Shown: one piece after another, positions 1 to 64,000 of the stretch
How positions within the stretch are numbered: the first letter of the stretch is position 1
Layout of the letters: each line of letters begins with the position of its first letter
Source: a virus
Virus record (IMG/VR): IMGVR_UViG_3300047564_004641
Location: 51,334-115,333 of that record
Direction: 5' to 3' (one strand)
DNA length: 64,000 nt
Notes under the pieces: model-generated
What the model was told of the DNA's origin: nothing
What the model saw: the letters and a program-made list of their open reading frames with translations, nothing else
Databases searched by the model: none
Program-made: the position numbers and the translations under genes

Positions 1-1
1 T

Positions 2-544
2 ATTTTTCAAAATCTAGCATACTTTGAAAAATATCAAATTATTGGAGATGAAAGACCCGATAATGTTGCATTCAAAATTTATGATGATGAAACCCTAGAT
101 TGGATAGTTCTTCTTTCCAATAACATACTTGACGTAAAAACAGAATGGCCCATGACTCAAAGAACATTTGATAAGTATGTCCTAGACAAATACAATGACT
201 ATAATACTCTTTATAATGGAATTAAATATTATAAGACTACAGAAATTATAGACTCCAATGGAACTATAATTATTCCAGAAGGTCTAATTGTTGATGAAAA
301 ATTCAGTCTTCAATACTATGATAACGGTGAATATAAGGATGCAAAAGATTTTGCGATTCCAGTCACAAATTACGAGTATGAAGTTGAGTTGGAAGAAAAG
401 AAAAGAAATATCTACGTTCTCAAATCAAGATACTTAAGTATTGTATTTGATGATATTGCAGAGATTATGCCATACAAAAAAGGTTCTCAGCAGTATGTTG
501 CTGAGAACCTTAAGAAAGGAGATAATATTAGACTCTTTGAATAA
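2..544 (+). CDS. gp53: Baseplate wedge subunit gp53, 5'-truncated by the window edge
   Basis: The frame is open from base 2 with no start in the window, so this is the C-terminal ~180 residues of a longer protein. It matches the T4 gp53 pattern: an LDWIVLLSNN segment like the T4 'LYWVLLMCN' region, a central insertion with YYKTTEIID, and the C-terminal KRNIYVLKSRYL block that gp53 proteins share before the end. gp53 is a late baseplate wedge protein that joins wedges together. It converges with gp32 with no spacer: its TAA ends at 544 and the gp32 stop begins at 545. Family call from recognisable motifs; fairly sure. Confidence 0.8.
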   Translation: MFQNLAYFEKYQIIGDERPDNVAFKIYDDETLDWIVLLSNNILDVKTEWPMTQRTFDKYVLDKYNDYNTLYNGIKYYKTTEIIDSNGTIIIPEGLIVDEKFSLQYYDNGEYKDAKDFAIPVTNYEYEVELEEKKRNIYVLKSRYLSIVFDDIAEIMPYKKGSQQYVAENLKKGDNIRLFE

Positions 545-1489
545 TCACTCTTCAGCAAGACGCTGGAAGTAAGAGAGAGCATCATCCTCATCATCATCCT
601 GAGCGATCTTAGGAAGTGAAGGAGACTTAGAACGAGCATAAGATTGCTCCAGTTCCTCTACGACACGACTCTCAGCAGTCGGTTTTTCTGCATAAGATTC
701 ATACTCATCTTCCTCCTCCATTACAGCACGGGAACGTGCAGGAGAAGAAGTTTGAAGACCCAGAACAACGTTCATACGTGCTTCCAGTTCTTCATAGGAC
801 TTAAACTGATCGGGAGCAGTTACTGCTGCCAGAGAATACTCTTTCTTCCAGATGGCTTCCAGAGCATCGTCATCATCCAGTAGTGGTTCAACAGAACCAA
901 ATTCTGACTTGTCGTAATTCCAGTACCCATCTTTCTTAACGATTTTGAGTTTGAAATTCGCACCCTGCCAGAAGTCAAAAGGATTGATAGGAGTTTCATC
1001 CTCAAACTCAGGTTGCATTGCTTCCATAATCTTGTCAAAGATCTTCTTGCCGTATTTAAACAGGAAGACTTTACCTTCGTTTTGAGGATTGGTAGGGTCT
1101 TTTACAACATAAATGTTGCTGTAATAAGACAGTTTACGCTTCTGCTTACGAACAGTTTCTTTATCTTTATCGCTACCACTGTTCCACAGTTTGCGATTGT
1201 ATTCGGAAACAGGATCTTTCTGACCTAGAGTAGTCAGAGAGTTTTCAATGTACCAACCACCAGGACCTTGAAAACCATGAGAATAAATCTTTGCCCAGGG
1301 AACATCTTCACCCTCAGGAGCAGGAAGGAAACGAATCACTGCAAAACCGTTTCCAGTTTTATCAAGTTCGGGTTTCCAGAGACGATCATCTTCACCACCG
1401 CTGGTGGCACTCATTTTTTCAACTTCTTTGACTAGTTTAGCAGTCAAAGAACCAAGTTTGGATTGCTTTTTTAGATCTGAAAAAGACAT
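545..1489 (-). CDS. gp32: gp32 single-stranded DNA-binding protein
   Basis: 314 aa from an ATG preceded by CGGAGAAATCTA; a longer in-frame start at 1582 has no ribosome site. The N-terminus (MSFSDLKKQSKLGSL) resembles the cooperativity domain, the core has FLPAPEGEDVPW, YIENS, NIYVVKDP and GKVFLFKYGKKI exactly where T4 gp32 has its OB-fold, and the C-terminus is an acidic tail (DDDEDDALSYF) that in T4 recruits replication proteins. gp32 coats ssDNA during replication, recombination and repair and helps gp59 load helicase. Odd: the protein contains no cysteine, so the Cys ligands of the T4 zinc site are all missing. It is followed upstream by gp59 and gp33, the usual cyanophage order. Confidence 0.95.
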   Translation of the reverse strand: MSFSDLKKQSKLGSLTAKLVKEVEKMSATSGGEDDRLWKPELDKTGNGFAVIRFLPAPEGEDVPWAKIYSHGFQGPGGWYIENSLTTLGQKDPVSEYNRKLWNSGSDKDKETVRKQKRKLSYYSNIYVVKDPTNPQNEGKVFLFKYGKKIFDKIMEAMQPEFEDETPINPFDFWQGANFKLKIVKKDGYWNYDKSEFGSVEPLLDDDDALEAIWKKEYSLAAVTAPDQFKSYEELEARMNVVLGLQTSSPARSRAVMEEEDEYESYAEKPTAESRVVEELEQSYARSKSPSLPKIAQDDDEDDALSYFQRLAEE

Positions 1490-1553
1490 TAGATTTCTCC
1501 GTATTAATTGGATTTGGCTTTTGGGACTTTGCTTAAGGGATCGTCCAGCCCAT

Positions 1554-1582
1554 ATTCTATCAGTCTGGGTCGTGCTTGTCAA
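1554..1582 (-). promoter_or_regulatory. sigma70-type promoter of gp32
   Basis: Minus strand TTGACA (1577-1582), 17-bp spacer, TAGAAT (1554-1559), overlapping the 3' end of the preceding gene and 65 bp ahead of the gp32 start. It would give gp32 its own transcript using the host polymerase. Confidence 0.75.
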
Positions 1583-1901
1583 TCTGTTCCTTCATCATCT
1601 CAAGCATCCTAGACATATTGTTAAGAATGATATTCATATCAGTACCCGGAGGCATACCCATCATCATTGCAGATTCAACAATACGATCTTTCATCTGCTG
1701 TGCTTCGGGGTCATCAGACAAACTCATTCTCGTATAGAGAACTTTTTGTTTTTCTAAAAGACGTTCAAGAAGTTCAACATGATCCAGTCGTTCTTCCTTA
1801 GTCATTGTAGGAAACTTGAAGATGTTCGAATAAATTTCTTCTTGCATCTCTGATATTTCAGTCATCTCAGCACGGACAACTTCTGAACTAAAGAAACTCA
1901 T
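1560..1901 (-). CDS. DUF1825-like conserved protein
   Basis: 113 aa, function unknown. It begins MSFFSSEVV, has a conserved middle (LLEKQKVLYTRMSLSDDPEA) and is predicted almost entirely helical, which is the look of the DUF1825 family found in cyanobacteria and their T4-like phages. The ATG overlaps the gp59 stop as ATGA (1898-1901), so it is probably translated by coupling to gp59. It sits between gp59 and gp32 in the replication operon, suggesting a replication or transcription accessory role, but nothing in the sequence proves this. Family name is from memory of motifs. Confidence 0.65.
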   Translation of the reverse strand: MSFFSSEVVRAEMTEISEMQEEIYSNIFKFPTMTKEERLDHVELLERLLEKQKVLYTRMSLSDDPEAQQMKDRIVESAMMMGMPPGTDMNIILNNMSRMLEMMKEQIDKHDPD

Positions 1902-2494
1902 GAACCCTCCAAAACGATTTCTTTTAAAATTTTACGAAACCGAAATACATCAATATTTAGAAATGGATTATATTTTTTAACCCTACGACTGACGGTTTCC
2001 CACACTGGATCCTTAAGTTTCTTATCAAAATTCTTTGAGTAAGAAAAGATTTTATCGTAGATGACAAGTGTTTCCAAACTTACTTTACCAGTTAGAAACT
2101 TTTTAAGAAGAGGAGGATGTCCTTTGGAACAACTAAAAACTTCTTGAAATTTATTTTCTTCAAATAAAGATTCACTTTCTTCTTTAAAGAGATAAGAAAG
2201 AGATTGAATTTTCTTTTGCCAATTTTGATATCTATCTTCTCCTTCTTTAATCATCTCACCAATCCAGAGAGTTTCTGGATCATTACAGGAGACGAAATTA
2301 GCAACAAAAAAATCTACAACTTCCTGATCTGTTTTTTGTCTTGCAACTTTCTCAAACCACATTCGGTCTTTTCGTTTGTAAAAAGATTGAAGAGTGGCAC
2401 GACTTTTACCACAATATTTAAAGTAATCATAACTGTCCTTGGTGAAATGATTCTTCAAGGACAGATAAGTTTTATAAGAATCGAATGGCATCAT
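1898..2494 (-). CDS. gp59: gp59 helicase-loading protein
   Basis: 198 aa, close to the 217 aa of T4 gp59. The N-terminal YKTYLSLKNHF, the KDRMWFEKVARQ block and the C-terminal DPVWETVSRRVKKYNPFLNID block align in order with T4 gp59 motifs (YKLYLMIKQHM, DKYFFQKL, DNLVWNNY, YRKILNID). gp59 binds branched DNA and gp32 and loads the gp41 helicase at origins and recombination intermediates. Two adjacent ATG codons (2494, 2491) are possible starts. It lies 3 bp after gp33 and overlaps the DUF1825-like gene by 4 bp. Confidence 0.9.
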   Translation of the reverse strand: MMPFDSYKTYLSLKNHFTKDSYDYFKYCGKSRATLQSFYKRKDRMWFEKVARQKTDQEVVDFFVANFVSCNDPETLWIGEMIKEGEDRYQNWQKKIQSLSYLFKEESESLFEENKFQEVFSCSKGHPPLLKKFLTGKVSLETLVIYDKIFSYSKNFDKKLKDPVWETVSRRVKKYNPFLNIDVFRFRKILKEIVLEGS

Positions 2495-2497
2495 TCA

Positions 2498-2755
2498 TCA
2501 AAGAGGTAGTTTTGCACGGGAACTCTTTTTTAAGAAGTTGAGTTCCATTGCTTCATACTTAATTTTTTCTTTCAGGGGTTTTGAAATGAGTTTAGGAACT
2601 GATTCCAAATCGATATTATTATGTTCGCAAAAATGAATAATCGCGTCAATATAATTCATTTCGATATTCACCTGAACGAGATTCTCAATCTCCTGAGCGA
2701 ACCGCGAAGGACAGAAAAATTTACTTTCTAGTACTTTCTCTAACTCATTCTCCAT
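2498..2755 (-). CDS. gp33: gp33 late-transcription co-activator
   Basis: 85 aa from MENELEKV; an upstream in-frame start at 2779 would overlap the previous gene by 35 bp and is less likely. In T4, gp33 binds the beta flap of host RNA polymerase and links it to the gp45 sliding clamp so that the gp55 sigma can fire late promoters. The middle (NIEMNYIDAIIHFCEHNNIDLESVPKLI) has the same helix pattern as T4 gp33 around 'MSYLEATTAFLEEN', and the C-terminus ends hydrophobic (AKLPL) like the clamp-binding tail. Its place beside gp59 supports the call. Confidence 0.8.
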   Translation of the reverse strand: MENELEKVLESKFFCPSRFAQEIENLVQVNIEMNYIDAIIHFCEHNNIDLESVPKLISKPLKEKIKYEAMELNFLKKSSRAKLPL

Positions 2756-3425
2756 CTGGCCTAGTACTGTGAGATACAAATTCTTTAATATAGCGAACTA
2801 GTAGTTTAATATACTCGCCTTTGTTTCTTTTGTCAAATACTTTCACTTCTCCACCAGGAGTCACCATTAATGTGATTAACTTTTTAATTGGTTTACCAGT
2901 CATTTCATAATAAGCAGATGCATAAAACATCTCTTGGACGAAATAGTTCTCAATCCATTCTTCTGGTTTAATTTTTTCTGAAGTTTTAAAGTCTATAACC
3001 GCAAGTTCACCTTCATACTCAGCGATACAATCAACTCGTCCAGCAAGTCCAAAATACTGAGAGTATAAAGTTCTTTCAATTGCGTGAATATTATTTATCT
3101 TATCAAGTTCAGGTTTCAAATGATGAAACATAAACTTTGTCAGAGGTTGATAATCATCCCAGTTCAGTTCTTTGTTTTCAAGATAGTCTTGACAGACTTG
3201 GTGAAAATCAGTTCCTCTTGTTGTTGCTCTCTTCGTAATACGATTTGCTTCTTCTAGTCCAACTCTCTTTCGCCAGTTAATAAAGATCTGACGATTATAA
3301 AATGAAGTGACCGAAGTGATAGAAGGCACCCACTGCCCGTCAGGAAGATGGTAGAGGCGGATGCCATTCTGTTCTTTCTTTTCTAATTCAATATCACCTA
3401 GAAAATTATGATGAATAAATGTCAT
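2745..3425 (-). CDS. PD-(D/E)XK family exonuclease
   Basis: 226 aa. The nuclease core is visible: GRVDCIAEYEGELAVIDFKTS gives the paired acidic residues and lysine of motif II/III (D...D-F-K), preceded by a conserved TRGTDFHQVCQDYL helix typical of RecB-like/MGME1-like exonucleases, and followed by Q-x3-Y (VQEMFYASAYY). Expected to degrade or process DNA ends, probably in host DNA turnover or phage recombination. The start overlaps the phoH stop (ATGA at 3422-3425) and its end overlaps gp33, so it is part of the replication operon. Exact substrate unknown. Confidence 0.8.
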   Translation of the reverse strand: MTFIHHNFLGDIELEKKEQNGIRLYHLPDGQWVPSITSVTSFYNRQIFINWRKRVGLEEANRITKRATTRGTDFHQVCQDYLENKELNWDDYQPLTKFMFHHLKPELDKINNIHAIERTLYSQYFGLAGRVDCIAEYEGELAVIDFKTSEKIKPEEWIENYFVQEMFYASAYYEMTGKPIKKLITLMVTPGGEVKVFDKRNKGEYIKLLVRYIKEFVSHSTRPDGE

Positions 3426-4177
3426 AGATTCATTTCCATTTTTGCAAGAATATATTCCTTCACGAATCCAGAGCGAACAATATCTTCAACACCAAATTCA
3501 ATAATATCAATCGAGGGCATCACCCGAAGAATCTTCATAAAGTCAACGATGCCATTCTTCTCATTTGACTTAATCAAGTCTGATTGAGTTGCATCACCGC
3601 AGAACATAATCTTGGAGTTTTCTCCAACACGAGTGATGATAGAGTCAAGTTCATGGAAGTTAAGATTTTGGAATTCATCTACGATTATAATTGCATTATC
3701 CAGAGTAGTTCCGCGAATAAAAGAAGTACTCCAAAAACTAATCGTTCCTTGAGTTTTGAGGTTTCCATAGAGCATCTCAAAATCTGCGTCTGTGGGGAGT
3801 TGGAACATATACTTCACCATATTCTTATAAGGAATTTGGTAAAGAGAGGACTTGTCTTCATGATCTCCAGGAAGAAATCCAATCTCACGGGTGGCAACAA
3901 GAGACCTTACGATATAAATTTTTTCATAAGGACTTCTTTCGTCCAATACATCACAGAGAGCATTATAGAGTGTGATGAAAGTTTTACCTGTTCCAGCACA
4001 TCCATAAGCAACGATATTTTGATTTGCTTCATATGCTTTGTAGAGAAGTTTTTGATTATCCGTAAGAGGTTCAATCTCTCGTATCAAATCAGCATTGATT
4101 GGTTTCTTACGCTTCATTTGTTTTGCGGTAAGTCCAACACCAATTGGTTGGTCTTCTACTCTTTTTCTTCTTGCCAT
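3422..4177 (-). CDS. phoH: PhoH-like P-loop ATPase
   Basis: 251 aa. Walker A GCAGTGKT at residues 59-66, Walker B IIIVDEFQN around 163-171, and the family motif MFCGDATQSDL follow each other as in PhoH proteins. PhoH is an ATPase of the helicase/RNase-associated type, common in marine phages and in some hosts tied to phosphate starvation; its role in infection is unsettled. The N-terminal ~40 residues are basic (MARRKRVEDQ). Overlaps the downstream exonuclease by 4 bp. Confidence 0.93.
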   Translation of the reverse strand: MARRKRVEDQPIGVGLTAKQMKRKKPINADLIREIEPLTDNQKLLYKAYEANQNIVAYGCAGTGKTFITLYNALCDVLDERSPYEKIYIVRSLVATREIGFLPGDHEDKSSLYQIPYKNMVKYMFQLPTDADFEMLYGNLKTQGTISFWSTSFIRGTTLDNAIIIVDEFQNLNFHELDSIITRVGENSKIMFCGDATQSDLIKSNEKNGIVDFMKILRVMPSIDIIEFGVEDIVRSGFVKEYILAKMEMNL

Positions 4178-4183
4178 ATGTAA

Positions 4184-4426
4184 TTAGATTTTTTTGACTT
4201 TTGAACCAGGCATCTTGGCAGCACGACCAAGAACTTCATTCCATCCAGGATTTTTGGAGATTAGCTTATTTTGCCAATCTCCAACTTCTCCTGGACTCGC
4301 ACATCCTTCAGACCAATCCCGTTGCCACTCTGGATTGTCTTTATACCATTGAGTAATTTCATGAACGCTCATTTCAATTACTTTCTTTTCACCCGTTTCT
4401 TTATGAATGATTGGATAAATTGCCAA
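4184..4426 (-). CDS. Small conserved hypothetical protein
   Basis: 80 aa, not recognised. Notable features are many tryptophans (QWYKDNPEWQRDW), a glycine-rich centre and a basic C-terminus (AKMPGSKVKKI). It begins like zinc-ribbon FmdB-type phage proteins (MAIYPIIHKETGE) but the Cys pairs that family needs are absent (only one Cys). Located 6 bp upstream of phoH in the same operon. Confidence 0.6.
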   Translation of the reverse strand: MAIYPIIHKETGEKKVIEMSVHEITQWYKDNPEWQRDWSEGCASPGEVGDWQNKLISKNPGWNEVLGRAAKMPGSKVKKI

Positions 4427-4455
4427 CTCTATTCCTCCATTTTATATGTCAGTAT

Positions 4456-5169
4456 TTAGTCTATACGAACTGATGGTTGAATACTTTCACAATCAGCACA
4501 GTTATCACGATTCCAATTAAGAGCAGCAGAAACTGCTGGGAATTGACAAGTAAAAATACAACGAATTGCCTCAGCAATATCCATATGTTCCTTCTGTGTA
4601 CCATGACCTGCTCTCAAATCAATGTAGTGAATCCAAGACCTCACAGAACCCGTCATATAGAGGCGTGTAGGGGTCGCTAAGGGTAGTACGAACCTAGCAC
4701 ACTCCTTTGCTACTCCCTTCTCCAGAAGGCGGTTGTAGACCCTCTGAGACTGTTCGAATAGAACGCGGATATCTTCCAGTAGAGTAAGCTTCATGTAGTC
4801 TGGAAGGTCGTCAATTGAGTTCTGACGGTTCTTCGTATCTTGACGACGAAGTTCAGGAAGAGGGATAGATTCGTTTAGAAGATTGGTATCAGCGTAGCGT
4901 TGAGAAAACTCCTGAAAAGTGAATGACCTATGACGCAAAATCTGAGCTGCAATACCTCTTGTAGTATTGATTTCTACAGTCATAGATGCTTGCTCGAAGA
5001 TACTCCAGTGCTGATGTTTAATACAATACTTAAGCAATCCATCAAAACTTTCATTGTCCTGATTCTTTGGGTTAGAAACGCGGGCACAATACGCCATGTG
5101 TTTCTCTGCATCTGGGGTAACAGACACCAGTTTTACCTCTGGTTTCATAAATTCGAATTCTTCAAACAT
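4456..5169 (-). CDS. thyX: Flavin-dependent thymidylate synthase ThyX
   Basis: 237 aa from ATG at 5169, with AAGG just ahead; a GTG at 5178 overlapping the previous stop is the alternative. The ThyX signature RHRSFTFQEFSQRY is intact, followed by FVLPLATPTRLYMTGSVRSW and the C-terminal HIDL-type region (WIHYIDLRAGHGTQKEHMDIA, cut here for length into its two halves), which together form the FAD/dUMP pocket. It makes dTMP from dUMP using methylene-tetrahydrofolate and NADPH, serving phage DNA synthesis alongside NrdAB and MazG elsewhere in the window. Confidence 0.95.
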   Translation of the reverse strand: MFEEFEFMKPEVKLVSVTPDAEKHMAYCARVSNPKNQDNESFDGLLKYCIKHQHWSIFEQASMTVEINTTRGIAAQILRHRSFTFQEFSQRYADTNLLNESIPLPELRRQDTKNRQNSIDDLPDYMKLTLLEDIRVLFEQSQRVYNRLLEKGVAKECARFVLPLATPTRLYMTGSVRSWIHYIDLRAGHGTQKEHMDIAEAIRCIFTCQFPAVSAALNWNRDNCADCESIQPSVRID

Positions 5170-5174
5170 GTCCT

Positions 5175-5414
5175 TCACAGTCCATCTCCATCATCGTCGT
5201 TTGTTAGTTTGTATTTTTTGTTGACCCTTACTGATCCAAATACATCATCTTCCTCTTCATCATAAAAGACTTCATCATAATCATCAATATAAGGAGCAAT
5301 CTCCTCATACTGAGGTTTATATGAATTAACATCAGAATAGACTTCTGACTTCAAACAGTCTACAAGAGACTCTAGGTTTCTGATGATTAACTTAAGATTT
5401 TCTTTATCCATCAT
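5175..5414 (-). CDS. Small acidic protein
   Basis: 79 aa, unknown. Two adjacent ATGs follow GAGGGTTAATC. The N-terminal third looks helical (LKLIIRNLESLVDCLKSEV) and the rest is very acidic and tyrosine-rich (YDEVFYDEEEDDVFG). It is the first gene after a terminator-promoter unit (5435-5473), and thyX follows with a 1-bp or overlapping junction, so the two are cotranscribed. Confidence 0.65.
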   Translation of the reverse strand: MMDKENLKLIIRNLESLVDCLKSEVYSDVNSYKPQYEEIAPYIDDYDEVFYDEEEDDVFGSVRVNKKYKLTNDDDGDGL

Positions 5415-5434
5415 GATTAACCCTCACAAAGGTA

Positions 5435-5463
5435 ATTATACATAAAAAAAGAGAGGGAGTCAA
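5435..5463 (-). promoter_or_regulatory. sigma70-type promoter embedded in a terminator
   Basis: Minus strand TTGACT (5458-5463), 17-bp spacer, TATAAT (5435-5440). The -35 box falls in the loop of the terminator hairpin at 5450-5473 and the U-tract forms most of the spacer. It would start the transcript for the acidic protein, thyX and the genes after them. Confidence 0.75.
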
Positions 5464-5473
5464 GTCCCTCTCT
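5444..5473 (-). terminator. Rho-independent terminator
   Basis: Perfect 9-bp stem (AGAGAGGGA / TCCCTCTCT) with a 6-nt loop followed on the minus strand by a run of seven T. It ends the two-gene riboswitch transcript. Confidence 0.85.
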
Positions 5474-5479
5474 GATTTA

Positions 5480-5581
5480 TTAAGCAACTTGTGGTTGCTT
5501 AGCCATATTCAATTGTGCGTTATGAAGGAGTTGTTCCTTCTTTGCTTTTTTCTTAAGGTAACGAACGAAGTAAGTGTTCAT
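5480..5581 (-). CDS. 33-aa basic peptide downstream of the riboswitch gene
   Basis: ATG at 5579-5581 preceded by AAAGGAGGGACACAA, one of the best ribosome sites in the window, and overlapping the previous stop as ATGA. The product starts MNTYFVRYLKKKAKKEQ and is lysine-rich and helical. It is the last gene before the terminator at 5444-5473. Not recognised; small peptides of this kind often follow the DUF4278-type gene in marine cyanophages. Confidence 0.6.
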   Translation of the reverse strand: MNTYFVRYLKKKAKKEQLLHNAQLNMAKQPQVA

Positions 5582-5715
5582 TTGTGTCCCTCCTTTACAA
5601 ACTTAACACCACGATAGGTTTCGTTGTATTGTTGGGGTTGTTGCATCATTTGCTGTTGATATGCAATACGCTTTTGCGTATCATATTCAACGCCACGATA
5701 TACTACTTTAGACAT
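5578..5715 (-). CDS. DUF4278-type small protein (PirA-like)
   Basis: 45 aa, ATG preceded by AAGGAGAAAACCT. It carries two copies of a Y-R-G-V motif (VVYRGVEYD near the start, ETYRGVKFV near the end), which is the signature of DUF4278 proteins. In cyanobacteria the DUF4278 protein PirA binds the PII regulator and modulates arginine synthesis under nitrogen control. The gene lies directly behind a glutamine-riboswitch-like leader and its own sigma70 promoter, so its expression is probably tied to the cell's glutamine level. Function in the phage is inference. Confidence 0.7.
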   Translation of the reverse strand: MSKVVYRGVEYDTQKRIAYQQQMMQQPQQYNETYRGVKFVKEGHK

Positions 5716-5747
5716 TAGGTTTTCTCCTTAGTTTTTTAGGTTAAAGA

Positions 5748-5834
5748 GCGTTCCTTCAGTCGGCGTTTGCGTCGGTTTCCCGATGAACGTTCCGTTCCGC
5801 GTCGGCTTACTTCCGTCCCATAGGGATGAACGTA
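5748..5834 (-). promoter_or_regulatory. Glutamine riboswitch (Downstream-peptide/glnA class)
   Basis: On the minus strand the conserved blocks occur in the right order: CGTTCATC (5825-5832), GACGGAAGTA (5808-5817), GCCGACTGAAGGAACGC ending at 5748. These are the shared core of the glnA and Downstream-peptide RNA motifs, both glutamine aptamers. The end block pairs with the first CGTTC to close the junction. A second CGTTCATC copy lies at 5782-5789. The element sits between a sigma70 promoter and a 45-aa gene, matching the Downstream-peptide arrangement. Confidence 0.85.
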
Positions 5835-5839
5835 GGATC

Positions 5840-5868
5840 ATTATAGACCCGTTGGTTTATATATGCAA
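5840..5868 (-). promoter_or_regulatory. sigma70-type promoter of the riboswitch leader
   Basis: Minus strand TTGCAT (5863-5868), 17-bp spacer, perfect TATAAT (5840-5845). Transcription would begin a few bases before the riboswitch core. Confidence 0.75.
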
Positions 5869-5886
5869 CTAACTTTGTAACATTTG

Positions 5887-6213
5887 TTACCGTTCTATGT
5901 AACTCAATGTATGATTAGATGCATAAAGTTGCTGAATGATAATATCACAACCAATCTTTGGATTACAATCACCACAAGTATAAACATCCACTGCTGCTTT
6001 ACCTTCCTCAGGCCATGTATGGATACTGATATGACTTTCAGACAACAAGCAAATCACAGTGACTCCCTGTGGATGAAACTTCTTTGAAATGGTCTGAACT
6101 ACAGTAGCACCACTTGCAGCTGCTGCGTTTTCTAATAAGTCTATAAGACAACGCTCGTCGTCCAAAAGGACAAACGAGCATCCATACAAGTTAAGTAAGT
6201 AATGCTTCCCCAT
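5887..6213 (-). CDS. speD: S-adenosylmethionine decarboxylase proenzyme SpeD
   Basis: 108 aa, the length of the short bacterial/archaeal class. The self-cleavage site is LLSES with Glu59-Ser60; Ser60 would become the pyruvoyl group. His65 (IHTWPE) and Cys80 (YTCGDC) match the processing residues of the Thermotoga enzyme. The product, decarboxylated SAM, donates the aminopropyl group for spermidine synthesis; polyamines help condense phage DNA. It starts 1 bp after the preceding stop, so is translationally linked to the upstream small genes. Confidence 0.92.
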   Translation of the reverse strand: MGKHYLLNLYGCSFVLLDDERCLIDLLENAAAASGATVVQTISKKFHPQGVTVICLLSESHISIHTWPEEGKAAVDVYTCGDCNPKIGCDIIIQQLYASNHTLSYIER

Positions 6214-6214
6214 T

Positions 6215-6427
6215 TTACAGTGGATTCTCCTCCGCTTCCTTAATCAATGAACTCACAATCTCTTCTGTGCCGTCCATTGTTTTAACAGCATATAAAGGAG
6301 ACTTCATATATTTTTTAATCTTTTTATATTTTTTTAGAACATGATCAATGTTATCTAAATCAATAGTAATTTTTGCATCCTTTCCAAGTCTACCTTGATT
6401 AGGATCTCCACCAAATCCAGCACTCAT
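6215..6427 (-). CDS. Small conserved hypothetical protein
   Basis: 70 aa, not recognised. It has a glycine-rich start (MSAGFGGDPNQGRLGKDA) and a central DNIDHVLKKYKKIKKYM helix with alternating lysines. ATG overlaps the upstream stop as ATGA (6424-6427). Lies between an unknown gene and speD. Confidence 0.6.
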   Translation of the reverse strand: MSAGFGGDPNQGRLGKDAKITIDLDNIDHVLKKYKKIKKYMKSPLYAVKTMDGTEEIVSSLIKEAEENPL

Positions 6428-6732
6428 TTTCTTTTCTTTTTCTCAGGTTGTTTATATCCCCAAAGTTTGGGATTTATTCTGCCATATCCAAAATCAATTT
6501 TTTGAACTGCACCTGGACCATATTTGTCATAGTACATATCAAATAAATTTACTCTTTTGGGGCATCTGACAAGATCTATATGAGTTTCTCCATCAGAAGT
6601 ATACCAAATTAAATATGCATCATTTGGAAAAGATGGATCCTTGACTTTATCAATAGTTGTTTTTTCAAGTAAAACTTCACATCCATACTCATGTGGCAGA
6701 ACTTGATTTTCTTTTTTTGATGATCCTGCCAT
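6424..6732 (-). CDS. Conserved hypothetical protein
   Basis: 102 aa from MAGSSKKEN, chosen because GGGGGAAAG precedes it and it avoids overlapping the previous gene; an upstream start at 6777 is possible. The centre (FPNDAYLIWYTSDGETHIDLVRCPKRVNLFD) looks like a compact beta-rich domain and the tail is basic (KLWGYKQPEKKKRK). No function recognised; this type of protein is shared among T4-like cyanophages. Confidence 0.65.
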   Translation of the reverse strand: MAGSSKKENQVLPHEYGCEVLLEKTTIDKVKDPSFPNDAYLIWYTSDGETHIDLVRCPKRVNLFDMYYDKYGPGAVQKIDFGYGRINPKLWGYKQPEKKKRK

Positions 6733-6758
6733 TTTTTTTCTTTCCCCCACAACTACTG

Positions 6759-7331
6759 TCATGAACGTCCTCCCCATTGAATGTCTGGGTATGCTTCGCT
6801 CACGATTTCTTTAGTGATCTTATATTTATCAGTCAACTTCTTATCCTTAACAAGAACCAACAAATCAGCTTCTCTGGGATGAAGACCTCTAAGAAGATTA
6901 ATAAACATCATTTCTCTACGGATAGAAGTAAGACTATTATTTCCACCTTTCACATAATGATAAAGATTTTGCCATTCTTTACGAAGAGATGTTTTTCCTC
7001 TGCCATCAAGATCTTGACCTGTGGCTAACTCACCTCCAGATGCTTCCATCCTAAGATTTTCAGAAAGAGTTCCTGAATATACAGACTGTTCATCTACGTT
7101 TGCATAAGGAACTTCTCCTTCAGGAAGTAGAGAAATAACACTATCATCAAAATTCCAAATAAAAATAGCCTTAAGAGAATCATGTTCGTATGTCTTAAGG
7201 ACTTCTACTTTTTTTGCATTACTTCTTTGCTTTGAGGCAAATTCTAGAACCTCAAATGCAAATGGATTTACTGGAAGAGTATTAACTGAGTTTTCAGTTG
7301 TCTTCTTCCTCGTCTTCGTCGGTGTAGTCAT
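6759..7331 (-). CDS. DUF6433-like conserved protein
   Basis: 190 aa from MTTPTKTRKK. The KVEVLKTYEHDSLKAIFIWNFDDSV block, LLPEGEV, REMMFINLLRGLHPREADLLVLVKDK and the C-terminal ITKEIVSEAYP follow the pattern I associate with the DUF6433 family of cyanophages and T4-like phages. Function unknown. The start overlaps the end of the membrane-protein gene before it by 38 bp. Confidence 0.65.
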   Translation of the reverse strand: MTTPTKTRKKTTENSVNTLPVNPFAFEVLEFASKQRSNAKKVEVLKTYEHDSLKAIFIWNFDDSVISLLPEGEVPYANVDEQSVYSGTLSENLRMEASGGELATGQDLDGRGKTSLRKEWQNLYHYVKGGNNSLTSIRREMMFINLLRGLHPREADLLVLVKDKKLTDKYKITKEIVSEAYPDIQWGGRS

Positions 7332-7524
7332 AATCGTTTTCAAATCTCACTGATACAATTTCGTCCGGTATTACTTGTCCGTTTTCATCAAAAAACTCTG
7401 GATGTAAATATGGAGGTCTTGATTCAAGTAAATGCCTATATGTTAACCAACCTATTATACTACCTACCATAAAAAAGAGCAAGGTAAACATTACGGTGAA
7501 TGTAATTACATATGCTGTTTCCAT
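7294..7524 (-). CDS. Small single-pass membrane protein
   Basis: 76 aa with one N-terminal transmembrane helix (AYVITFTVMFTLLFFMVGSII) and an acidic cytoplasmic-type tail (YDYTDEDEEEDN). Ribosome site GGAG 8 bp before ATG. Possible envelope-modifying or holin-like role, unproven. Confidence 0.65.
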   Translation of the reverse strand: METAYVITFTVMFTLLFFMVGSIIGWLTYRHLLESRPPYLHPEFFDENGQVIPDEIVSVRFENDYDYTDEDEEEDN

Positions 7525-7542
7525 TTGTTTTCTCCAGAGAGT

Positions 7543-7749
7543 TTATTTTTTCCTAACATCAAAGTGAAATTCTATAAAAAAATGAAACTCTCTACGGAAA
7601 AGAGAAATCATTTTACCAAATTTCACTTGAAAAGTCTTTGGTTTTTCTGATTTTCTTCTCCTATTCCTAAGTAATAACTCAACACCTCTATTAATTTGAG
7701 GTTCTGAGTTATTTAGTTTTCTTTTTCCGCCGCCCTGGTTTTTTGTCAT
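7543..7749 (-). CDS. Small basic protein
   Basis: 68 aa starting MTKNQGGGKRKLN; overlaps the end of the preceding gene by 41 bp. Strongly basic (RNRRRKSEKPK) with an aromatic C-terminal half (FRREFHFFIEFHFDV). It fills an otherwise empty stretch and its composition is coherent, but there is no family I recognise; an upstream start at 7773 is possible. Confidence 0.5.
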   Translation of the reverse strand: MTKNQGGGKRKLNNSEPQINRGVELLLRNRRRKSEKPKTFQVKFGKMISLFRREFHFFIEFHFDVRKK

Positions 7750-8068
7750 GGTCATATTTCCACGCATCTTCAAGTATATTATAAAGATAATTTCTTATTT
7801 TTCTTGCTTCTGGCTTTGGAATATGTCCGTAACCTTCACGAAGTTGTTTATGGATCTCGTCAGATCCTCCCTCTAAGTAATCATCTAAGTCCATTACAAG
7901 ACTACTTATTTCACTTGCGGTTGAGCTTTCAATAAACTCCTTTACTTCTATTCTTTTTGTTCCGCGAATTTTTAGATAATCATAAAACTTCAATACAAAA
8001 TGTCCTTGAAAGGCATAGTCGATTGCCTTTTCTACGTCATTATAAATTTCATTAAGAGTGCTTTCCAT
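7709..8068 (-). CDS. Conserved hypothetical protein
   Basis: 119 aa, largely helical with a basic end (KKPGRRKKKTK). Its ATG shares bases with the glutaredoxin stop (TAATG), so it is translated by coupling. No recognised domain; found here in the redox/small-gene part of the operon. Confidence 0.6.
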   Translation of the reverse strand: MESTLNEIYNDVEKAIDYAFQGHFVLKFYDYLKIRGTKRIEVKEFIESSTASEISSLVMDLDDYLEGGSDEIHKQLREGYGHIPKPEARKIRNYLYNILEDAWKYDHDKKPGRRKKKTK

Positions 8069-8304
8069 TAAACCAAATTTTGTTCCTTTAGATATTGAAC
8101 CGTGTCAGTGCATCCGCCAATATGTTGATCGTTTACAATTACTTGAGGGAAAGTAGATCCATGACCAAATTCTGCATAAAATTGATCTCTTGTAAAATCT
8201 TTATTAAGTTTATAAACAACATGATCAAGACTTGCTAATTGCAATACTTGTTGTACTTTAGTGCAATAAGGACAACCTTCTTTGGAATAAACTGTGAACT
8301 TCAT
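8068..8304 (-). CDS. grx: Glutaredoxin
   Basis: 78 aa, the normal size of a bacterial glutaredoxin. Active site CPYC at residues 11-14 (KEGCPYCTKV), the cis-proline TFPQVIVN and the glutathione-binding GGCTD motif are all present. It would pass electrons from glutathione to ribonucleotide reductase NrdAB, which the phage also encodes, as T4 NrdC does. Confidence 0.93.
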   Translation of the reverse strand: MKFTVYSKEGCPYCTKVQQVLQLASLDHVVYKLNKDFTRDQFYAEFGHGSTFPQVIVNDQHIGGCTDTVQYLKEQNLV

Positions 8305-8324
8305 ATTTCTTATTAATCTGAAAA

Positions 8325-8657
8325 TTATTTAGGATTTACTGGAATTCGTTGATCTTCTGGTAATTGTTTTTTAACTGGTTGCAAAGGTTGTCTCCCCCTT
8401 AAATTATAAGGATCAATACCCTCTGGGATTGGATCATCCCATTTACCACCTAAGTCAACAATTTCATTTGTTGGTAATGCTTTTGGTATTTCAATGTCTA
8501 CCACGGGTCCCATCAAAAACTTATTTCTAGTATAAGTTCTGTTTTGTGGATCAAGAGCAACCATTGCGAGTGCATCTTCCTCTAATCCACAATCAACAAT
8601 CTTTCTGCCAGTTTTGGTTTCAATTACAGAAAAATATTCTTCATTGTATTTTTTCAT
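8325..8657 (-). CDS. Conserved hypothetical protein
   Basis: 110 aa from MKKYNEEYFS. The end of the 41-aa gene overlaps this start by 17 bp. Contains ETKTGRKIVDCGLEEDALAM, then a proline-rich C-terminus (QPLQPVKKQLPEDQR). Function unknown. Confidence 0.6.
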   Translation of the reverse strand: MKKYNEEYFSVIETKTGRKIVDCGLEEDALAMVALDPQNRTYTRNKFLMGPVVDIEIPKALPTNEIVDLGGKWDDPIPEGIDPYNLRGRQPLQPVKKQLPEDQRIPVNPK

Positions 8658-8766
8658 TTTTAGAAGTCTTTTGGGTATTATAGGACGCTTGAGGTTTCCT
8701 GTAAAGACCAGGCCAAGTATCCCGAATAATCTCAGCAAGTTTATATGGTGTTGTTGATGTAATCAT
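8641..8766 (-). CDS. 41-aa protein coupled to gnd
   Basis: Too short for most gene callers. The ATG overlaps the gnd stop as ATGA (8763-8766) and the frame reads MITSTTPYKLAEIIRDTWPG then a basic tail to TGA at 8641. The tight junction on both sides (gnd before, 17-bp overlap after) supports a real gene. A TATAAT at 8677-8682 lies inside it but no -35 box was found. Function unknown. Confidence 0.55.
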   Translation of the reverse strand: MITSTTPYKLAEIIRDTWPGLYRKPQASYNTQKTSKNEKIQ

Positions 8767-9785
8767 CTAACGTGATGTCCTCCAAACATATACCTCATAC
8801 CATTTAGAATCTTGGCTGCGAAAGTACCCAGATTGCGTGAATTAAATCTTTCATAAAGAGCAGTGGTGATAACAGGAGCGGGAACCCCCAGATCCACAGC
8901 AGCATTAACCGTCCAGCGACCTTCACCGCTGTCGGATACCCCTCCAGAGAAGTTAGAAAGCTGTGGGCTGTGGCGCAACACAGAAGCAGTAAGGTCAAGT
9001 AACCAAGAACCAACAACGCTACCACGACGCCATAACTCAGCAACCTCAGCAACATCAATATCATAGCAGTAACTTTCTGGATCCGCCATAGGGGCAACTT
9101 CAGCGTCTCCTTCTCTAACATACTGTGCTCCATTATTAGCATTCTTGATAATGTTAAATCCTTCTGCATATGCTTGCATAATACCATACTCAATGCCATT
9201 ATGCACCATCTTTACAAAATGCCCTGCTCCTGGACCACCACAGTGCAACCAACCGTGCTCTGCTGAGGTTACAGGTGAGTCAAACTCAGTCCTCTCGGCA
9301 GCGTGTACTCCTGGAGCGAGGGCATTAAAAATGCTTTTACAAGTGGCGACTGCAGTATCTCCACCGCCAACCATAAGACAGTATCCACGATCCAGACCAT
9401 AAACACCCCCGCTAGTGCCACAATCAATATATTGGATACCCAACTTTGCCAAACGTTCTGCTCTCTTCCGACTGTCTTTAAAATTGCTATTGCCATGATC
9501 AATAATAATATCTCCTTCACCACAAAATCGTAGTAACTCATTGATTGTTTCCTCTACTGTTTCGGCAGGAACTACCATCTGGAAAATTCCTGGTTTATTC
9601 TCTGTTTTAACAACTCTAACTAAAGTTTCAATCGTTGTCGTAACCCCATTTACATATCCTTTCTCAAATGCTTCTTTTGCTTTCCCATAGTTCCTGCGGT
9701 ATCCCCAAACTTCAATACCTGCCTTCATCATACGACGAGACATTCCTTCTCCCATCCGTCCCAGTCCGATCATTCCTACTTTCAT
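8763..9785 (-). CDS. gnd: 6-phosphogluconate dehydrogenase (short form)
   Basis: 340 aa, shorter than the ~470-aa dimeric enzyme and like the short decarboxylating type. NADP-binding GLGRMGEGMSRRM at the start, substrate motif GTSGGVYGL, catalytic-lysine motif GAGHFVKMVHNGIEYG and the C-terminal SGGVSDSGEGRWT are visible. It oxidises 6-phosphogluconate to ribulose-5-phosphate, CO2 and NADPH. Follows zwf by 10 bp in the operon talC-PTOX-zwf-gnd, so the phage can run the oxidative pentose phosphate branch for NADPH and pentose supply to nucleotide synthesis. Confidence 0.95.
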   Translation of the reverse strand: MKVGMIGLGRMGEGMSRRMMKAGIEVWGYRRNYGKAKEAFEKGYVNGVTTTIETLVRVVKTENKPGIFQMVVPAETVEETINELLRFCGEGDIIIDHGNSNFKDSRKRAERLAKLGIQYIDCGTSGGVYGLDRGYCLMVGGGDTAVATCKSIFNALAPGVHAAERTEFDSPVTSAEHGWLHCGGPGAGHFVKMVHNGIEYGIMQAYAEGFNIIKNANNGAQYVREGDAEVAPMADPESYCYDIDVAEVAELWRRGSVVGSWLLDLTASVLRHSPQLSNFSGGVSDSGEGRWTVNAAVDLGVPAPVITTALYERFNSRNLGTFAAKILNGMRYMFGGHHVR

Positions 9786-9795
9786 AGTCTTTCTC

Positions 9796-11121
9796 CTATT
9801 TTAATTTGAGTGGATAATCCCACTTTGTAATTGCTTTTTCTTCTGGTCCCCAAACACCTTCCTTATAAGAATAAGGTCTTGTATTAATAGGGCAATAATC
9901 TCCCGTACAAAGAAGATCATCAACAATTCGCCAAGACTCCAGCACTTCATCCGCATGAACAAAGTGTGATTGATCTTCATTAATCGCATCATAAAACAGT
10001 TTCACATAACCATCAATTGCTTTCTCTACAGGATAATGATACTGAAGAAGTGCTGGTTCTACCATATCATTTAGTCCTGGAGATTTAATATCAATACGCA
10101 TATCTAGGTGTGGATCTGGTTGTAATCTCATTACAATTCGATCATTACATTCGTGACCCTCAAACAATTGTTGTGGAGGTGCTTTAAATTTAATCACAAC
10201 TTCCACACATCCAACTGGCATTTTCTTACCAGTCATAAAGTGAAAAGGAACTCCTTTCCATCTCCAGTTATCGATATACAACTCACCAGCAACAAAGGTT
10301 GGTGTTTGTGAGTCATACTTCACACCTTCCTCACTCTTGTATCCATCATATTGTCCTAGGACCACATTATCACCTAATCTGGTGGCTGCTAGAACCTTAA
10401 CTTTCTCTCTACGGATTTCCCTTGCATCATTTCTACAAGGTGGTTCCATAGCAATCAGTGCCAGAACCTGAAGCATATGGTTCTGGAGCATATCTCTTAC
10501 GGCACCAGCAGTATCGTAATACTGTGCTCGACCTTCACATCCAATTGTTTCAGTTGCGAAGATTTGGACTTCCTCTATAAAATTTCGATTCCATAGTGGT
10601 TCCAAAAGAATATTGCTAAAACGAGTGGCAAGAATGTTATTAACAGTATCTTTACCAAGATAATGGTCAATGCGATAAACTTGTTTTTCGCGTAGATATC
10701 CAGAAACCACAGATTGTAAATAATTAGCAGATTGAAGATCGGTGCCAAAAGGTTTCTCAATAATAACTCTAGATTTTTCTGCGTCATCTAACTTACCTGC
10801 TTCTTTTAGGTTTGTAATAGCATCAGCATATCGTTCTGGAGGAACTGACAGAAAGTATGTCATATCCCCATAATCGTGTAATGACTTAAGAGATTCGGCA
10901 TCACTTAAATCACAGGGAACATATTCAAGTCTTTTGATAAACTCTTGAGAATAGCTTCCCAATACTTCTACCCAACTTTCTTTGGTGTGTTGGGTTCTGG
11001 AGGCACCGATGATCTTTAGTCCTTTTGGCAAAAGACTTTTCTTATGTAAAGAATACAATGCTGGAATCAATTTCTTTTTACAAAGATCTCCAGTTGCTCC
11101 GAATATAACTAACCCCTTCAT
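9796..11121 (-). CDS. zwf: Glucose-6-phosphate 1-dehydrogenase
   Basis: 441 aa (hosts ~500). N-terminal nucleotide site GATGDLCKKKL, the family catalytic motif RIDHYLGKDTV, and FHFMTGKKMP near residue 310 identify it. It catalyses the first oxidative pentose phosphate step, making NADPH. Cotranscribed with the terminal oxidase (4-bp overlap of stop and start at 11118-11121) and gnd. Confidence 0.95.
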   Translation of the reverse strand: MKGLVIFGATGDLCKKKLIPALYSLHKKSLLPKGLKIIGASRTQHTKESWVEVLGSYSQEFIKRLEYVPCDLSDAESLKSLHDYGDMTYFLSVPPERYADAITNLKEAGKLDDAEKSRVIIEKPFGTDLQSANYLQSVVSGYLREKQVYRIDHYLGKDTVNNILATRFSNILLEPLWNRNFIEEVQIFATETIGCEGRAQYYDTAGAVRDMLQNHMLQVLALIAMEPPCRNDAREIRREKVKVLAATRLGDNVVLGQYDGYKSEEGVKYDSQTPTFVAGELYIDNWRWKGVPFHFMTGKKMPVGCVEVVIKFKAPPQQLFEGHECNDRIVMRLQPDPHLDMRIDIKSPGLNDMVEPALLQYHYPVEKAIDGYVKLFYDAINEDQSHFVHADEVLESWRIVDDLLCTGDYCPINTRPYSYKEGVWGPEEKAITKWDYPLKLK

Positions 11122-11618
11122 ACCAACTCCATTGCTTTTTTAAGTTCAATATAGTGGTTCATTTCATCTACAGCAATTTGAGAAATCTTTTCATCCTTTG
11201 GGTGGAACCAAAGATAGTTTAGATATGTTTCTGTTGCATGAAGTTCAACACCAGCATTCAGGTGATAAGCAGAAACAGGATCAAGAAGATAATAGACAAC
11301 CATAACCCAATAGTAGATGAGAACCAAATGATAAGCGAAAAAGCGATCAAACCAGCGATCTGCTCCACCACGTAACTCCATTTCCCTGAGGTGTTCCGTT
11401 TCATTGACTGTCTGCTCAAAGTGTTCTCTCATTAGATCATAATGCTCTTCTGTTCTAAGTCCCAGTGATTCTTTTAGATGAAGAACACTTAGAAAAGAAA
11501 AATAAGGCGCTCTTGCAATCGTTTCAAGAACCCAAAACCTTTCAATTGGTAATCCATAATAAAGAAAATCAATAATTCCTATTGTAATGTTAAGAATAAA
11601 ATTATTAAACTTCTTCAT
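11118..11618 (-). CDS. ptox: Plastoquinol terminal oxidase (PTOX/AOX family)
   Basis: 166 aa. The di-iron ligand motifs of the alternative-oxidase family are in order: LETIARAPYF (Glu), NETEHLREME (Glu and His), HATETYLNY (Glu) and AVDEMNHYIEL (Glu and His), with a hydrophobic interfacial stretch between (AYHLVLIYYWVMVVYYLL, shortened). PTOX oxidises plastoquinol with O2, relieving over-reduction of the photosynthetic chain, and is known from cyanomyoviruses. Its start overlaps talC by 14 bp. Confidence 0.9.
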   Translation of the reverse strand: MKKFNNFILNITIGIIDFLYYGLPIERFWVLETIARAPYFSFLSVLHLKESLGLRTEEHYDLMREHFEQTVNETEHLREMELRGGADRWFDRFFAYHLVLIYYWVMVVYYLLDPVSAYHLNAGVELHATETYLNYLWFHPKDEKISQIAVDEMNHYIELKKAMELV

Positions 11619-12267
11619 TTTTTAGTACCTCATTCCAATCTTTTTGAAACAATTCAAGACCTTTTTCAGTCATAATGTTCTTATACATTCCCCAAAATAC
11701 TGTCGGAGGAATCGTAACTACATCAGCACCAGCAAGAGCGGATTGTTCTACCTGCCTCACATCACGAAGAGATGCTGCAAGAATCTGTGTGCTAGTCCCT
11801 GAGTAATCAAATGCTTTACGAATATTCTTGATGAGTTCAATACCATCAATCGAATTATCCATCCAACGACCAACGAATGGTGAGATATACGTTGCTCCTG
11901 CCTTTGAAGCAAGTATTGCTTGTGCTACAGAGAACACCAGAGTTACATTTGTTTTGATACCTTGCTTTGATAAGAAGTTACACGCTTTCAGTCCTTCTAC
12001 AGTACAAGGAACTTTGATTGTAACTGCTGGTGCAATTGAGTAATACTTTTGTGCTTGTGAAAGCATTTCCTCTGCTTCATCTGCGACAACTTCTGCGGAA
12101 ATGCTTTCTAACTCTGGAAATGCTTGTGATATATTTTCGATAACTTCTTTTAATTGTCTTCCACTTTTAAGAATCAAAGTGGGATTTGTGGTGACTCCAT
12201 CCAATAGTCCAGTATCATATGCTGAACCAATTAACGAAACATCTGCTGTGTCTAAAAAGATCTTCAT
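11605..12267 (-). CDS. talC: Transaldolase TalC
   Basis: 220 aa from MKIFLDTAD; a start 6 codons upstream lacks a ribosome site. TalC-type motifs: GVTTNPTLI, VTIKVPCT (Schiff-base lysine), NVTLVFSVAQA, and TIPPTVF. It transfers a dihydroxyacetone unit between pentose phosphate sugars. Phage TalC is a hallmark of T4-like cyanophages, where it diverts carbon from the Calvin cycle to the pentose phosphate pathway. First gene of the operon talC-PTOX-zwf-gnd. Confidence 0.96.
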   Translation of the reverse strand: MKIFLDTADVSLIGSAYDTGLLDGVTTNPTLILKSGRQLKEVIENISQAFPELESISAEVVADEAEEMLSQAQKYYSIAPAVTIKVPCTVEGLKACNFLSKQGIKTNVTLVFSVAQAILASKAGATYISPFVGRWMDNSIDGIELIKNIRKAFDYSGTSTQILAASLRDVRQVEQSALAGADVVTIPPTVFWGMYKNIMTEKGLELFQKDWNEVLKNEEV

Positions 12268-12368
12268 AAAAGAAAAAGAACTCATAAGTAATTATAAGAA
12301 GTTATACCTATAATGCACTGTTATGTTTTGATCTGCAAATATATAATACTGAGTTTAAAGGAGTATCT

Positions 12369-12659
12369 ATGATTACACTCAAAGACTTCTTTTCAAAACT
12401 CAGACTTGGATGGTTATACGTATTTGCATCATTTAAATTGTGGTGCAATTATATGAAAAACGAATCTCAGTTTGACTTTTGGATAGATGGTTTTTATAAC
12501 TTCGATAATGGTCCAGAAGAACTTGAATTATGTTGGAGTAACTATGAAATTGCAATGAAAAATCAGAAGAAACCAAGAGGTAGAGGGAAACCAAAATATC
12601 CCAATAATATGGAAGGTTTTTTAAAGTGGCAAAGTGAGCGTAAAAACCGTTCAACTTAA
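12369..12659 (+). CDS. Hypothetical protein
   Basis: 96 aa, ATG preceded by AAAGGAGTATCT. Rich in aromatic residues (FKLWCNYMKN, FDFWIDGFYNFD) with a basic C-terminus (KNQKKPRGRGKPKYP). First plus-strand gene of the late block, divergent from talC. No family recognised. Confidence 0.6.
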   Translation: MITLKDFFSKLRLGWLYVFASFKLWCNYMKNESQFDFWIDGFYNFDNGPEELELCWSNYEIAMKNQKKPRGRGKPKYPNNMEGFLKWQSERKNRST

Positions 12660-12688
12660 TATATAATCTGTACACTCTATTGAAAATT

Positions 12689-12832
12689 ATGAATTCAAAA
12701 ACATTAGTACTTAAAGTACCAGACACTTACACTGCAGAACAAATTGCAACTTTACTTGCAAATACTAAATCTCAACTTCCAGAAGTATCAATTGTAGTAG
12801 TTCCTCGTGAAGTAGAAATTTCTTGGTTATAA
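12689..12832 (+). CDS. 47-aa hypothetical protein
   Basis: Short frame MNSKTLVLKVPDTYTAEQIA... ending VEISWL. The sequence looks like a small beta-alpha-beta protein and has good codon structure, but the ribosome site is weak (ATTGAAAATT). Ends 9 bp before a late promoter box. Confidence 0.5.
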   Translation: MNSKTLVLKVPDTYTAEQIATLLANTKSQLPEVSIVVVPREVEISWL

Positions 12833-12841
12833 TCTTATTTA

Positions 12842-12849
12842 CATAAATA
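12842..12849 (+). promoter_or_regulatory. T4-type late promoter box
   Basis: CATAAATA, matching the cyanophage late consensus NATAAATA. It is 229 bp ahead of the 275-aa protein gene and would produce a long leader. Confidence 0.65.
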
Positions 12850-12856
12850 ATCTTGC

Positions 12857-13077
12857 GAGGAGCAATCCTCTCATTAGAGATAAGATGTATTACTAAAAGA
12901 TTCCAAAAATGGTTCTTTCATTAATGCTTCATCTCTAATCGGGTAATACAGTCCGATTTCAAAGAGAAATAATCCCAGACGATTCACCTATGGTCGTCTG
13001 TGGGCTCGATTCGTCTGGCATTATGTCAGGGAGGAATTGGATTGTATTGCTCTCCGATTAACCTTTAGGAGAAAAAA
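12857..13077 (+). other. Structured late leader RNA
   Basis: This 220-nt untranslated stretch holds a chain of helices: GAGG/CCTC (12857-12870), ATTAGAGAT (12873-12881) with ATCTCTAAT (12931-12939), AATCGG/CCGATT (12937-12958), and CAGACGA (12976-12982) with TCGTCTG (12994-13000); a second TCGTCTGG near 13012 competes. No open frame is seen. It ends with the ribosome site TAGGAG of the next gene. Possibly a stability or regulatory leader. Confidence 0.45.
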
Positions 13078-13905
13078 ATGGCAGATCCAGTTTATATGCC
13101 CGATCCTTGGGCAGCACTCTCAGCACAGCACTCAGACATCCGTAGAGAAGGTTCTGTAGAGCGTGGTGAGATCCGTTACGATGTTGCTACTCGTTCCGCT
13201 GACAACCGTTATGCTAATGCTATCGGTCAAGGCGATATTCGTAGAGAATTAGCAAATGGTTTTGGTGATACCAGATACGCTATTGCTGAGCATTCAGAAG
13301 CAACCAACCGTGATGTTCTGAACGTAGGACATAACACAGCAGTTAAAGTAGACGAAGCTGCTGATAAAATTCAGCAAAGAGCTACTGATTTCTATATTTC
13401 TGGTCAGGCAAGAGATTTTGATCAATCCCGTGATCTTGCTGCTTTAAGAGCAACTCAAGACCTTGCTGCTCAGAAACTCAGCAGTGAAATTCTTCTTGCC
13501 ACTGAGAAGACTGCTACTGCTGCTGCACTTGAGTCCGCTAAGGTTGCTGCTGCTGTAGCACTTGGACAGTCACAACTCAGCAAAGAGATTGCTGAGAGCA
13601 AGTATGATCTCAGCAAGCAGGTTTCTTATGAAAATGAGAAGACCCGTGACCTCATCAATTCTCTCAAGAATGATGAACTCAATCGTATGCTGATTGAGCG
13701 TAACACTGACCTCAACCACTGCCGCCACGACTATTGGGGTGCCAGAGATGGTCTCTTCAATAGCCAGTTCGCAGCACTGTCTTCACAAGTTAACTCTCAG
13801 TTAAATGCTTTAAACAGTCAGATTGCTGAGACCCGTCAGGGTATGGTTAACTTCGGAACCATGGCTGGTGTTGGTCAGTCATCAACCAGCAATGCTGTAC
13901 GCTGA
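13078..13905 (+). CDS. Coiled-coil protein, probable virion component
   Basis: 275 aa, ATG after TAGGAGAAAAAA. N-terminal half has repeats of R-Y/D-x-A (NRYANAIGQGDIRRELANG), the middle is alanine-rich coiled coil (TAAALESAKVAAAVALGQS), and the C-terminus is glutamine/asparagine rich with GMVNFGTMAGVGQSS. It follows a late promoter and leader, so it is made late; structural or internal head protein is the best guess. Similar proteins occur in marine cyanophages but function is not established. Confidence 0.65.
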   Translation: MADPVYMPDPWAALSAQHSDIRREGSVERGEIRYDVATRSADNRYANAIGQGDIRRELANGFGDTRYAIAEHSEATNRDVLNVGHNTAVKVDEAADKIQQRATDFYISGQARDFDQSRDLAALRATQDLAAQKLSSEILLATEKTATAAALESAKVAAAVALGQSQLSKEIAESKYDLSKQVSYENEKTRDLINSLKNDELNRMLIERNTDLNHCRHDYWGARDGLFNSQFAALSSQVNSQLNALNSQIAETRQGMVNFGTMAGVGQSSTSNAVR

Positions 13906-13924
13906 TTTAGTTCAGTAGTTATCA

Positions 13925-13957
13925 GGGGGAGGTTTTTACCTTCCTCCCCCTTCTTTT
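13925..13957 (+). terminator. GC-rich hairpin with T-tract
   Basis: GGGGGAGG (13925-13932) pairs with CCTCCCCC (13943-13950), loop 10 nt, followed by TTCTTTT. Probably reduces transcription into the collagen-like gene or terminates the preceding transcript. Confidence 0.75.
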
Positions 13958-13971
13958 AAAGGAGAGTAACT

Positions 13972-14616
13972 ATGGACTCAGCAGAAAGAAGACTTATTGA
14001 TCTTTACAATCTTCTGGCACAATACCAGAGAAGTAATGATCCAAATCTGTTTGGAAACATTCAGTCTATTCGTGCAGAAATCACGGAGATGCTGAATAGT
14101 CGTGGTGGTGGAAATGACAACATTAATATTGTCATAGATGGTGATAACTGCCCCGATGAGTGCCCTCCAGGTCCACCAGGACCTCCAGGAGAGCAGGGAC
14201 CACCAGGACCTCCAGGACCCCAAGGAGAACCAGGAGAAGCAGGAGAACAAGGTCCTCCAGGGGAGCAAGGACCACCAGGACCACAGGGGCCCCCAGGGGA
14301 ACCAGGAGTGTGTACCTGCAAATGCAAAAGCATCTTGGTTTCAGATGATTATGCTGCTACTTGCGATGATTACTATATCGGCGTCAACAGCAACGAACCT
14401 GTTACTATTACATTACCTGAAAACTGTACCGATTGTTGTGAGATCATTGTAAAAGCAGAAATGGGACCACCACTAGGAAATCGTAAAGTTACCGTCACAA
14501 CTTCCGATGGAGCATTGATTGATGGTGCTGATGATTACATCATCACTACACCTTATGGCGTTATCACTGTTTTTTGTCGTGAAGGGGATTGGTATATTAT
14601 CTCAGCAAAATTATAA
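13972..14616 (+). CDS. Collagen-like trimeric fibre protein
   Basis: 214 aa. Residues 66-112 are an uninterrupted run of about fifteen Gly-X-Y triplets ([13 protein letters not shown]...) which would form a collagen triple helix. It is flanked by an N-terminal helical segment and a C-terminal domain with a Cys cluster (VCTCKCKS) and a beta-rich end ([17 protein letters not shown]). Such proteins form trimeric fibres or virion decorations in phages. ATG after AAAGGAGAGTAACT. It heads the protease and tyrosine-rich genes, likely one late transcript. Confidence 0.85.
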
Positions 14617-14618
14617 CA

Positions 14619-15401
14619 ATGAACTTCAACATCAAACCATCTAAACCAGATGAAAGAGATTACATTTATAGAAGTGATAGTACAAGTTCCTTTCGGGAAT
14701 ATGTAGATCTTCGTGAGTGGGATACGATTGTTGAATCGCAAGATTCATTAAGCAGTTGTTCTTCCAATGCACTCACTAATGCATATGAACTATCAGTAAA
14801 CCAATTATATCCAGAGTATTTCACACATCTCAGTCGGTTGTTTATTTACTATAACACCCGTGCTGAGTATGGAAATATTCAGGAAGATAATGGAATCTAT
14901 CTCAGAGATGGTTTGAAATCGTTAGCAAAGTTTGGAGTTTGTTCTGAATCTTTGTGGCCTTATGATTTAGACAAGTTTGATGATCGTCCAACAGATGAAT
15001 GCTATGAGGACGCAAAGAAAAGAACAGTTCTAAAGTATCAAAAACTTATCAGTGCTTATTATATTACTGAAGTGCTGAATAACAACAAACCTGTTGTATT
15101 TGGAATGCAAATTTATGATAGTTTTATGGATCTAAATGAACGTATTTCTACTATACATTTTCCTTCCAGAAAAGAAAAAAGTCTTGGTGGACACGCAATG
15201 TGTATGGTTGGTTATGATTTAGAAAAGAGATTATTCTTAGCAAAGAATAGTTTTGGAACTAGCTGGGGGGATAAGGGATACTGTTGGATTCCTTTTGAAT
15301 ACCTCAAACAAGAAGGATACGACATTTGGACTTTTGACATATCCAACCAAACAGGAGACTCAAATGTACTATCCGAGACCTTACTACCCATATTGCCATA
15401 G
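14619..15401 (+). CDS. Papain-like cysteine protease (family C1)
   Basis: 260 aa from MNFNIKPSKPD. The catalytic set is complete: Gln41 and Cys47 (SQDSLSSCSSN), His192 (LGGHAMCMVGYD) and Asn210 (LAKNSFGTSWGDKGY), the last followed by the GxxW...GY pattern typical of papain. The N-terminus has the propeptide-like YVDLREW entry strand before the Gln. No signal peptide is seen. Role could be virion protein maturation or attack on a host protein. The start is 2 bp after the collagen-like gene. Confidence 0.85.
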   Translation: MNFNIKPSKPDERDYIYRSDSTSSFREYVDLREWDTIVESQDSLSSCSSNALTNAYELSVNQLYPEYFTHLSRLFIYYNTRAEYGNIQEDNGIYLRDGLKSLAKFGVCSESLWPYDLDKFDDRPTDECYEDAKKRTVLKYQKLISAYYITEVLNNNKPVVFGMQIYDSFMDLNERISTIHFPSRKEKSLGGHAMCMVGYDLEKRLFLAKNSFGTSWGDKGYCWIPFEYLKQEGYDIWTFDISNQTGDSNVLSETLLPILP

Positions 15402-15501
15402 AAGATACTATGACTACTATGATCCTTATTATTATGGGCGTTATCCTTACTACGATAGATATTGCCCTTATTATCCTTATTATCCGTACTATCCTTACTA
15501 A
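15364..15501 (+). CDS. Tyrosine-rich small protein
   Basis: 45 aa of which 23 are tyrosine, with repeated YYP units (CPYYPYYPYYPY at the end). It starts inside the last codons of the protease gene in another frame. Low complexity, no signal peptide. Likely expressed late with its neighbours; a surface or adhesive role is speculative. Confidence 0.55.
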   Translation: MYYPRPYYPYCHRRYYDYYDPYYYGRYPYYDRYCPYYPYYPYYPY

Positions 15502-15515
15502 GTAGGAGATTCAAA

Positions 15516-15794
15516 ATGCAATACCACTATCAACCATATCCTTATTATATGAGATATTATAATATTGATCCTTATTATTATAGAAGATATTATTACAATC
15601 CATACTACAACTATCAAAAAAATATAATTGATAGTCAGATTGCAGATGTAGATCAAAGTATTAATAACTTTGGAGATATGACTGATGTAATTCAGGATTC
15701 TGTGATTAATCAATCAATGCATCCTGCTCCAGAATCTTCTAAGAATCCACCAGATGTTGTTCCGATAATAGAACCAATTCCTCCAGTATCTTAA
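15516..15794 (+). CDS. Tyrosine-rich N-terminus protein
   Basis: 92 aa from MQYHYQPYPYY, with TAGGAG 8 bp ahead. Sixteen of the first 33 residues are Tyr; the rest is an ordinary helical segment (NIIDSQIADVDQSINNFGDM) and a proline-rich tail. The preceding 45-aa gene looks like a duplicate of its N-terminal half, so these may form a pair. Function unknown. Confidence 0.6.
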   Translation: MQYHYQPYPYYMRYYNIDPYYYRRYYYNPYYNYQKNIIDSQIADVDQSINNFGDMTDVIQDSVINQSMHPAPESSKNPPDVVPIIEPIPPVS

Positions 15795-15801
15795 TACTTT
15801 A

Positions 15802-15836
15802 AAAGAGTGATGCTACAGCACCACTCTTTATTTTTT
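15802..15836 (+). terminator. Terminator between convergent genes
   Basis: AAAGAGTG (15802-15809) pairs with CACTCTTT (15822-15829), followed by ATTTTTT. It closes the plus-strand late block and may also act on the minus strand. Confidence 0.85.
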
Positions 15837-16146
15837 ATTTCATAAATTCTTCAAGACTTTCTGAAGAAGGTTCCTTATTCAAGGAAACACAATCATTTAA
15901 ATAAGTCTTTTCAAGTTCCATCATTTCTTTTGCATCAAGAATAACCCATTCTTTTTTAATATCAAGATAGGTTTCCCAAAGAGGTACTCCGTCAGATTCC
16001 ATTCGCCTATACAGTCTACCTTGATAAGGTTCAAAGTATTGCCCAGAGAAGTGTCGGGATACTTTGAGTTTTTGGTTTTTCAGTTCATCCAAAGTTTTTT
16101 GGAGATCCGAAATCTGTTGTTCGATTTGTTCAATAGTAAGAGACAT
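15835..16146 (-). CDS. Hypothetical coiled-coil protein
   Basis: 103 aa. The first 30 residues are a strong coiled coil (MSLTIEQIEQQISDLQKTLD), then a compact part with FEPYQGRLYRRMESDGVPLWE. No known family. Last gene of a three-gene minus-strand operon 16776-15835. Confidence 0.6.
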   Translation of the reverse strand: MSLTIEQIEQQISDLQKTLDELKNQKLKVSRHFSGQYFEPYQGRLYRRMESDGVPLWETYLDIKKEWVILDAKEMMELEKTYLNDCVSLNKEPSSESLEEFMK

Positions 16147-16150
16147 AATT

Positions 16151-16354
16151 TTATTTTGATGTAGTATGTTGCTTTAAGGATATAATGCGATTTTGTAAAT
16201 CTTCTATGTCCTTGTGAAGGACTTTTACTTCAGTTTCAAGTCTTGCAATATTTACAACATTAGTTGAAACAAATGAAGTCATAACACCAAACCATAACCA
16301 TAATAGAACTTGAAGGGTTCTAACAATTTCTTTTTGTTTTTTTTTCCATATCAA
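16151..16354 (-). CDS. Small membrane protein with coiled coil
   Basis: 67 aa: basic start (MIWKKKQKE), one transmembrane helix (LQVLLWLWFGVMTSFVSTNV) and a C-terminal coiled coil (ARLETEVKVLHKDIEDLQNR). Overlaps the upstream stop as ATGA. The layout resembles small phage spanin- or holin-associated proteins but this is only a resemblance. Confidence 0.6.
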   Translation of the reverse strand: MIWKKKQKEIVRTLQVLLWLWFGVMTSFVSTNVVNIARLETEVKVLHKDIEDLQNRIISLKQHTTSK

Positions 16355-16776
16355 TTGACCATTACTTCAAAAAGATTTGTGCTTTCGTCAATCACCAGTT
16401 CTTTATCAAATAGTTCTACAAGATCTTCAAAGTAATCTTGAATTGCTTGATAACCCAAAGAGCATCCCATATCCCAAGCCTTATTAAAAATCTTATCTGC
16501 TTTTGGATGCCCTGTCATTCCATATTCTTCAATGAGATCTCTACGAAACTCATCCTGCAATCTTTTGTTTTCTTCATGATAATGTTTCATATGAGCATTA
16601 AATGAAACCTCATCAAGAACCTTCTCTTCTACACATCCCTTTGGAGGTTCAAAATCATCTTCAAACTGTCTTTTCATTCCTACCATTACTCCCTTTCGGT
16701 AATAATAGATGGTCATATAATCGTCTTTCTTTGGTATTGATACCGAAGTCTCTTGATAATATGAAAAAGGTTTCAT
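16351..16776 (-). CDS. Hypothetical protein
   Basis: 141 aa, not recognised. N-terminal TIYYYRKGVMVGMKRQFEDDF, then helical and acidic. First gene behind two tandem promoters at 16834-16915. Confidence 0.6.
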   Translation of the reverse strand: MKPFSYYQETSVSIPKKDDYMTIYYYRKGVMVGMKRQFEDDFEPPKGCVEEKVLDEVSFNAHMKHYHEENKRLQDEFRRDLIEEYGMTGHPKADKIFNKAWDMGCSLGYQAIQDYFEDLVELFDKELVIDESTNLFEVMVN

Positions 16777-16833
16777 TTTTTTATCGTAAAGGACATAAAA
16801 AAGACACTACACTTGGTGCCCTTTCTTGACCAT

Positions 16834-16862
16834 AGTATAACAAACCTTTAGATATAGCGCAA
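16834..16862 (-). promoter_or_regulatory. Downstream member of tandem sigma70-type promoters
   Basis: Minus strand TTGCGC (16857-16862), 17-bp spacer, TATACT (16834-16839). Drives the operon 16776-15835. Confidence 0.55.
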
Positions 16863-16886
16863 GTCCCATTTGTGGGAAGTGTTGAT

Positions 16887-16915
16887 ATTCTATGCGATTT
16901 TTGCATAGTTGTCAA
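16887..16915 (-). promoter_or_regulatory. Upstream member of tandem sigma70-type promoters, with inverted repeat
   Basis: Minus strand TTGACA (16910-16915), 17-bp spacer, TAGAAT (16887-16892). The spacer and box edges form an inverted repeat CTATGC-N7-GCATAG, which could be an operator. Confidence 0.7.
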
Positions 16916-16917
16916 TA

Positions 16918-16983
16918 TCATATGAATGAAATTACAAACATAAAGATACCAAAGAGTATGAAGACTGTAAGGATGAAGAACAT
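16918..16983 (-). CDS. 21-aa hydrophobic peptide, tentative
   Basis: Frame MFFILTVFILFGIFMFVISFI, entirely hydrophobic, starting 5 bp after the 39-aa membrane gene. It may be a real small membrane peptide or chance. Confidence 0.25.
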   Translation of the reverse strand: MFFILTVFILFGIFMFVISFI

Positions 16984-16987
16984 ATGC

Positions 16988-17107
16988 TTAAAAGTACATC
17001 ATCGAAAGAGTGAATACAACAAACACAATAACTGTAAATATCATAATTCCTACACCAGCCCAAACCACCCAGGGCTCCATAGGTTCGTAATCGCGGTTAT
17101 GAGACAT
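16988..17107 (-). CDS. 39-aa single-pass membrane protein
   Basis: MSHNRDYEPMEPW followed by one transmembrane helix (VWAGVGIMIFTVIVFVVFTL). The start overlaps the end of the HNH endonuclease gene. The polar N-terminus and single helix resemble small photosystem subunits in shape, but no such family is recognisable. Confidence 0.55.
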   Translation of the reverse strand: MSHNRDYEPMEPWVVWAGVGIMIFTVIVFVVFTLSMMYF

Positions 17108-17675
17108 AAAATTTGAGGTTTTCTAAAAGTGTTTGAAGTTCTTGTAGGGTGGCGTCATTTTTGAGAGTGTTTGCTCTATTACTTATGACCCACACATTAC
17201 CTTTTATGTATCCCTTTGAGGGGTCAATACGATCTAAAGATGGAGAATTTCCTTGCTGACTTCCCTTACCACGATGACATTCTAATGGTATTCCAAGAAG
17301 AGGACACTTATCTGGAATAATAATATCTTTTTGTTCTATTGCGAAGTCTAATCCTTTCTGCTTTGCTCTATATTTTGCTCTAGACCACATGGCAGATACT
17401 TCATCAATACCTTTCTCCCTCCTTTCTTGATGAAGTTCTTTTAATCTACATCCACAAGATTTTATTTCTGCTTTAGATCCTATTATATAATCCTTACGAA
17501 TTTTGTCCTTTATATTACCACATTCACACTCACATTTAAAATAAATGCTTTTCTTATCACTATACTGTTCTAAAATAGTAAGTCTCCCACAAGTCTGACC
17601 GACATATGAGAGACTTGATTTAGGGCGACCCCCTTTTAATCGGGGGTCATTTTTTAATCCTTTATTCCAAACCAT
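17097..17675 (-). CDS. HNH-type homing endonuclease next to psbD
   Basis: 192 aa. N-terminal basic DNA-binding part with paired cysteines (FKCECECGN, SCGCR), then a C-terminal nuclease domain with CPLLGIPL, SLDRIDPSKGYIKGNVWV and NRANTLKND, the layout of NUMOD/HNH-like endonucleases found in phages. Lies 29 bp after psbD. Free-standing endonucleases of this type spread themselves or neighbouring photosynthesis genes between phages. Confidence 0.75.
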   Translation of the reverse strand: MVWNKGLKNDPRLKGGRPKSSLSYVGQTCGRLTILEQYSDKKSIYFKCECECGNIKDKIRKDYIIGSKAEIKSCGCRLKELHQERREKGIDEVSAMWSRAKYRAKQKGLDFAIEQKDIIIPDKCPLLGIPLECHRGKGSQQGNSPSLDRIDPSKGYIKGNVWVISNRANTLKNDATLQELQTLLENLKFYVS

Positions 17676-17704
17676 TAGCATTACCGCAAGTAATACTAAT
17701 TATA

Positions 17705-18769
17705 TCATAAAGCATTTCCTCGCGGCAATATTTCATCAGGAAACTGGAAGTTTTCGTGAGGTTGATCTGTAGGAGCCATCCAAGCACGGAGGCCTTCGTT
17801 TAATAATATATTTTTTGTGTAAAATGTCTCAAATTCCGGGTCTTCCGCAGCACGAATTTCCTGACTTACAAAATCATAGGCCCTAAGATTGAGAGCCAAA
17901 CCAATAATGCCAATAGAACTAGTCCAGAGACCCATAACGGGAACAAAAAGCATGAAAAAATGTAACCAACGCTTATTGGAAAAAGCAATTCCAAAAATCT
18001 GCGACCAGAATCGGTTTGCAGTAACCATCGAATAAGTCTCTTCCTCTTGAGTCGGTTCAAATGCCTTGAAAGTGTTTGCTTGTTCGCCATCTTCAAATAA
18101 TGTATTTTCTACAGTTGCTCCATGAATCGCACAGAGCAGTGCTCCACCCAGTATACCAGCAACTCCCATCATATGGAAGGGGTTGAGGGTCCAGTTGTGG
18201 AAACCCTGAAGAAACAGAAGGAACCTAAAGATAGCAGCAACACCAAAGGATGGAGCAAAGAACCAACTGGATTGACCCAGTGGATACATCAGGAATACAG
18301 AAACAAATACAGCGATAGGACCAGAGAATGCGATTGCATTGTAAGGACGGATGCCTACAAGACGAGCAATCTCAAACTGTCGAAGCATAAAACCTATAAG
18401 AGCGAAGGCTCCGTGGAGCGCCACAAAAGTCCAGAGTCCCCCAAGTTGGCACCACCTGACGAAATCCCCTTGAGACTCAGGACCCCAAAGTAGAAGAAGA
18501 GAATGACCCATAGCATCTGCAGGCGTCGAAACAGCTGCTGTGAGGAAATTAGCACCCTCAAGGTAACTAGACGCCAACCCGTGGGTGTACCAGCTTGTAA
18601 CAAACGTTGTGCCAGTAAGCCAGCCACCAAGGGCCAAATAAGCAGTGGGAAAAAGAAGTAGTCCAGACCAGCCCACAAATACAAAGCGATCTCGTTTAAG
18701 CCAGTCATCCAAGACATCGAACCACCCCCTTTGTGAAATTGGTTGTGAAAGTGTTGACGAAACCATCAA
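17705..18769 (-). CDS. psbD: Photosystem II D2 protein
   Basis: 354 aa, full host length. D2 landmarks include the [18 protein letters not shown] first helix, [15 protein letters not shown], the chlorophyll/iron-binding [13 protein letters not shown], and the C-terminal [19 protein letters not shown]2 pairs with D1 in the reaction centre; phage copies keep photosynthesis running during infection. Driven by a promoter whose -10 box is fused to a late box (18790-18823). Confidence 0.98.
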
Positions 18770-18789
18770 TCCTCCGTAATGATTTGTAA

Positions 18790-18823
18790 TATTTATTGTA
18801 ATGTTTCTTAATCAGGAAGTCAA
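18790..18823 (-). promoter_or_regulatory. Composite sigma70/late promoter of psbD
   Basis: Minus strand TTGACT (18818-18823), 17-bp spacer, TACAAT (18795-18800) overlapping AATAAATA (18790-18797) in the combined string TACAATAAATA. It should be readable by host sigma70 early and by the phage gp55-type sigma late. The -35 box lies in the end of the thioredoxin gene. Confidence 0.75.
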
Positions 18824-19092
18824 TCAGTATAGTTACCTAAAATCTTGGTAATGTTCTGTGTAATAGGAACTCCACCAATATACTCTTCGATTACTTCATC
18901 ATCTTTAATGACTAGAAGAGTAGGAGTTGCGGTAACTCCATATTTTTTAGCAAATTGAAGATCTTCTTCGGCACATCCATCATCAAGAAGAATTTCTTTA
19001 ATTTGTTCTGTCCTTGGGTCATTCATCGTTTTGAAATACTTTTTGACTAGAATACAAGGACCGCATTCCGTTTTTGAGAAAAGATAAAGCAT
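18820..19092 (-). CDS. Thioredoxin-like protein
   Basis: 90 aa with active site C10-G-P-C13 (SKTECGPCILVKK) and a cis-proline VTATPTLLV. It is shorter than host thioredoxin and lacks the N-terminal strand, like other phage thioredoxins. It could reduce ribonucleotide reductase or help D1/D2 turnover. Behind a terminator at 19093-19119. Confidence 0.85.
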   Translation of the reverse strand: MLYLFSKTECGPCILVKKYFKTMNDPRTEQIKEILLDDGCAEEDLQFAKKYGVTATPTLLVIKDDEVIEEYIGGVPITQNITKILGNYTD

Positions 19093-19119
19093 AAAAAAAG
19101 AGGGTTGTTATACCCTCTT
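19093..19119 (-). terminator. Rho-independent terminator
   Basis: AAGAGGGT (19098-19105) pairs with ACCCTCTT (19112-19119), then a T-run on the minus strand. It ends the endonuclease transcript just before the thioredoxin gene. Confidence 0.8.
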
Positions 19120-19145
19120 AATTATATCAGTTATTAAGTTTTATA

Positions 19146-19517
19146 TCAATAAGCATTTAGATATTCAATCATTTTTTGAAGTGTTTGAATATTATCTCCA
19201 ACAAGACCCAGTGCAGTATTGCAGTTATTGCAGAGGACACCGCGAACCTTATTTGTAGAGTGGCAGTGGTCTATACATTTCTTTGTTAGTTCCACATTAC
19301 ATATCTGACAGTTCTCATTTTTCATAAGTTCTGCGTATTGCTGTTCGGTAAGTTTGAACTTCCTACGCATAAATTCGTGAGGTTTATAGTATTGCCTACG
19401 ATTTTCAGTAGAACACTTTTTACATTTTGGTTGCAACCCAACACTACCAGAAGAATAAGTTCGTTTATGAAAAGAACTTTCTGGTAGAGATTGATTACAC
19501 TTAGAACAAACTTTCAT
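19146..19517 (-). CDS. Recombination endonuclease VII-like HNH protein next to psbA
   Basis: 123 aa. Zinc-binding CSKCNQSL and CKKCS pairs, KFKLTEQQYAELM, then the nuclease motif CIDHCHSTNKVRGVLCNNCN typical of the endonuclease VII family. It is a solo gene between psbA and thioredoxin with its own late promoter. In other cyanophages a free-standing endonuclease (F-CphI) sits in this spot beside psbA; this may be its counterpart. Confidence 0.82.
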   Translation of the reverse strand: MKVCSKCNQSLPESSFHKRTYSSGSVGLQPKCKKCSTENRRQYYKPHEFMRRKFKLTEQQYAELMKNENCQICNVELTKKCIDHCHSTNKVRGVLCNNCNTALGLVGDNIQTLQKMIEYLNAY

Positions 19518-19543
19518 TTTTTGTAATGCTTATTTTCTATACT

Positions 19544-19551
19544 TATTTATA
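19544..19551 (-). promoter_or_regulatory. T4-type late promoter box
   Basis: Perfect TATAAATA on the minus strand, directly after the psbA terminator T-run and 26 bp ahead of the endonuclease start. Confidence 0.8.
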
Positions 19552-19576
19552 AAAAAAGAGACCCTTTCGGGTCTCT
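19551..19576 (-). terminator. psbA terminator
   Basis: AGAGACCC (19557-19564) pairs with GGGTCTCT (19569-19576), loop 4 nt, followed by seven T on the minus strand. 22 bp after the psbA stop. Confidence 0.88.
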
Positions 19577-19597
19577 AAAAAACTTATGAAGTTTTTA

Positions 19598-20677
19598 TCA
19601 ACCGATTGTAGGAGCGGTAAGAGCAACAGGAGTTGCTTCTACGCTTGCAAGATCCAATGGAAAGTTATGTGCGTTTCTCTCATGGGACACCTCCATCCCG
19701 AGATTGGCACGGTTGAGTACATCAGCCCAGGTATTGATTACCTTACCCTGACTATCAACAATACTTTGATTAAAGTTGAAACCATTCAAATTGAAAGCCA
19801 TCGTAGAAACACCAAGAGCAGTGAACCAGATGCCTACAACGGGCCAGGCAGCGAGGAAGAAGTGCAGCGAACGAGAGTTGTTGAACGAAGCATATTGGAA
19901 GATCAGACGACCAAAGTAACCGTGTGCGGCAACGATGTTATAAGTCTCTTCTTCTTGACCGAACTTGTAACCATAGTTCTGCGACTCATTCTCAGTGGTT
20001 TCACGAACCAGCGAGGAAGTCACCAGTGAACCGTGCATCGCAGAGAACAGAGAACCACCGAAGACACCAGCAACTCCAAGCATATGGAAGGGGTGCATCA
20101 GAATGTTATGCTCTGCCTGGAACACAAGCATATAGTTGAAAGTACCAGAGATACCCAGAGGCATACCATCAGAGAAAGAACCTTGACCGAAAGGATAAAC
20201 CAGGAAAACAGCAGTAGCAGCAGCAACAGGTGCAGAATATGCTACGCAAATCCAAGGACGCATACCAAGACGATAGGAGAGTTCCCACTCACGTCCCATA
20301 TAAGAGAAAATACCGATGAGGAAGTGGAAGACTACCAGTTGGTAAGGACCACCGTTGTAAAGCCACTCATCAAGAGAGGCAGCTTCCCAGATGGGATAAA
20401 AGTGCAAGCCAATGGCGTTGCTTGAAGGAATAACAGCACCTGAAATGATGTTGTTTCCGTACATTAGCGAACCAGCAACTGGTTCACGGATGCCGTCAAT
20501 GTCTACAGGAGGTGCAGCAATGAAGGCGACGATGAAACAAATCGTTGCGGCAAGCAGCGTTGGAATCATCAGAGTACCGAACCAACCAACATAGAGGCGG
20601 TTGTTCGTTGAAGTAACCCACTCGCAGAATTGATCCCAAGTGGAAGTAGAACGTTGTTGTGAAATTGTAGCAGTCAT
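19598..20677 (-). CDS. psbA: Photosystem II D1 protein
   Basis: 359 aa with no intron. Key residues are in register with host D1: Tyr161, Asp170, Glu189, His190, His198, His337, Asp342 and Ala344 followed by a 15-residue C-terminal extension to be cleaved. Residue 130 is Glu (MGREWEL), the form linked to high-light D1 in cyanobacteria. Phage D1 replaces photodamaged host D1 so that energy supply continues. It has its own promoter (20842-20875), a ~160-nt leader with a CCCACAC/GTGTGGG hairpin, and its own terminator. Confidence 0.99.
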
Positions 20678-20841
20678 TTTTCGTTAAAGGGTAAGTAAAA
20701 GTCCAGGGGGTTCTGGATGTTACAATATTCCCCACACCACCCTCCAGTGTGGGTATGAGAGACGTGATTTACCCTCCCATAGGTCTCGGTTAACGGGAGC
20801 ACAAAGATTAAGAACCTGTTACATTTCTTAACCCGTTGATG

Positions 20842-20875
20842 TATTTATCATAACAGTTCGTGAAGAACCTGTCAA
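20842..20875 (-). promoter_or_regulatory. Composite sigma70/late promoter of psbA
   Basis: Minus strand TTGACA (20870-20875), 17-bp spacer, TATGAT (20847-20852) overlapping GATAAATA (20842-20849), forming TATGATAAATA. The same design is seen at psbD and the porin gene. Suggests transcription both early and late. Confidence 0.78.
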
Positions 20876-20910
20876 CCCCCCTAAATACTCTTGCATCATA
20901 AGGACTACTA

Positions 20911-21012
20911 ATGTCTAAGTCGCCTAACAAGAAGTCCAAGAAAGGACCTTCAAAACAAAATCAAGGTAATGCGACTGCGAAAAAAGCAAAAAATGGTGGT
21001 AAGAAAAAGTGA
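20911..21012 (+). CDS. 33-aa lysine-rich peptide
   Basis: Frame MSKSPNKKSKKGPSKQNQGN then KKAKNGGKKK. Very basic, likely nucleic-acid binding or disordered. Preceded by AAGGACTACTA. First gene of a short plus-strand cluster with the TTG-start gene and nuclease. Confidence 0.5.
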   Translation: MSKSPNKKSKKGPSKQNQGNATAKKAKNGGKKK

Positions 21013-21021
21013 GGTGTCACC

Positions 21022-21213
21022 TTGCCGCGAGAATGGAATACTCCCAAGCGTGAGCCTTGGAACGCACCGATACATAACATTCTAAAAGCAATAGATAATC
21101 ACACTCAAGAATACTTTAAGAGTGGTGATGTTTGGCATCTACATAAAGCAGATATGCTGAGACAATACTTACACGAACTTAAAACTTGGATTCATAAGCA
21201 AGAGGGAAAATGA
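21022..21213 (+). CDS. Small hypothetical protein with TTG start
   Basis: 63 aa. No ATG is available; TTG at 21022 has GAGGTG 6 bp ahead. Product starts with PREWNTPKREPWN and has DMLRQYLHELKTWI helix. Its stop overlaps the ATG of the next gene (ATGA at 21210-21213), supporting translation of this frame. Confidence 0.6.
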   Translation: MPREWNTPKREPWNAPIHNILKAIDNHTQEYFKSGDVWHLHKADMLRQYLHELKTWIHKQEGK

Positions 21214-21350
21214 AAGATGTCGTTTGGTCTGTTAATATTCTTCTTGGTATTTGTTTGGTTGGTGTTGCTTGGGCTATCTACAAAATCCTACTCATCGCAA
21301 ATCAGGAAAATGTATCAGTACAAAATAAAGAAGATTCACAGGGTCATTGA
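21210..21350 (+). CDS. 46-aa membrane protein overlapping the nuclease start
   Basis: ATG overlaps the previous stop as ATGA. One transmembrane helix (WSVNILLGICLVGVAWAIY) followed by a polar tail. Its last 41 bp overlap the nuclease gene in another frame. A hydrophobic N-terminal extension of the nuclease frame (21217) is probably only a frame-shifted shadow of this gene. Confidence 0.55.
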   Translation: MKDVVWSVNILLGICLVGVAWAIYKILLIANQENVSVQNKEDSQGH

Positions 21351-21651
21351 TGGAGACACTGTTGACGTTGATATTGATTTAGGATTTAGCATTACACTCA
21401 GACAAAGAGTTCGTCTCAAAGATATTGATGCAGCAGAGACAAGAACTAAAGACTTAGAAGAAAAGAAAAAAGGTATTGATGCAAGACTTTGGTTAGAAAA
21501 AGAACTTGCAAGAGAAGGTGACTGGATTATCGAAACACATAAAGAAGACAAGTACGGAAGAATACTTGGAGTTCTTTATTGTGTTGGAGATCCAGTCACT
21601 GTAAATGAAAGAATGTTAAATGAAGGTATTGCGTATCCTTACATACTATGA
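21310..21651 (+). CDS. Thermonuclease (SNase) family nuclease
   Basis: 113 aa from MYQYKIKKIHR, with AGGA just ahead. Staphylococcal-nuclease core: VIDGDTVDV with Asp16, then Arg35, Asp40 and Glu43 (RVRLKDIDAAETR) at the very positions they occupy in SNase, and Arg84 (KYGRILG). A Ca-dependent DNA/RNA nuclease, possibly for host nucleic-acid breakdown. It runs 13 bp into the end of the convergent PE-repeat gene. Confidence 0.85.
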   Translation: MYQYKIKKIHRVIDGDTVDVDIDLGFSITLRQRVRLKDIDAAETRTKDLEEKKKGIDARLWLEKELAREGDWIIETHKEDKYGRILGVLYCVGDPVTVNERMLNEGIAYPYIL

Positions 21652-22883
21652 GGTCCGTGATCGAAATGATCTGTAGGAAGATCAAAGTGATCGAAGTGAA
21701 CCTCTGGGAGATTATCTAATACAACATCAGGAATATGAGTATCAAAATTATCAAGAGGATGCTCGTTAGGAATTTCGTGAGTATTAATAACATTTAGATC
21801 TACTGGATTTTCTTCTAAGAATCTTCCAACAAAATCATCATAATGTTCACTTGGAGACTGATCATTTTCAGCGTTATTGTGATTGAGGGAATTACCTGGA
21901 GCATCATCATCTCCGTTCCCCCATCCATTATTTTGCTGTTCATCAGGTTTTCCTCCACCATTTCCAGCATTTCCTCCATTACCAGGAGGATCTTTTGGAT
22001 CATTATTTTGTCCTCCATCATTCTTTGAATCGCCTGGAGGTTGGTTTGGTTCGGGATCTTGTCCATCTTGGTGATTACCTTTGCCTGGATTGTCTGATGC
22101 TCCTGTCTCACCATCCCAAGGGGAATTGCCTACATCTTTATCATTACCAGGATTACCCCCACCAGGTTCCTCTGGATCTTCAGGTTCTTCAGGTTCCTCT
22201 GGATCTTCAGGTTCTTCAGGTTCCTCTGGATCTTCAGGTTCCTCTGGATCTTCAGGTTCTTCAGGTTCCTCTGGATCTTCAGGATCTTCAGGATCTTCTG
22301 GTTCCTCTGGTTCCTCTGGATCTTCAGGTTCTTCAGGTTCTTCAGGTTCCTCTGGATCTTCAGGTTCTTCAGGTTCTTCAGGTTCCTCTGGATCTTCAGG
22401 TTCTTCAGGTGGTGGAGGTGGTGGTGGATCTTCAGGATCAACTGGGGGGTCTACAGGAGGCTCTGGATCAACTGGAGGATCTACCACATCTTCTTCGATA
22501 GGTGGTCCATCACTATTGCTAGAACTATCAGGAACAATATTATTCCCAGGTAAACTGCTAATAACGACATTTGCGTTTCTTATAGGAGTTGTTGAATCTA
22601 TTCTTGTATTTTCAATCTCTGGAATATTTCTATTCGCAAAGGAAATATTGTCCCCAGAAGACCCATAAACGTCCTGAGGAATAATGTCGTTTAATATTGG
22701 AGATGTTACTTCTACTTCAGGAACGTTTACAGGATCAACCTGTTCGACTGGAGTATTATCTTCACCAATTCCTACAGGTGTATATCCATTAGGATACCTA
22801 GATGCAGCATTAGGATCATAAGGGATAGTATCCTGTATTTGCTGATTTGACTTTTGCAGTTCTTCAAGTTGAAATTCATCCAT
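21639..22883 (-). CDS. Acidic Pro-Glu repeat protein
   Basis: 414 aa. Residues 161-240 are about 27 PE(E/D) triplets, preceded by PPVDP repeats and a run of seven prolines, followed by a Gly/Asn/Asp-rich region and an Asp/His-rich C-terminus (HFDHFDLPTDHFDH). The N-terminal 120 residues look ordinary (LQKSNQQIQDTIPYDPNAAS). Such rods act as spacers or anti-fouling stalks, but no family is recognised. Preceded by a late box at 22914-22921, so a late, possibly structural, protein. Confidence 0.7.
   Translation of the reverse strand: MDEFQLEELQKSNQQIQDTIPYDPNAASRYPNGYTPVGIGEDNTPVEQVDPVNVPEVEVTSPILNDIIPQDVYGSSGDNISFANRNIPEIENTRIDSTTPIRNANVVISSLPGNNIVPDSSSNSDGPPIEEDVVDPPVDPEPPVDPPVDPEDPPPPPPPEEPEDPEEPEEPEEPEDPEEPEEPEEPEDPEEPEEPEDPEDPEDPEEPEEPEDPEEPEDPEEPEEPEDPEEPEEPEDPEEPGGGNPGNDKDVGNSPWDGETGASDNPGKGNHQDGQDPEPNQPPGDSKNDGGQNNDPKDPPGNGGNAGNGGGKPDEQQNNGWGNGDDDAPGNSLNHNNAENDQSPSEHYDDFVGRFLEENPVDLNVINTHEIPNEHPLDNFDTHIPDVVLDNLPEVHFDHFDLPTDHFDHGPHSM
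22164..22406 (-). repeat. Tandem 9-nt repeats coding (PEE/PED)n
   Basis: About 240 bp of tandem variants of a TCT-TCA-GG(A/T) unit on the plus strand, coding the Pro-Glu repeats. The third-base changes are few, which suggests recent expansion by slippage. Confidence 0.85.
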
Positions 22884-22913
22884 AATAATAACACCTCAAT
22901 AAAGTCTATTGTT

Positions 22914-22921
22914 ATTTATTT
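22914..22921 (-). promoter_or_regulatory. T4-type late promoter box
   Basis: AATAAATA on the minus strand, 30 bp ahead of the PE-repeat gene start. Confidence 0.65.
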
Positions 22922-23394
22922 TAAGTTCTTTTCCAAAGATCACCCTCTGCTTTTCTTCTTCTTGCTAATCCTGCCTCTACATTACTTCCAGGATTTCGGT
23001 AAAGATATAAAGCATCAGGAACTTTATCCCATTCCTTATTCTTTAATACTCTAGTTATGGTATTAAAATTGGGACCCCCGTAGAAATTAGCACCAAGATT
23101 ATAAGCAAAAGAAAGAAGTGCTCCTTGTTGATTTTCATTCATCTCATTCCAATAAGGGATTTTTTGTAGTGCAGGAATAAATTTTGTTTCAATATCAAAC
23201 ATTAACAGATCATCTGCTTCCTGTTGTGTAATGGTATTACCCATTATAAATCCAGTTCCATCTTTTCTGCTAGTAGAACCCCAACCTATTGTGATTGGAG
23301 CACCTCCAGTCAAAGGATCTGGATATGCTCTTAATTTACAACCTTCAAATACTTTTATCAGTTCTACCCCTTTAACTGGAATAGAACTAATTAC
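22921..23394 (-). CDS. GH24-type muramidase domain, reached by -1 frameshift from the peptidase gene
   Basis: 157 codons with no ATG, GTG or TTG before the catalytic region. The frame reads VELIKVFEGCKLRAYPDP then TGGAPITIGWG: Glu of FEG, Asp nine residues later (PDP) and Thr of ITIG form the E-D-T triad of T4-lysozyme-like muramidases, followed by the conserved FAYNLG and AGLARRRKAEGDLW. The first usable start (TTG at 23313) would lose the catalytic Glu and Asp. Entry is therefore most likely by -1 slippage at A-AAA-AAG just before the stop of the upstream peptidase gene, giving a ~390-aa fusion. A sequencing error in the A6 run is the main alternative. Confidence 0.8.
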   Translation of the reverse strand, partial: VISSIPVKGVELIKVFEGCKLRAYPDPLTGGAPITIGWGSTSRKDGTGFIMGNTITQQEADDLLMFDIETKFIPALQKIPYWNEMNENQQGALLSFAYNLGANFYGGPNFNTITRVLKNKEWDKVPDALYLYRNPGSNVEAGLARRRKAEGDLWKRT

Positions 23395-23400
23395 TTTTTT
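23360..23400 (-). promoter_or_regulatory. Programmed -1 frameshift signal
   Basis: On the minus strand: slippery heptamer A-AAA-AAG (23394-23400) in the zero frame GCA AAA AAG TAA, spacer TAATT (5 nt), then a stem AGTTCTATTCC (23378-23388) with GGGGTAGAACT (23360-23370), 11 bp including two G-T pairs, loop 7 nt. This is the arrangement of the E. coli dnaX frameshift site. No close internal Shine-Dalgarno stimulator was found. Confidence 0.8.
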
Positions 23401-24092
23401 GCATCAAAAATACGACCCCATCCAGTTCTATCTTTTCCTTTATCCAACCATCGTTGCATTAGATCTGATCTCTTATATACAGCACCTTTACCATTTGTAA
23501 CTGGTCCCGTATATCCATCGTTGAGAGAACCATAAGGATCATTTACAACATAATCATCACCTTTCTTACCGATCACTACAAGTAAGTGCCCGCCAGTAGG
23601 TGCAGATAAAGAACCGCGATGAAGAATCCCGATAACGACAGGTCTCCCAGCGGCAAGCTCACGATCAAGATCAGCAAAAGAAAGATTGTAAACAAATCGT
23701 GACTTAATACCATAACCTTCCAAAACTTTTGTTTGGACGGTGTGATCAGTCGTATCACCAATTGCGAATACCTTTTGAATATAGGCATCATCGCCTGTTG
23801 CTCCTTGAAGTGTGCCTGGTTTGAAATACTCTAGACACATCGCACAAGAAGATGAATTACAGGTTCTTTGTGCATCTCTGTAATTATCTGTTTGTGGGAA
23901 CCAAGGAACATTAAGAACTCCTGGAACTACTGGTTCTACTTTTGATCTATAAATTTTTATCCAACTCGTTTCATCATCAAGCAAGTCTGGATTTTTAGAT
24001 TCCAAATCCTTTTCAAACTGCTCTACTGCTGCAACGTGCTTTGGATTTTTAGGATCGTAGTGTAAAAAGAAATTATGGAGATCTATTTTCAT
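23391..24092 (-). CDS. C39-like (papain-fold) peptidase, N-terminal part of a probable two-domain endolysin
   Basis: 233 aa. After ~65 N-terminal residues comes NVPWFPQTDNYRD, the Cys region TCNSSSCAMCLEYF, then GGHLLVVIGKKGDDYVVNDPYG, giving the Cys-His-Asp order of the peptidase C39-like family. Such domains cleave peptide cross-links of cell walls or leader peptides. The frame ends ...FDAKK-stop right at the frameshift signal, and the muramidase domain continues in the -1 frame. So the gene may make both a short peptidase and a longer bifunctional enzyme. Late promoter box at 24115-24122. Confidence 0.8.
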   Translation of the reverse strand: MKIDLHNFFLHYDPKNPKHVAAVEQFEKDLESKNPDLLDDETSWIKIYRSKVEPVVPGVLNVPWFPQTDNYRDAQRTCNSSSCAMCLEYFKPGTLQGATGDDAYIQKVFAIGDTTDHTVQTKVLEGYGIKSRFVYNLSFADLDRELAAGRPVVIGILHRGSLSAPTGGHLLVVIGKKGDDYVVNDPYGSLNDGYTGPVTNGKGAVYKRSDLMQRWLDKGKDRTGWGRIFDAKK

Positions 24093-24114
24093 ATCTTTAC
24101 CTATTCAGTAAATT

Positions 24115-24122
24115 TATTTATT
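24115..24122 (-). promoter_or_regulatory. T4-type late promoter box
   Basis: AATAAATA on the minus strand, 23 bp ahead of the peptidase start and directly after the terminator T-run. Confidence 0.7.
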
Positions 24123-24148
24123 AAAAAAGGAGGGTTTTAACCCTCCTT
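24123..24148 (-). terminator. Terminator of the hli/peroxiredoxin operon
   Basis: AAGGAGGGTT (24127-24136) pairs with AACCCTCCTT (24139-24148), 2-nt loop, then a T-run on the minus strand. Confidence 0.85.
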
Positions 24149-24153
24149 CTAAA

Positions 24154-24729
24154 TCACACAAGTTCTTTTTCTAGAATTGTAGATTTCACATAATCCAGAA
24201 CTGCTGTTGGAGTTGTTTCCTCATAAGGATCAGTATCAGCATTATCACGCTGACCTGCTTCAACAAATAGTTTCTCAATCACACCATTATCTACCACAGC
24301 AGCGTAACGCCAACTGCGCTCACCGAAGCCAAGATTTGACTTACGGACGAGCATACCCATCGAACGGGTGAAGTATGCATTTCCATCGGGAATCAGTTTT
24401 ACGTTTTGAATATTTTGGTCTTGAGCCCAAGCGTTCATCACGAAACCATCATTCACAGAGATACAATAGATTTCATCAATACCAAGTGCTTTGAATTCCT
24501 CAAACTTCTCTTCAAAACCAGGGAGTTGGTATGCAGAGCAAGTAGGAGTGAATGCACCAGGAAGTGAGAAAATCACAACACGCTTTCCGTTGAAGAGTTC
24601 GGAAGAAGTGCGAGTTACAAACTCACCTGCCTCACGGAACACAAATTCTACTTGAGGAATTTGATAACCTTCGCTACGCATTTTAACCTCCATAGTATTT
24701 TCTTCTTTTTTATTGAAAAAATTAAACAT
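24154..24729 (-). CDS. Peroxiredoxin (Prx5-like)
   Basis: 191 aa; the enzyme proper begins about residue 17 (MRSEGYQIPQVEFVFR). The peroxidatic site is PGAFTPTCS with Thr/Cys, and GFGERSWRYAAVVDNGVI matches the Prx5/type II pattern. It reduces peroxides with thiol electrons, useful because photosynthesis continues during infection. Last gene of the hli operon. The first 16 residues (MFNFFNKKEENTMEVK) may be an extension or the true start may be at the second or third Met. Confidence 0.88.
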   Translation of the reverse strand: MFNFFNKKEENTMEVKMRSEGYQIPQVEFVFREAGEFVTRTSSELFNGKRVVIFSLPGAFTPTCSAYQLPGFEEKFEEFKALGIDEIYCISVNDGFVMNAWAQDQNIQNVKLIPDGNAYFTRSMGMLVRKSNLGFGERSWRYAAVVDNGVIEKLFVEAGQRDNADTDPYEETTPTAVLDYVKSTILEKELV

Positions 24730-24745
24730 AATTAAAATCTAGTAA

Positions 24746-24865
24746 TCAGAATACACCAGGAATGATTTGACCTGTCGTGAGATAAGAAGCGGTAGCAGCA
24801 ATGAAACCAATCATCGCAGCACGACCATTCAGTTTTTCAGCAGCATCAGTAAACAGTTTATTCAT
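24746..24865 (-). CDS. hli: High-light-inducible protein (short)
   Basis: 39 aa. Chlorophyll-binding helix motif LNGRAAMIGFIAATASYLTT with the E-x-x-N-G-R-x-A-M-x-G-F signature. Start overlaps the previous stop as ATGA. Hli proteins bind chlorophyll/carotenoid and protect photosystem II assembly under light stress. Confidence 0.92.
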   Translation of the reverse strand: MNKLFTDAAEKLNGRAAMIGFIAATASYLTTGQIIPGVF

Positions 24866-25137
24866 TTGTTTTCTCCTTGATATGGATGTTGTTGTTTAAG
24901 TTCTGGATTAGGTTGCGAGAAAACCATAGGACTTCTGGTTTTATTTTTAATCACAATGAAAGAATCATTTTGATATGTTACTGTCCCAAATGGTTTCGCC
25001 CACTTTGCATTAGCATCTGGATGAGTTGCAGTTCCAGTTACTGCTACACCACCGATTTCAACAGAAAGTTCATCATCGGTATCCCATCCAAGTTTTTCAA
25101 GGGCAAGAGCAAACTGCCCCAACATATTAGCACTCAT
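24862..25137 (-). CDS. Conserved hypothetical protein in the hli operon
   Basis: 91 aa, unknown. Contains EKLGWDTDDELSVEIGGVAV and TVTYQNDSFIVIKNK, beta-rich. Its ATG shares the A of the preceding TGA (TGATG), showing coupling to the 28-aa gene. It is placed between two hli genes, hinting at a photosystem-related role. Confidence 0.6.
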   Translation of the reverse strand: MSANMLGQFALALEKLGWDTDDELSVEIGGVAVTGTATHPDANAKWAKPFGTVTYQNDSFIVIKNKTRSPMVFSQPNPELKQQHPYQGENK

Positions 25138-25223
25138 CAGTAAGTTTCTACGACCTTCTCAACAGCATAACTCAGGAGGACTAAAAAAGCAACCCCTGTA
25201 AAGGTGAAGATTGTTTCAGTCAT
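25137..25223 (-). CDS. 28-aa single-helix membrane peptide
   Basis: Frame MTETIFTFTGVAFLVLLSYA then VEKVVETY. One transmembrane helix. Coupled on both sides (overlaps hli2 end and the 91-aa gene start), so very likely translated. Resembles small photosystem subunits in shape only. Confidence 0.6.
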   Translation of the reverse strand: MTETIFTFTGVAFLVLLSYAVEKVVETY

Positions 25224-25417
25224 CAGAAGACACCGAAGAAGAAGTTACCAGTGATAGCATAAGAAATAACACCAGCAACAAAACCGACCATCGCCCAGCG
25301 TCCATTAGTTCTCTCCTTGACTTGATTGGGGGTCAGCATTCCGTAGTTCTGATAGTACATTACGGGTTCTTTCGCCCACATATTTTGTTGGCCGTACTCA
25401 TTAGAAGTTACAGTCAT
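25223..25417 (-). CDS. hli: High-light-inducible protein (long)
   Basis: 64 aa. An N-terminal polar stretch (NEYGQQNMWAKEPVMYY) then the Hli helix ERTNGRWAMVGFVAGVIS with the conserved E-R-x-N-G-R-x-A-M-x-G-F. First gene of the operon hli-28aa-91aa-hli-peroxiredoxin, behind a strong sigma70 promoter. Confidence 0.93.
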   Translation of the reverse strand: MTVTSNEYGQQNMWAKEPVMYYQNYGMLTPNQVKERTNGRWAMVGFVAGVISYAITGNFFFGVF

Positions 25418-25443
25418 TTTCTTTTGTAACGATTTACAACAAT

Positions 25444-25472
25444 ATTATATAGGGATTGTTAAGAAAAGTCAA
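25444..25472 (-). promoter_or_regulatory. sigma70-type promoter of the hli operon
   Basis: Minus strand TTGACT (25467-25472), 17-bp spacer, perfect TATAAT (25444-25449), 27 bp ahead of the first hli start. Confidence 0.82.
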
Positions 25473-25496
25473 GTAGGTATTTGTTCGGATTTCCAC

Positions 25497-25523
25497 AAAA
25501 AAGCACCCCAGAAAGGGGTGCTT
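25497..25523 (-). terminator. Porin terminator
   Basis: AAGCACCCC (25501-25509) pairs with GGGGTGCTT (25515-25523), loop 5 nt, then T-run on the minus strand. 24 bp after the porin stop. Confidence 0.87.
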
Positions 25524-25546
25524 CCACTCAACCTATGAGTGTTTTA

Positions 25547-27019
25547 TCAGAACGTGAACTTGGTCTGGATTACACCACCCCACTTAGCAGAGTCCTGATA
25601 ACGCTGATTGTTATCAACGTAGAACAGAGCAGGAGTGATGCTGATGTTATCAGACACTTGGAACTTGTAGAAGATTTCAACAAGAGTGGCGTCATCTACA
25701 CCTTTGGTATCAGCAGTAGGTGCTTGACCCACAGCAACTCCAGCAGAGTTACCCTTGAGGAAGACATCGCTCCACTGAAGACCAGCCATCCAGGACTGAC
25801 TATCAGTAGCATCAGTAACACCAGTAGTACCATTAACCCAGTTGTAACCGTAACCAGCACTGATTGAAGGAATCCAACCAGACTGTTCGGGTTGCCAGTA
25901 AGCGTTAACTGCAAGACCATTAGAAGTCTGACCGTCTACAAGAGTACCAGTAGCACCCAGGAGACCGTTGTAGGAGCGAGGACGGGTGCCTTCAGTACCA
26001 TAGCGGTATCCAACACCAACACCCCAGTTCTTACCACGATAACCGACTTGACCCAGCAGGTTCAGAGCACCATCTTCATTGAAGACGCCAGTAGAAGAGT
26101 TATCACCGTCCTGAGCGACATAGTTCAGACCAGCAACAAATCCACCATTACCAGCATACTGAATACCGAAACCAGCACCGAGTGCCTTATTATATACACC
26201 AGGAGTACCAGCAGTAGCAAAGAAGTCAAGGATTTCCGACTTATATGCGGAAGGAACCCAAGCAATCTCAGTGTTACGGACTTTAGCACCAGCAGTGATG
26301 GTGGTAGTGTCGTTAAACACAGGGAACTGATAATACAGACGATCAATAACTACGTTATCGCCAACTTCGCTAGAAGTGTTATCTGCTTTATCCAGTTTGA
26401 AAAGGGAACCCGAAGAAGCAAAAGGATCCGTGCTGAAGTTAGAAGAACGCAGACGAGTACGGAGCAGGTCCTTACCAGTGAAGCTGGTATCGAAGTTCAG
26501 ACGGACATCATAATTAAATGCGGTGTCGCCAACGTTTCCACCGTCATTAGTTTCAAGTCCAGGAACTCCACCCAGAACAAAGGTAGCCTCACCACGAAGT
26601 TTCGTAGTGGTAGAGAACTGAGTTGCTTCCAGTTGACCGACTTGTGCTTCCAGTTTATCTACACGACCACGGATAACGGCAAGTTCTTGAGCGAACTCTG
26701 CCTGAAGACGCTTCAGTTCATCGGTAACTTCAGTCACACGATCCAGGCAAGCATTCAGAAGAGCAGCTGCCTCATAACGGGTCATTGACTGACCACCACC
26801 ATAAGTGCCGTTAGGATAACCAGCAACACAACCATAACGCTCTACAAGGTTGTTGAGTGCTTGATATGCCCAATCGGTAGGACGAACATCAGAGAACTGT
26901 GAGATGCTCGTAACTTGAGATTCTACATAAGGTCCATAAGTGCCATAGGGTTCTGCGAACGCAGCACCAGCGACCAGTGGAGTTGCAGCAAGGGTTGCTG
27001 CGAAAGCGGATTTAAACAT
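25547..27019 (-). CDS. Cyanobacterial-type porin with SLH domain (OprB/Som family)
   Basis: 490 aa from MFKSAFAATLAATPLVAGAA, a clear signal peptide ending AFA. Then an S-layer-homology domain (FSDVRPTDWAYQALNNL, CVAGYPNGTY, MTRYEAAALLNACL) that binds peptidoglycan, a coiled-coil stem (DELKRLQAEFAQELAVIRGR) and a long beta-barrel ending in Phe (GVIQTKFTF), as in outer-membrane proteins. This is the layout of host porins of marine Synechococcus. A phage copy could change nutrient uptake or mask the receptor. Codon usage is like that of the neighbouring host-derived psbA. A longer start at 27121 lacks support. Confidence 0.92.
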   Translation of the reverse strand: MFKSAFAATLAATPLVAGAAFAEPYGTYGPYVESQVTSISQFSDVRPTDWAYQALNNLVERYGCVAGYPNGTYGGGQSMTRYEAAALLNACLDRVTEVTDELKRLQAEFAQELAVIRGRVDKLEAQVGQLEATQFSTTTKLRGEATFVLGGVPGLETNDGGNVGDTAFNYDVRLNFDTSFTGKDLLRTRLRSSNFSTDPFASSGSLFKLDKADNTSSEVGDNVVIDRLYYQFPVFNDTTTITAGAKVRNTEIAWVPSAYKSEILDFFATAGTPGVYNKALGAGFGIQYAGNGGFVAGLNYVAQDGDNSSTGVFNEDGALNLLGQVGYRGKNWGVGVGYRYGTEGTRPRSYNGLLGATGTLVDGQTSNGLAVNAYWQPEQSGWIPSISAGYGYNWVNGTTGVTDATDSQSWMAGLQWSDVFLKGNSAGVAVGQAPTADTKGVDDATLVEIFYKFQVSDNISITPALFYVDNNQRYQDSAKWGGVIQTKFTF

Positions 27020-27128
27020 AAGTACCTCTATATTTTCTCGCAGAGTTTTCCTGCGGATGTAAGGAGTTTCGACATAACTCCGTTTATTCAGTGAGTCAAC
27101 AAGTATTTGAGGTATCGTCACCAGAACG

Positions 27129-27162
27129 TATTTATTGTACGCCAGATTTGATCTGGTGTCAA
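27129..27162 (-). promoter_or_regulatory. Composite sigma70/late promoter of the porin gene, with palindrome
   Basis: Minus strand TTGACA (27157-27162), 17-bp spacer, TACAAT (27134-27139) overlapping AATAAATA (27129-27136). The spacer is a perfect inverted repeat CCAGAT-CAA-ATCTGG (27141-27155), a possible operator. Confidence 0.75.
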
Positions 27163-27956
27163 GTGGTCTGTTGTGCTGCTGAGTTTTCAGTTATCCTCCC
27201 AAGGTAAGGATCATAATTCATATAGTCTTTAATATTAATATCAGATCCTGCTTGCTGCCAATAGTTCAACAGAGCATCGTGAGGTGCCTTATGGAAAATT
27301 CCAAGATGTTCTGGATGAATTGCAGATCCCATTTCAAGGTTATAAAGGAAAAGAGGAATAGTATAAGTTTTACCCGTCTCTAAAATAGTATCTTCAGAAA
27401 CCGCTCTAGGTTTTACACCATTATCCAATTTGTACTTATCGCCACGAATATGATGCTTCATCATCTTTGCAGCGTGGTGACGAGTAATCAAATAAATTGC
27501 AGCAGAAAAATCGTTGATGAATTTTAAGTGCAACTTAACATGGATATCTCCAGTACAAATTGTAGTTAACTGAACACAATCCCAATCATATGGCACTTCA
27601 ACAAAAAAATCAGTCCAGGTAAAATTCCAATACCTAACAATGTCAAAATTAACATCATCCTCAAGAATCAAGCAATAATCATCTGTACTATTTTCATAGA
27701 AATGTTTAATTGCTTTGAGATGTGACATACAACACCCCAATTCATTTTGTGACACATTATCAGGAATTCTTCCTTTTAAATGACTTGATACATCATCCTC
27801 TCTCCCGTCATATCCAGAAATACGAGTATGATTCTCAATTTGCCAATATTTAAATTGGGTTTCCATATACTCACGCCTGTGAGTATCTGCATCAAGGTTG
27901 ATCCAGTAAATTTGCGGAATTCCTTTAAGTTTATATGCAGACTTATTCTTGTCCAT
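27159..27956 (-). CDS. Glycosyltransferase family 25 (LPS type)
   Basis: 265 aa from MDKNKSAYKL. GT25 motifs: IYWINLDADTHRREYME, ELGCCMSHLKAI and LILEDDVNF. These enzymes add sugars to lipopolysaccharide or glycoproteins. Last gene in the glycan cluster; overlaps the preceding GT11 gene by 14 bp. Sugar unknown. Confidence 0.85.
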   Translation of the reverse strand: MDKNKSAYKLKGIPQIYWINLDADTHRREYMETQFKYWQIENHTRISGYDGREDDVSSHLKGRIPDNVSQNELGCCMSHLKAIKHFYENSTDDYCLILEDDVNFDIVRYWNFTWTDFFVEVPYDWDCVQLTTICTGDIHVKLHLKFINDFSAAIYLITRHHAAKMMKHHIRGDKYKLDNGVKPRAVSEDTILETGKTYTIPLFLYNLEMGSAIHPEHLGIFHKAPHDALLNYWQQAGSDINIKDYMNYDPYLGRITENSAAQQTT

Positions 27957-28767
27957 CAATAATTCTTGTCCAGTCATCGGGAATTAAATCTTTAGTATTG
28001 TGATCTTTTGTATATCCAGTTTTACCAAACCACTGGACGGGTGCAATAACTTTTTTATTCTCATTAGAAGATAACCAAGCAGCCCACCAAGAATAAGAAG
28101 AGTTTGCAATAATAAAATCATTGCAGAGAGACATCAAGCAAAGATCCACTCGATTATCAGTATTCTCAGAAACCATAAAACGATCATCTGAGAATATCTC
28201 TTGAGACTTACACCATTCAGGATCATCAGAAAAAATAATCACACTTCGATCATTATCAAAATGCTTTAATGCTGCTTTATAATATTCAAGTGGAAGATTA
28301 AAATGATTATCGCTATTTACAATATAGTCAGTTCTTCTTACGTGAAGTGCCAGAGGATTTTCAATAGAAGAAATCATTTCTTGGCAGGGTTTAAGAATCT
28401 CATCCTTAAAAGTAAAATCTTCGCGGATCTCCGACTCAATATGTTTAAAGTATTTTTCTGTCTGAAAATATCCCTGAAGACTCACATGATCCGGACACAT
28501 TGAAAAAAGTTCCTCATCGAAATGAAAATATCTTTCTTGAACGGTAGGGGAATGTCCGTTATTCAGAAGTCCAACATTAACTTTCAGATCAAAAGAATCA
28601 AAAAGTTCTGTTCTGAGTTTGTTGCCGATACCATCATCAACTGCTTGAGAATGATTTGGAATACAAATATCTGCTCCTACATTTCTCGCAATTCCTTTAA
28701 GTGAGGCATACTGAAACATTTGGTTTGCCAAACGTCCCATTCTACCTAGTGCATTAAAACCAATCAT
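27943..28767 (-). CDS. Glycosyltransferase family 11 (alpha-1,2-fucosyltransferase-like)
   Basis: 274 aa. GRLANQMFQYASL near the start and the HVRRTDY donor-site motif mid-protein are the signatures of alpha-1,2-fucosyltransferases, together with NDFIIANSSYSWWAAWL. It would transfer fucose (or a related GDP-6-deoxysugar) from the GDP sugars made by gmd and its neighbours. A second, related gene lies at 29567-30436. Confidence 0.85.
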   Translation of the reverse strand: MIGFNALGRMGRLANQMFQYASLKGIARNVGADICIPNHSQAVDDGIGNKLRTELFDSFDLKVNVGLLNNGHSPTVQERYFHFDEELFSMCPDHVSLQGYFQTEKYFKHIESEIREDFTFKDEILKPCQEMISSIENPLALHVRRTDYIVNSDNHFNLPLEYYKAALKHFDNDRSVIIFSDDPEWCKSQEIFSDDRFMVSENTDNRVDLCLMSLCNDFIIANSSYSWWAAWLSSNENKKVIAPVQWFGKTGYTKDHNTKDLIPDDWTRIIDGQE

Positions 28768-29570
28768 CGTATTTGACTTCTGCGATTTTTTACATAGTCC
28801 TGATTTTCATAATATCCCATCAATTGATTTCTGTCAAATGTTTTAATTTGATTCCAAAGATGGTAGTTATTATTAAAGTTGGGGTTGCTAAACCAAGAAT
28901 TATGAGTTCTTGAGTGTTCTAAATGGTAGACATAATTATCAATTCTTCCAATACGATTACCAAGAACGCTCATACGATAATAAAATTCATCATCCTCACA
29001 TCCCCAGGAAATAAAGTTTTCATTCATCATATAAGACTCAATATACTTCTTTCGGTTTACAAATTGAGTCCATCCAATAGTGGAGTTAGAAAGTGATTTA
29101 TTCTGATCTAAAATAGAGGTATCCAAAGTGCTTACAAATCTCTCATAGATCTCTGGACCGTATGATGCTTTCCATTGATAAATTCCGCATCCATAAGGAT
29201 AGACTACATCTACTCGATCCTCATTAATTGCAGTATATGCCTGATAATATGAATCGATTGGAAGAATACAATCAGCATCATAATTTGCAACAACTTTTGT
29301 AGATGATGCAACAATTAAATCATTTAAAACTTTACTTTTACAAAAAAGGGGTTCTTGAGACTCTTCATACAAATACTCAAGATTTGAAGTATCCACATAT
29401 TTTCTAATTTCAGGAACTGCTCTAAACTGAAATGTAGGACGACTTGAAACTTCTTTGACTATTACCTTTGCAGGAATATGTCTAAGCAAATAAGAGACTG
29501 AAGAAATGATATTTCTCAATCTATCTTCAGTCTCAATTCTAGTTGGAATTAAAAAAGTTAAGTCCATCAT
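28764..29570 (-). CDS. GT-A glycosyltransferase (galactosyltransferase-like)
   Basis: 268 aa. Begins with the GT-A nucleotide-binding strand (LTFLIPTRIETEDRL), has the metal-binding D-x-D in NYDADCILP, and a C-terminal WGCEDDEFYYRM motif like the galactosyltransferase C-terminal domain. Lies between two GT11 genes with 4-bp overlaps on both sides. Confidence 0.78.
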   Translation of the reverse strand: MMDLTFLIPTRIETEDRLRNIISSVSYLLRHIPAKVIVKEVSSRPTFQFRAVPEIRKYVDTSNLEYLYEESQEPLFCKSKVLNDLIVASSTKVVANYDADCILPIDSYYQAYTAINEDRVDVVYPYGCGIYQWKASYGPEIYERFVSTLDTSILDQNKSLSNSTIGWTQFVNRKKYIESYMMNENFISWGCEDDEFYYRMSVLGNRIGRIDNYVYHLEHSRTHNSWFSNPNFNNNYHLWNQIKTFDRNQLMGYYENQDYVKNRRSQIR

Positions 29571-30436
29571 TTTTGTATTCTCTCCTCTGGAATTGGTTCA
29601 ATGATCCAAGATTCTGGAATTAAATCTTTAAGATTATTAAATGAAAGATTTTTACCAAACCAAGGAGTTTGAGTAATAACTTTTTTGTTTGAATTTTTTT
29701 GCAACCAAGCACCCCACCAAGATAGAGAGCTATTTGCAATAATGGCATTACTACACATAGACATTAAACATAGATCATAAAATGGAACTAATGATCTTTC
29801 CATTTGTCCTGCACCATTTAAAGTTTGATGAGGATAATAAACCCTCGTTTCAGATAGATAAAATCTATCACTTTGAAATAGTTTTTGTTCCTTTACCCAG
29901 TCAAGATCATCAGAACAAATTAAAACTGGTTGATTGTCCGTGAAATATTTTTCAAAAAGATATTCATAATGTTCTATTGTTGGCATTGGATACCAATTTG
30001 GACGACCAGTATTATCTCCCCTACGAATGTGAAGTAAGGTAATATCTCCCTTAAACTGACTCATAAACTCAGCACAAGGTTCATAGATATCATCTTTAAA
30101 TTGATAGTCTTCACGAATAGACTCTTCAATATGTTTGAAATATTTTTCACTTTGACGATATCCATCAATATTTACATTATCAGGACAATCGTTAAATAGT
30201 TTTTCATCAAATTCAAATCCAGGTTCATCATAAGTTGGACCATTAACTAGACCTGTATGTTTTAAATTAGTAAGTTTAAATGCTTCAAAAAGACCATAAT
30301 TTGCATATGTAGGAGTATCCTCTGGAGGAATGCACCATTCCAAGTTATTGTTTGATGCAATTCCTCTCAGAGCAGCATATTGAAACATTTGGTTTCCCAA
30401 ACGTCCATTTGTTCCAAGACGATTATATCCAATCAC
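29567..30436 (-). CDS. Glycosyltransferase family 11 (second copy)
   Basis: 289 aa. GRLGNQMFQYAALRG, LLHIRRGDNTG and SNAIIANSSLSWWGAWL define the same alpha-1,2-fucosyltransferase fold as the neighbour at 27943. The two are clearly related but differ in the middle, so they probably have different acceptors. Confidence 0.85.
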   Translation of the reverse strand: MIGYNRLGTNGRLGNQMFQYAALRGIASNNNLEWCIPPEDTPTYANYGLFEAFKLTNLKHTGLVNGPTYDEPGFEFDEKLFNDCPDNVNIDGYRQSEKYFKHIEESIREDYQFKDDIYEPCAEFMSQFKGDITLLHIRRGDNTGRPNWYPMPTIEHYEYLFEKYFTDNQPVLICSDDLDWVKEQKLFQSDRFYLSETRVYYPHQTLNGAGQMERSLVPFYDLCLMSMCSNAIIANSSLSWWGAWLQKNSNKKVITQTPWFGKNLSFNNLKDLIPESWIIEPIPEERIQK

Positions 30437-30458
30437 AGTTTACTCTCTACTATTAATA

Positions 30459-31544
30459 TCAGAAGTTAGGAAGTGGTTCCCAATTAGCAAGTCTTTCCTT
30501 TTTTTCAATCTGGTATGAAATCCAATCATAAGTCTTGGCAATACCTTCCTCAAGAGACATTCCATAATCCCATTGAAGTTTTTCACGAATCAGATCATTA
30601 TTTGAATTGCGACCACGAACACCAAGAGGACCATCAATGTGCTTTTTGGTGATTGTCTTACCAGCAACTTTAGCGGCAATATCTGCTAGTTGATTAATCG
30701 TAACCATTTCCTCAGAACCAATGTTAATAGGTCCCAAGAAGTCAGACTCCATTAGACGACGTGTTGCTTCCAGACACTCATCAATATACAAGAATGAACG
30801 AGTTTGTTCTCCATCGCCCCAAATCTCAACTTCACCGCCATCTTCTGCATATGCCACTTTACGACACATTGCAGCAGGAGACTTCTCTTTACCACCTTCC
30901 CAAGTGCTCTCAGGACCATAGATGTTATGGAAACGTGCAATACGGCAAGGAATTTCGTGATTGCGATTAAATGCCAAGTACAGTCGCTCAGAGAATAGTT
31001 TTTCCCAACCATATTCAGAATCAGGTCCAGCAGGATAAGCATCCGATTCTTTTAGTCCAGGATTGTTTACATCCATTTGAGCGTACTCTGGATACATACA
31101 TGCACTGCTACTGTAGAAAATCTTAGTCTTATTAACTTCCTTTCGAGTATTAAGATTCAGTTGAGCTTTTAGAATATTGAGGTTGATAGTAGCAGAATTA
31201 TACATTACCTCAGAATCATTTTCTCCACTGAAAATATATCCAGCTCCACCCATATCAGCAGCATACTGATAGATCTCATCAAAAGAATCCACATATTTTT
31301 CCGGAACCAAATTGTGGAAATTACCAGACTCACCTTTATATTCAATAATTCTGGTAACAAAATCAAAATCAGTCAGATCTCCAACAATAAATTCGTTTGC
31401 TTGTGTTTTAGAATACTCAGGATACTTAATATCAACACCACGAACCCAGTATCCTTCCGAACGAAGTCTTTTAACCATATGACTTCCAATAAATCCACCA
31501 GCACCGCAAACAAGAGCAGTTTTTTTATATTGACCCATTTTCAT
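30459..31544 (-). CDS. GDP-mannose 3,5-epimerase-like SDR enzyme
   Basis: 361 aa. NAD site GAGGFIGSHMVKRL, ADMGGAGYIF, catalytic Y-x3-K region (DSEYGWEKLFSERL), GPESTWEGGKEKSPAAMCRK and GVRGRNSNND follow the pattern of GDP-mannose 3,5-epimerase. That enzyme converts GDP-D-mannose to GDP-L-galactose/gulose. ATG after GAGGTTTTATTTTTT; preceded by a promoter at 31565-31593. Confidence 0.85.
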   Translation of the reverse strand: MKMGQYKKTALVCGAGGFIGSHMVKRLRSEGYWVRGVDIKYPEYSKTQANEFIVGDLTDFDFVTRIIEYKGESGNFHNLVPEKYVDSFDEIYQYAADMGGAGYIFSGENDSEVMYNSATINLNILKAQLNLNTRKEVNKTKIFYSSSACMYPEYAQMDVNNPGLKESDAYPAGPDSEYGWEKLFSERLYLAFNRNHEIPCRIARFHNIYGPESTWEGGKEKSPAAMCRKVAYAEDGGEVEIWGDGEQTRSFLYIDECLEATRRLMESDFLGPINIGSEEMVTINQLADIAAKVAGKTITKKHIDGPLGVRGRNSNNDLIREKLQWDYGMSLEEGIAKTYDWISYQIEKKERLANWEPLPNF

Positions 31545-31564
31545 AAAAAATAAAACCTCTATGT

Positions 31565-31593
31565 ATAGTAATATGTAAAAGCAAAAATGTCAA
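31565..31593 (-). promoter_or_regulatory. sigma70-type promoter inside the glycan cluster
   Basis: Minus strand TTGACA (31588-31593), 17-bp spacer, TACTAT (31565-31570), 21 bp ahead of the epimerase start. Confidence 0.6.
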
Positions 31594-31601
31594 GAAAACA
31601 T

Positions 31602-32564
31602 TTAAATTATATTTATTTTTTCCTCAATGATGTCCATAACGTATTGTGTATCATTACAAAATCTTTCAAATTCACTGCAAAGAAAATAATCACATTCAAC
31701 ATCCAGATTATGTGCAAGAGAATCAGTGGGATTATTATTAAATGAAATTATATGTTTATTCTTATTCATAAAGTTATCCTTTGTGGCACAAAAACAAAAA
31801 GGACCAGATTGCTTTCCGATTATAAGATCACAAAAATTACTCAAATAAGAAATTTCATTCAAATCACAAATACCATTTGTTCTATCATTCCAAGGGATGT
31901 TAAGGCGAATAGGAATATCATATTTGACGGTAATGTCGTCAGTAAACAATATATTTTTAATTTCACTATCAAATTTCTTAGTACAAATAAAATCATACTC
32001 AGGATACTTTTCGGCAAAATACAAAATAATATCTTTCATATCACCAGGAATTGACTGTCCTGACATTGGAAATCCATTACAAAATAATATTTTCTTGGTG
32101 TTTCCTCTTTCTTCCAAAAACTTTTTATGATTTTCTAAATTAAAACATTCAAAGTTAATTTCAGGAACATAATTAGACTTTTCCTTTAACTTCAAAGAAG
32201 TCCCAAAAGTATCATTAATTTTCTGAAAAATAAACTCCCATTCCAGACAAAGAAGATCCAAACTTATTCCAATACCATCAACTTGAAAATATGGAGGTTC
32301 AAAAGAACAAGCTGGAGAATAAGCTCCACTCCAAGTATTAATATTGAGAGTATTCTCTTCTTCTACAAATTTATGTACGTTGTGTTCTAACTTATATTGA
32401 CCCAAACAAGGAATATTCAAATCCAATAAAACCTTTGGATGATTTTCGTGATAATATCCAAAATTGAATCCAGTTAATTCTGTTGTTATTTGTCTGACAA
32501 ATTCTTTACTAGAAAATAAATCACCGCAGTGAAATCCATTAAAAAAGTTTATAGTTTTGTTCAT
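31602..32564 (-). CDS. Unknown protein of the glycan cluster, possibly a glycosyltransferase
   Basis: 320 aa, not confidently recognised. Starts MNKTINFFNGFHCGDLF; the C-terminal half has a KKILFCNGFPMSGQSIPGDM segment and NFCDLIIGKQSGPFCF, reminiscent of the nucleotide-sugar half of GT-B enzymes. AT-rich and asparagine/lysine-rich like its neighbours. Confidence 0.6.
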   Translation of the reverse strand: MNKTINFFNGFHCGDLFSSKEFVRQITTELTGFNFGYYHENHPKVLLDLNIPCLGQYKLEHNVHKFVEEENTLNINTWSGAYSPACSFEPPYFQVDGIGISLDLLCLEWEFIFQKINDTFGTSLKLKEKSNYVPEINFECFNLENHKKFLEERGNTKKILFCNGFPMSGQSIPGDMKDIILYFAEKYPEYDFICTKKFDSEIKNILFTDDITVKYDIPIRLNIPWNDRTNGICDLNEISYLSNFCDLIIGKQSGPFCFCATKDNFMNKNKHIISFNNNPTDSLAHNLDVECDYFLCSEFERFCNDTQYVMDIIEEKINII

Positions 32565-32589
32565 GATTAATTTAGTTCAGATTTATATA

Positions 32590-33756
32590 TTATACATCCA
32601 TTATTGAAATTAATTTATCAATTCTTTCTTTGTTTACGAACTGACTATTACCAACATACACACCGTTTTGGTGAAGAGTAAGGACATTGGGAGTTTCTTT
32701 TTTGGTACAAAGTTTATAATTTTTAAATGCAGGATGTAGAAGAATATTTCCACTAATGATAGGGCGATATTCTATGCCACTCATTTTTAATTTTTCTTTC
32801 ACCAAGGAAATAGAAGAACTTTCTTTGGTGATAATAGGAAAACAAAAACTACTATTTCCCCTTTGGTATTCTGGGATAAAATAGGACTCGGATTTAAAAA
32901 TTTTTTCCCACCAATACTTAAAATTTTCTTTGCGAATCTGGATGTTTTTATCCAACTTTTTCAACTGAGACAATCCAAGAACAGCACAAACCTCATGATT
33001 TCTAAGATTAAACCCTTCTGTCATAAACAAAAAGGTTGGATCAATATCTGGATTTTCTTCGGAATACTTTTTAAACATATGAGGAGATGCTTCCCTTGCC
33101 ATACCATGACTACGCTTCATTCTCATCAACTCATAAAGTTCGGTATTATTCGTACAAACAACACCACCTTCGATTGTTGTAATATGATGTCCGAAATAAA
33201 AACTAAAAGTCGATCCTACAGAATTTATTCCACGTTTATTTCCATCAGGCCCTCGTACACCATGTGATTCGCATATATCTTCCATAACCAATACGTTTGG
33301 AAAAATTTCACGAACCTTTTCCACATTAGAAGAAAGTCCAATCAAATGTGTGATGAAGACTGCTTTAATATCCGGATGTTCGGATGCAATATACTTTAAT
33401 TCATCAATATCAAAAGAAAAATTTCTAAGATTAATATCACAAAAAATAGGTTGAAGATTTGCTTGAATTACAGGAGCAATATTAGTCATCCAAGTACAAG
33501 ATGGAACAAGAACTTTATCCCCATCCTTTAATCCATAATATTCCTTTACGGCAGAAACAAGCAAAGTATTTGCGGTGCTGCCGCTAGAAACATATAAAGA
33601 ATGTTTAACACCTAACCACTCAGACCACTTATTTTCAAATTCACGAACTTTTGGTCCATTAGTAAGTTTGTCACTAGTGAGAAGAAACAATGCCATCTTA
33701 AAACGATCAGAAAACGTAATCGTGTTTTCCATCAGTGGCCAAGTTGATTTAGACAT
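32590..33756 (-). CDS. ColD-like PLP-dependent 3-dehydratase
   Basis: 388 aa of the DegT/DnrJ/EryC1/StrS fold (SSGSTANTLLVSA, VPSCTWMTNIAPVI, MEDICESHGV). The PLP-lysine of the aminotransferases is replaced by His: FSFYFGHHITTIEGGVV. This is the signature of GDP-4-keto-6-deoxy-D-mannose 3-dehydratase, ColD, which removes the 3-OH in colitose synthesis. It is next to gmd, which makes ColD's substrate. Expected product: GDP-4-keto-3,6-dideoxymannose. Confidence 0.85.
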   Translation of the reverse strand: MSKSTWPLMENTITFSDRFKMALFLLTSDKLTNGPKVREFENKWSEWLGVKHSLYVSSGSTANTLLVSAVKEYYGLKDGDKVLVPSCTWMTNIAPVIQANLQPIFCDINLRNFSFDIDELKYIASEHPDIKAVFITHLIGLSSNVEKVREIFPNVLVMEDICESHGVRGPDGNKRGINSVGSTFSFYFGHHITTIEGGVVCTNNTELYELMRMKRSHGMAREASPHMFKKYSEENPDIDPTFLFMTEGFNLRNHEVCAVLGLSQLKKLDKNIQIRKENFKYWWEKIFKSESYFIPEYQRGNSSFCFPIITKESSSISLVKEKLKMSGIEYRPIISGNILLHPAFKNYKLCTKKETPNVLTLHQNGVYVGNSQFVNKERIDKLISIMDV

Positions 33757-34675
33757 AATTCTGATTTAAATGATTAACAATTTTTACAATACCTCCTCTT
33801 AAGGAAGTTTTTGGTTTCCACCCTAGAGAGTTCAATTTACTAACATCCAAAACTCTTCTTGGTGCTCCGTTTGGTTTTGATGTATCCCATACTATTTTAC
33901 CACTATATTCAATAATATTGCAAATCTCATCTACTAACTCCACAATACTAGTTTCAATACCAGTTCCAATATTAATAAACGAATCTGTTTTTTGAGTCAT
34001 TAAAAATATTGCAGCATCAGCGAGATCATCAGAATACAAAAACTCTCTTTTTGGAGATCCGTCACCAAAACATTCAACTTGAGGAACGTTATCTTTTTTT
34101 GCTTTCCAAATTCTATAGACCAAACTTGACATTACGTGTGCGTTTGGAGAATCGACTTTATTTTCTATTCCATATATGTTGCAAGGATTCACAGAAATAA
34201 AGTCAGATCCATATTGTTTTTGATATGCCTCACAAAGTTTAATTCCAGATACTTTAGCAATTGAATAAAACTCGTGAGTTTTTTGAAAGTTACCCATCAT
34301 TAGATTTTCTTCCTTTATGGGCATAGGACTTTCTTTAGGATAAACGCAGGAAGAAGCAAAAAACATTAACTTCTTAACATCATACTTATGAGAAGATGAA
34401 ATTACATTATTTTGAATGTTTAGATTATCCAACAAATAATTCACCGGATTGTTAATATTATCCAGTATTCCACCGCACTTTGCTGCAGTTAAAAAAACAT
34501 ACTCAGGTCTTACAGATTCAATAAAATCATCAGTTGCTTGTTGATTTGTAAAATCTACAAGATGACGGGTGCCTTTCATAATATTTGTGTAACCTTTACT
34601 TTCAAGATTTCGAACAATTGCAGAACCAACCATTCCGTTGGCACCAGCAACTAAGATTCTAGAATCACTTTTCAT
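33749..34675 (-). CDS. fcl: GDP-L-fucose synthase-like epimerase/reductase (Fcl or ColC)
   Basis: 308 aa from [14 protein letters not shown], overlapping the end of gmd by 11 bp. Motifs: [25 protein letters not shown], the catalytic Y-x3-K in [39 protein letters not shown], and [16 protein letters not shown]. These belong to GDP-fucose synthase. With ColD beside it, the enzyme may instead act as ColC, finishing GDP-L-colitose. Sequence alone cannot decide. Confidence 0.85.
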
Positions 34676-35669
34676 TGAGACACATATCCTTAACAAGTTC
34701 TTTGAAAGAAATTCTTGGTTTCCAACCCAACTTTTCTTTAGCTTTGGAAGCATCGCCTAGCAAAGTATCAACCTCAGCAGGTCTAAAATATTTTTCATCA
34801 ACAATAACTCTTACTAGTCCAGAATTTTTATCAACGCCAATTTCTGTCCCAACATCAGTAAATTGCCATTCAATATTCATATCAAAATAAGGTGCCGCTT
34901 CTTCAACAAACTCACGAACAGAATATTGTTCTCCAGTTGCAATCACATAATCCTCAGGTTCATCTTGCTGGAGCATTAACCACATTGCTTCTACAAAGTC
35001 CTTAGCGTGTCCCCAGTCACGTTTTGCGTTCAGGTTGCCAAGTTTAAGAACGGTTTGCCTACCCTCAGACATTGCCTTGAGACCTCGGGTAATTTTACGT
35101 GTTACAAATGTCTCTCCTCTTCTTGGAGATTCATGGTTGAAGAGAATTCCAGAGCAGGCATATATTCCATATGCTTCTCGATAATTTTTGGTAGTCCAAT
35201 ATGCATAAAGTTTGGCACAACCATAAGGTGAACGAGGATAAAATGGAGTAGTCTCTTTCTGAGGAATCTCTTGAACTTTACCAAACATTTCTGAAGTAGA
35301 TGCTTGATAGATTCTTGTTTTCTTTTCCATTCCTAGAAGACGAACTGCTTCAAGAATGCGGAGAGTTCCAAGACCATCAACCATACCAGTATATTCAGGA
35401 GTTTCAAAAGAAACTTTTACATGACTCTGAGCGCCAAGATTATAAATCTCATCTGGTTGAACATCCTGAATCACTCTAATAATATTGGTAGAATCATTTA
35501 GATCACCGTAGTGTAATGTAATTTTATTAAAAATATGATCAATTCTATCCGTGTTAATAGATGATGAACGTCTAATAATACCATGAACTTGGTATCCATT
35601 TGATAAAAGAAATTCCGCAAGATATGAACCATCTTGACCCGTAATTCCTGTAATAAGTGCAACTTTCAT
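34665..35669 (-). CDS. gmd: GDP-mannose 4,6-dehydratase
   Basis: 334 aa. [31 protein letters not shown], the catalytic Y-x3-K at [12 protein letters not shown], and [19 protein letters not shown] are diagnostic. Makes GDP-4-keto-6-deoxy-D-mannose, the branch point to GDP-fucose (Fcl) or GDP-colitose (ColD, ColC). Confidence 0.95.
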
Positions 35670-35678
35670 AAACTTAAC

Positions 35679-36773
35679 CTATGAGATAGTTTCTTCGCTT
35701 AAAAATTCCAACACGTCATCAAGTTTATCACATCTCATATCGTAGAAAAATTGTTTTCTATTTCTTATCTTTTGCATTTTTTCAAAGAAATGCACTTTTT
35801 GACATATAAAATCACTGTTGGTAACAACAATCTGATTAGTATCGCAATAATATAATGCCAAATCCTGAGGACCTGTGCCACTACTAATAAAGTTATTAGA
35901 CTTATTTGCTACTGTCATCAGAAGTCTGACATCAAGAAAATTAGTCATTGTCACATAATGAATGTACTCACTTTCAACATGAGGAAATTCAACCAGATCA
36001 TCAATGACAACTAAATTTATCTTGTTATCAATATGATACTTGACAATTTTACTATAAAGTTCAAATCCAACAAATCCAAAGTCAGCAGAACTTTCACTTT
36101 CAACTAAAAGATCTTCAATATTCGTTGAAGAATGTCTTCTAGTTTTCCAAGAATTTTTTACAAAAAAGCAATTGTAATTTTCAATATTAAGTTCTTCGCC
36201 CTTTATAAAATCAGAATCCCATAAGTCTAAATCCCAATTTGCCGTTCCCGTTCTGTTCCATTCTGTGTCTGGAGTATACCAAACACCATCTTCACCTTCA
36301 GCATACTTATATCCAGGACCAATAGGCCATCCCAAACTCCAATGCAGTTCCTTTCCTATTGGATACAAAACATTTTTAAATACATACCCATCAAACATAG
36401 AAACATAGGCATCTTCATCAAAATTACGAATAGTATGCCAGAAAGCAATTCCTCTATCAGATATGTTTTTAAAATTATTTAAAAGTAATTCTGTTTCTTT
36501 ATTGTCTTTATATGCCTTCGTAGTATCAATAAAACCATCGAGAGTAACTAAAATATCTACGTGTTTTTCATAAAATATTTCATGACCCGGAAAACAAAAT
36601 CCGATTTTTGGTCCCGTAGATTTAAAATAATCAATAAACATTTCATTGAACATCAATGCAAGAAAACCATATTCAGTCCAAATGTAGTTTACTAATGAAT
36701 ATTCTTCAGTATTAATCGAATTAAGAATCGGTTTTATCTGATCAATAGAACTAATTTTTATATACTTAGTCAT
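35679..36773 (-). CDS. Unknown protein of the glycan cluster
   Basis: 364 aa, no recognised family. Contains tryptophan-rich stretches (HWSLGWPIGPGYKYAEGED, TANWDLDLWDSDF) and a C-terminal half with IVVTNSDFICQKVHFFEKM. The ending ISSGTGPQDLALYYC resembles the SNSSF/GSSSN motifs of nearby glycosyltransferases. Overlaps the UDP-glucose-dehydrogenase-like gene by 4 bp. Confidence 0.6.
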   Translation of the reverse strand: MTKYIKISSIDQIKPILNSINTEEYSLVNYIWTEYGFLALMFNEMFIDYFKSTGPKIGFCFPGHEIFYEKHVDILVTLDGFIDTTKAYKDNKETELLLNNFKNISDRGIAFWHTIRNFDEDAYVSMFDGYVFKNVLYPIGKELHWSLGWPIGPGYKYAEGEDGVWYTPDTEWNRTGTANWDLDLWDSDFIKGEELNIENYNCFFVKNSWKTRRHSSTNIEDLLVESESSADFGFVGFELYSKIVKYHIDNKINLVVIDDLVEFPHVESEYIHYVTMTNFLDVRLLMTVANKSNNFISSGTGPQDLALYYCDTNQIVVTNSDFICQKVHFFEKMQKIRNRKQFFYDMRCDKLDDVLEFLSEETIS

Positions 36774-37942
36774 AAATTTATAATAAAAATTGATTCGGTA
36801 ACGTATTTTTTATCATCAACAAATTTAACTTTTTCCCCATACGTATCAAGTAAGTAATCACAGACTTGAGGAGTAACTCTACTATCATTAAGAATGTAAA
36901 CGGTATGTCCTCGATCTAGTAAATCAATACATAAACGATATTGCTGACTTTCGGTAAGAATATCAGTTCCTTTCTTATAAGTGATATATTCAAAATAGAA
37001 AGGTTTTCTATCAGAATTCATTTTTTCATAATAATCACAAATAAATCCTGCGTGTTGATTATTAATTTCATCAGTTACTGATCCTAAATTATACTCCAGT
37101 CCAACCTTTTTAGCAAATGCAGCAAAGGATCTATTATCCCTTGGAAGACAAGGACCACCATAACCAAATCCATATCCAAGATACTTTCTGCCAATTCTAC
37201 TATCAGTTCCTACAGCACTCAGAACAGCAGAAACTTCATCCCCACAACCAGAATGATGAAGAACATCACCAAGCATATTTGCGTAACTAATTTTAGTCGT
37301 CAGGAAACAGTTAATTGCAATCTTAGTTATTTCTGCTGCGGTTGTTGACATCGTACATACGATTGCACGAGTAGTCTGGATTTTATCGTATAACTTTTTA
37401 ATTTCAGATACAATTCTGTCATTATCTTCAAAAGGATTTGTCCCCAAAAGAACCATATCAGCGGTACGAAGATCGTTAATAATAGATCCTTGTGCGATAA
37501 ATTCTGGATTGTAGAAGACACTTACACAGGAAGGAAGTTGCTTTTTAAAGTTTTCACAGTCACCAGGATTAGTAGTACATCCAACAACAAAATATTTTTT
37601 CTTTGGATTTACTTCGATTTCTTCTTTAATATCTTCTACTACACTCCAAATAGCAGAAACATCATAAGAACCATCCTCAAGTGAAGGAGTTGCGACAAGT
37701 GTGTAAATTAAATCACACTCACGAATTACTTCTTTATTATCTGTAGTCGCTCTAAAGTTTTTAGCAACACGAAGAAGGTTTTCTACTTCTGGTTCATTTG
37801 TAATAATCTTGCGGTCATTTAGACCATTAACATAATCTTCCCTAATATCAGAAACTAAAACATCATATCCTGCTGCTTCACATAGAAGAGCAAAACAAAT
37901 TCCAAGTCTCCCAGCTCCAATTACTCCAATCTTCATACTCAT
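36770..37942 (-). CDS. Nucleotide-sugar dehydrogenase (UDP-glucose 6-dehydrogenase family)
   Basis: 390 aa. N-terminal NAD site GVIGAGRLGICFALLCEAAG, the linker TTAAEITKIAINCFL (with Lys/Asn typical of the family), and the catalytic Cys in GFGYGGPCLPRDNR. It oxidises a UDP-sugar (glucose or similar) to the uronic acid. The central catalytic lysine context differs a little from host Ugd, so the substrate could be another UDP- or GDP-sugar. Confidence 0.85.
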   Translation of the reverse strand: MSMKIGVIGAGRLGICFALLCEAAGYDVLVSDIREDYVNGLNDRKIITNEPEVENLLRVAKNFRATTDNKEVIRECDLIYTLVATPSLEDGSYDVSAIWSVVEDIKEEIEVNPKKKYFVVGCTTNPGDCENFKKQLPSCVSVFYNPEFIAQGSIINDLRTADMVLLGTNPFEDNDRIVSEIKKLYDKIQTTRAIVCTMSTTAAEITKIAINCFLTTKISYANMLGDVLHHSGCGDEVSAVLSAVGTDSRIGRKYLGYGFGYGGPCLPRDNRSFAAFAKKVGLEYNLGSVTDEINNQHAGFICDYYEKMNSDRKPFYFEYITYKKGTDILTESQQYRLCIDLLDRGHTVYILNDSRVTPQVCDYLLDTYGEKVKFVDDKKYVTESIFIINL

Positions 37943-38721
37943 TCTCCTTTAAGTTTCGCTGTAATTAATAAATGCCACCCCAATTTTTTTTCTAAAATTT
38001 CAAACATTTCATCAGGCATAACTTCAAACCAAGGTTGTTTTATATATTTTCCTTCCTTGTATGGTTCAATTTGATAAGGAAAAATATGATCTCTTTCTAT
38101 AGAAATTACATCAAAATCTTCTGAAAGTAAATCATAAATTTCTTCTTCAGTATATGTATAAGCAATAGGACATCCATATTGTGCTTCTGGTTGATCGAGT
38201 CCAATACTAATCATATAATTCTTCCAGGACTCGGATGCATACATCATCAACTTAAATACACCATCCTTACTCATATACTTACTAACTTCTTTGATTACTT
38301 TTTCAGGATGTGGAGTATGGTGGATTACTCCCCAAGAATAAACCAAATGATACTTTTCTTCCGGAAGAAAGTCAGAAAGATTTTCTGCATTTCCTTGATA
38401 GAACTCACCACGTTGATTGTAAACTTCAAATCTTCTTTGTGCCAATGCAAGACTTTCTTCGGAAAGTTCTACTCCAGTGTAATCTGCACCATACCTAGCA
38501 AAATTAATTCCTGCGGTAGCCAAACCACATCCAATTTCCAAAACCTTCTTACCATTCCATTCATTAAACTTGGAAAAAGATTTAATATGAGGTTCAACAA
38601 AAAATTTTTTATTTTCCACCTCATCAAAATATTCTTTAGTTCCAACTTCTTTTTTAGAATGCCTAACATTACAAGGTCTATTGTCCCAGAAGGACTTAAC
38701 TTCATTAATTGTAGGTTTCAT
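37939..38721 (-). CDS. SAM-dependent methyltransferase
   Basis: 260 aa of class I fold: VLEIGCGLATAGINFARYG (motif I), GVELSEESLALAQRRF, and YSWGVIHHTPHPEKVI. Probably methylates a sugar or small molecule of the surface glycan. Starts MKPTINEVKSFWDNRPCN, the usual beginning of such standalone enzymes. Confidence 0.85.
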   Translation of the reverse strand: MKPTINEVKSFWDNRPCNVRHSKKEVGTKEYFDEVENKKFFVEPHIKSFSKFNEWNGKKVLEIGCGLATAGINFARYGADYTGVELSEESLALAQRRFEVYNQRGEFYQGNAENLSDFLPEEKYHLVYSWGVIHHTPHPEKVIKEVSKYMSKDGVFKLMMYASESWKNYMISIGLDQPEAQYGCPIAYTYTEEEIYDLLSEDFDVISIERDHIFPYQIEPYKEGKYIKQPWFEVMPDEMFEILEKKLGWHLLITAKLKGE

Positions 38722-39641
38722 ATAATTTCAGTATAATCGTAGTTTGCTTTTAATGAATTAGGCACAAAAGGTCCATTTGTAAAATTATCTCTAACTATCT
38801 TTTGATTGCTATTTAAAAGAGATGCTATCCAAGAAAATGAACTATTAGACATTATGAATAAATCAGAATTTGACATATGATAGAGATCACTTATGGGATG
38901 ATCGTCAATATGAAGTTGAATATTAAAATCGTGAGTTTTAAATTCTAAAAATTCTTCAAAATTTGTCGTAAATCCTTGAGAATGAATGTGAAGAGTTGTT
39001 TTTTGATTTTCAGTATTTTTCTTTAAAAAATCAATGAGATTTTTATATCTAAAAAATTCACGTTCCCTAACATAATATTCTCTCAACGGAGAAGCAATCT
39101 CTGAAGGAATATCATTTGGATTTGATGTTCTAAGATGCAAACAAATATTTACACCATCATCAAAATACTTTTCTCCATCAAAAGATAGTTTTTCTCTAAT
39201 TCGATCAATTCTATCTTTAGTAAATATGTCGTCAAGTTTTTGGTGACATATATTTGATATTTGCCTATGACAATTAGAAAGATTGATTAATATTTTCCTA
39301 TCACTATTTTTGTGATTCTCGATCAAAGAAAATAATTCATAATTAATATCTGTAATATTATAAACTTCGTCCCAACTATTCTTTAAATTTGGAAAATTAA
39401 AAAAGGAATCAATCAAATTCATATATTCATTTTCAGAATATCCACTGTAAGAATGATGAGCAAAATTTGCAGAACCAGGATAAGTAAAATCTACCCCGAT
39501 GAGGTCTGTAAAAAACCTCAGGAGTAGATGATATTGCATCATGGAACCTATTCCTTCTGTTCCAAATCCGTCAATCAATGGAATAGTTTTTTTCCAACTA
39601 TCATCGGAAATTTTATTACTTAAAGTAAGACAAACACTCAT
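38718..39641 (-). CDS. Putative fucosyltransferase-fold glycosyltransferase
   Basis: 307 aa. NICLHLRTSNPND resembles the H-x-R-x-D/N donor motif of GT11/GT23 enzymes, and SDLFIMSNSSFSWIASLL matches their C-terminal SNSSFSW motif. Very AT-rich. Weak but consistent evidence for a nucleotide-sugar transferase. Confidence 0.65.
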   Translation of the reverse strand: MSVCLTLSNKISDDSWKKTIPLIDGFGTEGIGSMMQYHLLLRFFTDLIGVDFTYPGSANFAHHSYSGYSENEYMNLIDSFFNFPNLKNSWDEVYNITDINYELFSLIENHKNSDRKILINLSNCHRQISNICHQKLDDIFTKDRIDRIREKLSFDGEKYFDDGVNICLHLRTSNPNDIPSEIASPLREYYVREREFFRYKNLIDFLKKNTENQKTTLHIHSQGFTTNFEEFLEFKTHDFNIQLHIDDHPISDLYHMSNSDLFIMSNSSFSWIASLLNSNQKIVRDNFTNGPFVPNSLKANYDYTEII

Positions 39642-40378
39642 AGAGTAAAAGTAGGAATAGGATTCATTTTATGACTGTTTATAGCATTGAATTTTTTAAG
39701 AACTTCTACAGCATCACCTGTACCAAGTTCCATTGCTTCCTCTAAAGCAGAATAAGAAGCACCGAGTTGATCTTCATCAGTTCTTCCATCATCCCAGAGA
39801 CCATCAGTAGGAGAGGCATCAATAATGCGTTGATCTACACCAAAATGCCTACCAAGTTCCCAAACCTCAGTCTTATAGAGATCTGCGATAGGAGCAATAT
39901 CAACTCCACCGTCACCATATTTAGTATAAAATCCTACACCATAATCCTCAACTTTGTTTCCTGTACCAACAACAATACCACCAACTGAAGTGGCAACTTG
40001 ATACAATGTAACCATACGAATACGAGAACGTGTATTGGCAAGAGCATGAGTATCAGTACCGAATTCTCTCATCGTGAACTTAAAGGTCTCAAACACTTTA
40101 GTGAGATCATACTTTTGAACGATGACATTACTAAAGTTTGCTTGCAACCATTCAAGATGGGTATCAGAGAGTGATTCCTGTTCTTCCTTTTGAAGGATAG
40201 GCATTCCAAGAGCATAAACTGGAAGACCTGTTTTAGCAGCAAGAGTGGATGAAACGGCAGAATCAATCCCACCAGAAACACCAATTACAAATGCCTTAAT
40301 ATTAAATTTTTCGGCATATTCTTTTAACCAAGAAACAATGCGAGTTTCAAGATCAGAGTAATTTGTAATTCGATTCAT
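39638..40378 (-). CDS. nadE: NH3-dependent NAD+ synthetase
   Basis: 246 aa, typical for the ammonia-dependent enzyme. PP-loop VSGGIDSAVSST binds ATP; VGTGNKVEDYGVGFYTKYGDGGVD (deamido-NAD site) and LWDDGRTDEDQLG are conserved. It makes NAD+ from nicotinate adenine dinucleotide. Unusual inside a glycan cluster; the NAD-dependent sugar enzymes around it and the phage-encoded dehydrogenases would benefit from more NAD. Confidence 0.93.
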   Translation of the reverse strand: MNRITNYSDLETRIVSWLKEYAEKFNIKAFVIGVSGGIDSAVSSTLAAKTGLPVYALGMPILQKEEQESLSDTHLEWLQANFSNVIVQKYDLTKVFETFKFTMREFGTDTHALANTRSRIRMVTLYQVATSVGGIVVGTGNKVEDYGVGFYTKYGDGGVDIAPIADLYKTEVWELGRHFGVDQRIIDASPTDGLWDDGRTDEDQLGASYSALEEAMELGTGDAVEVLKKFNAINSHKMNPIPTFTL

Positions 40379-40423
40379 TTTTTTACTTAATACTTAATTG
40401 CAATTATAGTATGAAAAAATAAG

Positions 40424-40762
40424 TTATGCAACTCTACCGTAGTTATCTTCAATTCTTACAATATCATTTTCATCACAAACACCACGTTGAACTTCGATAA
40501 AAGTTAATCCTTCCGGACCAGCAGTTGCTCTATGGATGTTTTTTGGTGGAATATGAAACCTATCGCCAACAATACAATTTCTAACTTCAAAACCATCGTT
40601 AATTATACCACTACCTTGAACCACAATCCAATCTTCCCAACGATTATTATGGTACTGAAGAGAAAATGATTGATTTGGATTTACATATATTCGTTTTACC
40701 TTATAGGTCTCTTCATCACATAAGTTTTCAAAAATCCCCCAAGGTCTTTCTTCTACGTACAT
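40424..40762 (-). CDS. Cupin of the mannose-6-phosphate isomerase type II family
   Basis: 112 aa. RPWGIFENL, VYVNPNQSFSLQYHNNR-like core (IYVNPNQSFSLQYH), GDRFHIPPKNIHRA and FIEVQRG are the metal-binding cupin motifs of phosphomannose isomerase/GDP-mannose pyrophosphorylase C-termini. Supplies mannose-6-phosphate for GDP-mannose, the precursor of gmd products. Confidence 0.85.
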   Translation of the reverse strand: MYVEERPWGIFENLCDEETYKVKRIYVNPNQSFSLQYHNNRWEDWIVVQGSGIINDGFEVRNCIVGDRFHIPPKNIHRATAGPEGLTFIEVQRGVCDENDIVRIEDNYGRVA

Positions 40763-40766
40763 AGTT

Positions 40767-41492
40767 TTAATTATTTGGAATGTAAATTGGATTTGTATTT
40801 AGAAATGGAATGTGCTTCACATCATCATTATGAATTCCCTGATACATTAGATATTTCTCAGCTTTAATATCAAGAACATCAATCAGGTAAGGAACCGATG
40901 TATGTACTGTATGAATTTCTTTTGCATTTTCAAGTACTTTGCAATAGTCAAATAAACAATAATTAATATCGTTCTCTACAACTGGAAGATCAAATTCTGG
41001 AAATTTAAGAATGTTGTTTTTCTTGAGATCAGTGTTTGCATAACGATTAACGTACACATATTCAGAATCATCTTTCAGACCCAATACATCATAATAAAGA
41101 TAATTTTCTCTTTCTATGTTTCGTGTGAATTTAAATCCTTCAGACCATTTAGTCCAATCAAGAAAGAGTTGAAGATACTTTGCGTGCATACACATACACG
41201 TTTCAGACTCAGAAATTCCAAAATCATTTTTCCAAAAATGGATCATATCCATTCCAAGATAAACAAATTGAGGAGATTGAATAATTCCCATTTGTCCATA
41301 ATATTCCTTTCCAGGAAAATTATCATTTTGAGAGCAAAAATCAATATCAGTAATATAATCTTTAATCCAAAGAATACTTTCTCTTAACGGCCAAATAACT
41401 TTGTATCCCATTTCAAGATACTTTCTTGCAACATATTGCAGAAAAAATACATCACCAATTCCTGCTGGTTGATTAATTAAACAAATTTTCAT
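40767..41492 (-). CDS. GT-B (heptosyltransferase-like) glycosyltransferase
   Basis: 241 aa. The start (QPAGIGDVFFLQYVARKYLE) is the ADP-heptose-transferase-like N-terminal motif (GDxxx.Q). C-terminal part has ENAKEIHTVHTSVPYLIDVL, like the acceptor/nucleotide end of short GT-B proteins. Function in LPS-like sugar addition is inferred. Confidence 0.7.
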   Translation of the reverse strand: MKICLINQPAGIGDVFFLQYVARKYLEMGYKVIWPLRESILWIKDYITDIDFCSQNDNFPGKEYYGQMGIIQSPQFVYLGMDMIHFWKNDFGISESETCMCMHAKYLQLFLDWTKWSEGFKFTRNIERENYLYYDVLGLKDDSEYVYVNRYANTDLKKNNILKFPEFDLPVVENDINYCLFDYCKVLENAKEIHTVHTSVPYLIDVLDIKAEKYLMYQGIHNDDVKHIPFLNTNPIYIPNN

Positions 41493-41833
41493 TCAACACC
41501 TTTATAAAGTTTTACAGAATCTTCCCTCAAAGTTCTTCCCGTGGAAATTGCATTATCTACCATTAGATTCACAGCTTGAACCAAACGTGGTCTTTTAACC
41601 TTAAAGCAAATGTCAATTTTCTTTTTTAGTTCTGCTATTTCTGCATCTGTTTTTGCTTCTTGAATTGCATCTTCCAACATCCACATACGAGTATGAAGAA
41701 TTGAAAGTTTTTCAATTACTTCCCCAAGATTGTCAGTTTCAATGTATTCAACATCAGGAAGTTCTCTGCGAGAAAGAACTTCATTAATTGTTTCTTCAAT
41801 ACACTTATCAATCAGTTCTCCGAAATTACTCAT
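41489..41833 (-). CDS. DUF4254-like conserved protein
   Basis: 114 aa from MSNFGELIDKCI. HTRMWMLEDAIQEAKTDAEI and KKKIDICFKVKRPRLVQAVN resemble the DUF4254 family, often found in surface-sugar clusters. Function unknown. An upstream in-frame start at 41929 overlaps the previous gene and is unlikely. Confidence 0.55.
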   Translation of the reverse strand: MSNFGELIDKCIEETINEVLSRRELPDVEYIETDNLGEVIEKLSILHTRMWMLEDAIQEAKTDAEIAELKKKIDICFKVKRPRLVQAVNLMVDNAISTGRTLREDSVKLYKGVE

Positions 41834-41837
41834 AGTT

Positions 41838-42425
41838 TCACTCCACGTATGCAAATAGTTGATAATCATCGACAACTCGATGAGAAGTATATTCTGGAGC
41901 AATTCCAAAATATACGGGGACATATTCAATTTTATAATCTTTATTAATAGAAAAAATTAAATTTTCCAATTCTTCCTTCTTATCAGAAAAGTAAACTGGA
42001 ATATCATCGATCACAATTGTGTGATTTTTTATCGGATGATCTTTAATGAGTTGAAGTTCTTCAAATGTAGGAACTCCACCACCCTCATCATGAGCGTCTA
42101 ACCAAAAACATGCTTTATCATTCACTGCTTCCAGCATTTTAGGCATACATTCTAATGAAGTTCCAAGATAAAGATTTACATTATCATTTTTTGCAAACCT
42201 ATCCATACAATGCTGATATCTATCCTGCATGAACTCACAACTTAGAACATACTCAAATCCATGATCCAATGCGTACTGAACTCCATGTCCGAGATGTGTT
42301 CCAGTTTCAACAAAATATTTGCATCCAAGTTTAACTCCAAAATCCCTAAACAGAAAAGCGCAAGTTGGTATATTTTTAGACTCTTTTGCATATACCTTCT
42401 TGAAGTATTTGTTTTTATCAAACAT
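41838..42425 (-). CDS. Methyltransferase-like protein
   Basis: 195 aa. GCKYFVETGTHLGHGVQYAL (motif-I-like), SCEFMQDRY, and ACFWLDAHDEGGG resemble small class I SAM methyltransferases of sugar clusters. The D-x-H of LDAHDEGG may bind metal. No confident substrate. Confidence 0.6.
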   Translation of the reverse strand: MFDKNKYFKKVYAKESKNIPTCAFLFRDFGVKLGCKYFVETGTHLGHGVQYALDHGFEYVLSCEFMQDRYQHCMDRFAKNDNVNLYLGTSLECMPKMLEAVNDKACFWLDAHDEGGGVPTFEELQLIKDHPIKNHTIVIDDIPVYFSDKKEELENLIFSINKDYKIEYVPVYFGIAPEYTSHRVVDDYQLFAYVE

Positions 42426-43218
42426 AATAATTCTCCCAAATAAAATCTTCTAAAATTTCCATCTTTTTAGCACGCTCCAAATTGTCCTGAATTGCATCCA
42501 TTTTACTATAATAGATTTCTTCAGAAACATCAAACTCTTCACTCAATACAATAATACCATCAGTATTAAAATGACTACCAATATCTGGTGCTCCAAGATA
42601 AACAGGAATTGTTCCTGTTGCGAAACAATCAAGAAGTTTTTCTGTAAAGTATGTTTCATACTGACCGTTCTCAATTGCTACCGAGAACATATAGTCACAT
42701 AATCCTTCTTCTTTATCAGCAATTTCTTTAAATCCGCGACCATAAAGGTCAACTTGTTCTCCAATCCTCTCTACCCATTCCAACCTTTTAATATGCCCCT
42801 CACACATTCTTTTGTTTGAAGAGATCATTGAAATCATTTTTGATTTCTCATAAATTTTAGGTTCTTTAATCCAAAATCCCTGAGCGGGAACCCACTTAAA
42901 CTTATCACCAAGATTTAAAAGTCTCTGATCGTGAGTGAAAATAGTCTCATAAGTATTCTCAACTAACTCACGATTTTCAATAATACTTTCTACAAGTCCA
43001 GGTTTAATGAATTTAGATTCAAGCAACCAAAGATATTTTGGTCCCTTCATTTTATCATTAATCCCATTATTAATAGTATCATCGATGTAAAAAGTTCCAT
43101 CACCACCATCTTGAACCCACTCAATATATTTGGATTCTTTTCCATGAACGGAATATCCCTTGTTACCATTAGTAAGATGGGTAAAAGTATTACCAACTAA
43201 GTTAAACTTTTTTTTCAT
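42418..43218 (-). CDS. Glycosyltransferase family 10 (alpha-1,3-fucosyltransferase-like)
   Basis: 266 aa from MKKKFNLVG. The C-terminal motif FSVAIENGQYETYFTEKLLD followed by CFATGTIPVYLGAPDI is the classic GT10 signature. Would add fucose or a relative from GDP-fucose to the glycan. Third potential fucosyltransferase type in this cluster. Confidence 0.88.
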   Translation of the reverse strand: MKKKFNLVGNTFTHLTNGNKGYSVHGKESKYIEWVQDGGDGTFYIDDTINNGINDKMKGPKYLWLLESKFIKPGLVESIIENRELVENTYETIFTHDQRLLNLGDKFKWVPAQGFWIKEPKIYEKSKMISMISSNKRMCEGHIKRLEWVERIGEQVDLYGRGFKEIADKEEGLCDYMFSVAIENGQYETYFTEKLLDCFATGTIPVYLGAPDIGSHFNTDGIIVLSEEFDVSEEIYYSKMDAIQDNLERAKKMEILEDFIWENYYV

Positions 43219-43220
43219 AA

Positions 43221-44126
43221 TCAATATCCATCAGTAAAATAAAAAAGATCATATGAAACATCTGGGTTCATAGACAATGCAGAAAGAAACATATTACTAC
43301 TACTACCAATAATGAGATCGGTTTTACTGGATAAAATTACATCTAGAAAGGCATTCTGATATTCAATTGCATACTCATCATCAGTCATAGATTCCTGATT
43401 AGAAGGTCTTCCACCTTTCCAATCAATATCAGTAGAAAGTCTTGGTCTTTCAGCACAAATGCACCTATTACCAAAAACACTTTTAAACTCATCAACAAAC
43501 GGTTGAATCATTGTGGTTAAGAGAACAGCATCATAATCATCTATTTTACTCTTAACTGAGTCGATAGCATGTTCTACAACGTTGGTTATTCCTTGATAAT
43601 GCCCCGAATGCCTTAGCATAATAGACATTACTTTTTTTCCCTCTATTAGTTTTTCTTCTTCTTTTGCTTTTTGATTAAAATGATCCAGAAGTTTAAACTT
43701 ATTCCACTGTCGATTTAAAGCTACTCTTGTTTTGCTAATATTTTCCAGGTCAACATACTGCTCTTTTTTACTACCTCTACCATCATATTTTAGAGTATCT
43801 TCTGGATAAAATTTTAGTTCAGATTTTATATCTGCAGGATAAGCTTCAAAATAAGTAAACTCTTTTGGATATTCTTTTACCATATACTCATTTGGTTCAA
43901 AAAAATCAAAAAGAACGTTTTTTTCCAAAACCTCATCAAAATTATTTACTTCAGAAGACTTCAACCACCTATAGTTTGAATAGCTGCTACCGGGGTAATG
44001 AGTTTTATTTCTTGTGTGAAGTGAAAGATTTATTTCTCCATCTGATCTTTCTGCGGTTTCCATCCATGCAAGTTGCAGAAGAAATCCACTAAAAACTCCC
44101 GCACAATTTCCAGCAATTACATTCAT
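43221..44126 (-). CDS. Putative glycosyltransferase (O-fucosyltransferase/GT23-like)
   Basis: 301 aa. SIMLRHSGHYQG resembles the H/R-x-x-D/G donor site and LIIGSSSNMFLSALSM matches the GSSSN-type end of GT23/GT68 folds. Begins MNVIAGNCAGVFSGFLLQLAW, a Rossmann-like strand. First gene of the glycan transcript, 27 bp after a promoter -10 box. Confidence 0.65.
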   Translation of the reverse strand: MNVIAGNCAGVFSGFLLQLAWMETAERSDGEINLSLHTRNKTHYPGSSYSNYRWLKSSEVNNFDEVLEKNVLFDFFEPNEYMVKEYPKEFTYFEAYPADIKSELKFYPEDTLKYDGRGSKKEQYVDLENISKTRVALNRQWNKFKLLDHFNQKAKEEEKLIEGKKVMSIMLRHSGHYQGITNVVEHAIDSVKSKIDDYDAVLLTTMIQPFVDEFKSVFGNRCICAERPRLSTDIDWKGGRPSNQESMTDDEYAIEYQNAFLDVILSSKTDLIIGSSSNMFLSALSMNPDVSYDLFYFTDGY

Positions 44127-44152
44127 CGAAAATAACTAAACGCCATCTATAT

Positions 44153-44181
44153 ATGATACAAAAAAAGGAGGTTGTTGTCAA
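44153..44181 (-). promoter_or_regulatory. sigma70-type promoter of the glycan cluster, embedded in a terminator
   Basis: Minus strand TTGACA (44176-44181), 17-bp spacer, TATCAT (44153-44158). The -35 box is part of the terminator hairpin at 44167-44186 and the T-run lies in the spacer. It is the start of the 17-kb glycan operon. Confidence 0.72.
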
Positions 44182-44186
44182 CCTCC
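44159..44186 (-). terminator. Rho-independent terminator
   Basis: GGAGGTTG (44167-44174) pairs with CAACCTCC (44179-44186), 4-nt loop, then a run of T on the minus strand. Confidence 0.85.
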
Positions 44187-44191
44187 AATAA

Positions 44192-44323
44192 TTAATTCAG
44201 GCTCGCCACCAATTCTTTAACTGGAAATTGGAAACCAGGCGGAGAAAGAATTCCCCATCCGCACCACCAATTCTTGAGAGAAATTGGAAACTCAGAAAGA
44301 CATTTTTTTAGAAAGTCTCTCAA
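44192..44323 (-). CDS. 43-aa Trp/Pro-rich protein with TTG start, tentative
   Basis: TTG start at 44321-44323 inside the end of the preceding gene. The frame reads RDFLKKCLSEFPISLKNWW then CGWGILSPPGFQFPVKELVA, which looks like real protein, but there is no ATG and the ribosome site is weak. It may be a remnant domain. Confidence 0.35.
   Translation of the reverse strand: MRDFLKKCLSEFPISLKNWWCGWGILSPPGFQFPVKELVASLN
44206..44290 (-). repeat. Two direct repeats that are also small hairpins
   Basis: CCACCAATTCTT...GAAATTGGAAA occurs at 44206-44234 and 44264-44290. Each copy folds as CCAATT/AATTGG. They lie in the tentative 43-aa frame, just before a terminator. Confidence 0.6.
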
Positions 44324-44489
44324 TAAGATTATTAACCTTTGCTTCTAAAGCAGAAAGTCTATCTTCATCAATATTATCTGAACTAGAATCGCTGAACTTT
44401 TCTTCAAGATTTTGAAGACGAGTCTCAACACTTTTATCGTATTCGGACATATAAGGTTTATCCGAAGATGTTGATTTTTTAACTGTCAT
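44292..44489 (-). CDS. Small coiled-coil protein
   Basis: 65 aa: polar start (MTVKKSTSSDKPYMSEYD) and a C-terminal heptad region (LSALEAKVNNLIERLSKKM). No known family. Confidence 0.55.
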   Translation of the reverse strand: MTVKKSTSSDKPYMSEYDKSVETRLQNLEEKFSDSSSDNIDEDRLSALEAKVNNLIERLSKKMSF

Positions 44490-44555
44490 TTTTATTAGTA
44501 AAAAACTCTCAATTTATTTAGTTTTAAGGGGTCGTGTTGACTCCACCACTTAGTT

Positions 44556-44783
44556 TTATGAAACTAAGAAAAGTTGGGATAACTTTGATATTTCGGAGAT
44601 ACCAAAGAAAGCGCATAAGAATAGCACATCCCAAAGTTTAAGTTTAATTGCAAAAGGTACTGTGAGTAATCCCCCAACAACTTTTAACATTAAACCATAT
44701 TTAAAATCTCCCCATAACATAGTTTGATAACCAATAATGAGAAGAAGATTACCAAGATATCGTAAGATACTTGTTTTTGACAT
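44556..44783 (-). CDS. Small multi-pass membrane protein
   Basis: 75 aa with two or three hydrophobic helices (LGNLLLIIGYQTMLWGDF, KLWDVLFLCAFFGIS). Function unknown. Confidence 0.55.
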   Translation of the reverse strand: MSKTSILRYLGNLLLIIGYQTMLWGDFKYGLMLKVVGGLLTVPFAIKLKLWDVLFLCAFFGISEISKLSQLFLVS

Positions 44784-44830
44784 TAGGGGTTTGCTCCCGA
44801 CCAGTGCTGTTAAAGTCCATCCGTGACTAT

Positions 44831-45064
44831 TTAATCATCATCCCTTACATAACAAGGAACTCTATCTGGATCTAACCATTTCGCATACTCAATGTCTTCC
44901 ATAGCGGTAGTACATTGAAGACCATTATCAAAAAGATAAATGTCGTTCCAGCGTTTGGTATAGTAATTTTGTTTCTGTAAACGATAATCAGGTTTACCGT
45001 TGATTTCAAGGATACCTGCTTCCACGAAGCGATATCCTTCACGTTCCAGAAGAACTTTTGTCAT
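44831..45064 (-). CDS. Hypothetical protein
   Basis: 77 aa. Begins MTKVLLEREGYRFVEAGILE; beta-rich, ends acidic (CYVRDDD). Overlaps the upstream stop as ATGA. Cotranscribed with the next gene from the promoter at 45299-45327. Confidence 0.55.
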   Translation of the reverse strand: MTKVLLEREGYRFVEAGILEINGKPDYRLQKQNYYTKRWNDIYLFDNGLQCTTAMEDIEYAKWLDPDRVPCYVRDDD

Positions 45065-45276
45065 GCAACTTCAACGGATTCAAGATCGGCAAGAACATAT
45101 TCCATAAGCATTTCATAATCATCCAGAGGATCACCCGAGAACACTACACCTTCGTTTTCATAGTAACGGCGAACCTTTTTGTAGAGTTTCGGATTCTTTA
45201 CATCAAGGTAGAAATCACCATTTGCTGCACCGCGAAGGGTTTGAACGTCTTTCTTGAATTTAGAAGTGAGAGTCAT
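45061..45276 (-). CDS. Hypothetical protein
   Basis: 71 aa from MTLTSKFKKDVQTLRGAANG. Contains DFYLDVKNPKLYKKVRRYY and an acidic C-terminus. Conserved-looking, no function recognised. Promoter 45299-45327 lies 23 bp upstream. Confidence 0.6.
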   Translation of the reverse strand: MTLTSKFKKDVQTLRGAANGDFYLDVKNPKLYKKVRRYYENEGVVFSGDPLDDYEMLMEYVLADLESVEVA

Positions 45277-45298
45277 TGTTTTGATTGTTGACCTTGTT

Positions 45299-45327
45299 AT
45301 TATAGAGTGTTGATGTTTGAAAGTCAA
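45299..45327 (-). promoter_or_regulatory. sigma70-type promoter
   Basis: Minus strand TTGACT (45322-45327), 17-bp spacer, perfect TATAAT (45299-45304). Confidence 0.8.
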
Positions 45328-45352
45328 GTAGGACGCTTTGGGAAGTGTCTGA

Positions 45353-45425
45353 TGCTGGTTGTCGGGATCGAACCGACCTATCTTGCCTTATGAGGGCAGT
45401 GCTTTCGCCAGAGAGCTAAACCAGC
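45353..45425 (-). tRNA. tRNA with CAU anticodon (Met or lysidine-type Ile)
   Basis: Acceptor GCTGGTT/AACCAGC, anticodon loop CTCATAA, T-arm GTCGG-TTCGATC-CCGAC. One mismatch at the base of the anticodon stem. The first base pair is G-C, so not initiator. Its 5' end overlaps the end of the HNH gene. Confidence 0.85.
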
Positions 45426-45835
45426 GTTTGTAAAAACTCTCCCCAACTATCACCATAATGTAATATATGATGGCAGTTATGACAAAGAAGATCACATTTA
45501 TCTACTTCTTCTTTGATAGTGTCCCATTTCCTATTAGCAAAAGATCTTCCATCAAGTTTTAATTCTTTTTGAGAAGGATCTCTATGATGAAAGCATAGAG
45601 TTGCTGGCCTATCTTCACCACAAGTTTGACACTTAGCACCTTTATATTGAAGTGCTTTCCATTTATTGGAATATGCACGTTCTTTTTGTTCAGTATAAGT
45701 GTTTCTGTTCATAACACAAGGATCATTTCTATATCTCCATTTCATTCGGCAAGTTTCATTACAATAGAGTTTTGCTCTTCCACCTTTTCGTGGATGTTGT
45801 TCAACTTCTTTACCGCAGGATTTACAGATAATCAT
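45416..45835 (-). CDS. HNH endonuclease beside tRNA genes
   Basis: 139 aa from MIICKSCGKEVEQ. Two zinc-knuckle pairs (CKSCGKEV, KCQTCGED), then FHHRDPSQKELKLDG and CDLLCHNCHHILHYGD, an HNH nuclease domain. It ends within the tRNA at 45416-45425. Such free-standing homing endonucleases insert next to tRNAs in T4-like phages. Late box at 45862-45869. Confidence 0.8.
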   Translation of the reverse strand: MIICKSCGKEVEQHPRKGGRAKLYCNETCRMKWRYRNDPCVMNRNTYTEQKERAYSNKWKALQYKGAKCQTCGEDRPATLCFHHRDPSQKELKLDGRSFANRKWDTIKEEVDKCDLLCHNCHHILHYGDSWGEFLQTLV

Positions 45836-45861
45836 TTTGGTTATGAACGTATACATACACC

Positions 45862-45869
45862 TATTTATA
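45862..45869 (-). promoter_or_regulatory. T4-type late promoter box
   Basis: TATAAATA on the minus strand, 27 bp upstream of the HNH gene start. Confidence 0.7.
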
Positions 45870-45885
45870 ATAAATGTATGTTGGA

Positions 45886-46032
45886 GGAGAGATCCATACA
45901 GTGAAACAGAAGCGCAATACAAGTCATAGGTCTGTTTCGCACCGACTTGCAGCTGGGGTTTTTCACTCTCCTTTTTTCAAGTAGGTTTTCTGTTGCTTAT
46001 CCTAAAAAACCCACTACAAAATGGATAAGCAA
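45886..46032 (-). ncRNA. Candidate structured RNA with two pseudoknot-like folds
   Basis: No open frame. First fold: TTGCTTATCC (45993-46002) with GGATAAGCAA (46023-46032), 10 bp, and loop bases 46006-46015 paired with 45980-45989, 10 bp, which is perfect only on the minus strand with one G-U. Second fold: GAAACAGA (45903-45910)/TCTGTTTC (45931-45938) interleaved with CAAGTC (45920-45925)/GACTTG (45944-45949), inside an outer GGAGAG/CTCTCC (45886-45891, 45966-45971). It follows tRNA-Ile in the same transcript. T4 too encodes two stable RNAs of unknown function in its tRNA cluster. Confidence 0.55.
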
Positions 46033-46034
46033 AG

Positions 46035-46106
46035 TAGGACTGCTGAGACTTGAACTCAGTTCACACCGTTATAAGCAGTGGGCCTTAACCCATAGGCGAC
46101 AGTCCC
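46035..46106 (-). tRNA. tRNA-Ile(UAU)
   Basis: Acceptor GGGACTG/CAGTCCT, anticodon stem CACTG/CGGTG with loop CTTATAA (anticodon UAU), T-arm CTGAG-TTCAAGT-CTCAG. Reads AUA without needing lysidine modification. Own promoter at 46121-46149. Confidence 0.85.
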
Positions 46107-46120
46107 TTAAGACCAGATCT

Positions 46121-46149
46121 ATAGTAGCGGACCTGGAACGCTCTGTCAA
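46121..46149 (-). promoter_or_regulatory. sigma70-type promoter of tRNA-Ile
   Basis: Minus strand TTGACA (46144-46149), 17-bp spacer, TACTAT (46121-46126), 15 bp ahead of the tRNA. Confidence 0.7.
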
Positions 46150-46379
46150 GACCCTTCTTCGTGGTCTGTGTGAATCTTGACTATCTCTTCAAGATCCACA
46201 TTTGCTTCGTTACATATACTAACCACTTCTTTGTAAGGAACCATTACTGCATTTCCGTGTTGACTTTTGATGAGTAGTGTCTCACCGCTTTCTACTCTAT
46301 TCATAAGGTTATCAAAATCTGCTTGAAACTCTTCAATTGTAAAGGATGGAAGTTTTTCGATTTCTGGATTCATTTTCAT
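46146..46379 (-). CDS. Phd/YefM-like antitoxin-type protein
   Basis: 77 aa. FQADFDNLMNRVESGETLLI and HGNAVMVPYKEV follow the Phd/YefM DNA-binding domain pattern (F-x-x-x-L-x-x-x-V...G-x-x-V-V-P). No toxin gene is adjacent, so it is an orphan. It could neutralise a host toxin or act as a small regulator. Confidence 0.7.
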   Translation of the reverse strand: MKMNPEIEKLPSFTIEEFQADFDNLMNRVESGETLLIKSQHGNAVMVPYKEVVSICNEANVDLEEIVKIHTDHEEGS

Positions 46380-46395
46380 AAAGTGATTTTATGAG

Positions 46396-46469
46396 TCCGA
46401 GTTGCAGGATTCGAACCTGCGACCCTCTGCTCCCAAAGCAGATGCGCTACCAAACTGCGCTAAACCCGG
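46396..46469 (-). tRNA. tRNA-Pro(UGG)
   Basis: Acceptor CCGGGTT/AACTCGG with one G-U, anticodon loop TTTGGGA (UGG), T-arm GCAGG-TTCGAAT-CCTGC. Directly downstream of the 38-aa gene; promoter at 46492-46520. Confidence 0.92.
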
Positions 46470-46586
46470 TTACTTGTCTCTATGTATAAACATAATACCA
46501 GCAAATGGTACGATTGTCAACCCGCACCCGCAGAGAAAAAGAAAAAATGGATTTGCTGCGAGTGCTTCTACGATATGGAAAATCAT
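46470..46586 (-). CDS. 38-aa membrane protein
   Basis: Frame MIFHIVEALAANPFFLFLCG then CGLTIVPFAGIMF. Hydrophobic, ends in HRDK. Start overlaps the previous stop as ATGA, and the stop abuts tRNA-Pro. Confidence 0.5.
   Translation of the reverse strand: MIFHIVEALAANPFFLFLCGCGLTIVPFAGIMFIHRDK
46492..46520 (-). promoter_or_regulatory. sigma70-type promoter of tRNA-Pro
   Basis: Minus strand TTGACA (46515-46520), 17-bp spacer, TATTAT (46492-46497), inside the 38-aa gene. Confidence 0.7.
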
Positions 46587-46672
46587 TTTATATATGCGTG
46601 ATCTAGGGACCAAATGATTAACAATCCTATTATACCAAAGATTGTGAGTGCTGTATAGATGCGGTCATTCAT
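46583..46672 (-). CDS. 29-aa membrane peptide
   Basis: Frame MNDRIYTALTIFGIIGLLII then WSLDHAYIK; one transmembrane helix. Coupled on both sides by overlaps in a chain of five tiny genes (47118-46470). Confidence 0.5.
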   Translation of the reverse strand: MNDRIYTALTIFGIIGLLIIWSLDHAYIK

Positions 46673-46769
46673 CGTCTTCGTCCTCGTATGTAGAAGGTTC
46701 TTCAAAAAGTTCATTCATCTTTTGTTGTAAAACTCTTTTTAGTAGTTCTTCTAAATCTTCTTCTGACAT
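46665..46769 (-). CDS. 34-aa acidic peptide
   Basis: Frame MSEEDLEELLKRVLQQKMNE then LFEEPSTYEDEDDE. Helical and acidic; ATG shares bases with the previous stop (TAATG). Confidence 0.5.
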   Translation of the reverse strand: MSEEDLEELLKRVLQQKMNELFEEPSTYEDEDDE

Positions 46770-46969
46770 TAGTTTAACGTGATCTTAAGCCAAGGTAAGA
46801 GTGGGGGAATAATACCAATCAGTCTCAGTAGTCCCTCAGCAAATAAAGCAAGAACCACCCAACCGACGCACATACTAATGATAGAAGCATTACGGTTGTG
46901 TCGTCGTATTGCTGCATCAATCATCTCCTGAACTTCTGAACGAGTAATAAATTCGTCTTGAGGTTCCAT
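46769..46969 (-). CDS. Small membrane protein
   Basis: 66 aa from ATG at 46969 (a GTG codon lies just ahead). Polar N-terminus (EPQDEFITRSEVQEMI) and one or two hydrophobic helices (IISMCVGWVVLALFAEGLL). Start overlaps the previous stop (TGATG). Confidence 0.6.
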   Translation of the reverse strand: MEPQDEFITRSEVQEMIDAAIRRHNRNASIISMCVGWVVLALFAEGLLRLIGIIPPLLPWLKITLN

Positions 46970-47118
46970 CACTTCTCATCTCCAAGAAATTTTGCAAGAG
47001 GATCTCTACGGGTTTTAACTATCTCAACTGCTCTTTTATAGAACATATTATCAGTGTTACCAGAAGCCTCAAAAGTTTCTTTGATCTTCACCCAATTATC
47101 ATAGGTGCGTTGATCCAT
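46969..47118 (-). CDS. 49-aa hypothetical protein
   Basis: Frame MDQRTYDNWVKIKETFEASG ... RDPLAKFLGDEK. First of the chain of small coupled genes. A possible promoter (TTGACG then TATATA-like box near 47140-47170) lies upstream but is weak. Confidence 0.55.
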   Translation of the reverse strand: MDQRTYDNWVKIKETFEASGNTDNMFYKRAVEIVKTRRDPLAKFLGDEK

Positions 47119-47230
47119 TTTTCTAGTTCGTATTACTACTATATACTAGTTCTGGACTTTTGAACGTCAACGATTTGTGTTCAAAGAGTAACACTGTTGA
47201 AGAGAATCTTAAATTTTTAATGCTTCTTAA

Positions 47231-47315
47231 CGGAAAGGGTGGGATTCGAACCCACGGATGCTTTCACATCGCCAGTTTTCAAGACTGGAGCCTTCAACCA
47301 CTCGACCACCTTTCC
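47231..47315 (-). tRNA. tRNA-Ser(UGA)
   Basis: Acceptor GGAAAGG/CCTTTCC, anticodon stem CCAGT/ACTGG with UGA, long variable arm (CGATG...CATC), T-arm GTGGG-TTCGAAT-CCCAC. Confidence 0.93.
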
Positions 47316-47327
47316 AATATTCAGTTC

Positions 47328-47579
47328 TTAACGAACTTCAAAATCAAGACGCCTAACTTTACGCTGGCGACGTGCTTCTTGCCAAGCAATATCTTGAGAA
47401 GTCAGCACACCTTTTTTTTGATTTTCTTTTAAAGAGTTTAGCATAACAATGCGAGATAAGTCAAGTGCCGAAATCTTATCTCCACGAATTGTTGCCATAT
47501 TCGGACATCCACAAGTAACTGTTTTTGAGTGGTGTCCTGTTAGTTCTCTATTACAATCTTTGCATCTTATTGATAACAT
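47328..47579 (-). CDS. Zinc-binding small protein
   Basis: 83 aa. Four Cys pattern CKDCNREL...VTCGCPNM, a likely zinc ribbon, then a helical basic C-terminus (WQEARRQRKVRRLDFEV). Conserved-looking among cyanophages; function unknown. Confidence 0.65.
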   Translation of the reverse strand: MLSIRCKDCNRELTGHHSKTVTCGCPNMATIRGDKISALDLSRIVMLNSLKENQKKGVLTSQDIAWQEARRQRKVRRLDFEVR

Positions 47580-47594
47580 TGTTCTTCATCCTCA

Positions 47595-48029
47595 TCACTG
47601 TAAATGTGATCTTAATTGCCATACAAACTTACCGTGAGATTCCATTAAATCTTGAACTAGATTAGCAGTTGCATAAGACTTTTGTTGCTCTGCTTCTTCC
47701 GAAATCTCTACCATCAACTCACAAAACTTAGTGTTATTATCCAGAAGTTCTTGAAGCATATCTTTTGCTCCAGATGAACTTGCTGCCTCTTTAATTTGTG
47801 TAACCTCAAGCATTCTTGAAAGAGAACTTAATGGTTTTACATTTAAGTATCTCATATGTTCGGAGAGTCTGTCAATCTCTTCAAACATCGTTTCATACTG
47901 TCCGCCAAAGAGTTGATGTAGTTGAGTAAAATCTTCTCCAACTACATTCCAGTGAAACGCCCAAGTTTTATGAAATAAAACAAAAAGTGATGACTGAGCA
48001 TCACTTAAGAGTTTAAACAGTTTTTCCAT
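47595..48029 (-). CDS. dps: Dps-like ferritin-family protein
   Basis: 144 aa from MEKLFKLLSDAQ. FHKTWAFHWNVVGEDFTQLHQLF and QYETMFEEIDRLSEHMRYL give the H-x-W-x-x-H and D/E-x-x-x-E-H ligands of the Dps ferroxidase. Dps binds DNA and detoxifies iron plus peroxide. Last-part segment is helical as expected. In a cyanophage this may protect DNA from photo-oxidative damage. Late boxes at 48043-48054. Confidence 0.85.
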   Translation of the reverse strand: MEKLFKLLSDAQSSLFVLFHKTWAFHWNVVGEDFTQLHQLFGGQYETMFEEIDRLSEHMRYLNVKPLSSLSRMLEVTQIKEAASSSGAKDMLQELLDNNTKFCELMVEISEEAEQQKSYATANLVQDLMESHGKFVWQLRSHLQ

Positions 48030-48042
48030 TATACTCTTTTTG

Positions 48043-48054
48043 TATTTATTTATC
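48043..48054 (-). promoter_or_regulatory. Overlapping late promoter boxes
   Basis: AATAAATA (48043-48050) and GATAAATA (48047-48054) on the minus strand, 14-25 bp ahead of the Dps-like gene and within the spacer after tRNA-Val. Confidence 0.6.
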
Positions 48055-48059
48055 AAGTA

Positions 48060-48132
48060 TGCCCGATATAGGTTCCGCCCCTACCGATGCCTGCTTGTAA
48101 GGCAGGTCCCTTCACTAGCTGGGTCATCGGGC
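48060..48132 (-). tRNA. tRNA-Val(UAC) with unusual D- and T-loops
   Basis: Acceptor GCCCGAT/ATCGGGC, anticodon stem CCTGC/GCAGG with loop CTTACAA, T-stem GTAGG/CCTAT. All lengths fit a 73-nt cloverleaf. But the T-loop is GGCGGAA rather than TTCNANN and the D-loop has no GG pair (AGCTAGTGAA). Confidence 0.7.
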
Positions 48133-48137
48133 AAAAG

Positions 48138-48211
48138 GTCCTCTGTCTAGGAATCGAACCTAGTTTCCAAGTGCATTGTCTGCCTGTCCTTACCAATAGA
48201 CTACCAGAGGA
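48138..48211 (-). tRNA. Degenerate tRNA-like gene
   Basis: Acceptor TCCTCTG/CAGAGGA and T-arm CTAGG-TTCGATT-CCTAG are good, but one extra base lies between T-stem and acceptor and no clean 5-bp anticodon stem with a U at position 33 can be drawn. Either a decayed tRNA or a stable tRNA-like RNA. Confidence 0.45.
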
Positions 48212-48215
48212 TGTG

Positions 48216-48308
48216 GTAGGTGTTGGGGACTTTACCTATGTCCCCACTCTTTACATTCACCCAAGCACCAGTTTAAACATCGACCTGGGGAGAGGTTTTG
48301 GCACCTAC
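48216..48308 (-). ncRNA. tRNA-sized structured element
   Basis: Closed by GTAGGTG (48216-48222)/CACCTAC (48302-48308) with an inner GGGGAC/GTCCCC hairpin. 93 nt like a class II tRNA, but no TTC-type T-loop. Unknown. Confidence 0.35.
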
Positions 48309-48342
48309 GAAGGTTTCCAATAGCCGTTCTTATCTCCCATAA

Positions 48343-48411
48343 GGAAGATGTAGGTATCGAACCTACAAAGGACAGTCCCTAACGGAACTGCTGGGAATTC
48401 CACCCAGAACC
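48343..48411 (-). ncRNA. Second degenerate tRNA-like element
   Basis: Has a fine T-arm (GTAGG-TTCGATA-CCTAC), a CTGGG/CCCAG arm and a CAGTTC/GGACTG arm, but no partner for the 3' acceptor strand ATCTTCC. Confidence 0.35.
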
Positions 48412-48446
48412 AATATGAAAGAATCGGACATTTCCAACCCTTTCAA

Positions 48447-48518
48447 CTCCACAACCTGGATTCGAACCAGGGACCAAAAGATTAACAGTCTTCTGCGCTA
48501 CCGCTGCGCCATTGTGGA
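48447..48518 (-). tRNA. tRNA-Asn(GUU)
   Basis: Acceptor TCCACAA/TTGTGGA, anticodon arm AAGA-CTGTTAA-TCTT, T-arm CCTGG-TTCGAAT-CCAGG. Confidence 0.93.
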
Positions 48519-48538
48519 ATAAGAACCCGAAGGTTCAG

Positions 48539-48609
48539 AGCGGGTAACCGGAATCGAACCGGTGACTCCAACTTGGAAGGATGGCATTTTACCCCTAAAC
48601 TATACCCGC
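48539..48609 (-). tRNA. tRNA-Gly(UCC)
   Basis: Acceptor GCGGGTA/TACCCGC, anticodon loop CTTCCAA (UCC), T-arm ACCGG-TTCGATT-CCGGT. Own promoter at 48620-48648. Confidence 0.92.
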
Positions 48610-48619
48610 TTATGAGACA

Positions 48620-48648
48620 ATCATAAACCTTTTGAGTTTGATTGTCAA
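48620..48648 (-). promoter_or_regulatory. sigma70-type promoter of tRNA-Gly
   Basis: Minus strand TTGACA (48643-48648), 17-bp spacer, TATGAT (48620-48625). Confidence 0.75.
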
Positions 48649-48649
48649 G

Positions 48650-48734
48650 TGCCCGAAACAGGATTTGAACCTGTAAGCCGTCGTAGGGCGATAGGACCTA
48701 AACCTATTGCGTTTGCCAATTCCGCCATTCGGGC
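48650..48734 (-). tRNA. tRNA-Leu(UAG)
   Basis: Acceptor GCCCGAA/TTCGGGC, anticodon stem ATAGG/CCTAT with UAG, long variable arm, T-arm ACAGG-TTCAAAT-CCTGT. Confidence 0.93.
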
Positions 48735-48818
48735 AAGATGGAGTAAGTGTGATATACCTCATAAGGATATAACAGAGACTTACTCTCTATTACTTTTATA
48801 TATGGAGATAAACTCCAA

Positions 48819-48890
48819 CAGGCTCACCTGGAATCGAACCAGGGACATTCGCTTAGAAGGCGAAGGTTATATCCGCTTAACTATGAGCCC
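48819..48890 (-). tRNA. tRNA-Arg(UCU)
   Basis: Acceptor GGGCTCA/TGAGCCT with a G-U end pair, anticodon stem TTCGC/GCGAA with loop CTTCTAA (UCU), T-arm CCTGG-TTCGATT-CCAGG. Confidence 0.92.
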
Positions 48891-48898
48891 ATATAAGT

Positions 48899-48963
48899 TG
48901 GAAACGCATAAGACAGTGCCTTATGTATATTACCAGAAGTGTTAGAGGACTTCCGAACCAACA
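48899..48963 (-). ncRNA. Small three-way-junction RNA element
   Basis: Closed by GTTGG/CCAAC, with arms GAAGT/ACTTC and CATAAG/CTTATG. It is the first transcribed element after the promoter at 48969-48997 and just before tRNA-Arg. Not a standard tRNA. Confidence 0.35.
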
Positions 48964-48968
48964 AAACA

Positions 48969-48997
48969 ATCATACCAGGTTAGGATTTGATCGTCAA
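48969..48997 (-). promoter_or_regulatory. sigma70-type promoter of the distal tRNA group
   Basis: Minus strand TTGACG (48992-48997), 17-bp spacer, TATGAT (48969-48974). Confidence 0.7.
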
Positions 48998-49002
48998 GTG
49001 AG

Positions 49003-49083
49003 TGTCGCGTGGTTGTGAATCTAAATTAAACCTTTTTAATAAGTGCCCCACTGGATCTTATCTTAAGGTTTAAACCGCGACAT
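49003..49083 (-). other. Long imperfect hairpin after the membrane-protein gene
   Basis: TGTCGCG...CGCGACA closes a helix that continues as TTAAACCTT/AAGGTTTAA and AAGTG/CACTT. It lies just after the stop at 49087 and before the tRNA promoter; possibly a processing or termination structure. Confidence 0.4.
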
Positions 49084-49086
49084 ATT

Positions 49087-49524
49087 CTATTTTACAGGTT
49101 CTTCCTTACAGGTGTCAAGCCACGGAGCACAAAGTCTCATTTCTCCTCCTAGTTTCTTACACTCTTCAGTGTAACATATAGAAGCTTCTGGAGCCTTCTC
49201 TATCAACCGTGGCAAAGGTATTCTAGGGGTTCCAGAGTCCCCTGTCAAGCGTTCATAGTCATATATGGCTTGATCTACTTTGTTTTTGATGATAAAATCT
49301 AATAACTTCTCATCATTCCTAAACTTCTCATTCAAATCCTCTCCAAATTCAATTCCCAGTTCCTGTTGAATAAGCGTAATAAACTTCCAAAGATCTTCTT
49401 GAGATAATTTAAAATATCCCGCAATAGCAACTACAATACTTGATGTAATAAAAGCGATTACCATCGCCTTAGTAATACCGAATATATTAACTTTTCCACC
49501 TTTGATAGTGAAAAGTTTAATCAT
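49087..49524 (-). CDS. Membrane-anchored hypothetical protein
   Basis: 145 aa from MIKLFTIKGGKVN. One transmembrane helix (AMVIAFITSSIVVAIAGYF) followed by a helical domain and a C-terminal part with four cysteines (CYTEECKKLGGEMRLCAPW). Overlaps the next gene by 8 bp. Unknown. Confidence 0.6.
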   Translation of the reverse strand: MIKLFTIKGGKVNIFGITKAMVIAFITSSIVVAIAGYFKLSQEDLWKFITLIQQELGIEFGEDLNEKFRNDEKLLDFIIKNKVDQAIYDYERLTGDSGTPRIPLPRLIEKAPEASICYTEECKKLGGEMRLCAPWLDTCKEEPVK

Positions 49525-49798
49525 TATATTCCTCCAGAGACTTATCAATAACTCTATCTATACGATATTTTAATAACTCTTCATCTTGAATAATATAATC
49601 ATTAATAACATCAATAGTCCCGATTCTCAATTGAATCTCATCCATTAAATTAAAAGCCTTTCTTTTCTCAACTCCAGGAATCAAAGAAATCAAGTCTAAA
49701 GATCCGTGAATAATTGCACCTATCTTTATCCATTCCTTTAGAGATTTTTTTTCTTTACCAAACTTAAATTCAAAGATATTAAACTTACTGTTGCTCAT
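49517..49798 (-). CDS. Hypothetical protein
   Basis: 93 aa from MSNSKFNIFEFKFG. Helical; contains HGSLDLISLIPGVEKRKAF. Part of a small operon from 50078 to 49087 with overlapping ends. Confidence 0.55.
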   Translation of the reverse strand: MSNSKFNIFEFKFGKEKKSLKEWIKIGAIIHGSLDLISLIPGVEKRKAFNLMDEIQLRIGTIDVINDYIIQDEELLKYRIDRVIDKSLEEYND

Positions 49799-50078
49799 CA
49801 AAAAAATCCTCTAGAGCATCATCTAATATTTGTTCTGGATCAATTTTCTTTCTAGGTTCTCTCATCTTTTTGGTATCAAAAGTTAGAGTCGGCGTTATAG
49901 ACCCATCTGCTTCTACTTTTAACTTTGTTCCAAATGGAGTTCCTTTTGGTTGTATCTCTACCTGATTATAAGAGTTTAATTTAACTTCACCTATATCAGT
50001 TTCTACTTTTAAATATCCTGTTCTAGCAGCAATATTAACTATGTCTTCTGGTTCTTGTGGAAGATTATCAATAGACAT
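49785..50078 (-). CDS. Hypothetical protein
   Basis: 97 aa. Beta-rich N-terminal half (YLKVETDIGEVKLNSYNQVE) then acidic tail (DDALEDFFDEQQ). Late box at 50103-50110. Confidence 0.6.
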   Translation of the reverse strand: MSIDNLPQEPEDIVNIAARTGYLKVETDIGEVKLNSYNQVEIQPKGTPFGTKLKVEADGSITPTLTFDTKKMREPRKKIDPEQILDDALEDFFDEQQ

Positions 50079-50102
50079 AAGAGGAGAGCATACACTCCCC
50101 TC

Positions 50103-50110
50103 TATTTATT
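50103..50110 (-). promoter_or_regulatory. T4-type late promoter box
   Basis: AATAAATA on the minus strand, 25 bp ahead of the 97-aa gene, followed by a nearly self-complementary GAGGGGAGTGTATGCTCTCC stretch. Confidence 0.6.
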
Positions 50111-50113
50111 TTA

Positions 50114-50311
50114 TCAAGCAGATGCCTTTGCTTCTTTTCTGGCAGTCTTCTCTTCTGAGATTTCTGACCTACGTGCTTTTGCAAGTTTAGTCAGTTCTTG
50201 AAGTGCTTTACGGGCTCTGGTGCCAGCAGCACTGTTTCCATTCGCAAATTTTTCATCCTCAGATTGCCAAGTCGCAAATGCATCAGCAATTTGTTGTGCA
50301 GTTTCAGACAT
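50114..50311 (-). CDS. Small basic helical protein
   Basis: 65 aa from MSETAQQIADAFATW with GAGG ahead. Ala/Lys/Arg/Glu-rich (ARKALQELTKLAKARRSEIS). Conserved-looking, maybe DNA-binding. Confidence 0.65.
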   Translation of the reverse strand: MSETAQQIADAFATWQSEDEKFANGNSAAGTRARKALQELTKLAKARRSEISEEKTARKEAKASA

Positions 50312-50354
50312 AATACCCCTCAAAAAAATAATTAGGATTAAGTATATATGCACT

Positions 50355-50380
50355 AAAAAGGGGAGTGTATACTCCCCTTA
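50355..50380 (-). terminator. Rho-independent terminator
   Basis: AAGGGGAGT/ACTCCCCTT (50359-50380) stem with GTAT loop, then T-run on the minus strand, just after the lysozyme gene. Confidence 0.85.
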
Positions 50381-50383
50381 CAA

Positions 50384-51007
50384 TCAAACTTCTACCTGAA
50401 TCAGTCGGTTGGCATAATCATGAGCATACGAAGTGCGGGCACCATGATGCCCCCAACCAATCCAACTATACGCATAGTCCATATAACGATTGATAGACTT
50501 GCCAGGAGTTTTCATCCTTTCTTCAATTCGTCTCCATTGGACTTCAGTTGTAAGATAACGAAGTTGCGTATCAAGTGATGATGGAGAACCACCATACCTT
50601 TTAGCAAAATCACCCAATCCATAATAACGATCGGCAGATGTCCATTGAATCAGTCCATAACCGCGGCCGCAGTTATTCCAACTGGTTCTGCTACCACCTT
50701 CACAAATGTTAGGAATAAAAGTTGATTCCTGACGAATGTTACCCATGATGGTAGCAAGGGCGTTTCTGTCTTTAATACCACGGTCCTGGAAATATGCCAG
50801 GGCAGCATTTTCATGTTCATTACACCCTTTACAAATTAGCCTTTTCTCTTTTGGCTTTTCGGGAGCAACCTCTAGGATCGCTGTCTTCTCTGGTTCAAAC
50901 TCCTTAATAATAGAATATTTTGGAGCACTTGCAGATGATGGCAGTGTTGCCGTTATGGTTGTAACCGATGCCAGAAGGGGCAGGGCTACAGTAAAGACGT
51001 TAAGCAT
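50384..51007 (-). CDS. Secreted tail-lysozyme-type cell wall hydrolase
   Basis: 207 aa with an N-terminal signal-like helix (FTVALPLLASVTTITATLPS). The domain has ENAALAYFQDRGIKDRNALA, IMGNIRQESTFIPNICEGG (catalytic-type Glu), GYGLIQWTSADRY and GWGHHGARTSYA, the pattern of phage tail lysozyme (lysozyme-like superfamily). The signal sequence suggests export during lysis rather than packaging in the tail. Confidence 0.8.
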   Translation of the reverse strand: MLNVFTVALPLLASVTTITATLPSSASAPKYSIIKEFEPEKTAILEVAPEKPKEKRLICKGCNEHENAALAYFQDRGIKDRNALATIMGNIRQESTFIPNICEGGSRTSWNNCGRGYGLIQWTSADRYYGLGDFAKRYGGSPSSLDTQLRYLTTEVQWRRIEERMKTPGKSINRYMDYAYSWIGWGHHGARTSYAHDYANRLIQVEV

Positions 51008-51107
51008 TAAAATTAATAGAACTCTACATCCGTATAGAGAAAGCGCACATCCCCTTTCTCAAGGGGCAGTCTCCACGGCTCTAAATCAAGTATCAAAGTC
51101 TCATAAT

Positions 51108-51130
51108 AAAAAACCCTGCTCATAACAGGG
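51108..51130 (-). terminator. Hairpin with T-tract just after a promoter
   Basis: CCCTG (51114-51118)/CAGGG (51126-51130), 7-nt loop, then six T on the minus strand. It lies at the very start of the transcript from 51139-51167. Confidence 0.7.
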
Positions 51131-51138
51131 ATTTTAGC

Positions 51139-51167
51139 ATTATAAGTTTTTATTTAGAGTTTGTCAA
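51139..51167 (-). promoter_or_regulatory. Perfect-consensus sigma70 promoter
   Basis: Minus strand TTGACA (51162-51167), 17-bp spacer, TATAAT (51139-51144); both boxes match the consensus exactly. It faces the lysozyme gene 130 bp away, with the hairpin at 51114-51130 in between. Confidence 0.85.
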
Positions 51168-51337
51168 TCTTCTGGTTCTAAGGAAACAATTTCAAGTTCA
51201 TCTCCTTCTGGTTCAATCCACTCATAGAACTCAGCAAGAATTGCACGGGCATCTTCCTTTTCAATACTCATATCCGCAGCACGGTCAAGAGACCACCCTC
51301 GCACATGAGCAACAATATCTTCAGTCGTTGCGTTCAT
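51164..51337 (-). CDS. Small acidic hypothetical protein
   Basis: 57 aa from MNATTEDIVAHVRGW, overlapping the end of the GIY-YIG gene by 17 bp. Ends EGDELEIVSLEPED. A longer in-frame reading up to 51553 runs inside the nuclease gene and is a shadow. Confidence 0.55.
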   Translation of the reverse strand: MNATTEDIVAHVRGWSLDRAADMSIEKEDARAILAEFYEWIEPEGDELEIVSLEPED

Positions 51338-51764
51338 AATAATCTTTTCGGAAGTACCTGTTGAGGATGTTGCTATTGTAGTACCTTGGGGTTCCGTCGT
51401 CAAGTCCTTCGGTAAGGACGTTATGGGCGAATAACTGTCTGGTTTCCTCAAAGTTTGTTTTGCCCTTTGTTTTATGTAATGATAAGATAGTTCGACTAAA
51501 ATTTTCTCTGCCAAATTTGTCAATGTCTTCTTTAAGTTCCGGACAAGACCCATAATACTCCTTCCAGTTGGACTCGGATTTTACTTTTCGTTTTTTCCCC
51601 TTAGGAGTTCTAAAACTCCAAAAATATTTTCTACCAATATATTCCCTACCATTGAGATTGTTTTGAATATGATAAACAAAACCAAAATGATCTTGAATAT
51701 CACTAGACTCAAAAACCTTTCCATTATAGGTCCAAGGGTTTTCATAGTCAATATCTGTACTCAT
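51321..51764 (-). CDS. SegE-like GIY-YIG homing endonuclease
   Basis: 147 aa from MSTDIDYENPW. GFVYHIQNNLNGREYIGRKYF is the GIY-YIG variant motif, followed by WKEYYGSCPELKEDIDKFG and FEETRQLFAHNVL, the layout of T4 SegE-like nucleases. Overlaps small genes on both sides, typical of homing endonucleases wedged into compact regions. Confidence 0.8.
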   Translation of the reverse strand: MSTDIDYENPWTYNGKVFESSDIQDHFGFVYHIQNNLNGREYIGRKYFWSFRTPKGKKRKVKSESNWKEYYGSCPELKEDIDKFGRENFSRTILSLHKTKGKTNFEETRQLFAHNVLTEGLDDGTPRYYNSNILNRYFRKDYYERND

Positions 51765-51909
51765 CAATAATATCAAGAACTTCGTTCAGATATTTATGAG
51801 CGAGTCCTTTCATATCCATATCATGCCTAATATGTTCATTATACAAATTATTTTTTAGTTTTAAAACGCGAACTTTTAACTCATCTTTTGTAAGTTGATT
51901 CTTAGACAT
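51748..51909 (-). CDS. 53-aa hypothetical protein
   Basis: Frame MSKNQLTKDELKVRVLKLKN ... KYLNEVLDIIDEYRY; helical. Its ATG follows directly on a terminator T-run and its end overlaps the GIY-YIG gene. Confidence 0.55.
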   Translation of the reverse strand: MSKNQLTKDELKVRVLKLKNNLYNEHIRHDMDMKGLAHKYLNEVLDIIDEYRY

Positions 51910-51932
51910 AAAAAAAGGAGGTATAACCTCCT
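51908..51932 (-). terminator. Rho-independent terminator
   Basis: AGGAGGT (51916-51922)/ACCTCCT (51926-51932) stem, then a T-run on the minus strand that runs into the next start codon. Confidence 0.75.
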
Positions 51933-51936
51933 ATAT

Positions 51937-52086
51937 CTATTCATTTGCACCTAACCATTCCCTACAAAAGTCATAATCTCCAAACATAAACTCATCGCAT
52001 TCTGCTGCCTCTTTATAGGCATTTAGAATTGCTTCCTCGCACCATTCATCATAATTGGAATCCTGCGAAAGTATTTTTGGTAACAT
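51937..52086 (-). CDS. 49-aa hypothetical protein after nrdB
   Basis: Frame MLPKILSQDSNYDEWCEEAI ... FCREWLGANE. Acidic, three Cys. The start lies inside the last 38 bp of nrdB in another frame. Confidence 0.5.
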   Translation of the reverse strand: MLPKILSQDSNYDEWCEEAILNAYKEAAECDEFMFGDYDFCREWLGANE

Positions 52087-53245
52087 CCTGCTTAATGCCT
52101 CCAACTACATAGGATTCTACCTCAGTTTCCTGTGGAGCAACCTGAAGACCTTTGGAAGAAATCCAGTGCTGGGTCCAAGGAAGTGGGTTGTTATTTGCAG
52201 AAATATCATATTGGGGTTTAAGACCAATCGCTTTAAGTCTACGATTAGCAATCCACTCAACATATTGCTGAAGAAGTTTATCATTGAGTCCAATCATACT
52301 GCCATCTTTAAAAAGATAATCAGCCCACTTCTTTTCTTCATTTACAGCACGATCGAACATTTTATAAACCCATTCTTCCTCTTCTTTAGCAATTTGTTTC
52401 ATTTCAGGATCATCACCTTCTCTCCACTTATTCAGAATATTCTGAGTAAGTGCTAGGTGTTGATTTTCATCCCTTGCAATAAGAGAAATAATTTTTGCTG
52501 ATCCTTCCATGAGCTTGAGTTCACCAAAGGCGAAACTACAAGCAAAACTAACGTAGAAGCGAATGCCTTCAAGAATATTAACGTTTGCGACTGCTCTATA
52601 CAGTTTTCGTTTAACATCTGTGAGTGTCTCTTTTGCGGTTTGTACTCCCTCAAGTCTAAACATCCAATCACTGGATGTCCCATAAGTTTGTGCTGATTGA
52701 ATGAAGTCGTCATATGACTCTGTAACGCTTCTAGCACGCTCTAGAATGCGCTCGTCACCGATGATGGTATCAAAGACCTCAGAAGGGTCGGAATAAACAT
52801 TCTTGATGATGTAGGTATAGGATCGTGAATGGATCATTTCCATAAATCCCCACACTTCCATACAGGCTTCCAGTTCAGGAAGAGAACAGTAAGGAATAAA
52901 TGCCATACCAGGACCACGACCTTGAACGGAATCAAGCATAATCTGATACTTCAAATTGGAAGTATAGATATGCTTTTGTTCTGGTCGTAAAGTCTGATAA
53001 TCTCCACGATCCTTCTGGAGAGAAACCTCTTCGGGTCTCCAAAAGTATCCAAGTTGTTGAGTTGTTAATTTATCAAAGATAGGGTATTTGTATGAATCAT
53101 ATCTTTGAATTCCAAGAGGTTTGCCAAAAAACATTGGTTGTTTTTTGGTATCAACCTTTTCAGTATTAAATACCGTCATTCCTTTAATATTTGTTTGTTG
53201 GTCTTCCGTGGAAGAAACTTTAAAATCAAACTGCGCAGGATTCAC
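52049..53245 (-). CDS. nrdB: Ribonucleotide reductase class I beta subunit
   Basis: 398 aa with GTG start behind GAGGGAG inside the end of nrdA. Di-iron ligand motifs: LEACMEVWGFMEMIHSRSYTY, EGIRFYVSFACSFAF, and RDENQHLALTQ. Houses the tyrosyl radical cofactor and pairs with NrdA to make dNTPs. Near residue 60-70, RPEEVSLQKD is as in T4-like NrdB. Confidence 0.95.
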   Translation of the reverse strand: MNPAQFDFKVSSTEDQQTNIKGMTVFNTEKVDTKKQPMFFGKPLGIQRYDSYKYPIFDKLTTQQLGYFWRPEEVSLQKDRGDYQTLRPEQKHIYTSNLKYQIMLDSVQGRGPGMAFIPYCSLPELEACMEVWGFMEMIHSRSYTYIIKNVYSDPSEVFDTIIGDERILERARSVTESYDDFIQSAQTYGTSSDWMFRLEGVQTAKETLTDVKRKLYRAVANVNILEGIRFYVSFACSFAFGELKLMEGSAKIISLIARDENQHLALTQNILNKWREGDDPEMKQIAKEEEEWVYKMFDRAVNEEKKWADYLFKDGSMIGLNDKLLQQYVEWIANRRLKAIGLKPQYDISANNNPLPWTQHWISSKGLQVAPQETEVESYVVGGIKQDVTKNTFAGFQL

Positions 53246-55526
53246 ACTCTCCCTCCTCTACTGAACTTAACTCATTAAGAAGACTTTCCAATTCGGACTT
53301 CTTCTCTTCTACCACTTCATCAGTCTTAATATCATATGTATTTTGATAATAAGAAGTTTTCCATCCGTACTTGTATGTAGTCAGAAAATCATTTGCCATT
53401 ACTGAAGTAGGAACTTCATTGTTGGCATAATTTTCTGGATTATACGACCAGTTTCCAGAAATCGCTTGATCGAAGAATTTTTGCATAACTGCAACAATAT
53501 TAATATACCCACGGTTGCTAGGCATATCCCACAGAAGCGTATAATTGTTCTTAAGGGTTTGATACTGTGGAACAATCTGCTTGAGAGGTCCTTTTTTGGA
53601 CTTTTTAACGGACAGGTAATCTCTAGGTGGTTCGATTCCATTAGTTGCGTTTGACACAACGGAACTGCTCTCCGATGGCATCTGTGCGGACAGTGTTGAG
53701 TGCCTGAGACCGTGCTCCAGGATCGATGACCTAAGAGATTTCCAATCGTGTTCATAATCAATGGAAGTGATTTCGTCTACATCTTTTTTATAGGTATCAA
53801 TTGGAAGAATACCATCAGCATACTTAGTACGTCCAAAGTATTCACAATGACCTTTTTCTTTAGCAAGTTGATTGGATGCTTTCAGAAGGTAGTACTGGAA
53901 AGACTCAGAAAGTCCATGAACTGCATCCCATGCTTCTTGAGAATCATAATTAAATCCAAGTTTAGCAAGATAATGTGCCAATCCAATAAACCCAACACCA
54001 AGAGAACGACGTGCCTTAGTGGCGATTTCTGCCGCTGCTACGGGGTATTTTTGATAGTCAATCAACTCATCCAATCCACGAACAGAAAGATCACAGAGTT
54101 CTTCAAGTTCCTCATCAGACTTTACTTTGCCAACGTTAATAGCGGAGAGAATACAGAGAGCGATCTCACCCATATTATCATCAATATGCTGAATAGGATC
54201 TGTTGGAAGAGTGATCTCCTGACAGAGATTACTCATATTTACTTTATCCTTGAAAGAAGAGTGTGAATTGCAGTGATCGATATTCATAATGTAGACACGA
54301 CCCGTTTCCGCACGTTCCTTAAGGAGGTTAAGAATGAGTTCTTGCGCTTTAATAGTCTTTTTCTTAATGGACGGATCTTTTTCATACGAAACGTAGAGAT
54401 CATCAAAATCAGAGAATCCGAAACGATCATATAGTCCAGGTACATCATGTGGGGAGAAAAGCGTGATCTCACCATCCTGAATGAACCTCTCATAGAAGAG
54501 TTTGCTGATTTGAATGCTGTAGTCAAGTTTGCGAACACGATTATCCTCCGTACCTTTATTGTTTTTCAGCACTAGGATGTCTTCGATTTCTTGGTGCCAG
54601 ATTGGGAAGTGGACAGTTGCTGATCCACCACGGATGCCATTTTGAGTGCAGCATCGGACAGTTGCCTCAAACTTTTTGAGGAATGGAACAACACCTGTGT
54701 GCTGAACTTCTCCACCTCTGATTTTACTGTTGATGCCACGGATGCGGCCTGCGTTGATACCGATGCCCGCCCTCTGTGCAACATACCTACCAATTGCCAT
54801 ATCAGAGCTAAAGATAGAATCGAGGGTGTCATCAACATCAACAAGAACACAGCTAGCAAACTGTCGAAGTGGAGTTCTAACCCCCGCCATGATAGGTGTG
54901 GGAATGTTGATTTTGTGCTTTGAGATTGCGTCATAGTACCTCTTAACATATGACATACGGGTTTCTTTTGGATACTCTGCAAAAATAGTCAGAGCAATCA
55001 TCATATACATGAACTGAGGAGTTTCATATACTCCACCACCACTACGATCTTGAACCAAGTACTTATCAACTACTTGGCGAAGACCTGCATAAGTGAAGAG
55101 ATAATCACGACTATGATCGATATATGAATCGGCACGTTCAATTTCTTCTCTAGAGTATTTGTTAAAAATATCATCATCATACACTTGAGCATTTACACAA
55201 GTATAGATGTGTTGCTCTAGTGTTGGAATTTCTTTCATTCTTCCATACAATTGCTTTCGGACTGCAAATAAAAGCAGACGAGCAGCAACATACTGATAAT
55301 TTGGATGATCCAAATCAATAAGGTCAGAAGCAGAACGAATCAAAATTTCCTGAATTTCTGCTGTTGTAATTCCATCATAAAACTGAATACCAGAAGTCAT
55401 TTCAACTTGACTAGCAGAGACTCCAGCAAGACCCTTACACGCCTCTTCAACCATCAAATGCATTTTATCTAGGTCAAGAGATTCAATTCGACCATCACGC
55501 TTTTTAACTTTGGTTCCGTTGCTCAT
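53226..55526 (-). CDS. nrdA: Ribonucleotide reductase class I alpha subunit
   Basis: 766 aa from ATG overlapping the gp61 stop (ATGA). ATP-cone at the N-terminus (VKKRDGRIESLDLDKMH), PIMAGVRTPLRQFASCVLV (active-site region), MNIDHCNSHSSF, NLCQEI and LRHSTLSAQMPSESSSV motifs, and a C-terminal Cys pair (GECESCAV) that receives electrons from glutaredoxin/thioredoxin, both encoded here. Confidence 0.96.
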   Translation of the reverse strand: MSNGTKVKKRDGRIESLDLDKMHLMVEEACKGLAGVSASQVEMTSGIQFYDGITTAEIQEILIRSASDLIDLDHPNYQYVAARLLLFAVRKQLYGRMKEIPTLEQHIYTCVNAQVYDDDIFNKYSREEIERADSYIDHSRDYLFTYAGLRQVVDKYLVQDRSGGGVYETPQFMYMMIALTIFAEYPKETRMSYVKRYYDAISKHKINIPTPIMAGVRTPLRQFASCVLVDVDDTLDSIFSSDMAIGRYVAQRAGIGINAGRIRGINSKIRGGEVQHTGVVPFLKKFEATVRCCTQNGIRGGSATVHFPIWHQEIEDILVLKNNKGTEDNRVRKLDYSIQISKLFYERFIQDGEITLFSPHDVPGLYDRFGFSDFDDLYVSYEKDPSIKKKTIKAQELILNLLKERAETGRVYIMNIDHCNSHSSFKDKVNMSNLCQEITLPTDPIQHIDDNMGEIALCILSAINVGKVKSDEELEELCDLSVRGLDELIDYQKYPVAAAEIATKARRSLGVGFIGLAHYLAKLGFNYDSQEAWDAVHGLSESFQYYLLKASNQLAKEKGHCEYFGRTKYADGILPIDTYKKDVDEITSIDYEHDWKSLRSSILEHGLRHSTLSAQMPSESSSVVSNATNGIEPPRDYLSVKKSKKGPLKQIVPQYQTLKNNYTLLWDMPSNRGYINIVAVMQKFFDQAISGNWSYNPENYANNEVPTSVMANDFLTTYKYGWKTSYYQNTYDIKTDEVVEEKKSELESLLNELSSVEEGECESCAV

Positions 55527-56491
55527 ATTTTCTTCCAAGTAGTAAATTTTAGTTTTGCTTCTAATCCAGAATAAGTATTTAATTCTATCACAGACTGAAC
55601 GTCCAGTCCAGATAGTACCATCTCATTAATGTCTTTCTCTTTTATTGATGAAGGCCAGACAACGACCCTTTCTCCTCTGTCAATAACGCGGGAGATTCTT
55701 GAATGGATTTCTGCATTACGTGGTTCGTTATCGTAAATCCAAACACACCTGTCAATACCCCACTTACTAACATCACCATCAGCTCCACATAAAGCAATCG
55801 CGTTGCGAATGAATGTTGAGTCAAATGGACCTTCGGTGATGTAGACAGTTTCAGTTTTTTGTATTTCATCGAGACCATAGATTTTTGGGGCATCATCATT
55901 TAACATCACGGTGATATATTTAATCTTATTTGGACCAAGTGCTCTTCCTTGAAATCCGACTAGAGTATTTTGATAGAACAAAGGAATAATAATCCTTGGT
56001 TCATCTCTTTCTGTGCTGTCGAATGTTTGTTGGAGAGAATTAGTCCACTCCTTAAATTTGTCGGTATAATAAAATTTATCCGGATTTAATTTTCTCTTTT
56101 CTAAGTAAGATTTTGCTATGGAATTCTCAGATGCTTTCGGTAAATCTAACTTAGGTTTAAACTTCGGTGCTTCGAAATTAAATTTCGGTTCATCTACAAT
56201 AAAGTTTTTACCAGTATTTCCATCTTTAAATTTTTCGAATGTATATTGTTTGTAAATTACTGGATCTAATTGTTTGAGAAAATTATTAAAGGAAATATTA
56301 AGTCCGCAATTATGACACTTAAAGTTTGTATTACTTTTGACTTGATACAAATATCCCCGTGCTTTATTCTTATTCTTCTGCGAGTCTCCACAAATAGGGC
56401 AGCGAAAGTTGTAGAGATTGTGCTTTACTTTCTTAAACTTTTGAAATCGCGCAGAAATCAAATTGATGTACTTTACATCAACAAAGTCCAT
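55523..56491 (-). CDS. gp61: gp61 DNA primase
   Basis: 322 aa from MDFVDVKYINLI. N-terminal zinc ribbon CPICG...CHNCG (residues ~32-60), then a TOPRIM-like half with VYITEGPFDSTFIRNAIA and DRCVWIYDNEPRN. gp61 makes RNA primers with the gp41 helicase. It is transcribed with nrdA/nrdB from a promoter at 56516-56543. Confidence 0.92.
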   Translation of the reverse strand: MDFVDVKYINLISARFQKFKKVKHNLYNFRCPICGDSQKNKNKARGYLYQVKSNTNFKCHNCGLNISFNNFLKQLDPVIYKQYTFEKFKDGNTGKNFIVDEPKFNFEAPKFKPKLDLPKASENSIAKSYLEKRKLNPDKFYYTDKFKEWTNSLQQTFDSTERDEPRIIIPLFYQNTLVGFQGRALGPNKIKYITVMLNDDAPKIYGLDEIQKTETVYITEGPFDSTFIRNAIALCGADGDVSKWGIDRCVWIYDNEPRNAEIHSRISRVIDRGERVVVWPSSIKEKDINEMVLSGLDVQSVIELNTYSGLEAKLKFTTWKKI

Positions 56492-56515
56492 AATCAAACA
56501 GTATCCAGTTGATGT

Positions 56516-56543
56516 ATTCTACCAGTTTATTTGGACTTGTCAA
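56516..56543 (-). promoter_or_regulatory. sigma70-type promoter of the gp61-nrdA-nrdB operon
   Basis: Minus strand TTGACA (56538-56543), 16-bp spacer, TAGAAT (56516-56521), about 20 bp ahead of the primase start. Confidence 0.65.
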
Positions 56544-56660
56544 GGCAAAGTGAAGTGATGATTCCAGTCCACTTCACAACAGAATTTGTTGTTTTTTGTA
56601 GGGTGTAGAGAGTAACTTTCTTTTGAGTTTTCATTGGCTCTAACGCCAACACTCAACTAT

Positions 56661-57071
56661 TTATTTTTGTCGTATCTGTACTTGAGGTGTGTCTGGAGTT
56701 AAAAAATCAACAACCATATGAGATTGTGAAAATGCAAAAGAAACAACCGCAAAAACCCCAACTATTATCCAACGATATTTTACAAATTCTTCTAATTTAT
56801 TTTCTACCTTTTCTATTCTTTTTGATACTTCTTCGTGCTGATCTTTATTTTCAACTCTTAATTCTTCAATAACTCTACCAATATAATCATCTGTTTTGTG
56901 ACACTGCTCTATTCTTTCTTCATGAACGGCGAGCATCTTATTAATATTTTGACTTGCCTTTCCCATTATCTGTATTGCTTCATCAATCTTATTAATCATA
57001 GTTTCATAAGCGGAAAGGCGCTCTTCCAATACTGCAATTTTAGTGTCAGCAGATGTATTTTGATTAAACAT
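56661..57071 (-). CDS. Membrane-anchored coiled-coil protein
   Basis: 136 aa from MFNQNTSADTKIA. Long coiled coil (IAVLEERLSAYETMINKIDE) and one C-terminal transmembrane helix (WIIVGVFAVVSFAFS) with a short tail. Looks like a small T4-like phage membrane protein; role unknown. Confidence 0.6.
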   Translation of the reverse strand: MFNQNTSADTKIAVLEERLSAYETMINKIDEAIQIMGKASQNINKMLAVHEERIEQCHKTDDYIGRVIEELRVENKDQHEEVSKRIEKVENKLEEFVKYRWIIVGVFAVVSFAFSQSHMVVDFLTPDTPQVQIRQK

Positions 57072-57134
57072 TTTTTTGAGGTGATTATTTCTCCTACTAC
57101 CTCTATGAAACAAAAACCTCAAGTAGTATTGAAA

Positions 57135-57347
57135 TTATTTATCCTTTACCCATCTTCTATAATTTGGTTTGATTCTTCTAAAATCTACTGTTCCATCCTT
57201 CTTCTTTTTTCCCATCAAAGGATCAAATCCAGCAACAGGTCCCTTTGGATCCGCAGAACCAGAAAATCCACCAGAAGCACCTGGAGCATTTGCAACCATT
57301 TGCTCTCTTATAATTGAAACAATCCAATCAAGCTTCTTCTTTTCCAT
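57135..57347 (-). CDS. Hypothetical protein
   Basis: 70 aa. GASGGFSGSADPKGPVAGFD glycine-rich centre and basic C-terminus (RRIKPNYRRWVKDK). Overlaps the previous gene's end by 20 bp. Conserved-looking in cyanophages. Confidence 0.6.
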   Translation of the reverse strand: MEKKKLDWIVSIIREQMVANAPGASGGFSGSADPKGPVAGFDPLMGKKKKDGTVDFRRIKPNYRRWVKDK

Positions 57348-57720
57348 TGTAGATCTTATATAATTGTTCTAAGCAATATAAATCAACTTGGATGTTATGA
57401 ATATAACACTTGGGATACTCTGGAAGTTTATTCAAGAATATTATAAAACTTTTCATAGAAGACCAAAGATCTTTTTCTATTTTAAAAAACAACATTGGAG
57501 TTGCTGCTTCACCAAAGATATTATAAAGGACAATAAAATGATTTAAAATCAGGTGAGTTTTGAGCTCACCTGATTTTTTGTATCTCTTCAGCAACCTTTT
57601 GATATATTTAAAATGATTTAAATCTTTTTCAAAGTCTTCTTTTGTAACCGCTTGTGGGTTCTCATAATGTTTAATAGCAAATAAGAGAAAATTACTCTCA
57701 TTCAATTCATTAAAAATCAT
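57328..57720 (-). CDS. Hypothetical helical protein
   Basis: 130 aa. HYENPQAVTKEDFEKDLNHF, KRLLKRYKKSGELKTHLIL and NHFIVLYNIFGEAATPML are helical blocks. Gap of 6 bp to the virion-protein gene before it. Not recognised. Confidence 0.6.
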   Translation of the reverse strand: MIFNELNESNFLLFAIKHYENPQAVTKEDFEKDLNHFKYIKRLLKRYKKSGELKTHLILNHFIVLYNIFGEAATPMLFFKIEKDLWSSMKSFIIFLNKLPEYPKCYIHNIQVDLYCLEQLYKIYNGKEEA

Positions 57721-57726
57721 ATATTA

Positions 57727-58491
57727 TCAGACAGGAGTTGGATAAAGAATTCCGTCAGATCCAGTTGTAATTCCAGACATTGCAACTAAAGTTTCAGTCT
57801 TAACTCTGAAGTTTCCTTGGCAGTCAATGTAGGTTGTTACTCCAACCCATCCAGCGTGAGCGTACCCACTGTATCCAACTGCAACATAATCAGTTGTTGT
57901 AGAAATTCCATAAACTTGACGGTCATATCCATCAGTATATCTCTTAAATGTCAGAGTATCTCCCGTCGCAATTCCAGCAGAAATTGTAGATGCAAGAGTA
58001 ATGCTGGTAACTCCAACAACAGAAATGCGAATGTTGCTTGAGTTATTTAAAAGTAAATCGCCAGCAATCAAACCAGATGGAGGAACAACAGGAATAACTG
58101 AAGTTCCAATATTAGCATTTGTAGTTGCTGTTCCCGTAATAGCTAAAGTTGCTAATGATGGGGCAGCATCATTAGCATTACTAAAGGTACTGTCTAGAAC
58201 TGTGTAACTAGGAAGTTCGCTAATATAGAAAGATGTTCCTGCAATTGCTGCTCCACTTAGTCCTGCAGTAGATCCAATAGTTAATAATGTATCACTTGTA
58301 ATACCAACGATCACAGCATCTCCGAAGTAGGTGCCACCGCCACCACGAATACCAAATCTAATCACATCTCCAGTTGCAGCCGCACCAACTCTTCCGAAAG
58401 TAGTTCCGGTTCCAGTGACCTCAAGAGTACTATAATTTAATGATACTGTACCACCAGAACCAACATTGTCATTGTTTCCCCAGAGTGCCAT
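57727..58491 (-). CDS. Beta-rich virion structural protein
   Basis: 254 aa starting MALWGNNDNVGSGGTVSLN. Almost wholly beta with many Gly/Thr/Ser and repeated Ig-like strands (GDVIRFGIRGGGGTYFG, SITLASTISAGIATGDTL). Proteins with this MALWGNND start are structural components in marine T4-like phages. Perfect late box at 58525-58532. Confidence 0.75.
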   Translation of the reverse strand: MALWGNNDNVGSGGTVSLNYSTLEVTGTGTTFGRVGAAATGDVIRFGIRGGGGTYFGDAVIVGITSDTLLTIGSTAGLSGAAIAGTSFYISELPSYTVLDSTFSNANDAAPSLATLAITGTATTNANIGTSVIPVVPPSGLIAGDLLLNNSSNIRISVVGVTSITLASTISAGIATGDTLTFKRYTDGYDRQVYGISTTTDYVAVGYSGYAHAGWVGVTTYIDCQGNFRVKTETLVAMSGITTGSDGILYPTPV

Positions 58492-58524
58492 TCTTTTTAC
58501 CTTTTCTAAATTTATTCGTAGAAA

Positions 58525-58532
58525 TATTTATA
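58525..58532 (-). promoter_or_regulatory. T4-type late promoter box
   Basis: TATAAATA on the minus strand directly after a terminator T-run, 34 bp ahead of the structural-protein gene. Confidence 0.8.
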
Positions 58533-58562
58533 AAAAATAGAGACCCCAAAAATGAGGTCTCT
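58532..58562 (-). terminator. Rho-independent terminator
   Basis: AGAGACC (58539-58545)/GGTCTCT (58556-58562), loop 10 nt, followed by ATTTTTT on the minus strand. Confidence 0.8.
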
Positions 58563-58583
58563 TTAAGAGTTTATAAAGAAATA

Positions 58584-58769
58584 TCAAGGAGTTGGATCAA
58601 CTGCACCACCATCTTCCGCCTTTTTGCGAACTTGTTGCAAAATAAATGAAAGGATTCCGTTTGCTTTGACTTTTGGATTCGCGCCAAGAAACTCAGAAAT
58701 AATAAGTAGAATCGTTAAAATTGCTGCTTCATTTGCTTTATAAAAAGCAAGTAGTGCTCCAATTGACAT
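58584..58769 (-). CDS. Small membrane protein
   Basis: 61 aa with a hydrophobic helix (AAILTILLIISEFLGANPKV). Polar C-terminus. A holin-like size, but only one helix; function unknown. Confidence 0.55.
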   Translation of the reverse strand: MSIGALLAFYKANEAAILTILLIISEFLGANPKVKANGILSFILQQVRKKAEDGGAVDPTP

Positions 58770-58812
58770 AATGACCTCCTATAAGTATAACCTAAAACTA
58801 TTTAGGATTTTT

Positions 58813-60534
58813 TCACCCAAAACTAGATACTGAAGTTCCAGCTGGAGTTTGTCTAAGGGTTTGTAGTTCCTTCGTCTTAAGAGTTACTGCTGCTGATTTT
58901 GCTCTTTGTGCTGCTGCTTTTGCCTTTGCGTCCTGATTTGCTTGTTGAGACTGTTGAGGTTGAGCCTGCGTTTTTGGTTGAATTTCCATTGCCTGCTCTG
59001 CCATTCTTTTAGCCATTTTAGTAGCAGTAGCATACATCACTTCTTTACCACGACCAGGATATCTCTTTTCAAAGTCTGGTGCTTTTGACTTCATCGACTT
59101 TACAATTCTTTCCTTTTCTTTTGTTTCAGCAGTACTTAAGACCTTTTCATCAATCTGAACGCTTTCACTTCTTACAGATGCAAGCAAATCATCTAACTTT
59201 GACTTTCTCTTTCTTTTTGGTGCAGTAGTTGCCTTTGCCTTTGGTGCTGCTGCTTTTTTAGTTTTTGCTTTTGCTTTTGGTGGAGTTGTCTCACTTCCAG
59301 CCCAGGGATCTGGTGATTTTTCTGCTTTCTTTTTAGATGGTGGAGTATAAGATCCACTGCTTACTTTTTCCTTCTGACCTGCACCAGCACCACGATAGGT
59401 TGATGGTTTTCTTGCTGCAGTATGTGGTTTTTTGTCTCCGCCTTCCATCTTACGTGCAACACCCAATGCACCCTTAGCAACTTTTCTTGCACCAGTTGCT
59501 ACTGCTTGTTTTGCTGCTTTCTTAGCACCACGAACTTTACTAGAAAGTTTTTGTCTTGCAAGTCTTGCTACTGCTCCCACAAGATTTTTTCTCTTCTTCT
59601 CTCCAGTTGGAGTATCATGACCGTAGGTTACAGTTGCTTCAGTTAAAGCATACTCAATTGCCTCTTCAATATCATCTTCTTCATATCCTTCTTCTAGAAG
59701 TTCATCATAAACGCTTTCAACAACATAATCCATTTCATCAATCTCTACCATCTCAAGTAGAGTTCCACCAAGATTTTCTACTGCCTCACCCATAGATGGG
59801 TTAATCTTGATTTTATTATTTACTTTCTTTTCAGTAATTTTTTGATCGTTCTGCTCTTTATCAACGACATCCATTACTTCAGAAAGGTCTTGTCTCCAAT
59901 TTGAGAAACCTTCTTTAATTTTTTTCTTTTTCTTAAACTTACCAGATACTTCTCCTTCCTCATATCCCTTTCCATCACCATCATCATCCCACCATCTCTT
60001 CACTTCTTTTGCTTCGTGAGTTGAGATTGCCTTACCGATTGCCTTTCTACGGTTCTTAAGATACTTGTCGGCGTTGGTGTTCTTCTTACCATCATTATCA
60101 ACATCATCATCTTCGTGCCCTACGGGATCGAGTGCTTCGTCAAACTTCTTTGCTGCTGCTGCCGCCATGCTCTTATAAGCATCAGTCTTCTTCATATCTT
60201 CAACTGCCTTTTCGTTTGCTTCACGACGCTTCTTCATATCGGTCTCAAGATGTGAAGTTTCATCAACTACATTTTCCTCTTCTTTGATTGGAGAGACAGT
60301 AACAACTCTCCTCTTTGCTTGCTTACTATAAAGTCTTTCTGCTTGTGCTCTCTTCTTCTTTGCCTTTGCTGCTACCTTGGGATCACCACCACTCAATCCA
60401 GCAAGAATACCAGCTCTCTTTCCTGCTTCTTTTGATGCTCTTAGAGCAAGATCAGCAGAAACTTCGGTTACACAATCTGATGCAACCTGCTCCAGATACA
60501 CTCTGGAAATATCGTTCAGAGGATTAATAGACAT
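58813..60534 (-). CDS. Basic low-complexity virion-type protein
   Basis: 573 aa, lysine/alanine-rich. N-terminus NPLNDISRVYLEQVA, repeated acidic-basic stretches, a DVDNDGKKNTNADKYLKNRR motif, histone-like KAKAKTKKAAAPKAKATTAP region, and RYPGRGKEVMYATATKMAKR near the end, a motif frequent in cyanophage structural proteins. Possibly an internal head protein that meets DNA. 1 bp from the next gene. Confidence 0.7.
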   Translation of the reverse strand: MSINPLNDISRVYLEQVASDCVTEVSADLALRASKEAGKRAGILAGLSGGDPKVAAKAKKKRAQAERLYSKQAKRRVVTVSPIKEEENVVDETSHLETDMKKRREANEKAVEDMKKTDAYKSMAAAAAKKFDEALDPVGHEDDDVDNDGKKNTNADKYLKNRRKAIGKAISTHEAKEVKRWWDDDGDGKGYEEGEVSGKFKKKKKIKEGFSNWRQDLSEVMDVVDKEQNDQKITEKKVNNKIKINPSMGEAVENLGGTLLEMVEIDEMDYVVESVYDELLEEGYEEDDIEEAIEYALTEATVTYGHDTPTGEKKRKNLVGAVARLARQKLSSKVRGAKKAAKQAVATGARKVAKGALGVARKMEGGDKKPHTAARKPSTYRGAGAGQKEKVSSGSYTPPSKKKAEKSPDPWAGSETTPPKAKAKTKKAAAPKAKATTAPKRKRKSKLDDLLASVRSESVQIDEKVLSTAETKEKERIVKSMKSKAPDFEKRYPGRGKEVMYATATKMAKRMAEQAMEIQPKTQAQPQQSQQANQDAKAKAAAQRAKSAAVTLKTKELQTLRQTPAGTSVSSFG

Positions 60535-60535
60535 C

Positions 60536-61840
60536 TTAATAAGTACTTGCTTTCTTTGCCTTATACTTATTTATGAAATTGACTCCGTATGCCTTACCAC
60601 CTTTCTGAAGATACTGACTATTGGTTCCTATTACTCCTGGGGTCATTTTTGCATAATGCTTAAATGCACCCAAAGTTCCCACCAAAGTATTTGGATGCGT
60701 CTTATCTCTCATTGGACTATCCATTTTCACTTCAGTATATTCCATCAAATCCTTAATCCAAGATTTAAACATATAACCTTCTTCTGTTACACAGATTAAA
60801 TGATTGGTTCCTCTACGCATTACTTCACCAATCAACCCAGTATTTAAGTTCTCAACCTTATCTCCAATTCTAAAAATTCTACCTCTCACATAATTTTCAC
60901 GAAGATTTCTCATATCACATTTTGGAGCAATCTCCCAGAGATTATAACTCTCCTTTTTGACTTTTGATGCTTTCTTCGCACCCATTCCCTGACGAACTGC
61001 ATCAAAGAGTGTTTGAGTATCTCCATCATCCAATGTCTTTGGAGTTCCTCTACGGAATGATGCAAAGTCATTATCCATTACCGCCTTTCTCATCTTGGAT
61101 GCAGACATTCCTTCTACACCTTCAGCATCTGCATCACGAACACCGGCGGAGATTACACGAATTTGATCGAAGGTATAAAGATCTCCATTGTACTTTTGCG
61201 CTAGGTTCTCAAACTCTGCCTGACGATCAGAACCAACAACAATGTTTACACTTGTGTATCCATCTTCGTTAGCAGAAACAAGAACGTTAAAGATGGTCTT
61301 CATCTCATCATCGTTAATGATGTTATCCTTAAACTCAGGGAACATCCTCTTCATAAACGAAACTTTTTTATTTGGATCCAATGGATTTTTCTTTGGATCT
61401 TGAGATCTTGATGGATAGATCTTAATGTCTCCACCAGCAGAAATTCTCTTTGCAGACTTTAGAAGTTTTTCGTGTCCGACTGTTGGTGGATTAAAACGAC
61501 CAAATACGACAGTCAGTGGTGGAAGTTCCTGTTGTTGCTCTTGGTCCTGTGGTGCTGCTCCAGGTGCTTGAGGGGCGGCAGGAGCGGGTGCTTGTGCTCC
61601 TTGAGGTTGCTGAGGCATAGGGGCTGCACCTGACTGCCTTGGTGCTGCAGCGGGTTCCTGTGCTCCTGCTGCTTGGCGACCATCAATGAACTTCAGTTTT
61701 CCTTTATCAGTTCTTGCTACGACTTTACCAGAACGATCCAACCAACCGCCGTGACCGTCTCCTTTCAAACCCATTTTTTGAGCCTGCTGAGATGCTTGTG
61801 ATTGTGTTGCTTCTGATAAAAATGTAAAGAAACTCTTCAT
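60536..61840 (-). CDS. Nucleotidyltransferase-domain virion-type protein
   Basis: 434 aa. N-terminus MKSFFTFLSEATQSQASQ, the start typical of cyanophage structural proteins, then an Ala/Pro/Gln linker and a cytidylyltransferase-like domain: VVFGRFNPPTVGHEKLL (HxGH-type site) and GMSASKMRKAV (the ISSTxxR equivalent). The C-terminal ~130 residues are a separate domain with KCDMRNLRENYVRGRIFRIG. Related to NMN/pantetheine adenylyltransferases; substrate unknown. Late box at 61861-61868. Confidence 0.75.
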   Translation of the reverse strand: MKSFFTFLSEATQSQASQQAQKMGLKGDGHGGWLDRSGKVVARTDKGKLKFIDGRQAAGAQEPAAAPRQSGAAPMPQQPQGAQAPAPAAPQAPGAAPQDQEQQQELPPLTVVFGRFNPPTVGHEKLLKSAKRISAGGDIKIYPSRSQDPKKNPLDPNKKVSFMKRMFPEFKDNIINDDEMKTIFNVLVSANEDGYTSVNIVVGSDRQAEFENLAQKYNGDLYTFDQIRVISAGVRDADAEGVEGMSASKMRKAVMDNDFASFRRGTPKTLDDGDTQTLFDAVRQGMGAKKASKVKKESYNLWEIAPKCDMRNLRENYVRGRIFRIGDKVENLNTGLIGEVMRRGTNHLICVTEEGYMFKSWIKDLMEYTEVKMDSPMRDKTHPNTLVGTLGAFKHYAKMTPGVIGTNSQYLQKGGKAYGVNFINKYKAKKASTY

Positions 61841-61860
61841 ATTGTTTAATCTTATACCTT

Positions 61861-61868
61861 TATTTATT
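61861..61868 (-). promoter_or_regulatory. T4-type late promoter box
   Basis: AATAAATA on the minus strand, 21 bp ahead of the nucleotidyltransferase-domain gene, overlapping the end of the upstream gene. Confidence 0.65.
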
Positions 61869-63204
61869 ATTCTAACTTTATGTAAGGTGCTGAAAAACTT
61901 GCTTGAGAACTTGCGTAAAGATATAAATCCTTTACAACTTCATCTGCTTTATCTTTATTTGCATTCTTAATTGTCAATAGTAATCTCATAACCAAATACT
62001 TAGAATATCTATATTTGTTTGATTTGGATTGAATTGTTGACGCCATAGCATCAAGATCTCCACTTTTTATCAATCCATAATCCACCATCATTTTTGATAT
62101 ATCTTTGGCGTGTTTCTCAGTATTTTGTTCCGCTAACCTAGCAGACTCTTGCGATGAAGGTAGTTCTTTAAATCCGTGTCTTTTTAAAATATAGTTTAAT
62201 GGACCAAGAGAAACTTTACCTTGATTTGCAGACGCTCCTTTAATTTCTCCCTGCCATCCAGTCAATGAAGTTTCTCCACCAAAACTTCTAAATTGAATTT
62301 TTTCACTTGGAGCAGATCCCCATTGAATATAACCATCCATAGCATCTAAATTTGTAGTAGTTCCTTTAAATGATGCTGTTGTTATTTTTTTATCTGTTGG
62401 AAAATTTTTTGGTGTTATTTTTGCCTTACCACTTTCATTCTTCTTCAAAGAAACTCCTATCACCTTTTTACTTTGAATGTACTCAAACATTTTTTCATTC
62501 AGTCCCTTAAGAGTTTTTTCTTCTGATATATCTCTGATGGCAGAAGAATCCGAAATCATGTATATATCAGCAGGACTCCATTTATTAAGATTACCAAAAG
62601 CACGTTCTTCTCTATTAATTTTAGTAAACGTATTTTCTATAATTTCTACAGATTTTGATCCTCTATGAAAAGTATATTTTCCACTTCCACCATACATCTT
62701 AAATAAGGCATTAGCACCTGCTATAGATGACTCTATCCAATCATCAGGTAAATCATTCACCATTTTTTGAAAACTTTCATCAGTATCAGCAGTTGCGAGT
62801 GCTTTTTGAAAGTTTTCTTTTGTTAAATCTTTATTTGTAATTTCCCTTTTCAAAACATTAAATGCCATCGCAGCATACAAAGCCTGAGATGATTCGGCTA
62901 ACTTAGTTACTGCTGCACCAGCACCTGATCCACCACCTGCACCTTTTTTATATATTAACTTTATAATAGATTTTGATTTTTTTAATTCTATTTTAGTTAC
63001 TGGAAAAGAAGATTCGCTTTTATCAATTTCATTAACAAATTGAACTCCTCTTTTCTTAAGTTCTTTGGATATAAGATCTTGTGCTTCTGCTCTCTGAGAA
63101 GCAATTATTCTGATTTTATCTACCTTTGGACCAGCTTTAACTACTTTAGTTTGGTAGTTTTTTAAAGCAATATTTACAGCTAGCAATACTTCAGTATCTG
63201 TCAT
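61867..63204 (-). CDS. Large conserved hypothetical protein, probable virion component
   Basis: 445 aa. N-terminal third contains KKGAGGGSGAGAAVTKLAES, the middle DIYMISDSSAIRDIS and QWGSAPSEKIQFRSFGGETS, the end RYSKYLVMRLLLTIKN. Similar long proteins occur in other T4-like phages next to structural genes. No enzymatic motif recognised. Confidence 0.65.
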   Translation of the reverse strand: MTDTEVLLAVNIALKNYQTKVVKAGPKVDKIRIIASQRAEAQDLISKELKKRGVQFVNEIDKSESSFPVTKIELKKSKSIIKLIYKKGAGGGSGAGAAVTKLAESSQALYAAMAFNVLKREITNKDLTKENFQKALATADTDESFQKMVNDLPDDWIESSIAGANALFKMYGGSGKYTFHRGSKSVEIIENTFTKINREERAFGNLNKWSPADIYMISDSSAIRDISEEKTLKGLNEKMFEYIQSKKVIGVSLKKNESGKAKITPKNFPTDKKITTASFKGTTTNLDAMDGYIQWGSAPSEKIQFRSFGGETSLTGWQGEIKGASANQGKVSLGPLNYILKRHGFKELPSSQESARLAEQNTEKHAKDISKMMVDYGLIKSGDLDAMASTIQSKSNKYRYSKYLVMRLLLTIKNANKDKADEVVKDLYLYASSQASFSAPYIKLE

Positions 63205-63233
63205 TTTTAATGACTATTTACTTATATTTAGAA

Positions 63234-63306
63234 TGGAGAATAGGGGACTCGAACCCCTCACCCCCGCCGTGCAAAGGCGGTGCTCTACCAAATGAGCTAA
63301 TTCCCC
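63234..63306 (-). tRNA. tRNA-Ala(UGC)
   Basis: Acceptor GGGGAAT/ATTCTCC, anticodon stem CCGCC/GGCGG with TTTGCAC (UGC), T-arm AGGGG-TTCGAGT-CCCCT. 11 bp after a strong promoter. Confidence 0.94.
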
Positions 63307-63316
63307 GAGTTCAGAT

Positions 63317-63345
63317 ATTATAAAACCCTCTCGACTAAAAGTCAA
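63317..63345 (-). promoter_or_regulatory. sigma70-type promoter of tRNA-Ala, embedded in a terminator
   Basis: Minus strand TTGACT (63340-63345), 17-bp spacer, perfect TATAAT (63317-63322). The -35 box lies in the hairpin at 63324-63352. Confidence 0.8.
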
Positions 63346-63352
63346 GAGGGTT
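63320..63352 (-). terminator. Terminator hairpin overlapping the tRNA-Ala promoter
   Basis: AACCCTCT (63324-63331)/AGAGGGTT (63345-63352) plus an inner GAC/GTC, followed by a short T-run on the minus strand. Ends the mazG transcript. Confidence 0.7.
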
Positions 63353-63375
63353 AGAGCAACCTTCCGATTTATTTA

Positions 63376-63561
63376 TCAAACACCAACTACAGCACCAATA
63401 CTATCATCAAGTTGTTGAATGACTTCACGAACATCAGCAATTCGCGGAGGAACACTTACTTCATCATATGTGTATCCTTTTTGTGCTTCAAAAAGAATTT
63501 GACGAACTGCTGCTGCTTGACGAGCATCCATTTTAATAGTTACTTGTTTTTCTTTAGTCAC
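63376..63561 (-). CDS. Small conserved hypothetical protein
   Basis: 61 aa. MTKEKQVTIKMDARQAAAVRQ then EAQKGYTYDEVSVPPRIADV. Start overlaps the mazG stop (63558-63561). Seen next to mazG in many cyanophages, to my recollection; function unknown. Confidence 0.65.
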   Translation of the reverse strand: MTKEKQVTIKMDARQAAAVRQILFEAQKGYTYDEVSVPPRIADVREVIQQLDDSIGAVVGV

Positions 63562-63971
63562 AGGTCTCCCTCCACACGATTTTCGGAACGATAAACATCA
63601 AAAGTACCTTCAGGATAACGAGCACTCAGTTTCTCATAGTTCATTTGAAGAATTTCTTCAAAGTTAGTATCAAGAGCCATAAATGCTTGAGAGAGATACC
63701 AACAGATATCACCAAGTTCACGCTTCAGGTGAAAAGCATTCTCTTCGTTATAAGGTTTACCTTGAAGAACAATCTTTTTAACAACTTCAGTAAACTCACC
63801 TGCTTCTGCACTCATACCTAGTGCAGCAGTCAGAAGACGAGGAACATCAGCATCTGCAGTTGCTTCCAGTTCCGCAATACGAGCAAGAAGTGCTGCTAGA
63901 TCACTACTTGCAGGACTTGTAGTTTGACGAACGAATTCAATATATTTGTTTGTATCAATAACTTGAGTCAT
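63558..63971 (-). CDS. mazG: MazG-type nucleotide pyrophosphohydrolase
   Basis: 137 aa from MTQVIDTNKYIEF. The all-alpha NTP-pyrophosphohydrolase core is present: GMSAEAGEFTEVVKKIVL (E-x-x-E-F) and KRELGDICWYLSQAFMAL (E-x-x-D). Phage MazG was first thought to cut ppGpp but is now known to prefer dGTP/dCTP, cleaning or remodelling the nucleotide pool. An upstream in-frame Met at 63992 exists. Confidence 0.93.
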   Translation of the reverse strand: MTQVIDTNKYIEFVRQTTSPASSDLAALLARIAELEATADADVPRLLTAALGMSAEAGEFTEVVKKIVLQGKPYNEENAFHLKRELGDICWYLSQAFMALDTNFEEILQMNYEKLSARYPEGTFDVYRSENRVEGDL

Positions 63972-64000
63972 ATTAGAATTTAAATCCTTCAAATGATTTT

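What the first reader, a model, noticed from the sequence alone, without database searches (positions are those of the whole stretch)
45886..46032. Unknown structured RNA with interleaved helices beside tRNA-Ile
Two 10-bp helices cross each other (45980-46032), one perfect only if transcribed from the minus strand with a G-U pair; a further pair of 8-bp and 6-bp helices crosses at 45903-45949. Outer helices compete with them (AGTGAAA/TTTCACT), suggesting either pseudoknots or alternative folds. No coding frame. The 3-nt link across the first 10-bp stem is tight, so a switch is as likely as a classical pseudoknot.
Basis: partly seen in the sequence, partly recalled or inferred. Interest (0 to 1): 0.75.

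Follow-up and report, generated by a model that had tools for sequence, protein, structure and literature searches.

The report
New double-pseudoknot RNA in phage tRNA arrays
Between two tRNA genes of a cyanobacterial virus lies a previously undescribed RNA gene of about 150 bases whose knotted shape is preserved in relatives by matching mutations on both sides of its stems, so it is a real working RNA, and it may be one of several undescribed RNAs that such viruses carry among their tRNAs.

Summary
Observation confirmed. Both interleaved helix pairs exist, and homologues show that they are real. The element is a ~150-nt structured RNA gene on the minus strand (45884-46033), filling the gap between tRNA-Ile and the next gene. 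I found it in S-CREM1 and in about 15 distinct sequences from uncultured viral contigs, always in tRNA arrays, one copy per record. Fold: a 5' H-type pseudoknot (PK1), a linker, then a 7-bp stem enclosing a second pseudoknot (PK2) with an invariant UAU bulge. On 14 sequences, 12 pairs carry changes on both sides (0/500 shuffles). The rival helix AGTGAAA/TTTCACT shows no covariation, so a switch is disfavoured. No Rfam 15 family matches, and the S-CREM1 paper missed it.

The 5' end is fixed either by a tRNA 3' end or by a consensus promoter placed exactly there. The neighbour tRNAs vary, and the HNH gene is usually absent. In both lineages the insert inside the 7-bp stem can be replaced by an unrelated UUUUAAA hairpin. 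I therefore read it as an excised, trans-acting scaffold RNA presenting an exchangeable motif. A decoy or antitoxin-mimic role is my leading guess, not shown. The same arrays hold abiF antitoxin RNA, tmRNA-like RNA, manA RNA and a second new family.

The parts
45884..46033 (-). whole RNA gene, about 150 nt, between the tRNA-Ile 3' end and the start of the HNH insert
   Evidence: covariance model R2 match 188.8 bits; ends inferred from neighbouring tRNA ends and homologues' promoters
46023..46032 (-). PK1 stem S1, 5' strand (TTGCTTATCC); outermost pair not conserved
   Evidence: covariation, 2 pairs changed on both sides in the W lineage; 3 more between S-CREM1 and L006 by hand
45993..46002 (-). 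PK1 stem S1, 3' strand (GGATAAGCAA)
46006..46015 (-). PK1 stem S2, 5' strand (AGTGGGTTTT)
   Evidence: invariant in the W lineage (partly a search bias), replaced by CCAGTTA/TAACTGG in S-CREM1
45980..45989 (-). PK1 stem S2, 3' strand (AAAACCTACT), includes the G-U partner
45966..45972 (-). 7-bp closing stem, 5' strand (AGGAGAG)
   Evidence: pairs AU/GC/GU and GC/AU at the two outer positions; GGGAGGG/CCCTCCC in S-CREM1
45885..45891 (-). 7-bp closing stem, 3' strand (CTCTCCT)
45944..45950 (-). PK2 hairpin lower stem, 5' strand (GCAAGTC)
   Evidence: CG-to-UA double changes in 4 of 14
45919..45925 (-). PK2 hairpin lower stem, 3' strand (GACTTGT)
45941..45943 (-). PK2 3-bp upper helix, 5' strand (GGT)
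   Evidence: all three pairs have changes on both sides
45929..45931 (-). PK2 3-bp upper helix, 3' strand (ACC)
45926..45928 (-). invariant UAU bulge
   Evidence: invariant in all 16 distinct sequences
45932..45938 (-). PK2 loop strand of the pseudoknot helix (GAAACAG)
   Evidence: 3 pairs with double changes in the W lineage, 4 when the C lineage is added
45903..45909 (-). PK2 downstream strand of the pseudoknot helix (CTGTTTC)
46121..46149 (-). promoter TTGACA-17-TACTAT upstream of tRNA-Ile, presumed to transcribe tRNA-Ile and the RNA
   Evidence: consensus match only
46034..46106 (-). tRNA-Ile (TAT), directly upstream
45416..45835 (-). HNH-endonuclease-like gene inserted between the RNA and tRNA-Met; not part of the RNA
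   Evidence: 95% identical to a gene annotated HNH endonuclease in S-SRM01; absent beside most homologues of the RNA

Best explanation
It is a free-standing non-coding RNA gene of cyanophage tRNA arrays. Shown by computation: the double-pseudoknot fold; its place in a tRNA slot; one copy per record; changing neighbours; and exchange of the insert held by the 7-bp stem. Inferred: it is transcribed with the tRNAs or from its own promoter, cut free when neighbouring tRNAs mature (a tRNA 3' end or a transcription start in front, a tRNA 5' end behind), and acts in trans. PK1 would be a stable 5' cap and the 7-bp stem would present a recognition motif. Leading guess for the target, about 0.3: a host RNA-binding defence protein such as an RNA-regulated toxin or nuclease, for which the RNA is a decoy or antitoxin mimic.
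For: Covariation. At sites with their own promoter, TTGACA-17-TATAAT/TATGAT sits at a constant offset that puts the start at the first bases of PK1. At the other site the tRNA-Ile end falls at the same place. Flanking pairs include Ile/Met, Arg/Gly, Leu/Gly, Ala/Gly and Asp/Glu, and there is one copy per record: no fixed downstream gene, as expected of a trans-acting RNA. Both PK1 lineages exist with a PK2 insert and with a UUUUAAA-hairpin insert (L039, L044, L051, L052, L119). Arrays of related phages carry abiF RNA, whose relative RCd22 neutralises its toxin by direct binding (PMC12373285), and a phage pseudoknot antitoxin mimic is established (PMC3475682).
Against: No expression data. No terminator found in the window or at L045, so at promoter sites the RNA could equally be a 5' leader. 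No cognate host RNA: the core pattern is absent from 84,980 prokaryote genomes, which weakens a sequence-level antitoxin mimic. Deletion derivatives (L041, L048, L055) keep only PK1, so the RNA is dispensable. The target is not identified.
Confidence: 0.5

Rival explanations
1. A cis-acting leader or processing element of the tRNA transcript: PK1 protects the 5' end of the precursor and the 7-bp stem spaces or guides cleavage at the next tRNA.
For: At promoter sites the RNA heads the tRNA-Gly transcript and PK1 starts at the predicted start. It lies directly against the next tRNA (2-6 nt). Deletion derivatives keep PK1 before tRNA-Leu.
Against: Related phages lack it, with tRNA-Ile and tRNA-Met almost touching. 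At the Ile/Met site it is internal, not leading. Loops, UAU bulge and PK2 core are conserved more than a spacer needs.
Confidence: 0.25
2. A translation-linked RNA, such as a reduced tmRNA-like or tRNA-like RNA acting on the ribosome or on tRNA enzymes.
For: Array location, a 7-bp acceptor-like stem, a 3' ACCA after that stem in S-CREM1 and L006, and a tmRNA-like RNA in neighbouring arrays.
Against: No tag frame, no T arm or D arm, no tRNA or tmRNA model match. The base after the stem is A or C, and CCA is absent in the W lineage. The insert can be wholly replaced.
Confidence: 0.12
3. A riboswitch or other two-state switch controlling the next gene, with AGTGAAA/TTTCACT as the alternative fold.
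For: The alternative helix is formable in the W-lineage sequences (98% of cells).
Against: No double changes in that helix, and it is lost in S-CREM1 and L006. No conserved gene follows: usually a tRNA does.
Confidence: 0.06
4. RNA of the HNH homing element: an intron, omega-RNA or leader belonging to the endonuclease.
For: The HNH-like gene lies directly downstream in the window, L008 and L054.
Against: Most copies have no HNH gene next to them, and the close HNH homologue in S-SRM01 has no such RNA. No group I, HEARO or other Rfam match.
Confidence: 0.03
5. Chance inverted repeats with no RNA function.
For: Crossing 9-bp helices arise by chance elsewhere in the window.
Against: Compensatory changes in every helix except PK1 S2, which instead is wholly replaced between lineages.
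Confidence: 0.01

Closest known systems
GOLLD and ROOL RNAs (phage and prophage RNAs near tRNA islands)
   Same: Structured non-coding RNAs with pseudoknots, in or beside phage tRNA arrays, function unknown (PMC12286853).
   Different: Those are about 660 to over 800 nt and form RNA cages; this is about 150 nt with an unrelated fold and no Rfam match.
Type III antitoxin RNA ToxI and phage pseudo-ToxI (PMC3475682)
   Same: H-type pseudoknot RNA; a phage copy can act as a decoy in trans. Resemblance of working principle only.
   Different: ToxI is a tandem repeat of 36-nt pseudoknots beside a toxin gene; here there are no repeats, no recognised toxin beside it, and no Rfam match.
abiF RNA (RF03085) in related arrays
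   Same: Sits in a tRNA slot behind its own promoter, and the motif is closed by a 6-7-bp stem after a 5' hairpin.
   Different: Motif and 5' module are unrelated in sequence; no abiF match in this RNA.
manA RNA (RF01745)
   Same: Pseudoknotted RNA of cyanophages; one copy found between tRNA-Gly and tRNA-Asn (L052).
   Different: About 200 nt with another topology; no manA match here. It was proposed as cis-regulatory (PMC2864571).
Permuted two-piece tmRNA of cyanobacteria
   Same: Array location, acceptor-like stem and pseudoknots.
   Different: No tag frame or tRNA-like core; no match.

Membership tests
any Rfam 15 family | covariance-model score above the curated threshold | tested here: not met
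   no hit on the RNA at gathering threshold nor a credible one at E up to 10
tRNA / tmRNA | tRNA-like core with T arm; tag frame for tmRNA | tested here: not met
   ARAGORN and Rfam find only the flanking tRNAs
Type III antitoxin (ToxI-like) | tandem repeats of a pseudoknot | tested here: not met
   no tandem repeats
Type III antitoxin (ToxI-like) | adjacent ToxN-like endoribonuclease gene | tested here: not met
   neighbours are tRNAs or an HNH-like gene; that gene has no Pfam match; a dedicated ToxN model was not run
Type III antitoxin (ToxI-like) | binds and inhibits a toxin | not testable with these tools
   needs biochemistry
GOLLD / ROOL | family profile and large size | tested here: not met
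   no match; about 150 nt
riboswitch / cis-regulatory leader | conserved position upstream of a gene class | tested here: not met
   next gene is tRNA-Met, tRNA-Gly, tRNA-Glu or an HNH-like gene
HNH-associated RNA or intron | constant association with the nuclease gene | tested here: not met
   HNH next to the RNA only in the window lineage, L008 and L054
structured RNA of phage tRNA arrays (general kind) | located among tRNA genes, covarying fold, no coding | tested here: met

The most novel reading that the evidence does not exclude
Cyanophage tRNA arrays are counter-defence RNA arrays: next to tRNAs that replace cleaved host tRNAs they carry a set of modular decoy RNAs in tRNA slots, each with a 5' cap and a stem presenting an exchangeable bait, and this double-pseudoknot RNA is one, swapping its bait as host defences change.
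Probability: 0.25. Interest if true: 0.9.

Novelty: new variant of a known kind. Interest (0 to 1): 0.7.

Why it matters
It is a conserved RNA family with no Rfam entry, present in a cultured phage-host pair (S-CREM1 and Synechococcus CB0101), so it can be tested directly. Its exchangeable insert, and the presence of an established antitoxin motif (abiF RNA) in related arrays, suggest that phage tRNA arrays also serve as a store of structured effector RNAs. This gives a testable view of what some array gaps are for.

Tried and rejected
Chance (rejected by covariation). HNH-linked RNA (most copies lack HNH). Switch fold (no covariation). tRNA-like acceptor with CCA: ACCA follows the stem only in S-CREM1 and L006; elsewhere the base is A or C, so left as weak. 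A likeness of the 3' end (TGGATCTCTCCT) to the 16S rRNA 3' end was considered and dropped because the stem covaries away from it. Pattern scans: 9 of 15 contigs, both new contigs and most were chance matches in coding DNA; 22 genome matches to the PK1 word were chance. The weak model match in L143 lies before a signal-peptide-like reading frame and was rejected. Models R1/R2 on about 150 further cyanophage loci found only known copies and the partial-match variants. Type 3 (L041, L048, L055), first read as PK1 serving tRNA-Leu, is a deletion that also removed the tRNA's 5' acceptor strand. A search of cyanobacterial genomes with the model was not possible: no genome handle was available. Several genome-search runs failed on handle limits.

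Full report
Setting. The window is part of a 115-kb viral record whose closest annotated relatives around the finding are Synechococcus T4-like phages. Ten tRNA genes lie in the window, all on the minus strand. The finding sits between tRNA-Ile(TAT) (46034-46106) and an HNH-like gene (45416-45835) that is followed by tRNA-Met (45353-45425).

Observation. On the minus strand the two crossing 10-bp helices at 45980-46032 and the crossing pair at 45903-45950 are present. Alone they are weak evidence: crossing 9-bp helices occur at 10 places in the window. Rfam 15 gives nothing at gathering threshold, and nothing credible at E up to 10.

Homologues. Blastn found one phage record with similar DNA in a tRNA-Asp/tRNA-Glu gap, S-CREM1. 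Its helices differ in sequence but keep the layout. Pattern scans of IMG/VR, with conserved loops and different parts left free, found further copies; many other hits were chance matches in coding DNA. True copies lie in tRNA arrays. Fourteen distinct W-lineage sequences align over the whole length, and sixteen over the 3' domain including S-CREM1 and L006, which form the C lineage. Note the bias: one search selected on part of PK1, but copies found, which did not, show the same PK1.

Structure. With both pseudoknots, the 7-bp stem and a 3-bp helix found by RNAalifold, 44 pairs have 96.6% of cells paired, 12 pairs changed on both sides, 0 of 500 shuffles as high, and sliding the partners destroys it. 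PK2 pseudoknot helix: GAAACAG/CTGTTTC becomes GAAGCAG/CTGCTTC (L032), GAAACCT/AGGTTTC (L053) and GGAGTAG/CTACTTC (S-CREM1). PK1 S1 differs between S-CREM1 (ACGTCATCC/GGAATGACGT, one mismatch), L006 (ACATTCTTC/GAAGAATGT) and L119 (TCCTTCAC/GTGAAGGA) by direct reading of the sequences. PK1 S2 is invariant within the W lineage and so gives no covariation there; its support is the replacement by CCAGTTA/TAACTGG in the other lineage. The UAU bulge is invariant. Shuffle tests do not correct for relatedness; the slide control and the between-lineage replacement do not share that weakness.

Gene-like borders. In the Ile/Met site (window, L007, L009, L032, L037, L040, L042, L050, L056) tRNA-Ile ends at the first bases of PK1. 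In the other site (L010, L038, L039, L044, L045, L046, L051, L052) a promoter of the TTGACA-17-TATAAT type lies at a constant offset so that transcription would start there (in L038 the -35 is TTGGCA, read by eye). Where a tRNA follows directly, it starts about 2-6 nt after the 7-bp stem. Model searches of whole records give exactly one match in each positive record, and none in 20 other cyanophage records, S-SRM01 and DSL-LC03. The genome scan with the core pattern found none in 84,980 prokaryote species genomes. That these borders are cleavage or start sites is inference.

Modularity. In W-lineage contigs L039, L044, L051 and L052 the same PK1 is followed by a different stem-enclosed insert with the apical sequence UUUUAAA. 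A structure descriptor scan found L119, where the S-CREM1-type PK1 and the same GGGAGGG/CCCTCCC stem enclose another UUUUAAA hairpin. Thus both lineages occur with both insert types. The UUUUAAA hairpin can be drawn as a 5-bp, 7-nt anticodon-like arm, but RNAfold prefers a 7-bp stem with a triloop, so the tRNA-like reading is open.

Context. Gaps of the arrays I held contain other structured RNAs: abiF RNA behind its own promoter, a tmRNA-like RNA matching cyano_tmRNA below its threshold, manA RNA, and an undescribed ~95-nt RNA present in the window at 48214-48308. The S-CREM1 paper lists only abiF, wcaG, manA and glnA RNAs besides tRNAs (PMC9964418). The abiF-bearing RNA RCd22 of C. difficile neutralises its toxin by direct binding, in cis and in trans (PMC12373285), and phage PhiTE uses a pseudoknot RNA mimic against ToxIN (PMC3475682).

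Mechanism. Shown: fold, strand, array location, single copy per record, variable neighbours, exchangeable insert. Inferred: release by tRNA maturation and action in trans (about 0.5 to 0.6). Guess: decoy for an RNA-binding host defence protein (about 0.3), by analogy with abiF RNA and pseudo-ToxI; not a membership claim. The absence of a host sequence counterpart counts against close sequence mimicry.

Noticed in passing
window 48214-48308, minus strand: A second unannotated structured RNA (GTAGGTG...CACCTAC, ~95 nt) in the tRNA-Asn to tRNA-His gap, conserved in at least nine other cyanophage sequences; RNAalifold finds a few double changes (one unrelated row in that alignment).
   Followed up: partly
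window about 48895-48985, minus strand: Promoter-like TTGACG-17-TATGAT followed by a compact three-stem RNA closed by GTTGG/CCAAC directly before tRNA-Arg(TCT).
   Followed up: no
L054:3174-3387; also L123, L164: tmRNA-like gene between tRNA-Gln and tRNA-Arg in cyanophage arrays, permuted, matching cyano_tmRNA (48-51 bits) and tmRNA_permuted (39-40 bits) below their thresholds and missed by ARAGORN.
   Followed up: partly
L040:9966-10002, L054:1954-1990, and similar gaps in L090, L126, L148, L150, L182, L210, L213: abiF RNA, an RNA antitoxin motif, behind its own promoter between a tRNA and tRNA-Arg(TCT); I did not look for an AbiF toxin gene nearby.
   Followed up: partly
L052:10546-10753: manA RNA between tRNA-Gly and tRNA-Asn, not upstream of a protein gene, unlike its proposed cis-regulatory role.
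   Followed up: no
L007, L037, L040, L041, L050, L143 and others: A tRNA called Ile(TAT) of 88-92 nt with a long, class-II-like variable arm; in L032 it lies beside a normal-length tRNA-Ile(TAT).
   Followed up: no
L041:412-560, also L048 and L055: Deletion that fuses PK1 to a tRNA-Leu(TAA) lacking its proper 5' acceptor strand; ARAGORN still calls the tRNA.
   Followed up: yes
window 47595-48056, minus strand: Ferritin/Dps-like gene within the tRNA array region (PF00210, E 9.9e-22).
   Followed up: no
window 44195-44295, 20717-20811, 5745-5834, minus strand: Known cyanophage RNAs wcaG, PhotoRC-II and glutamine riboswitch.
   Followed up: no
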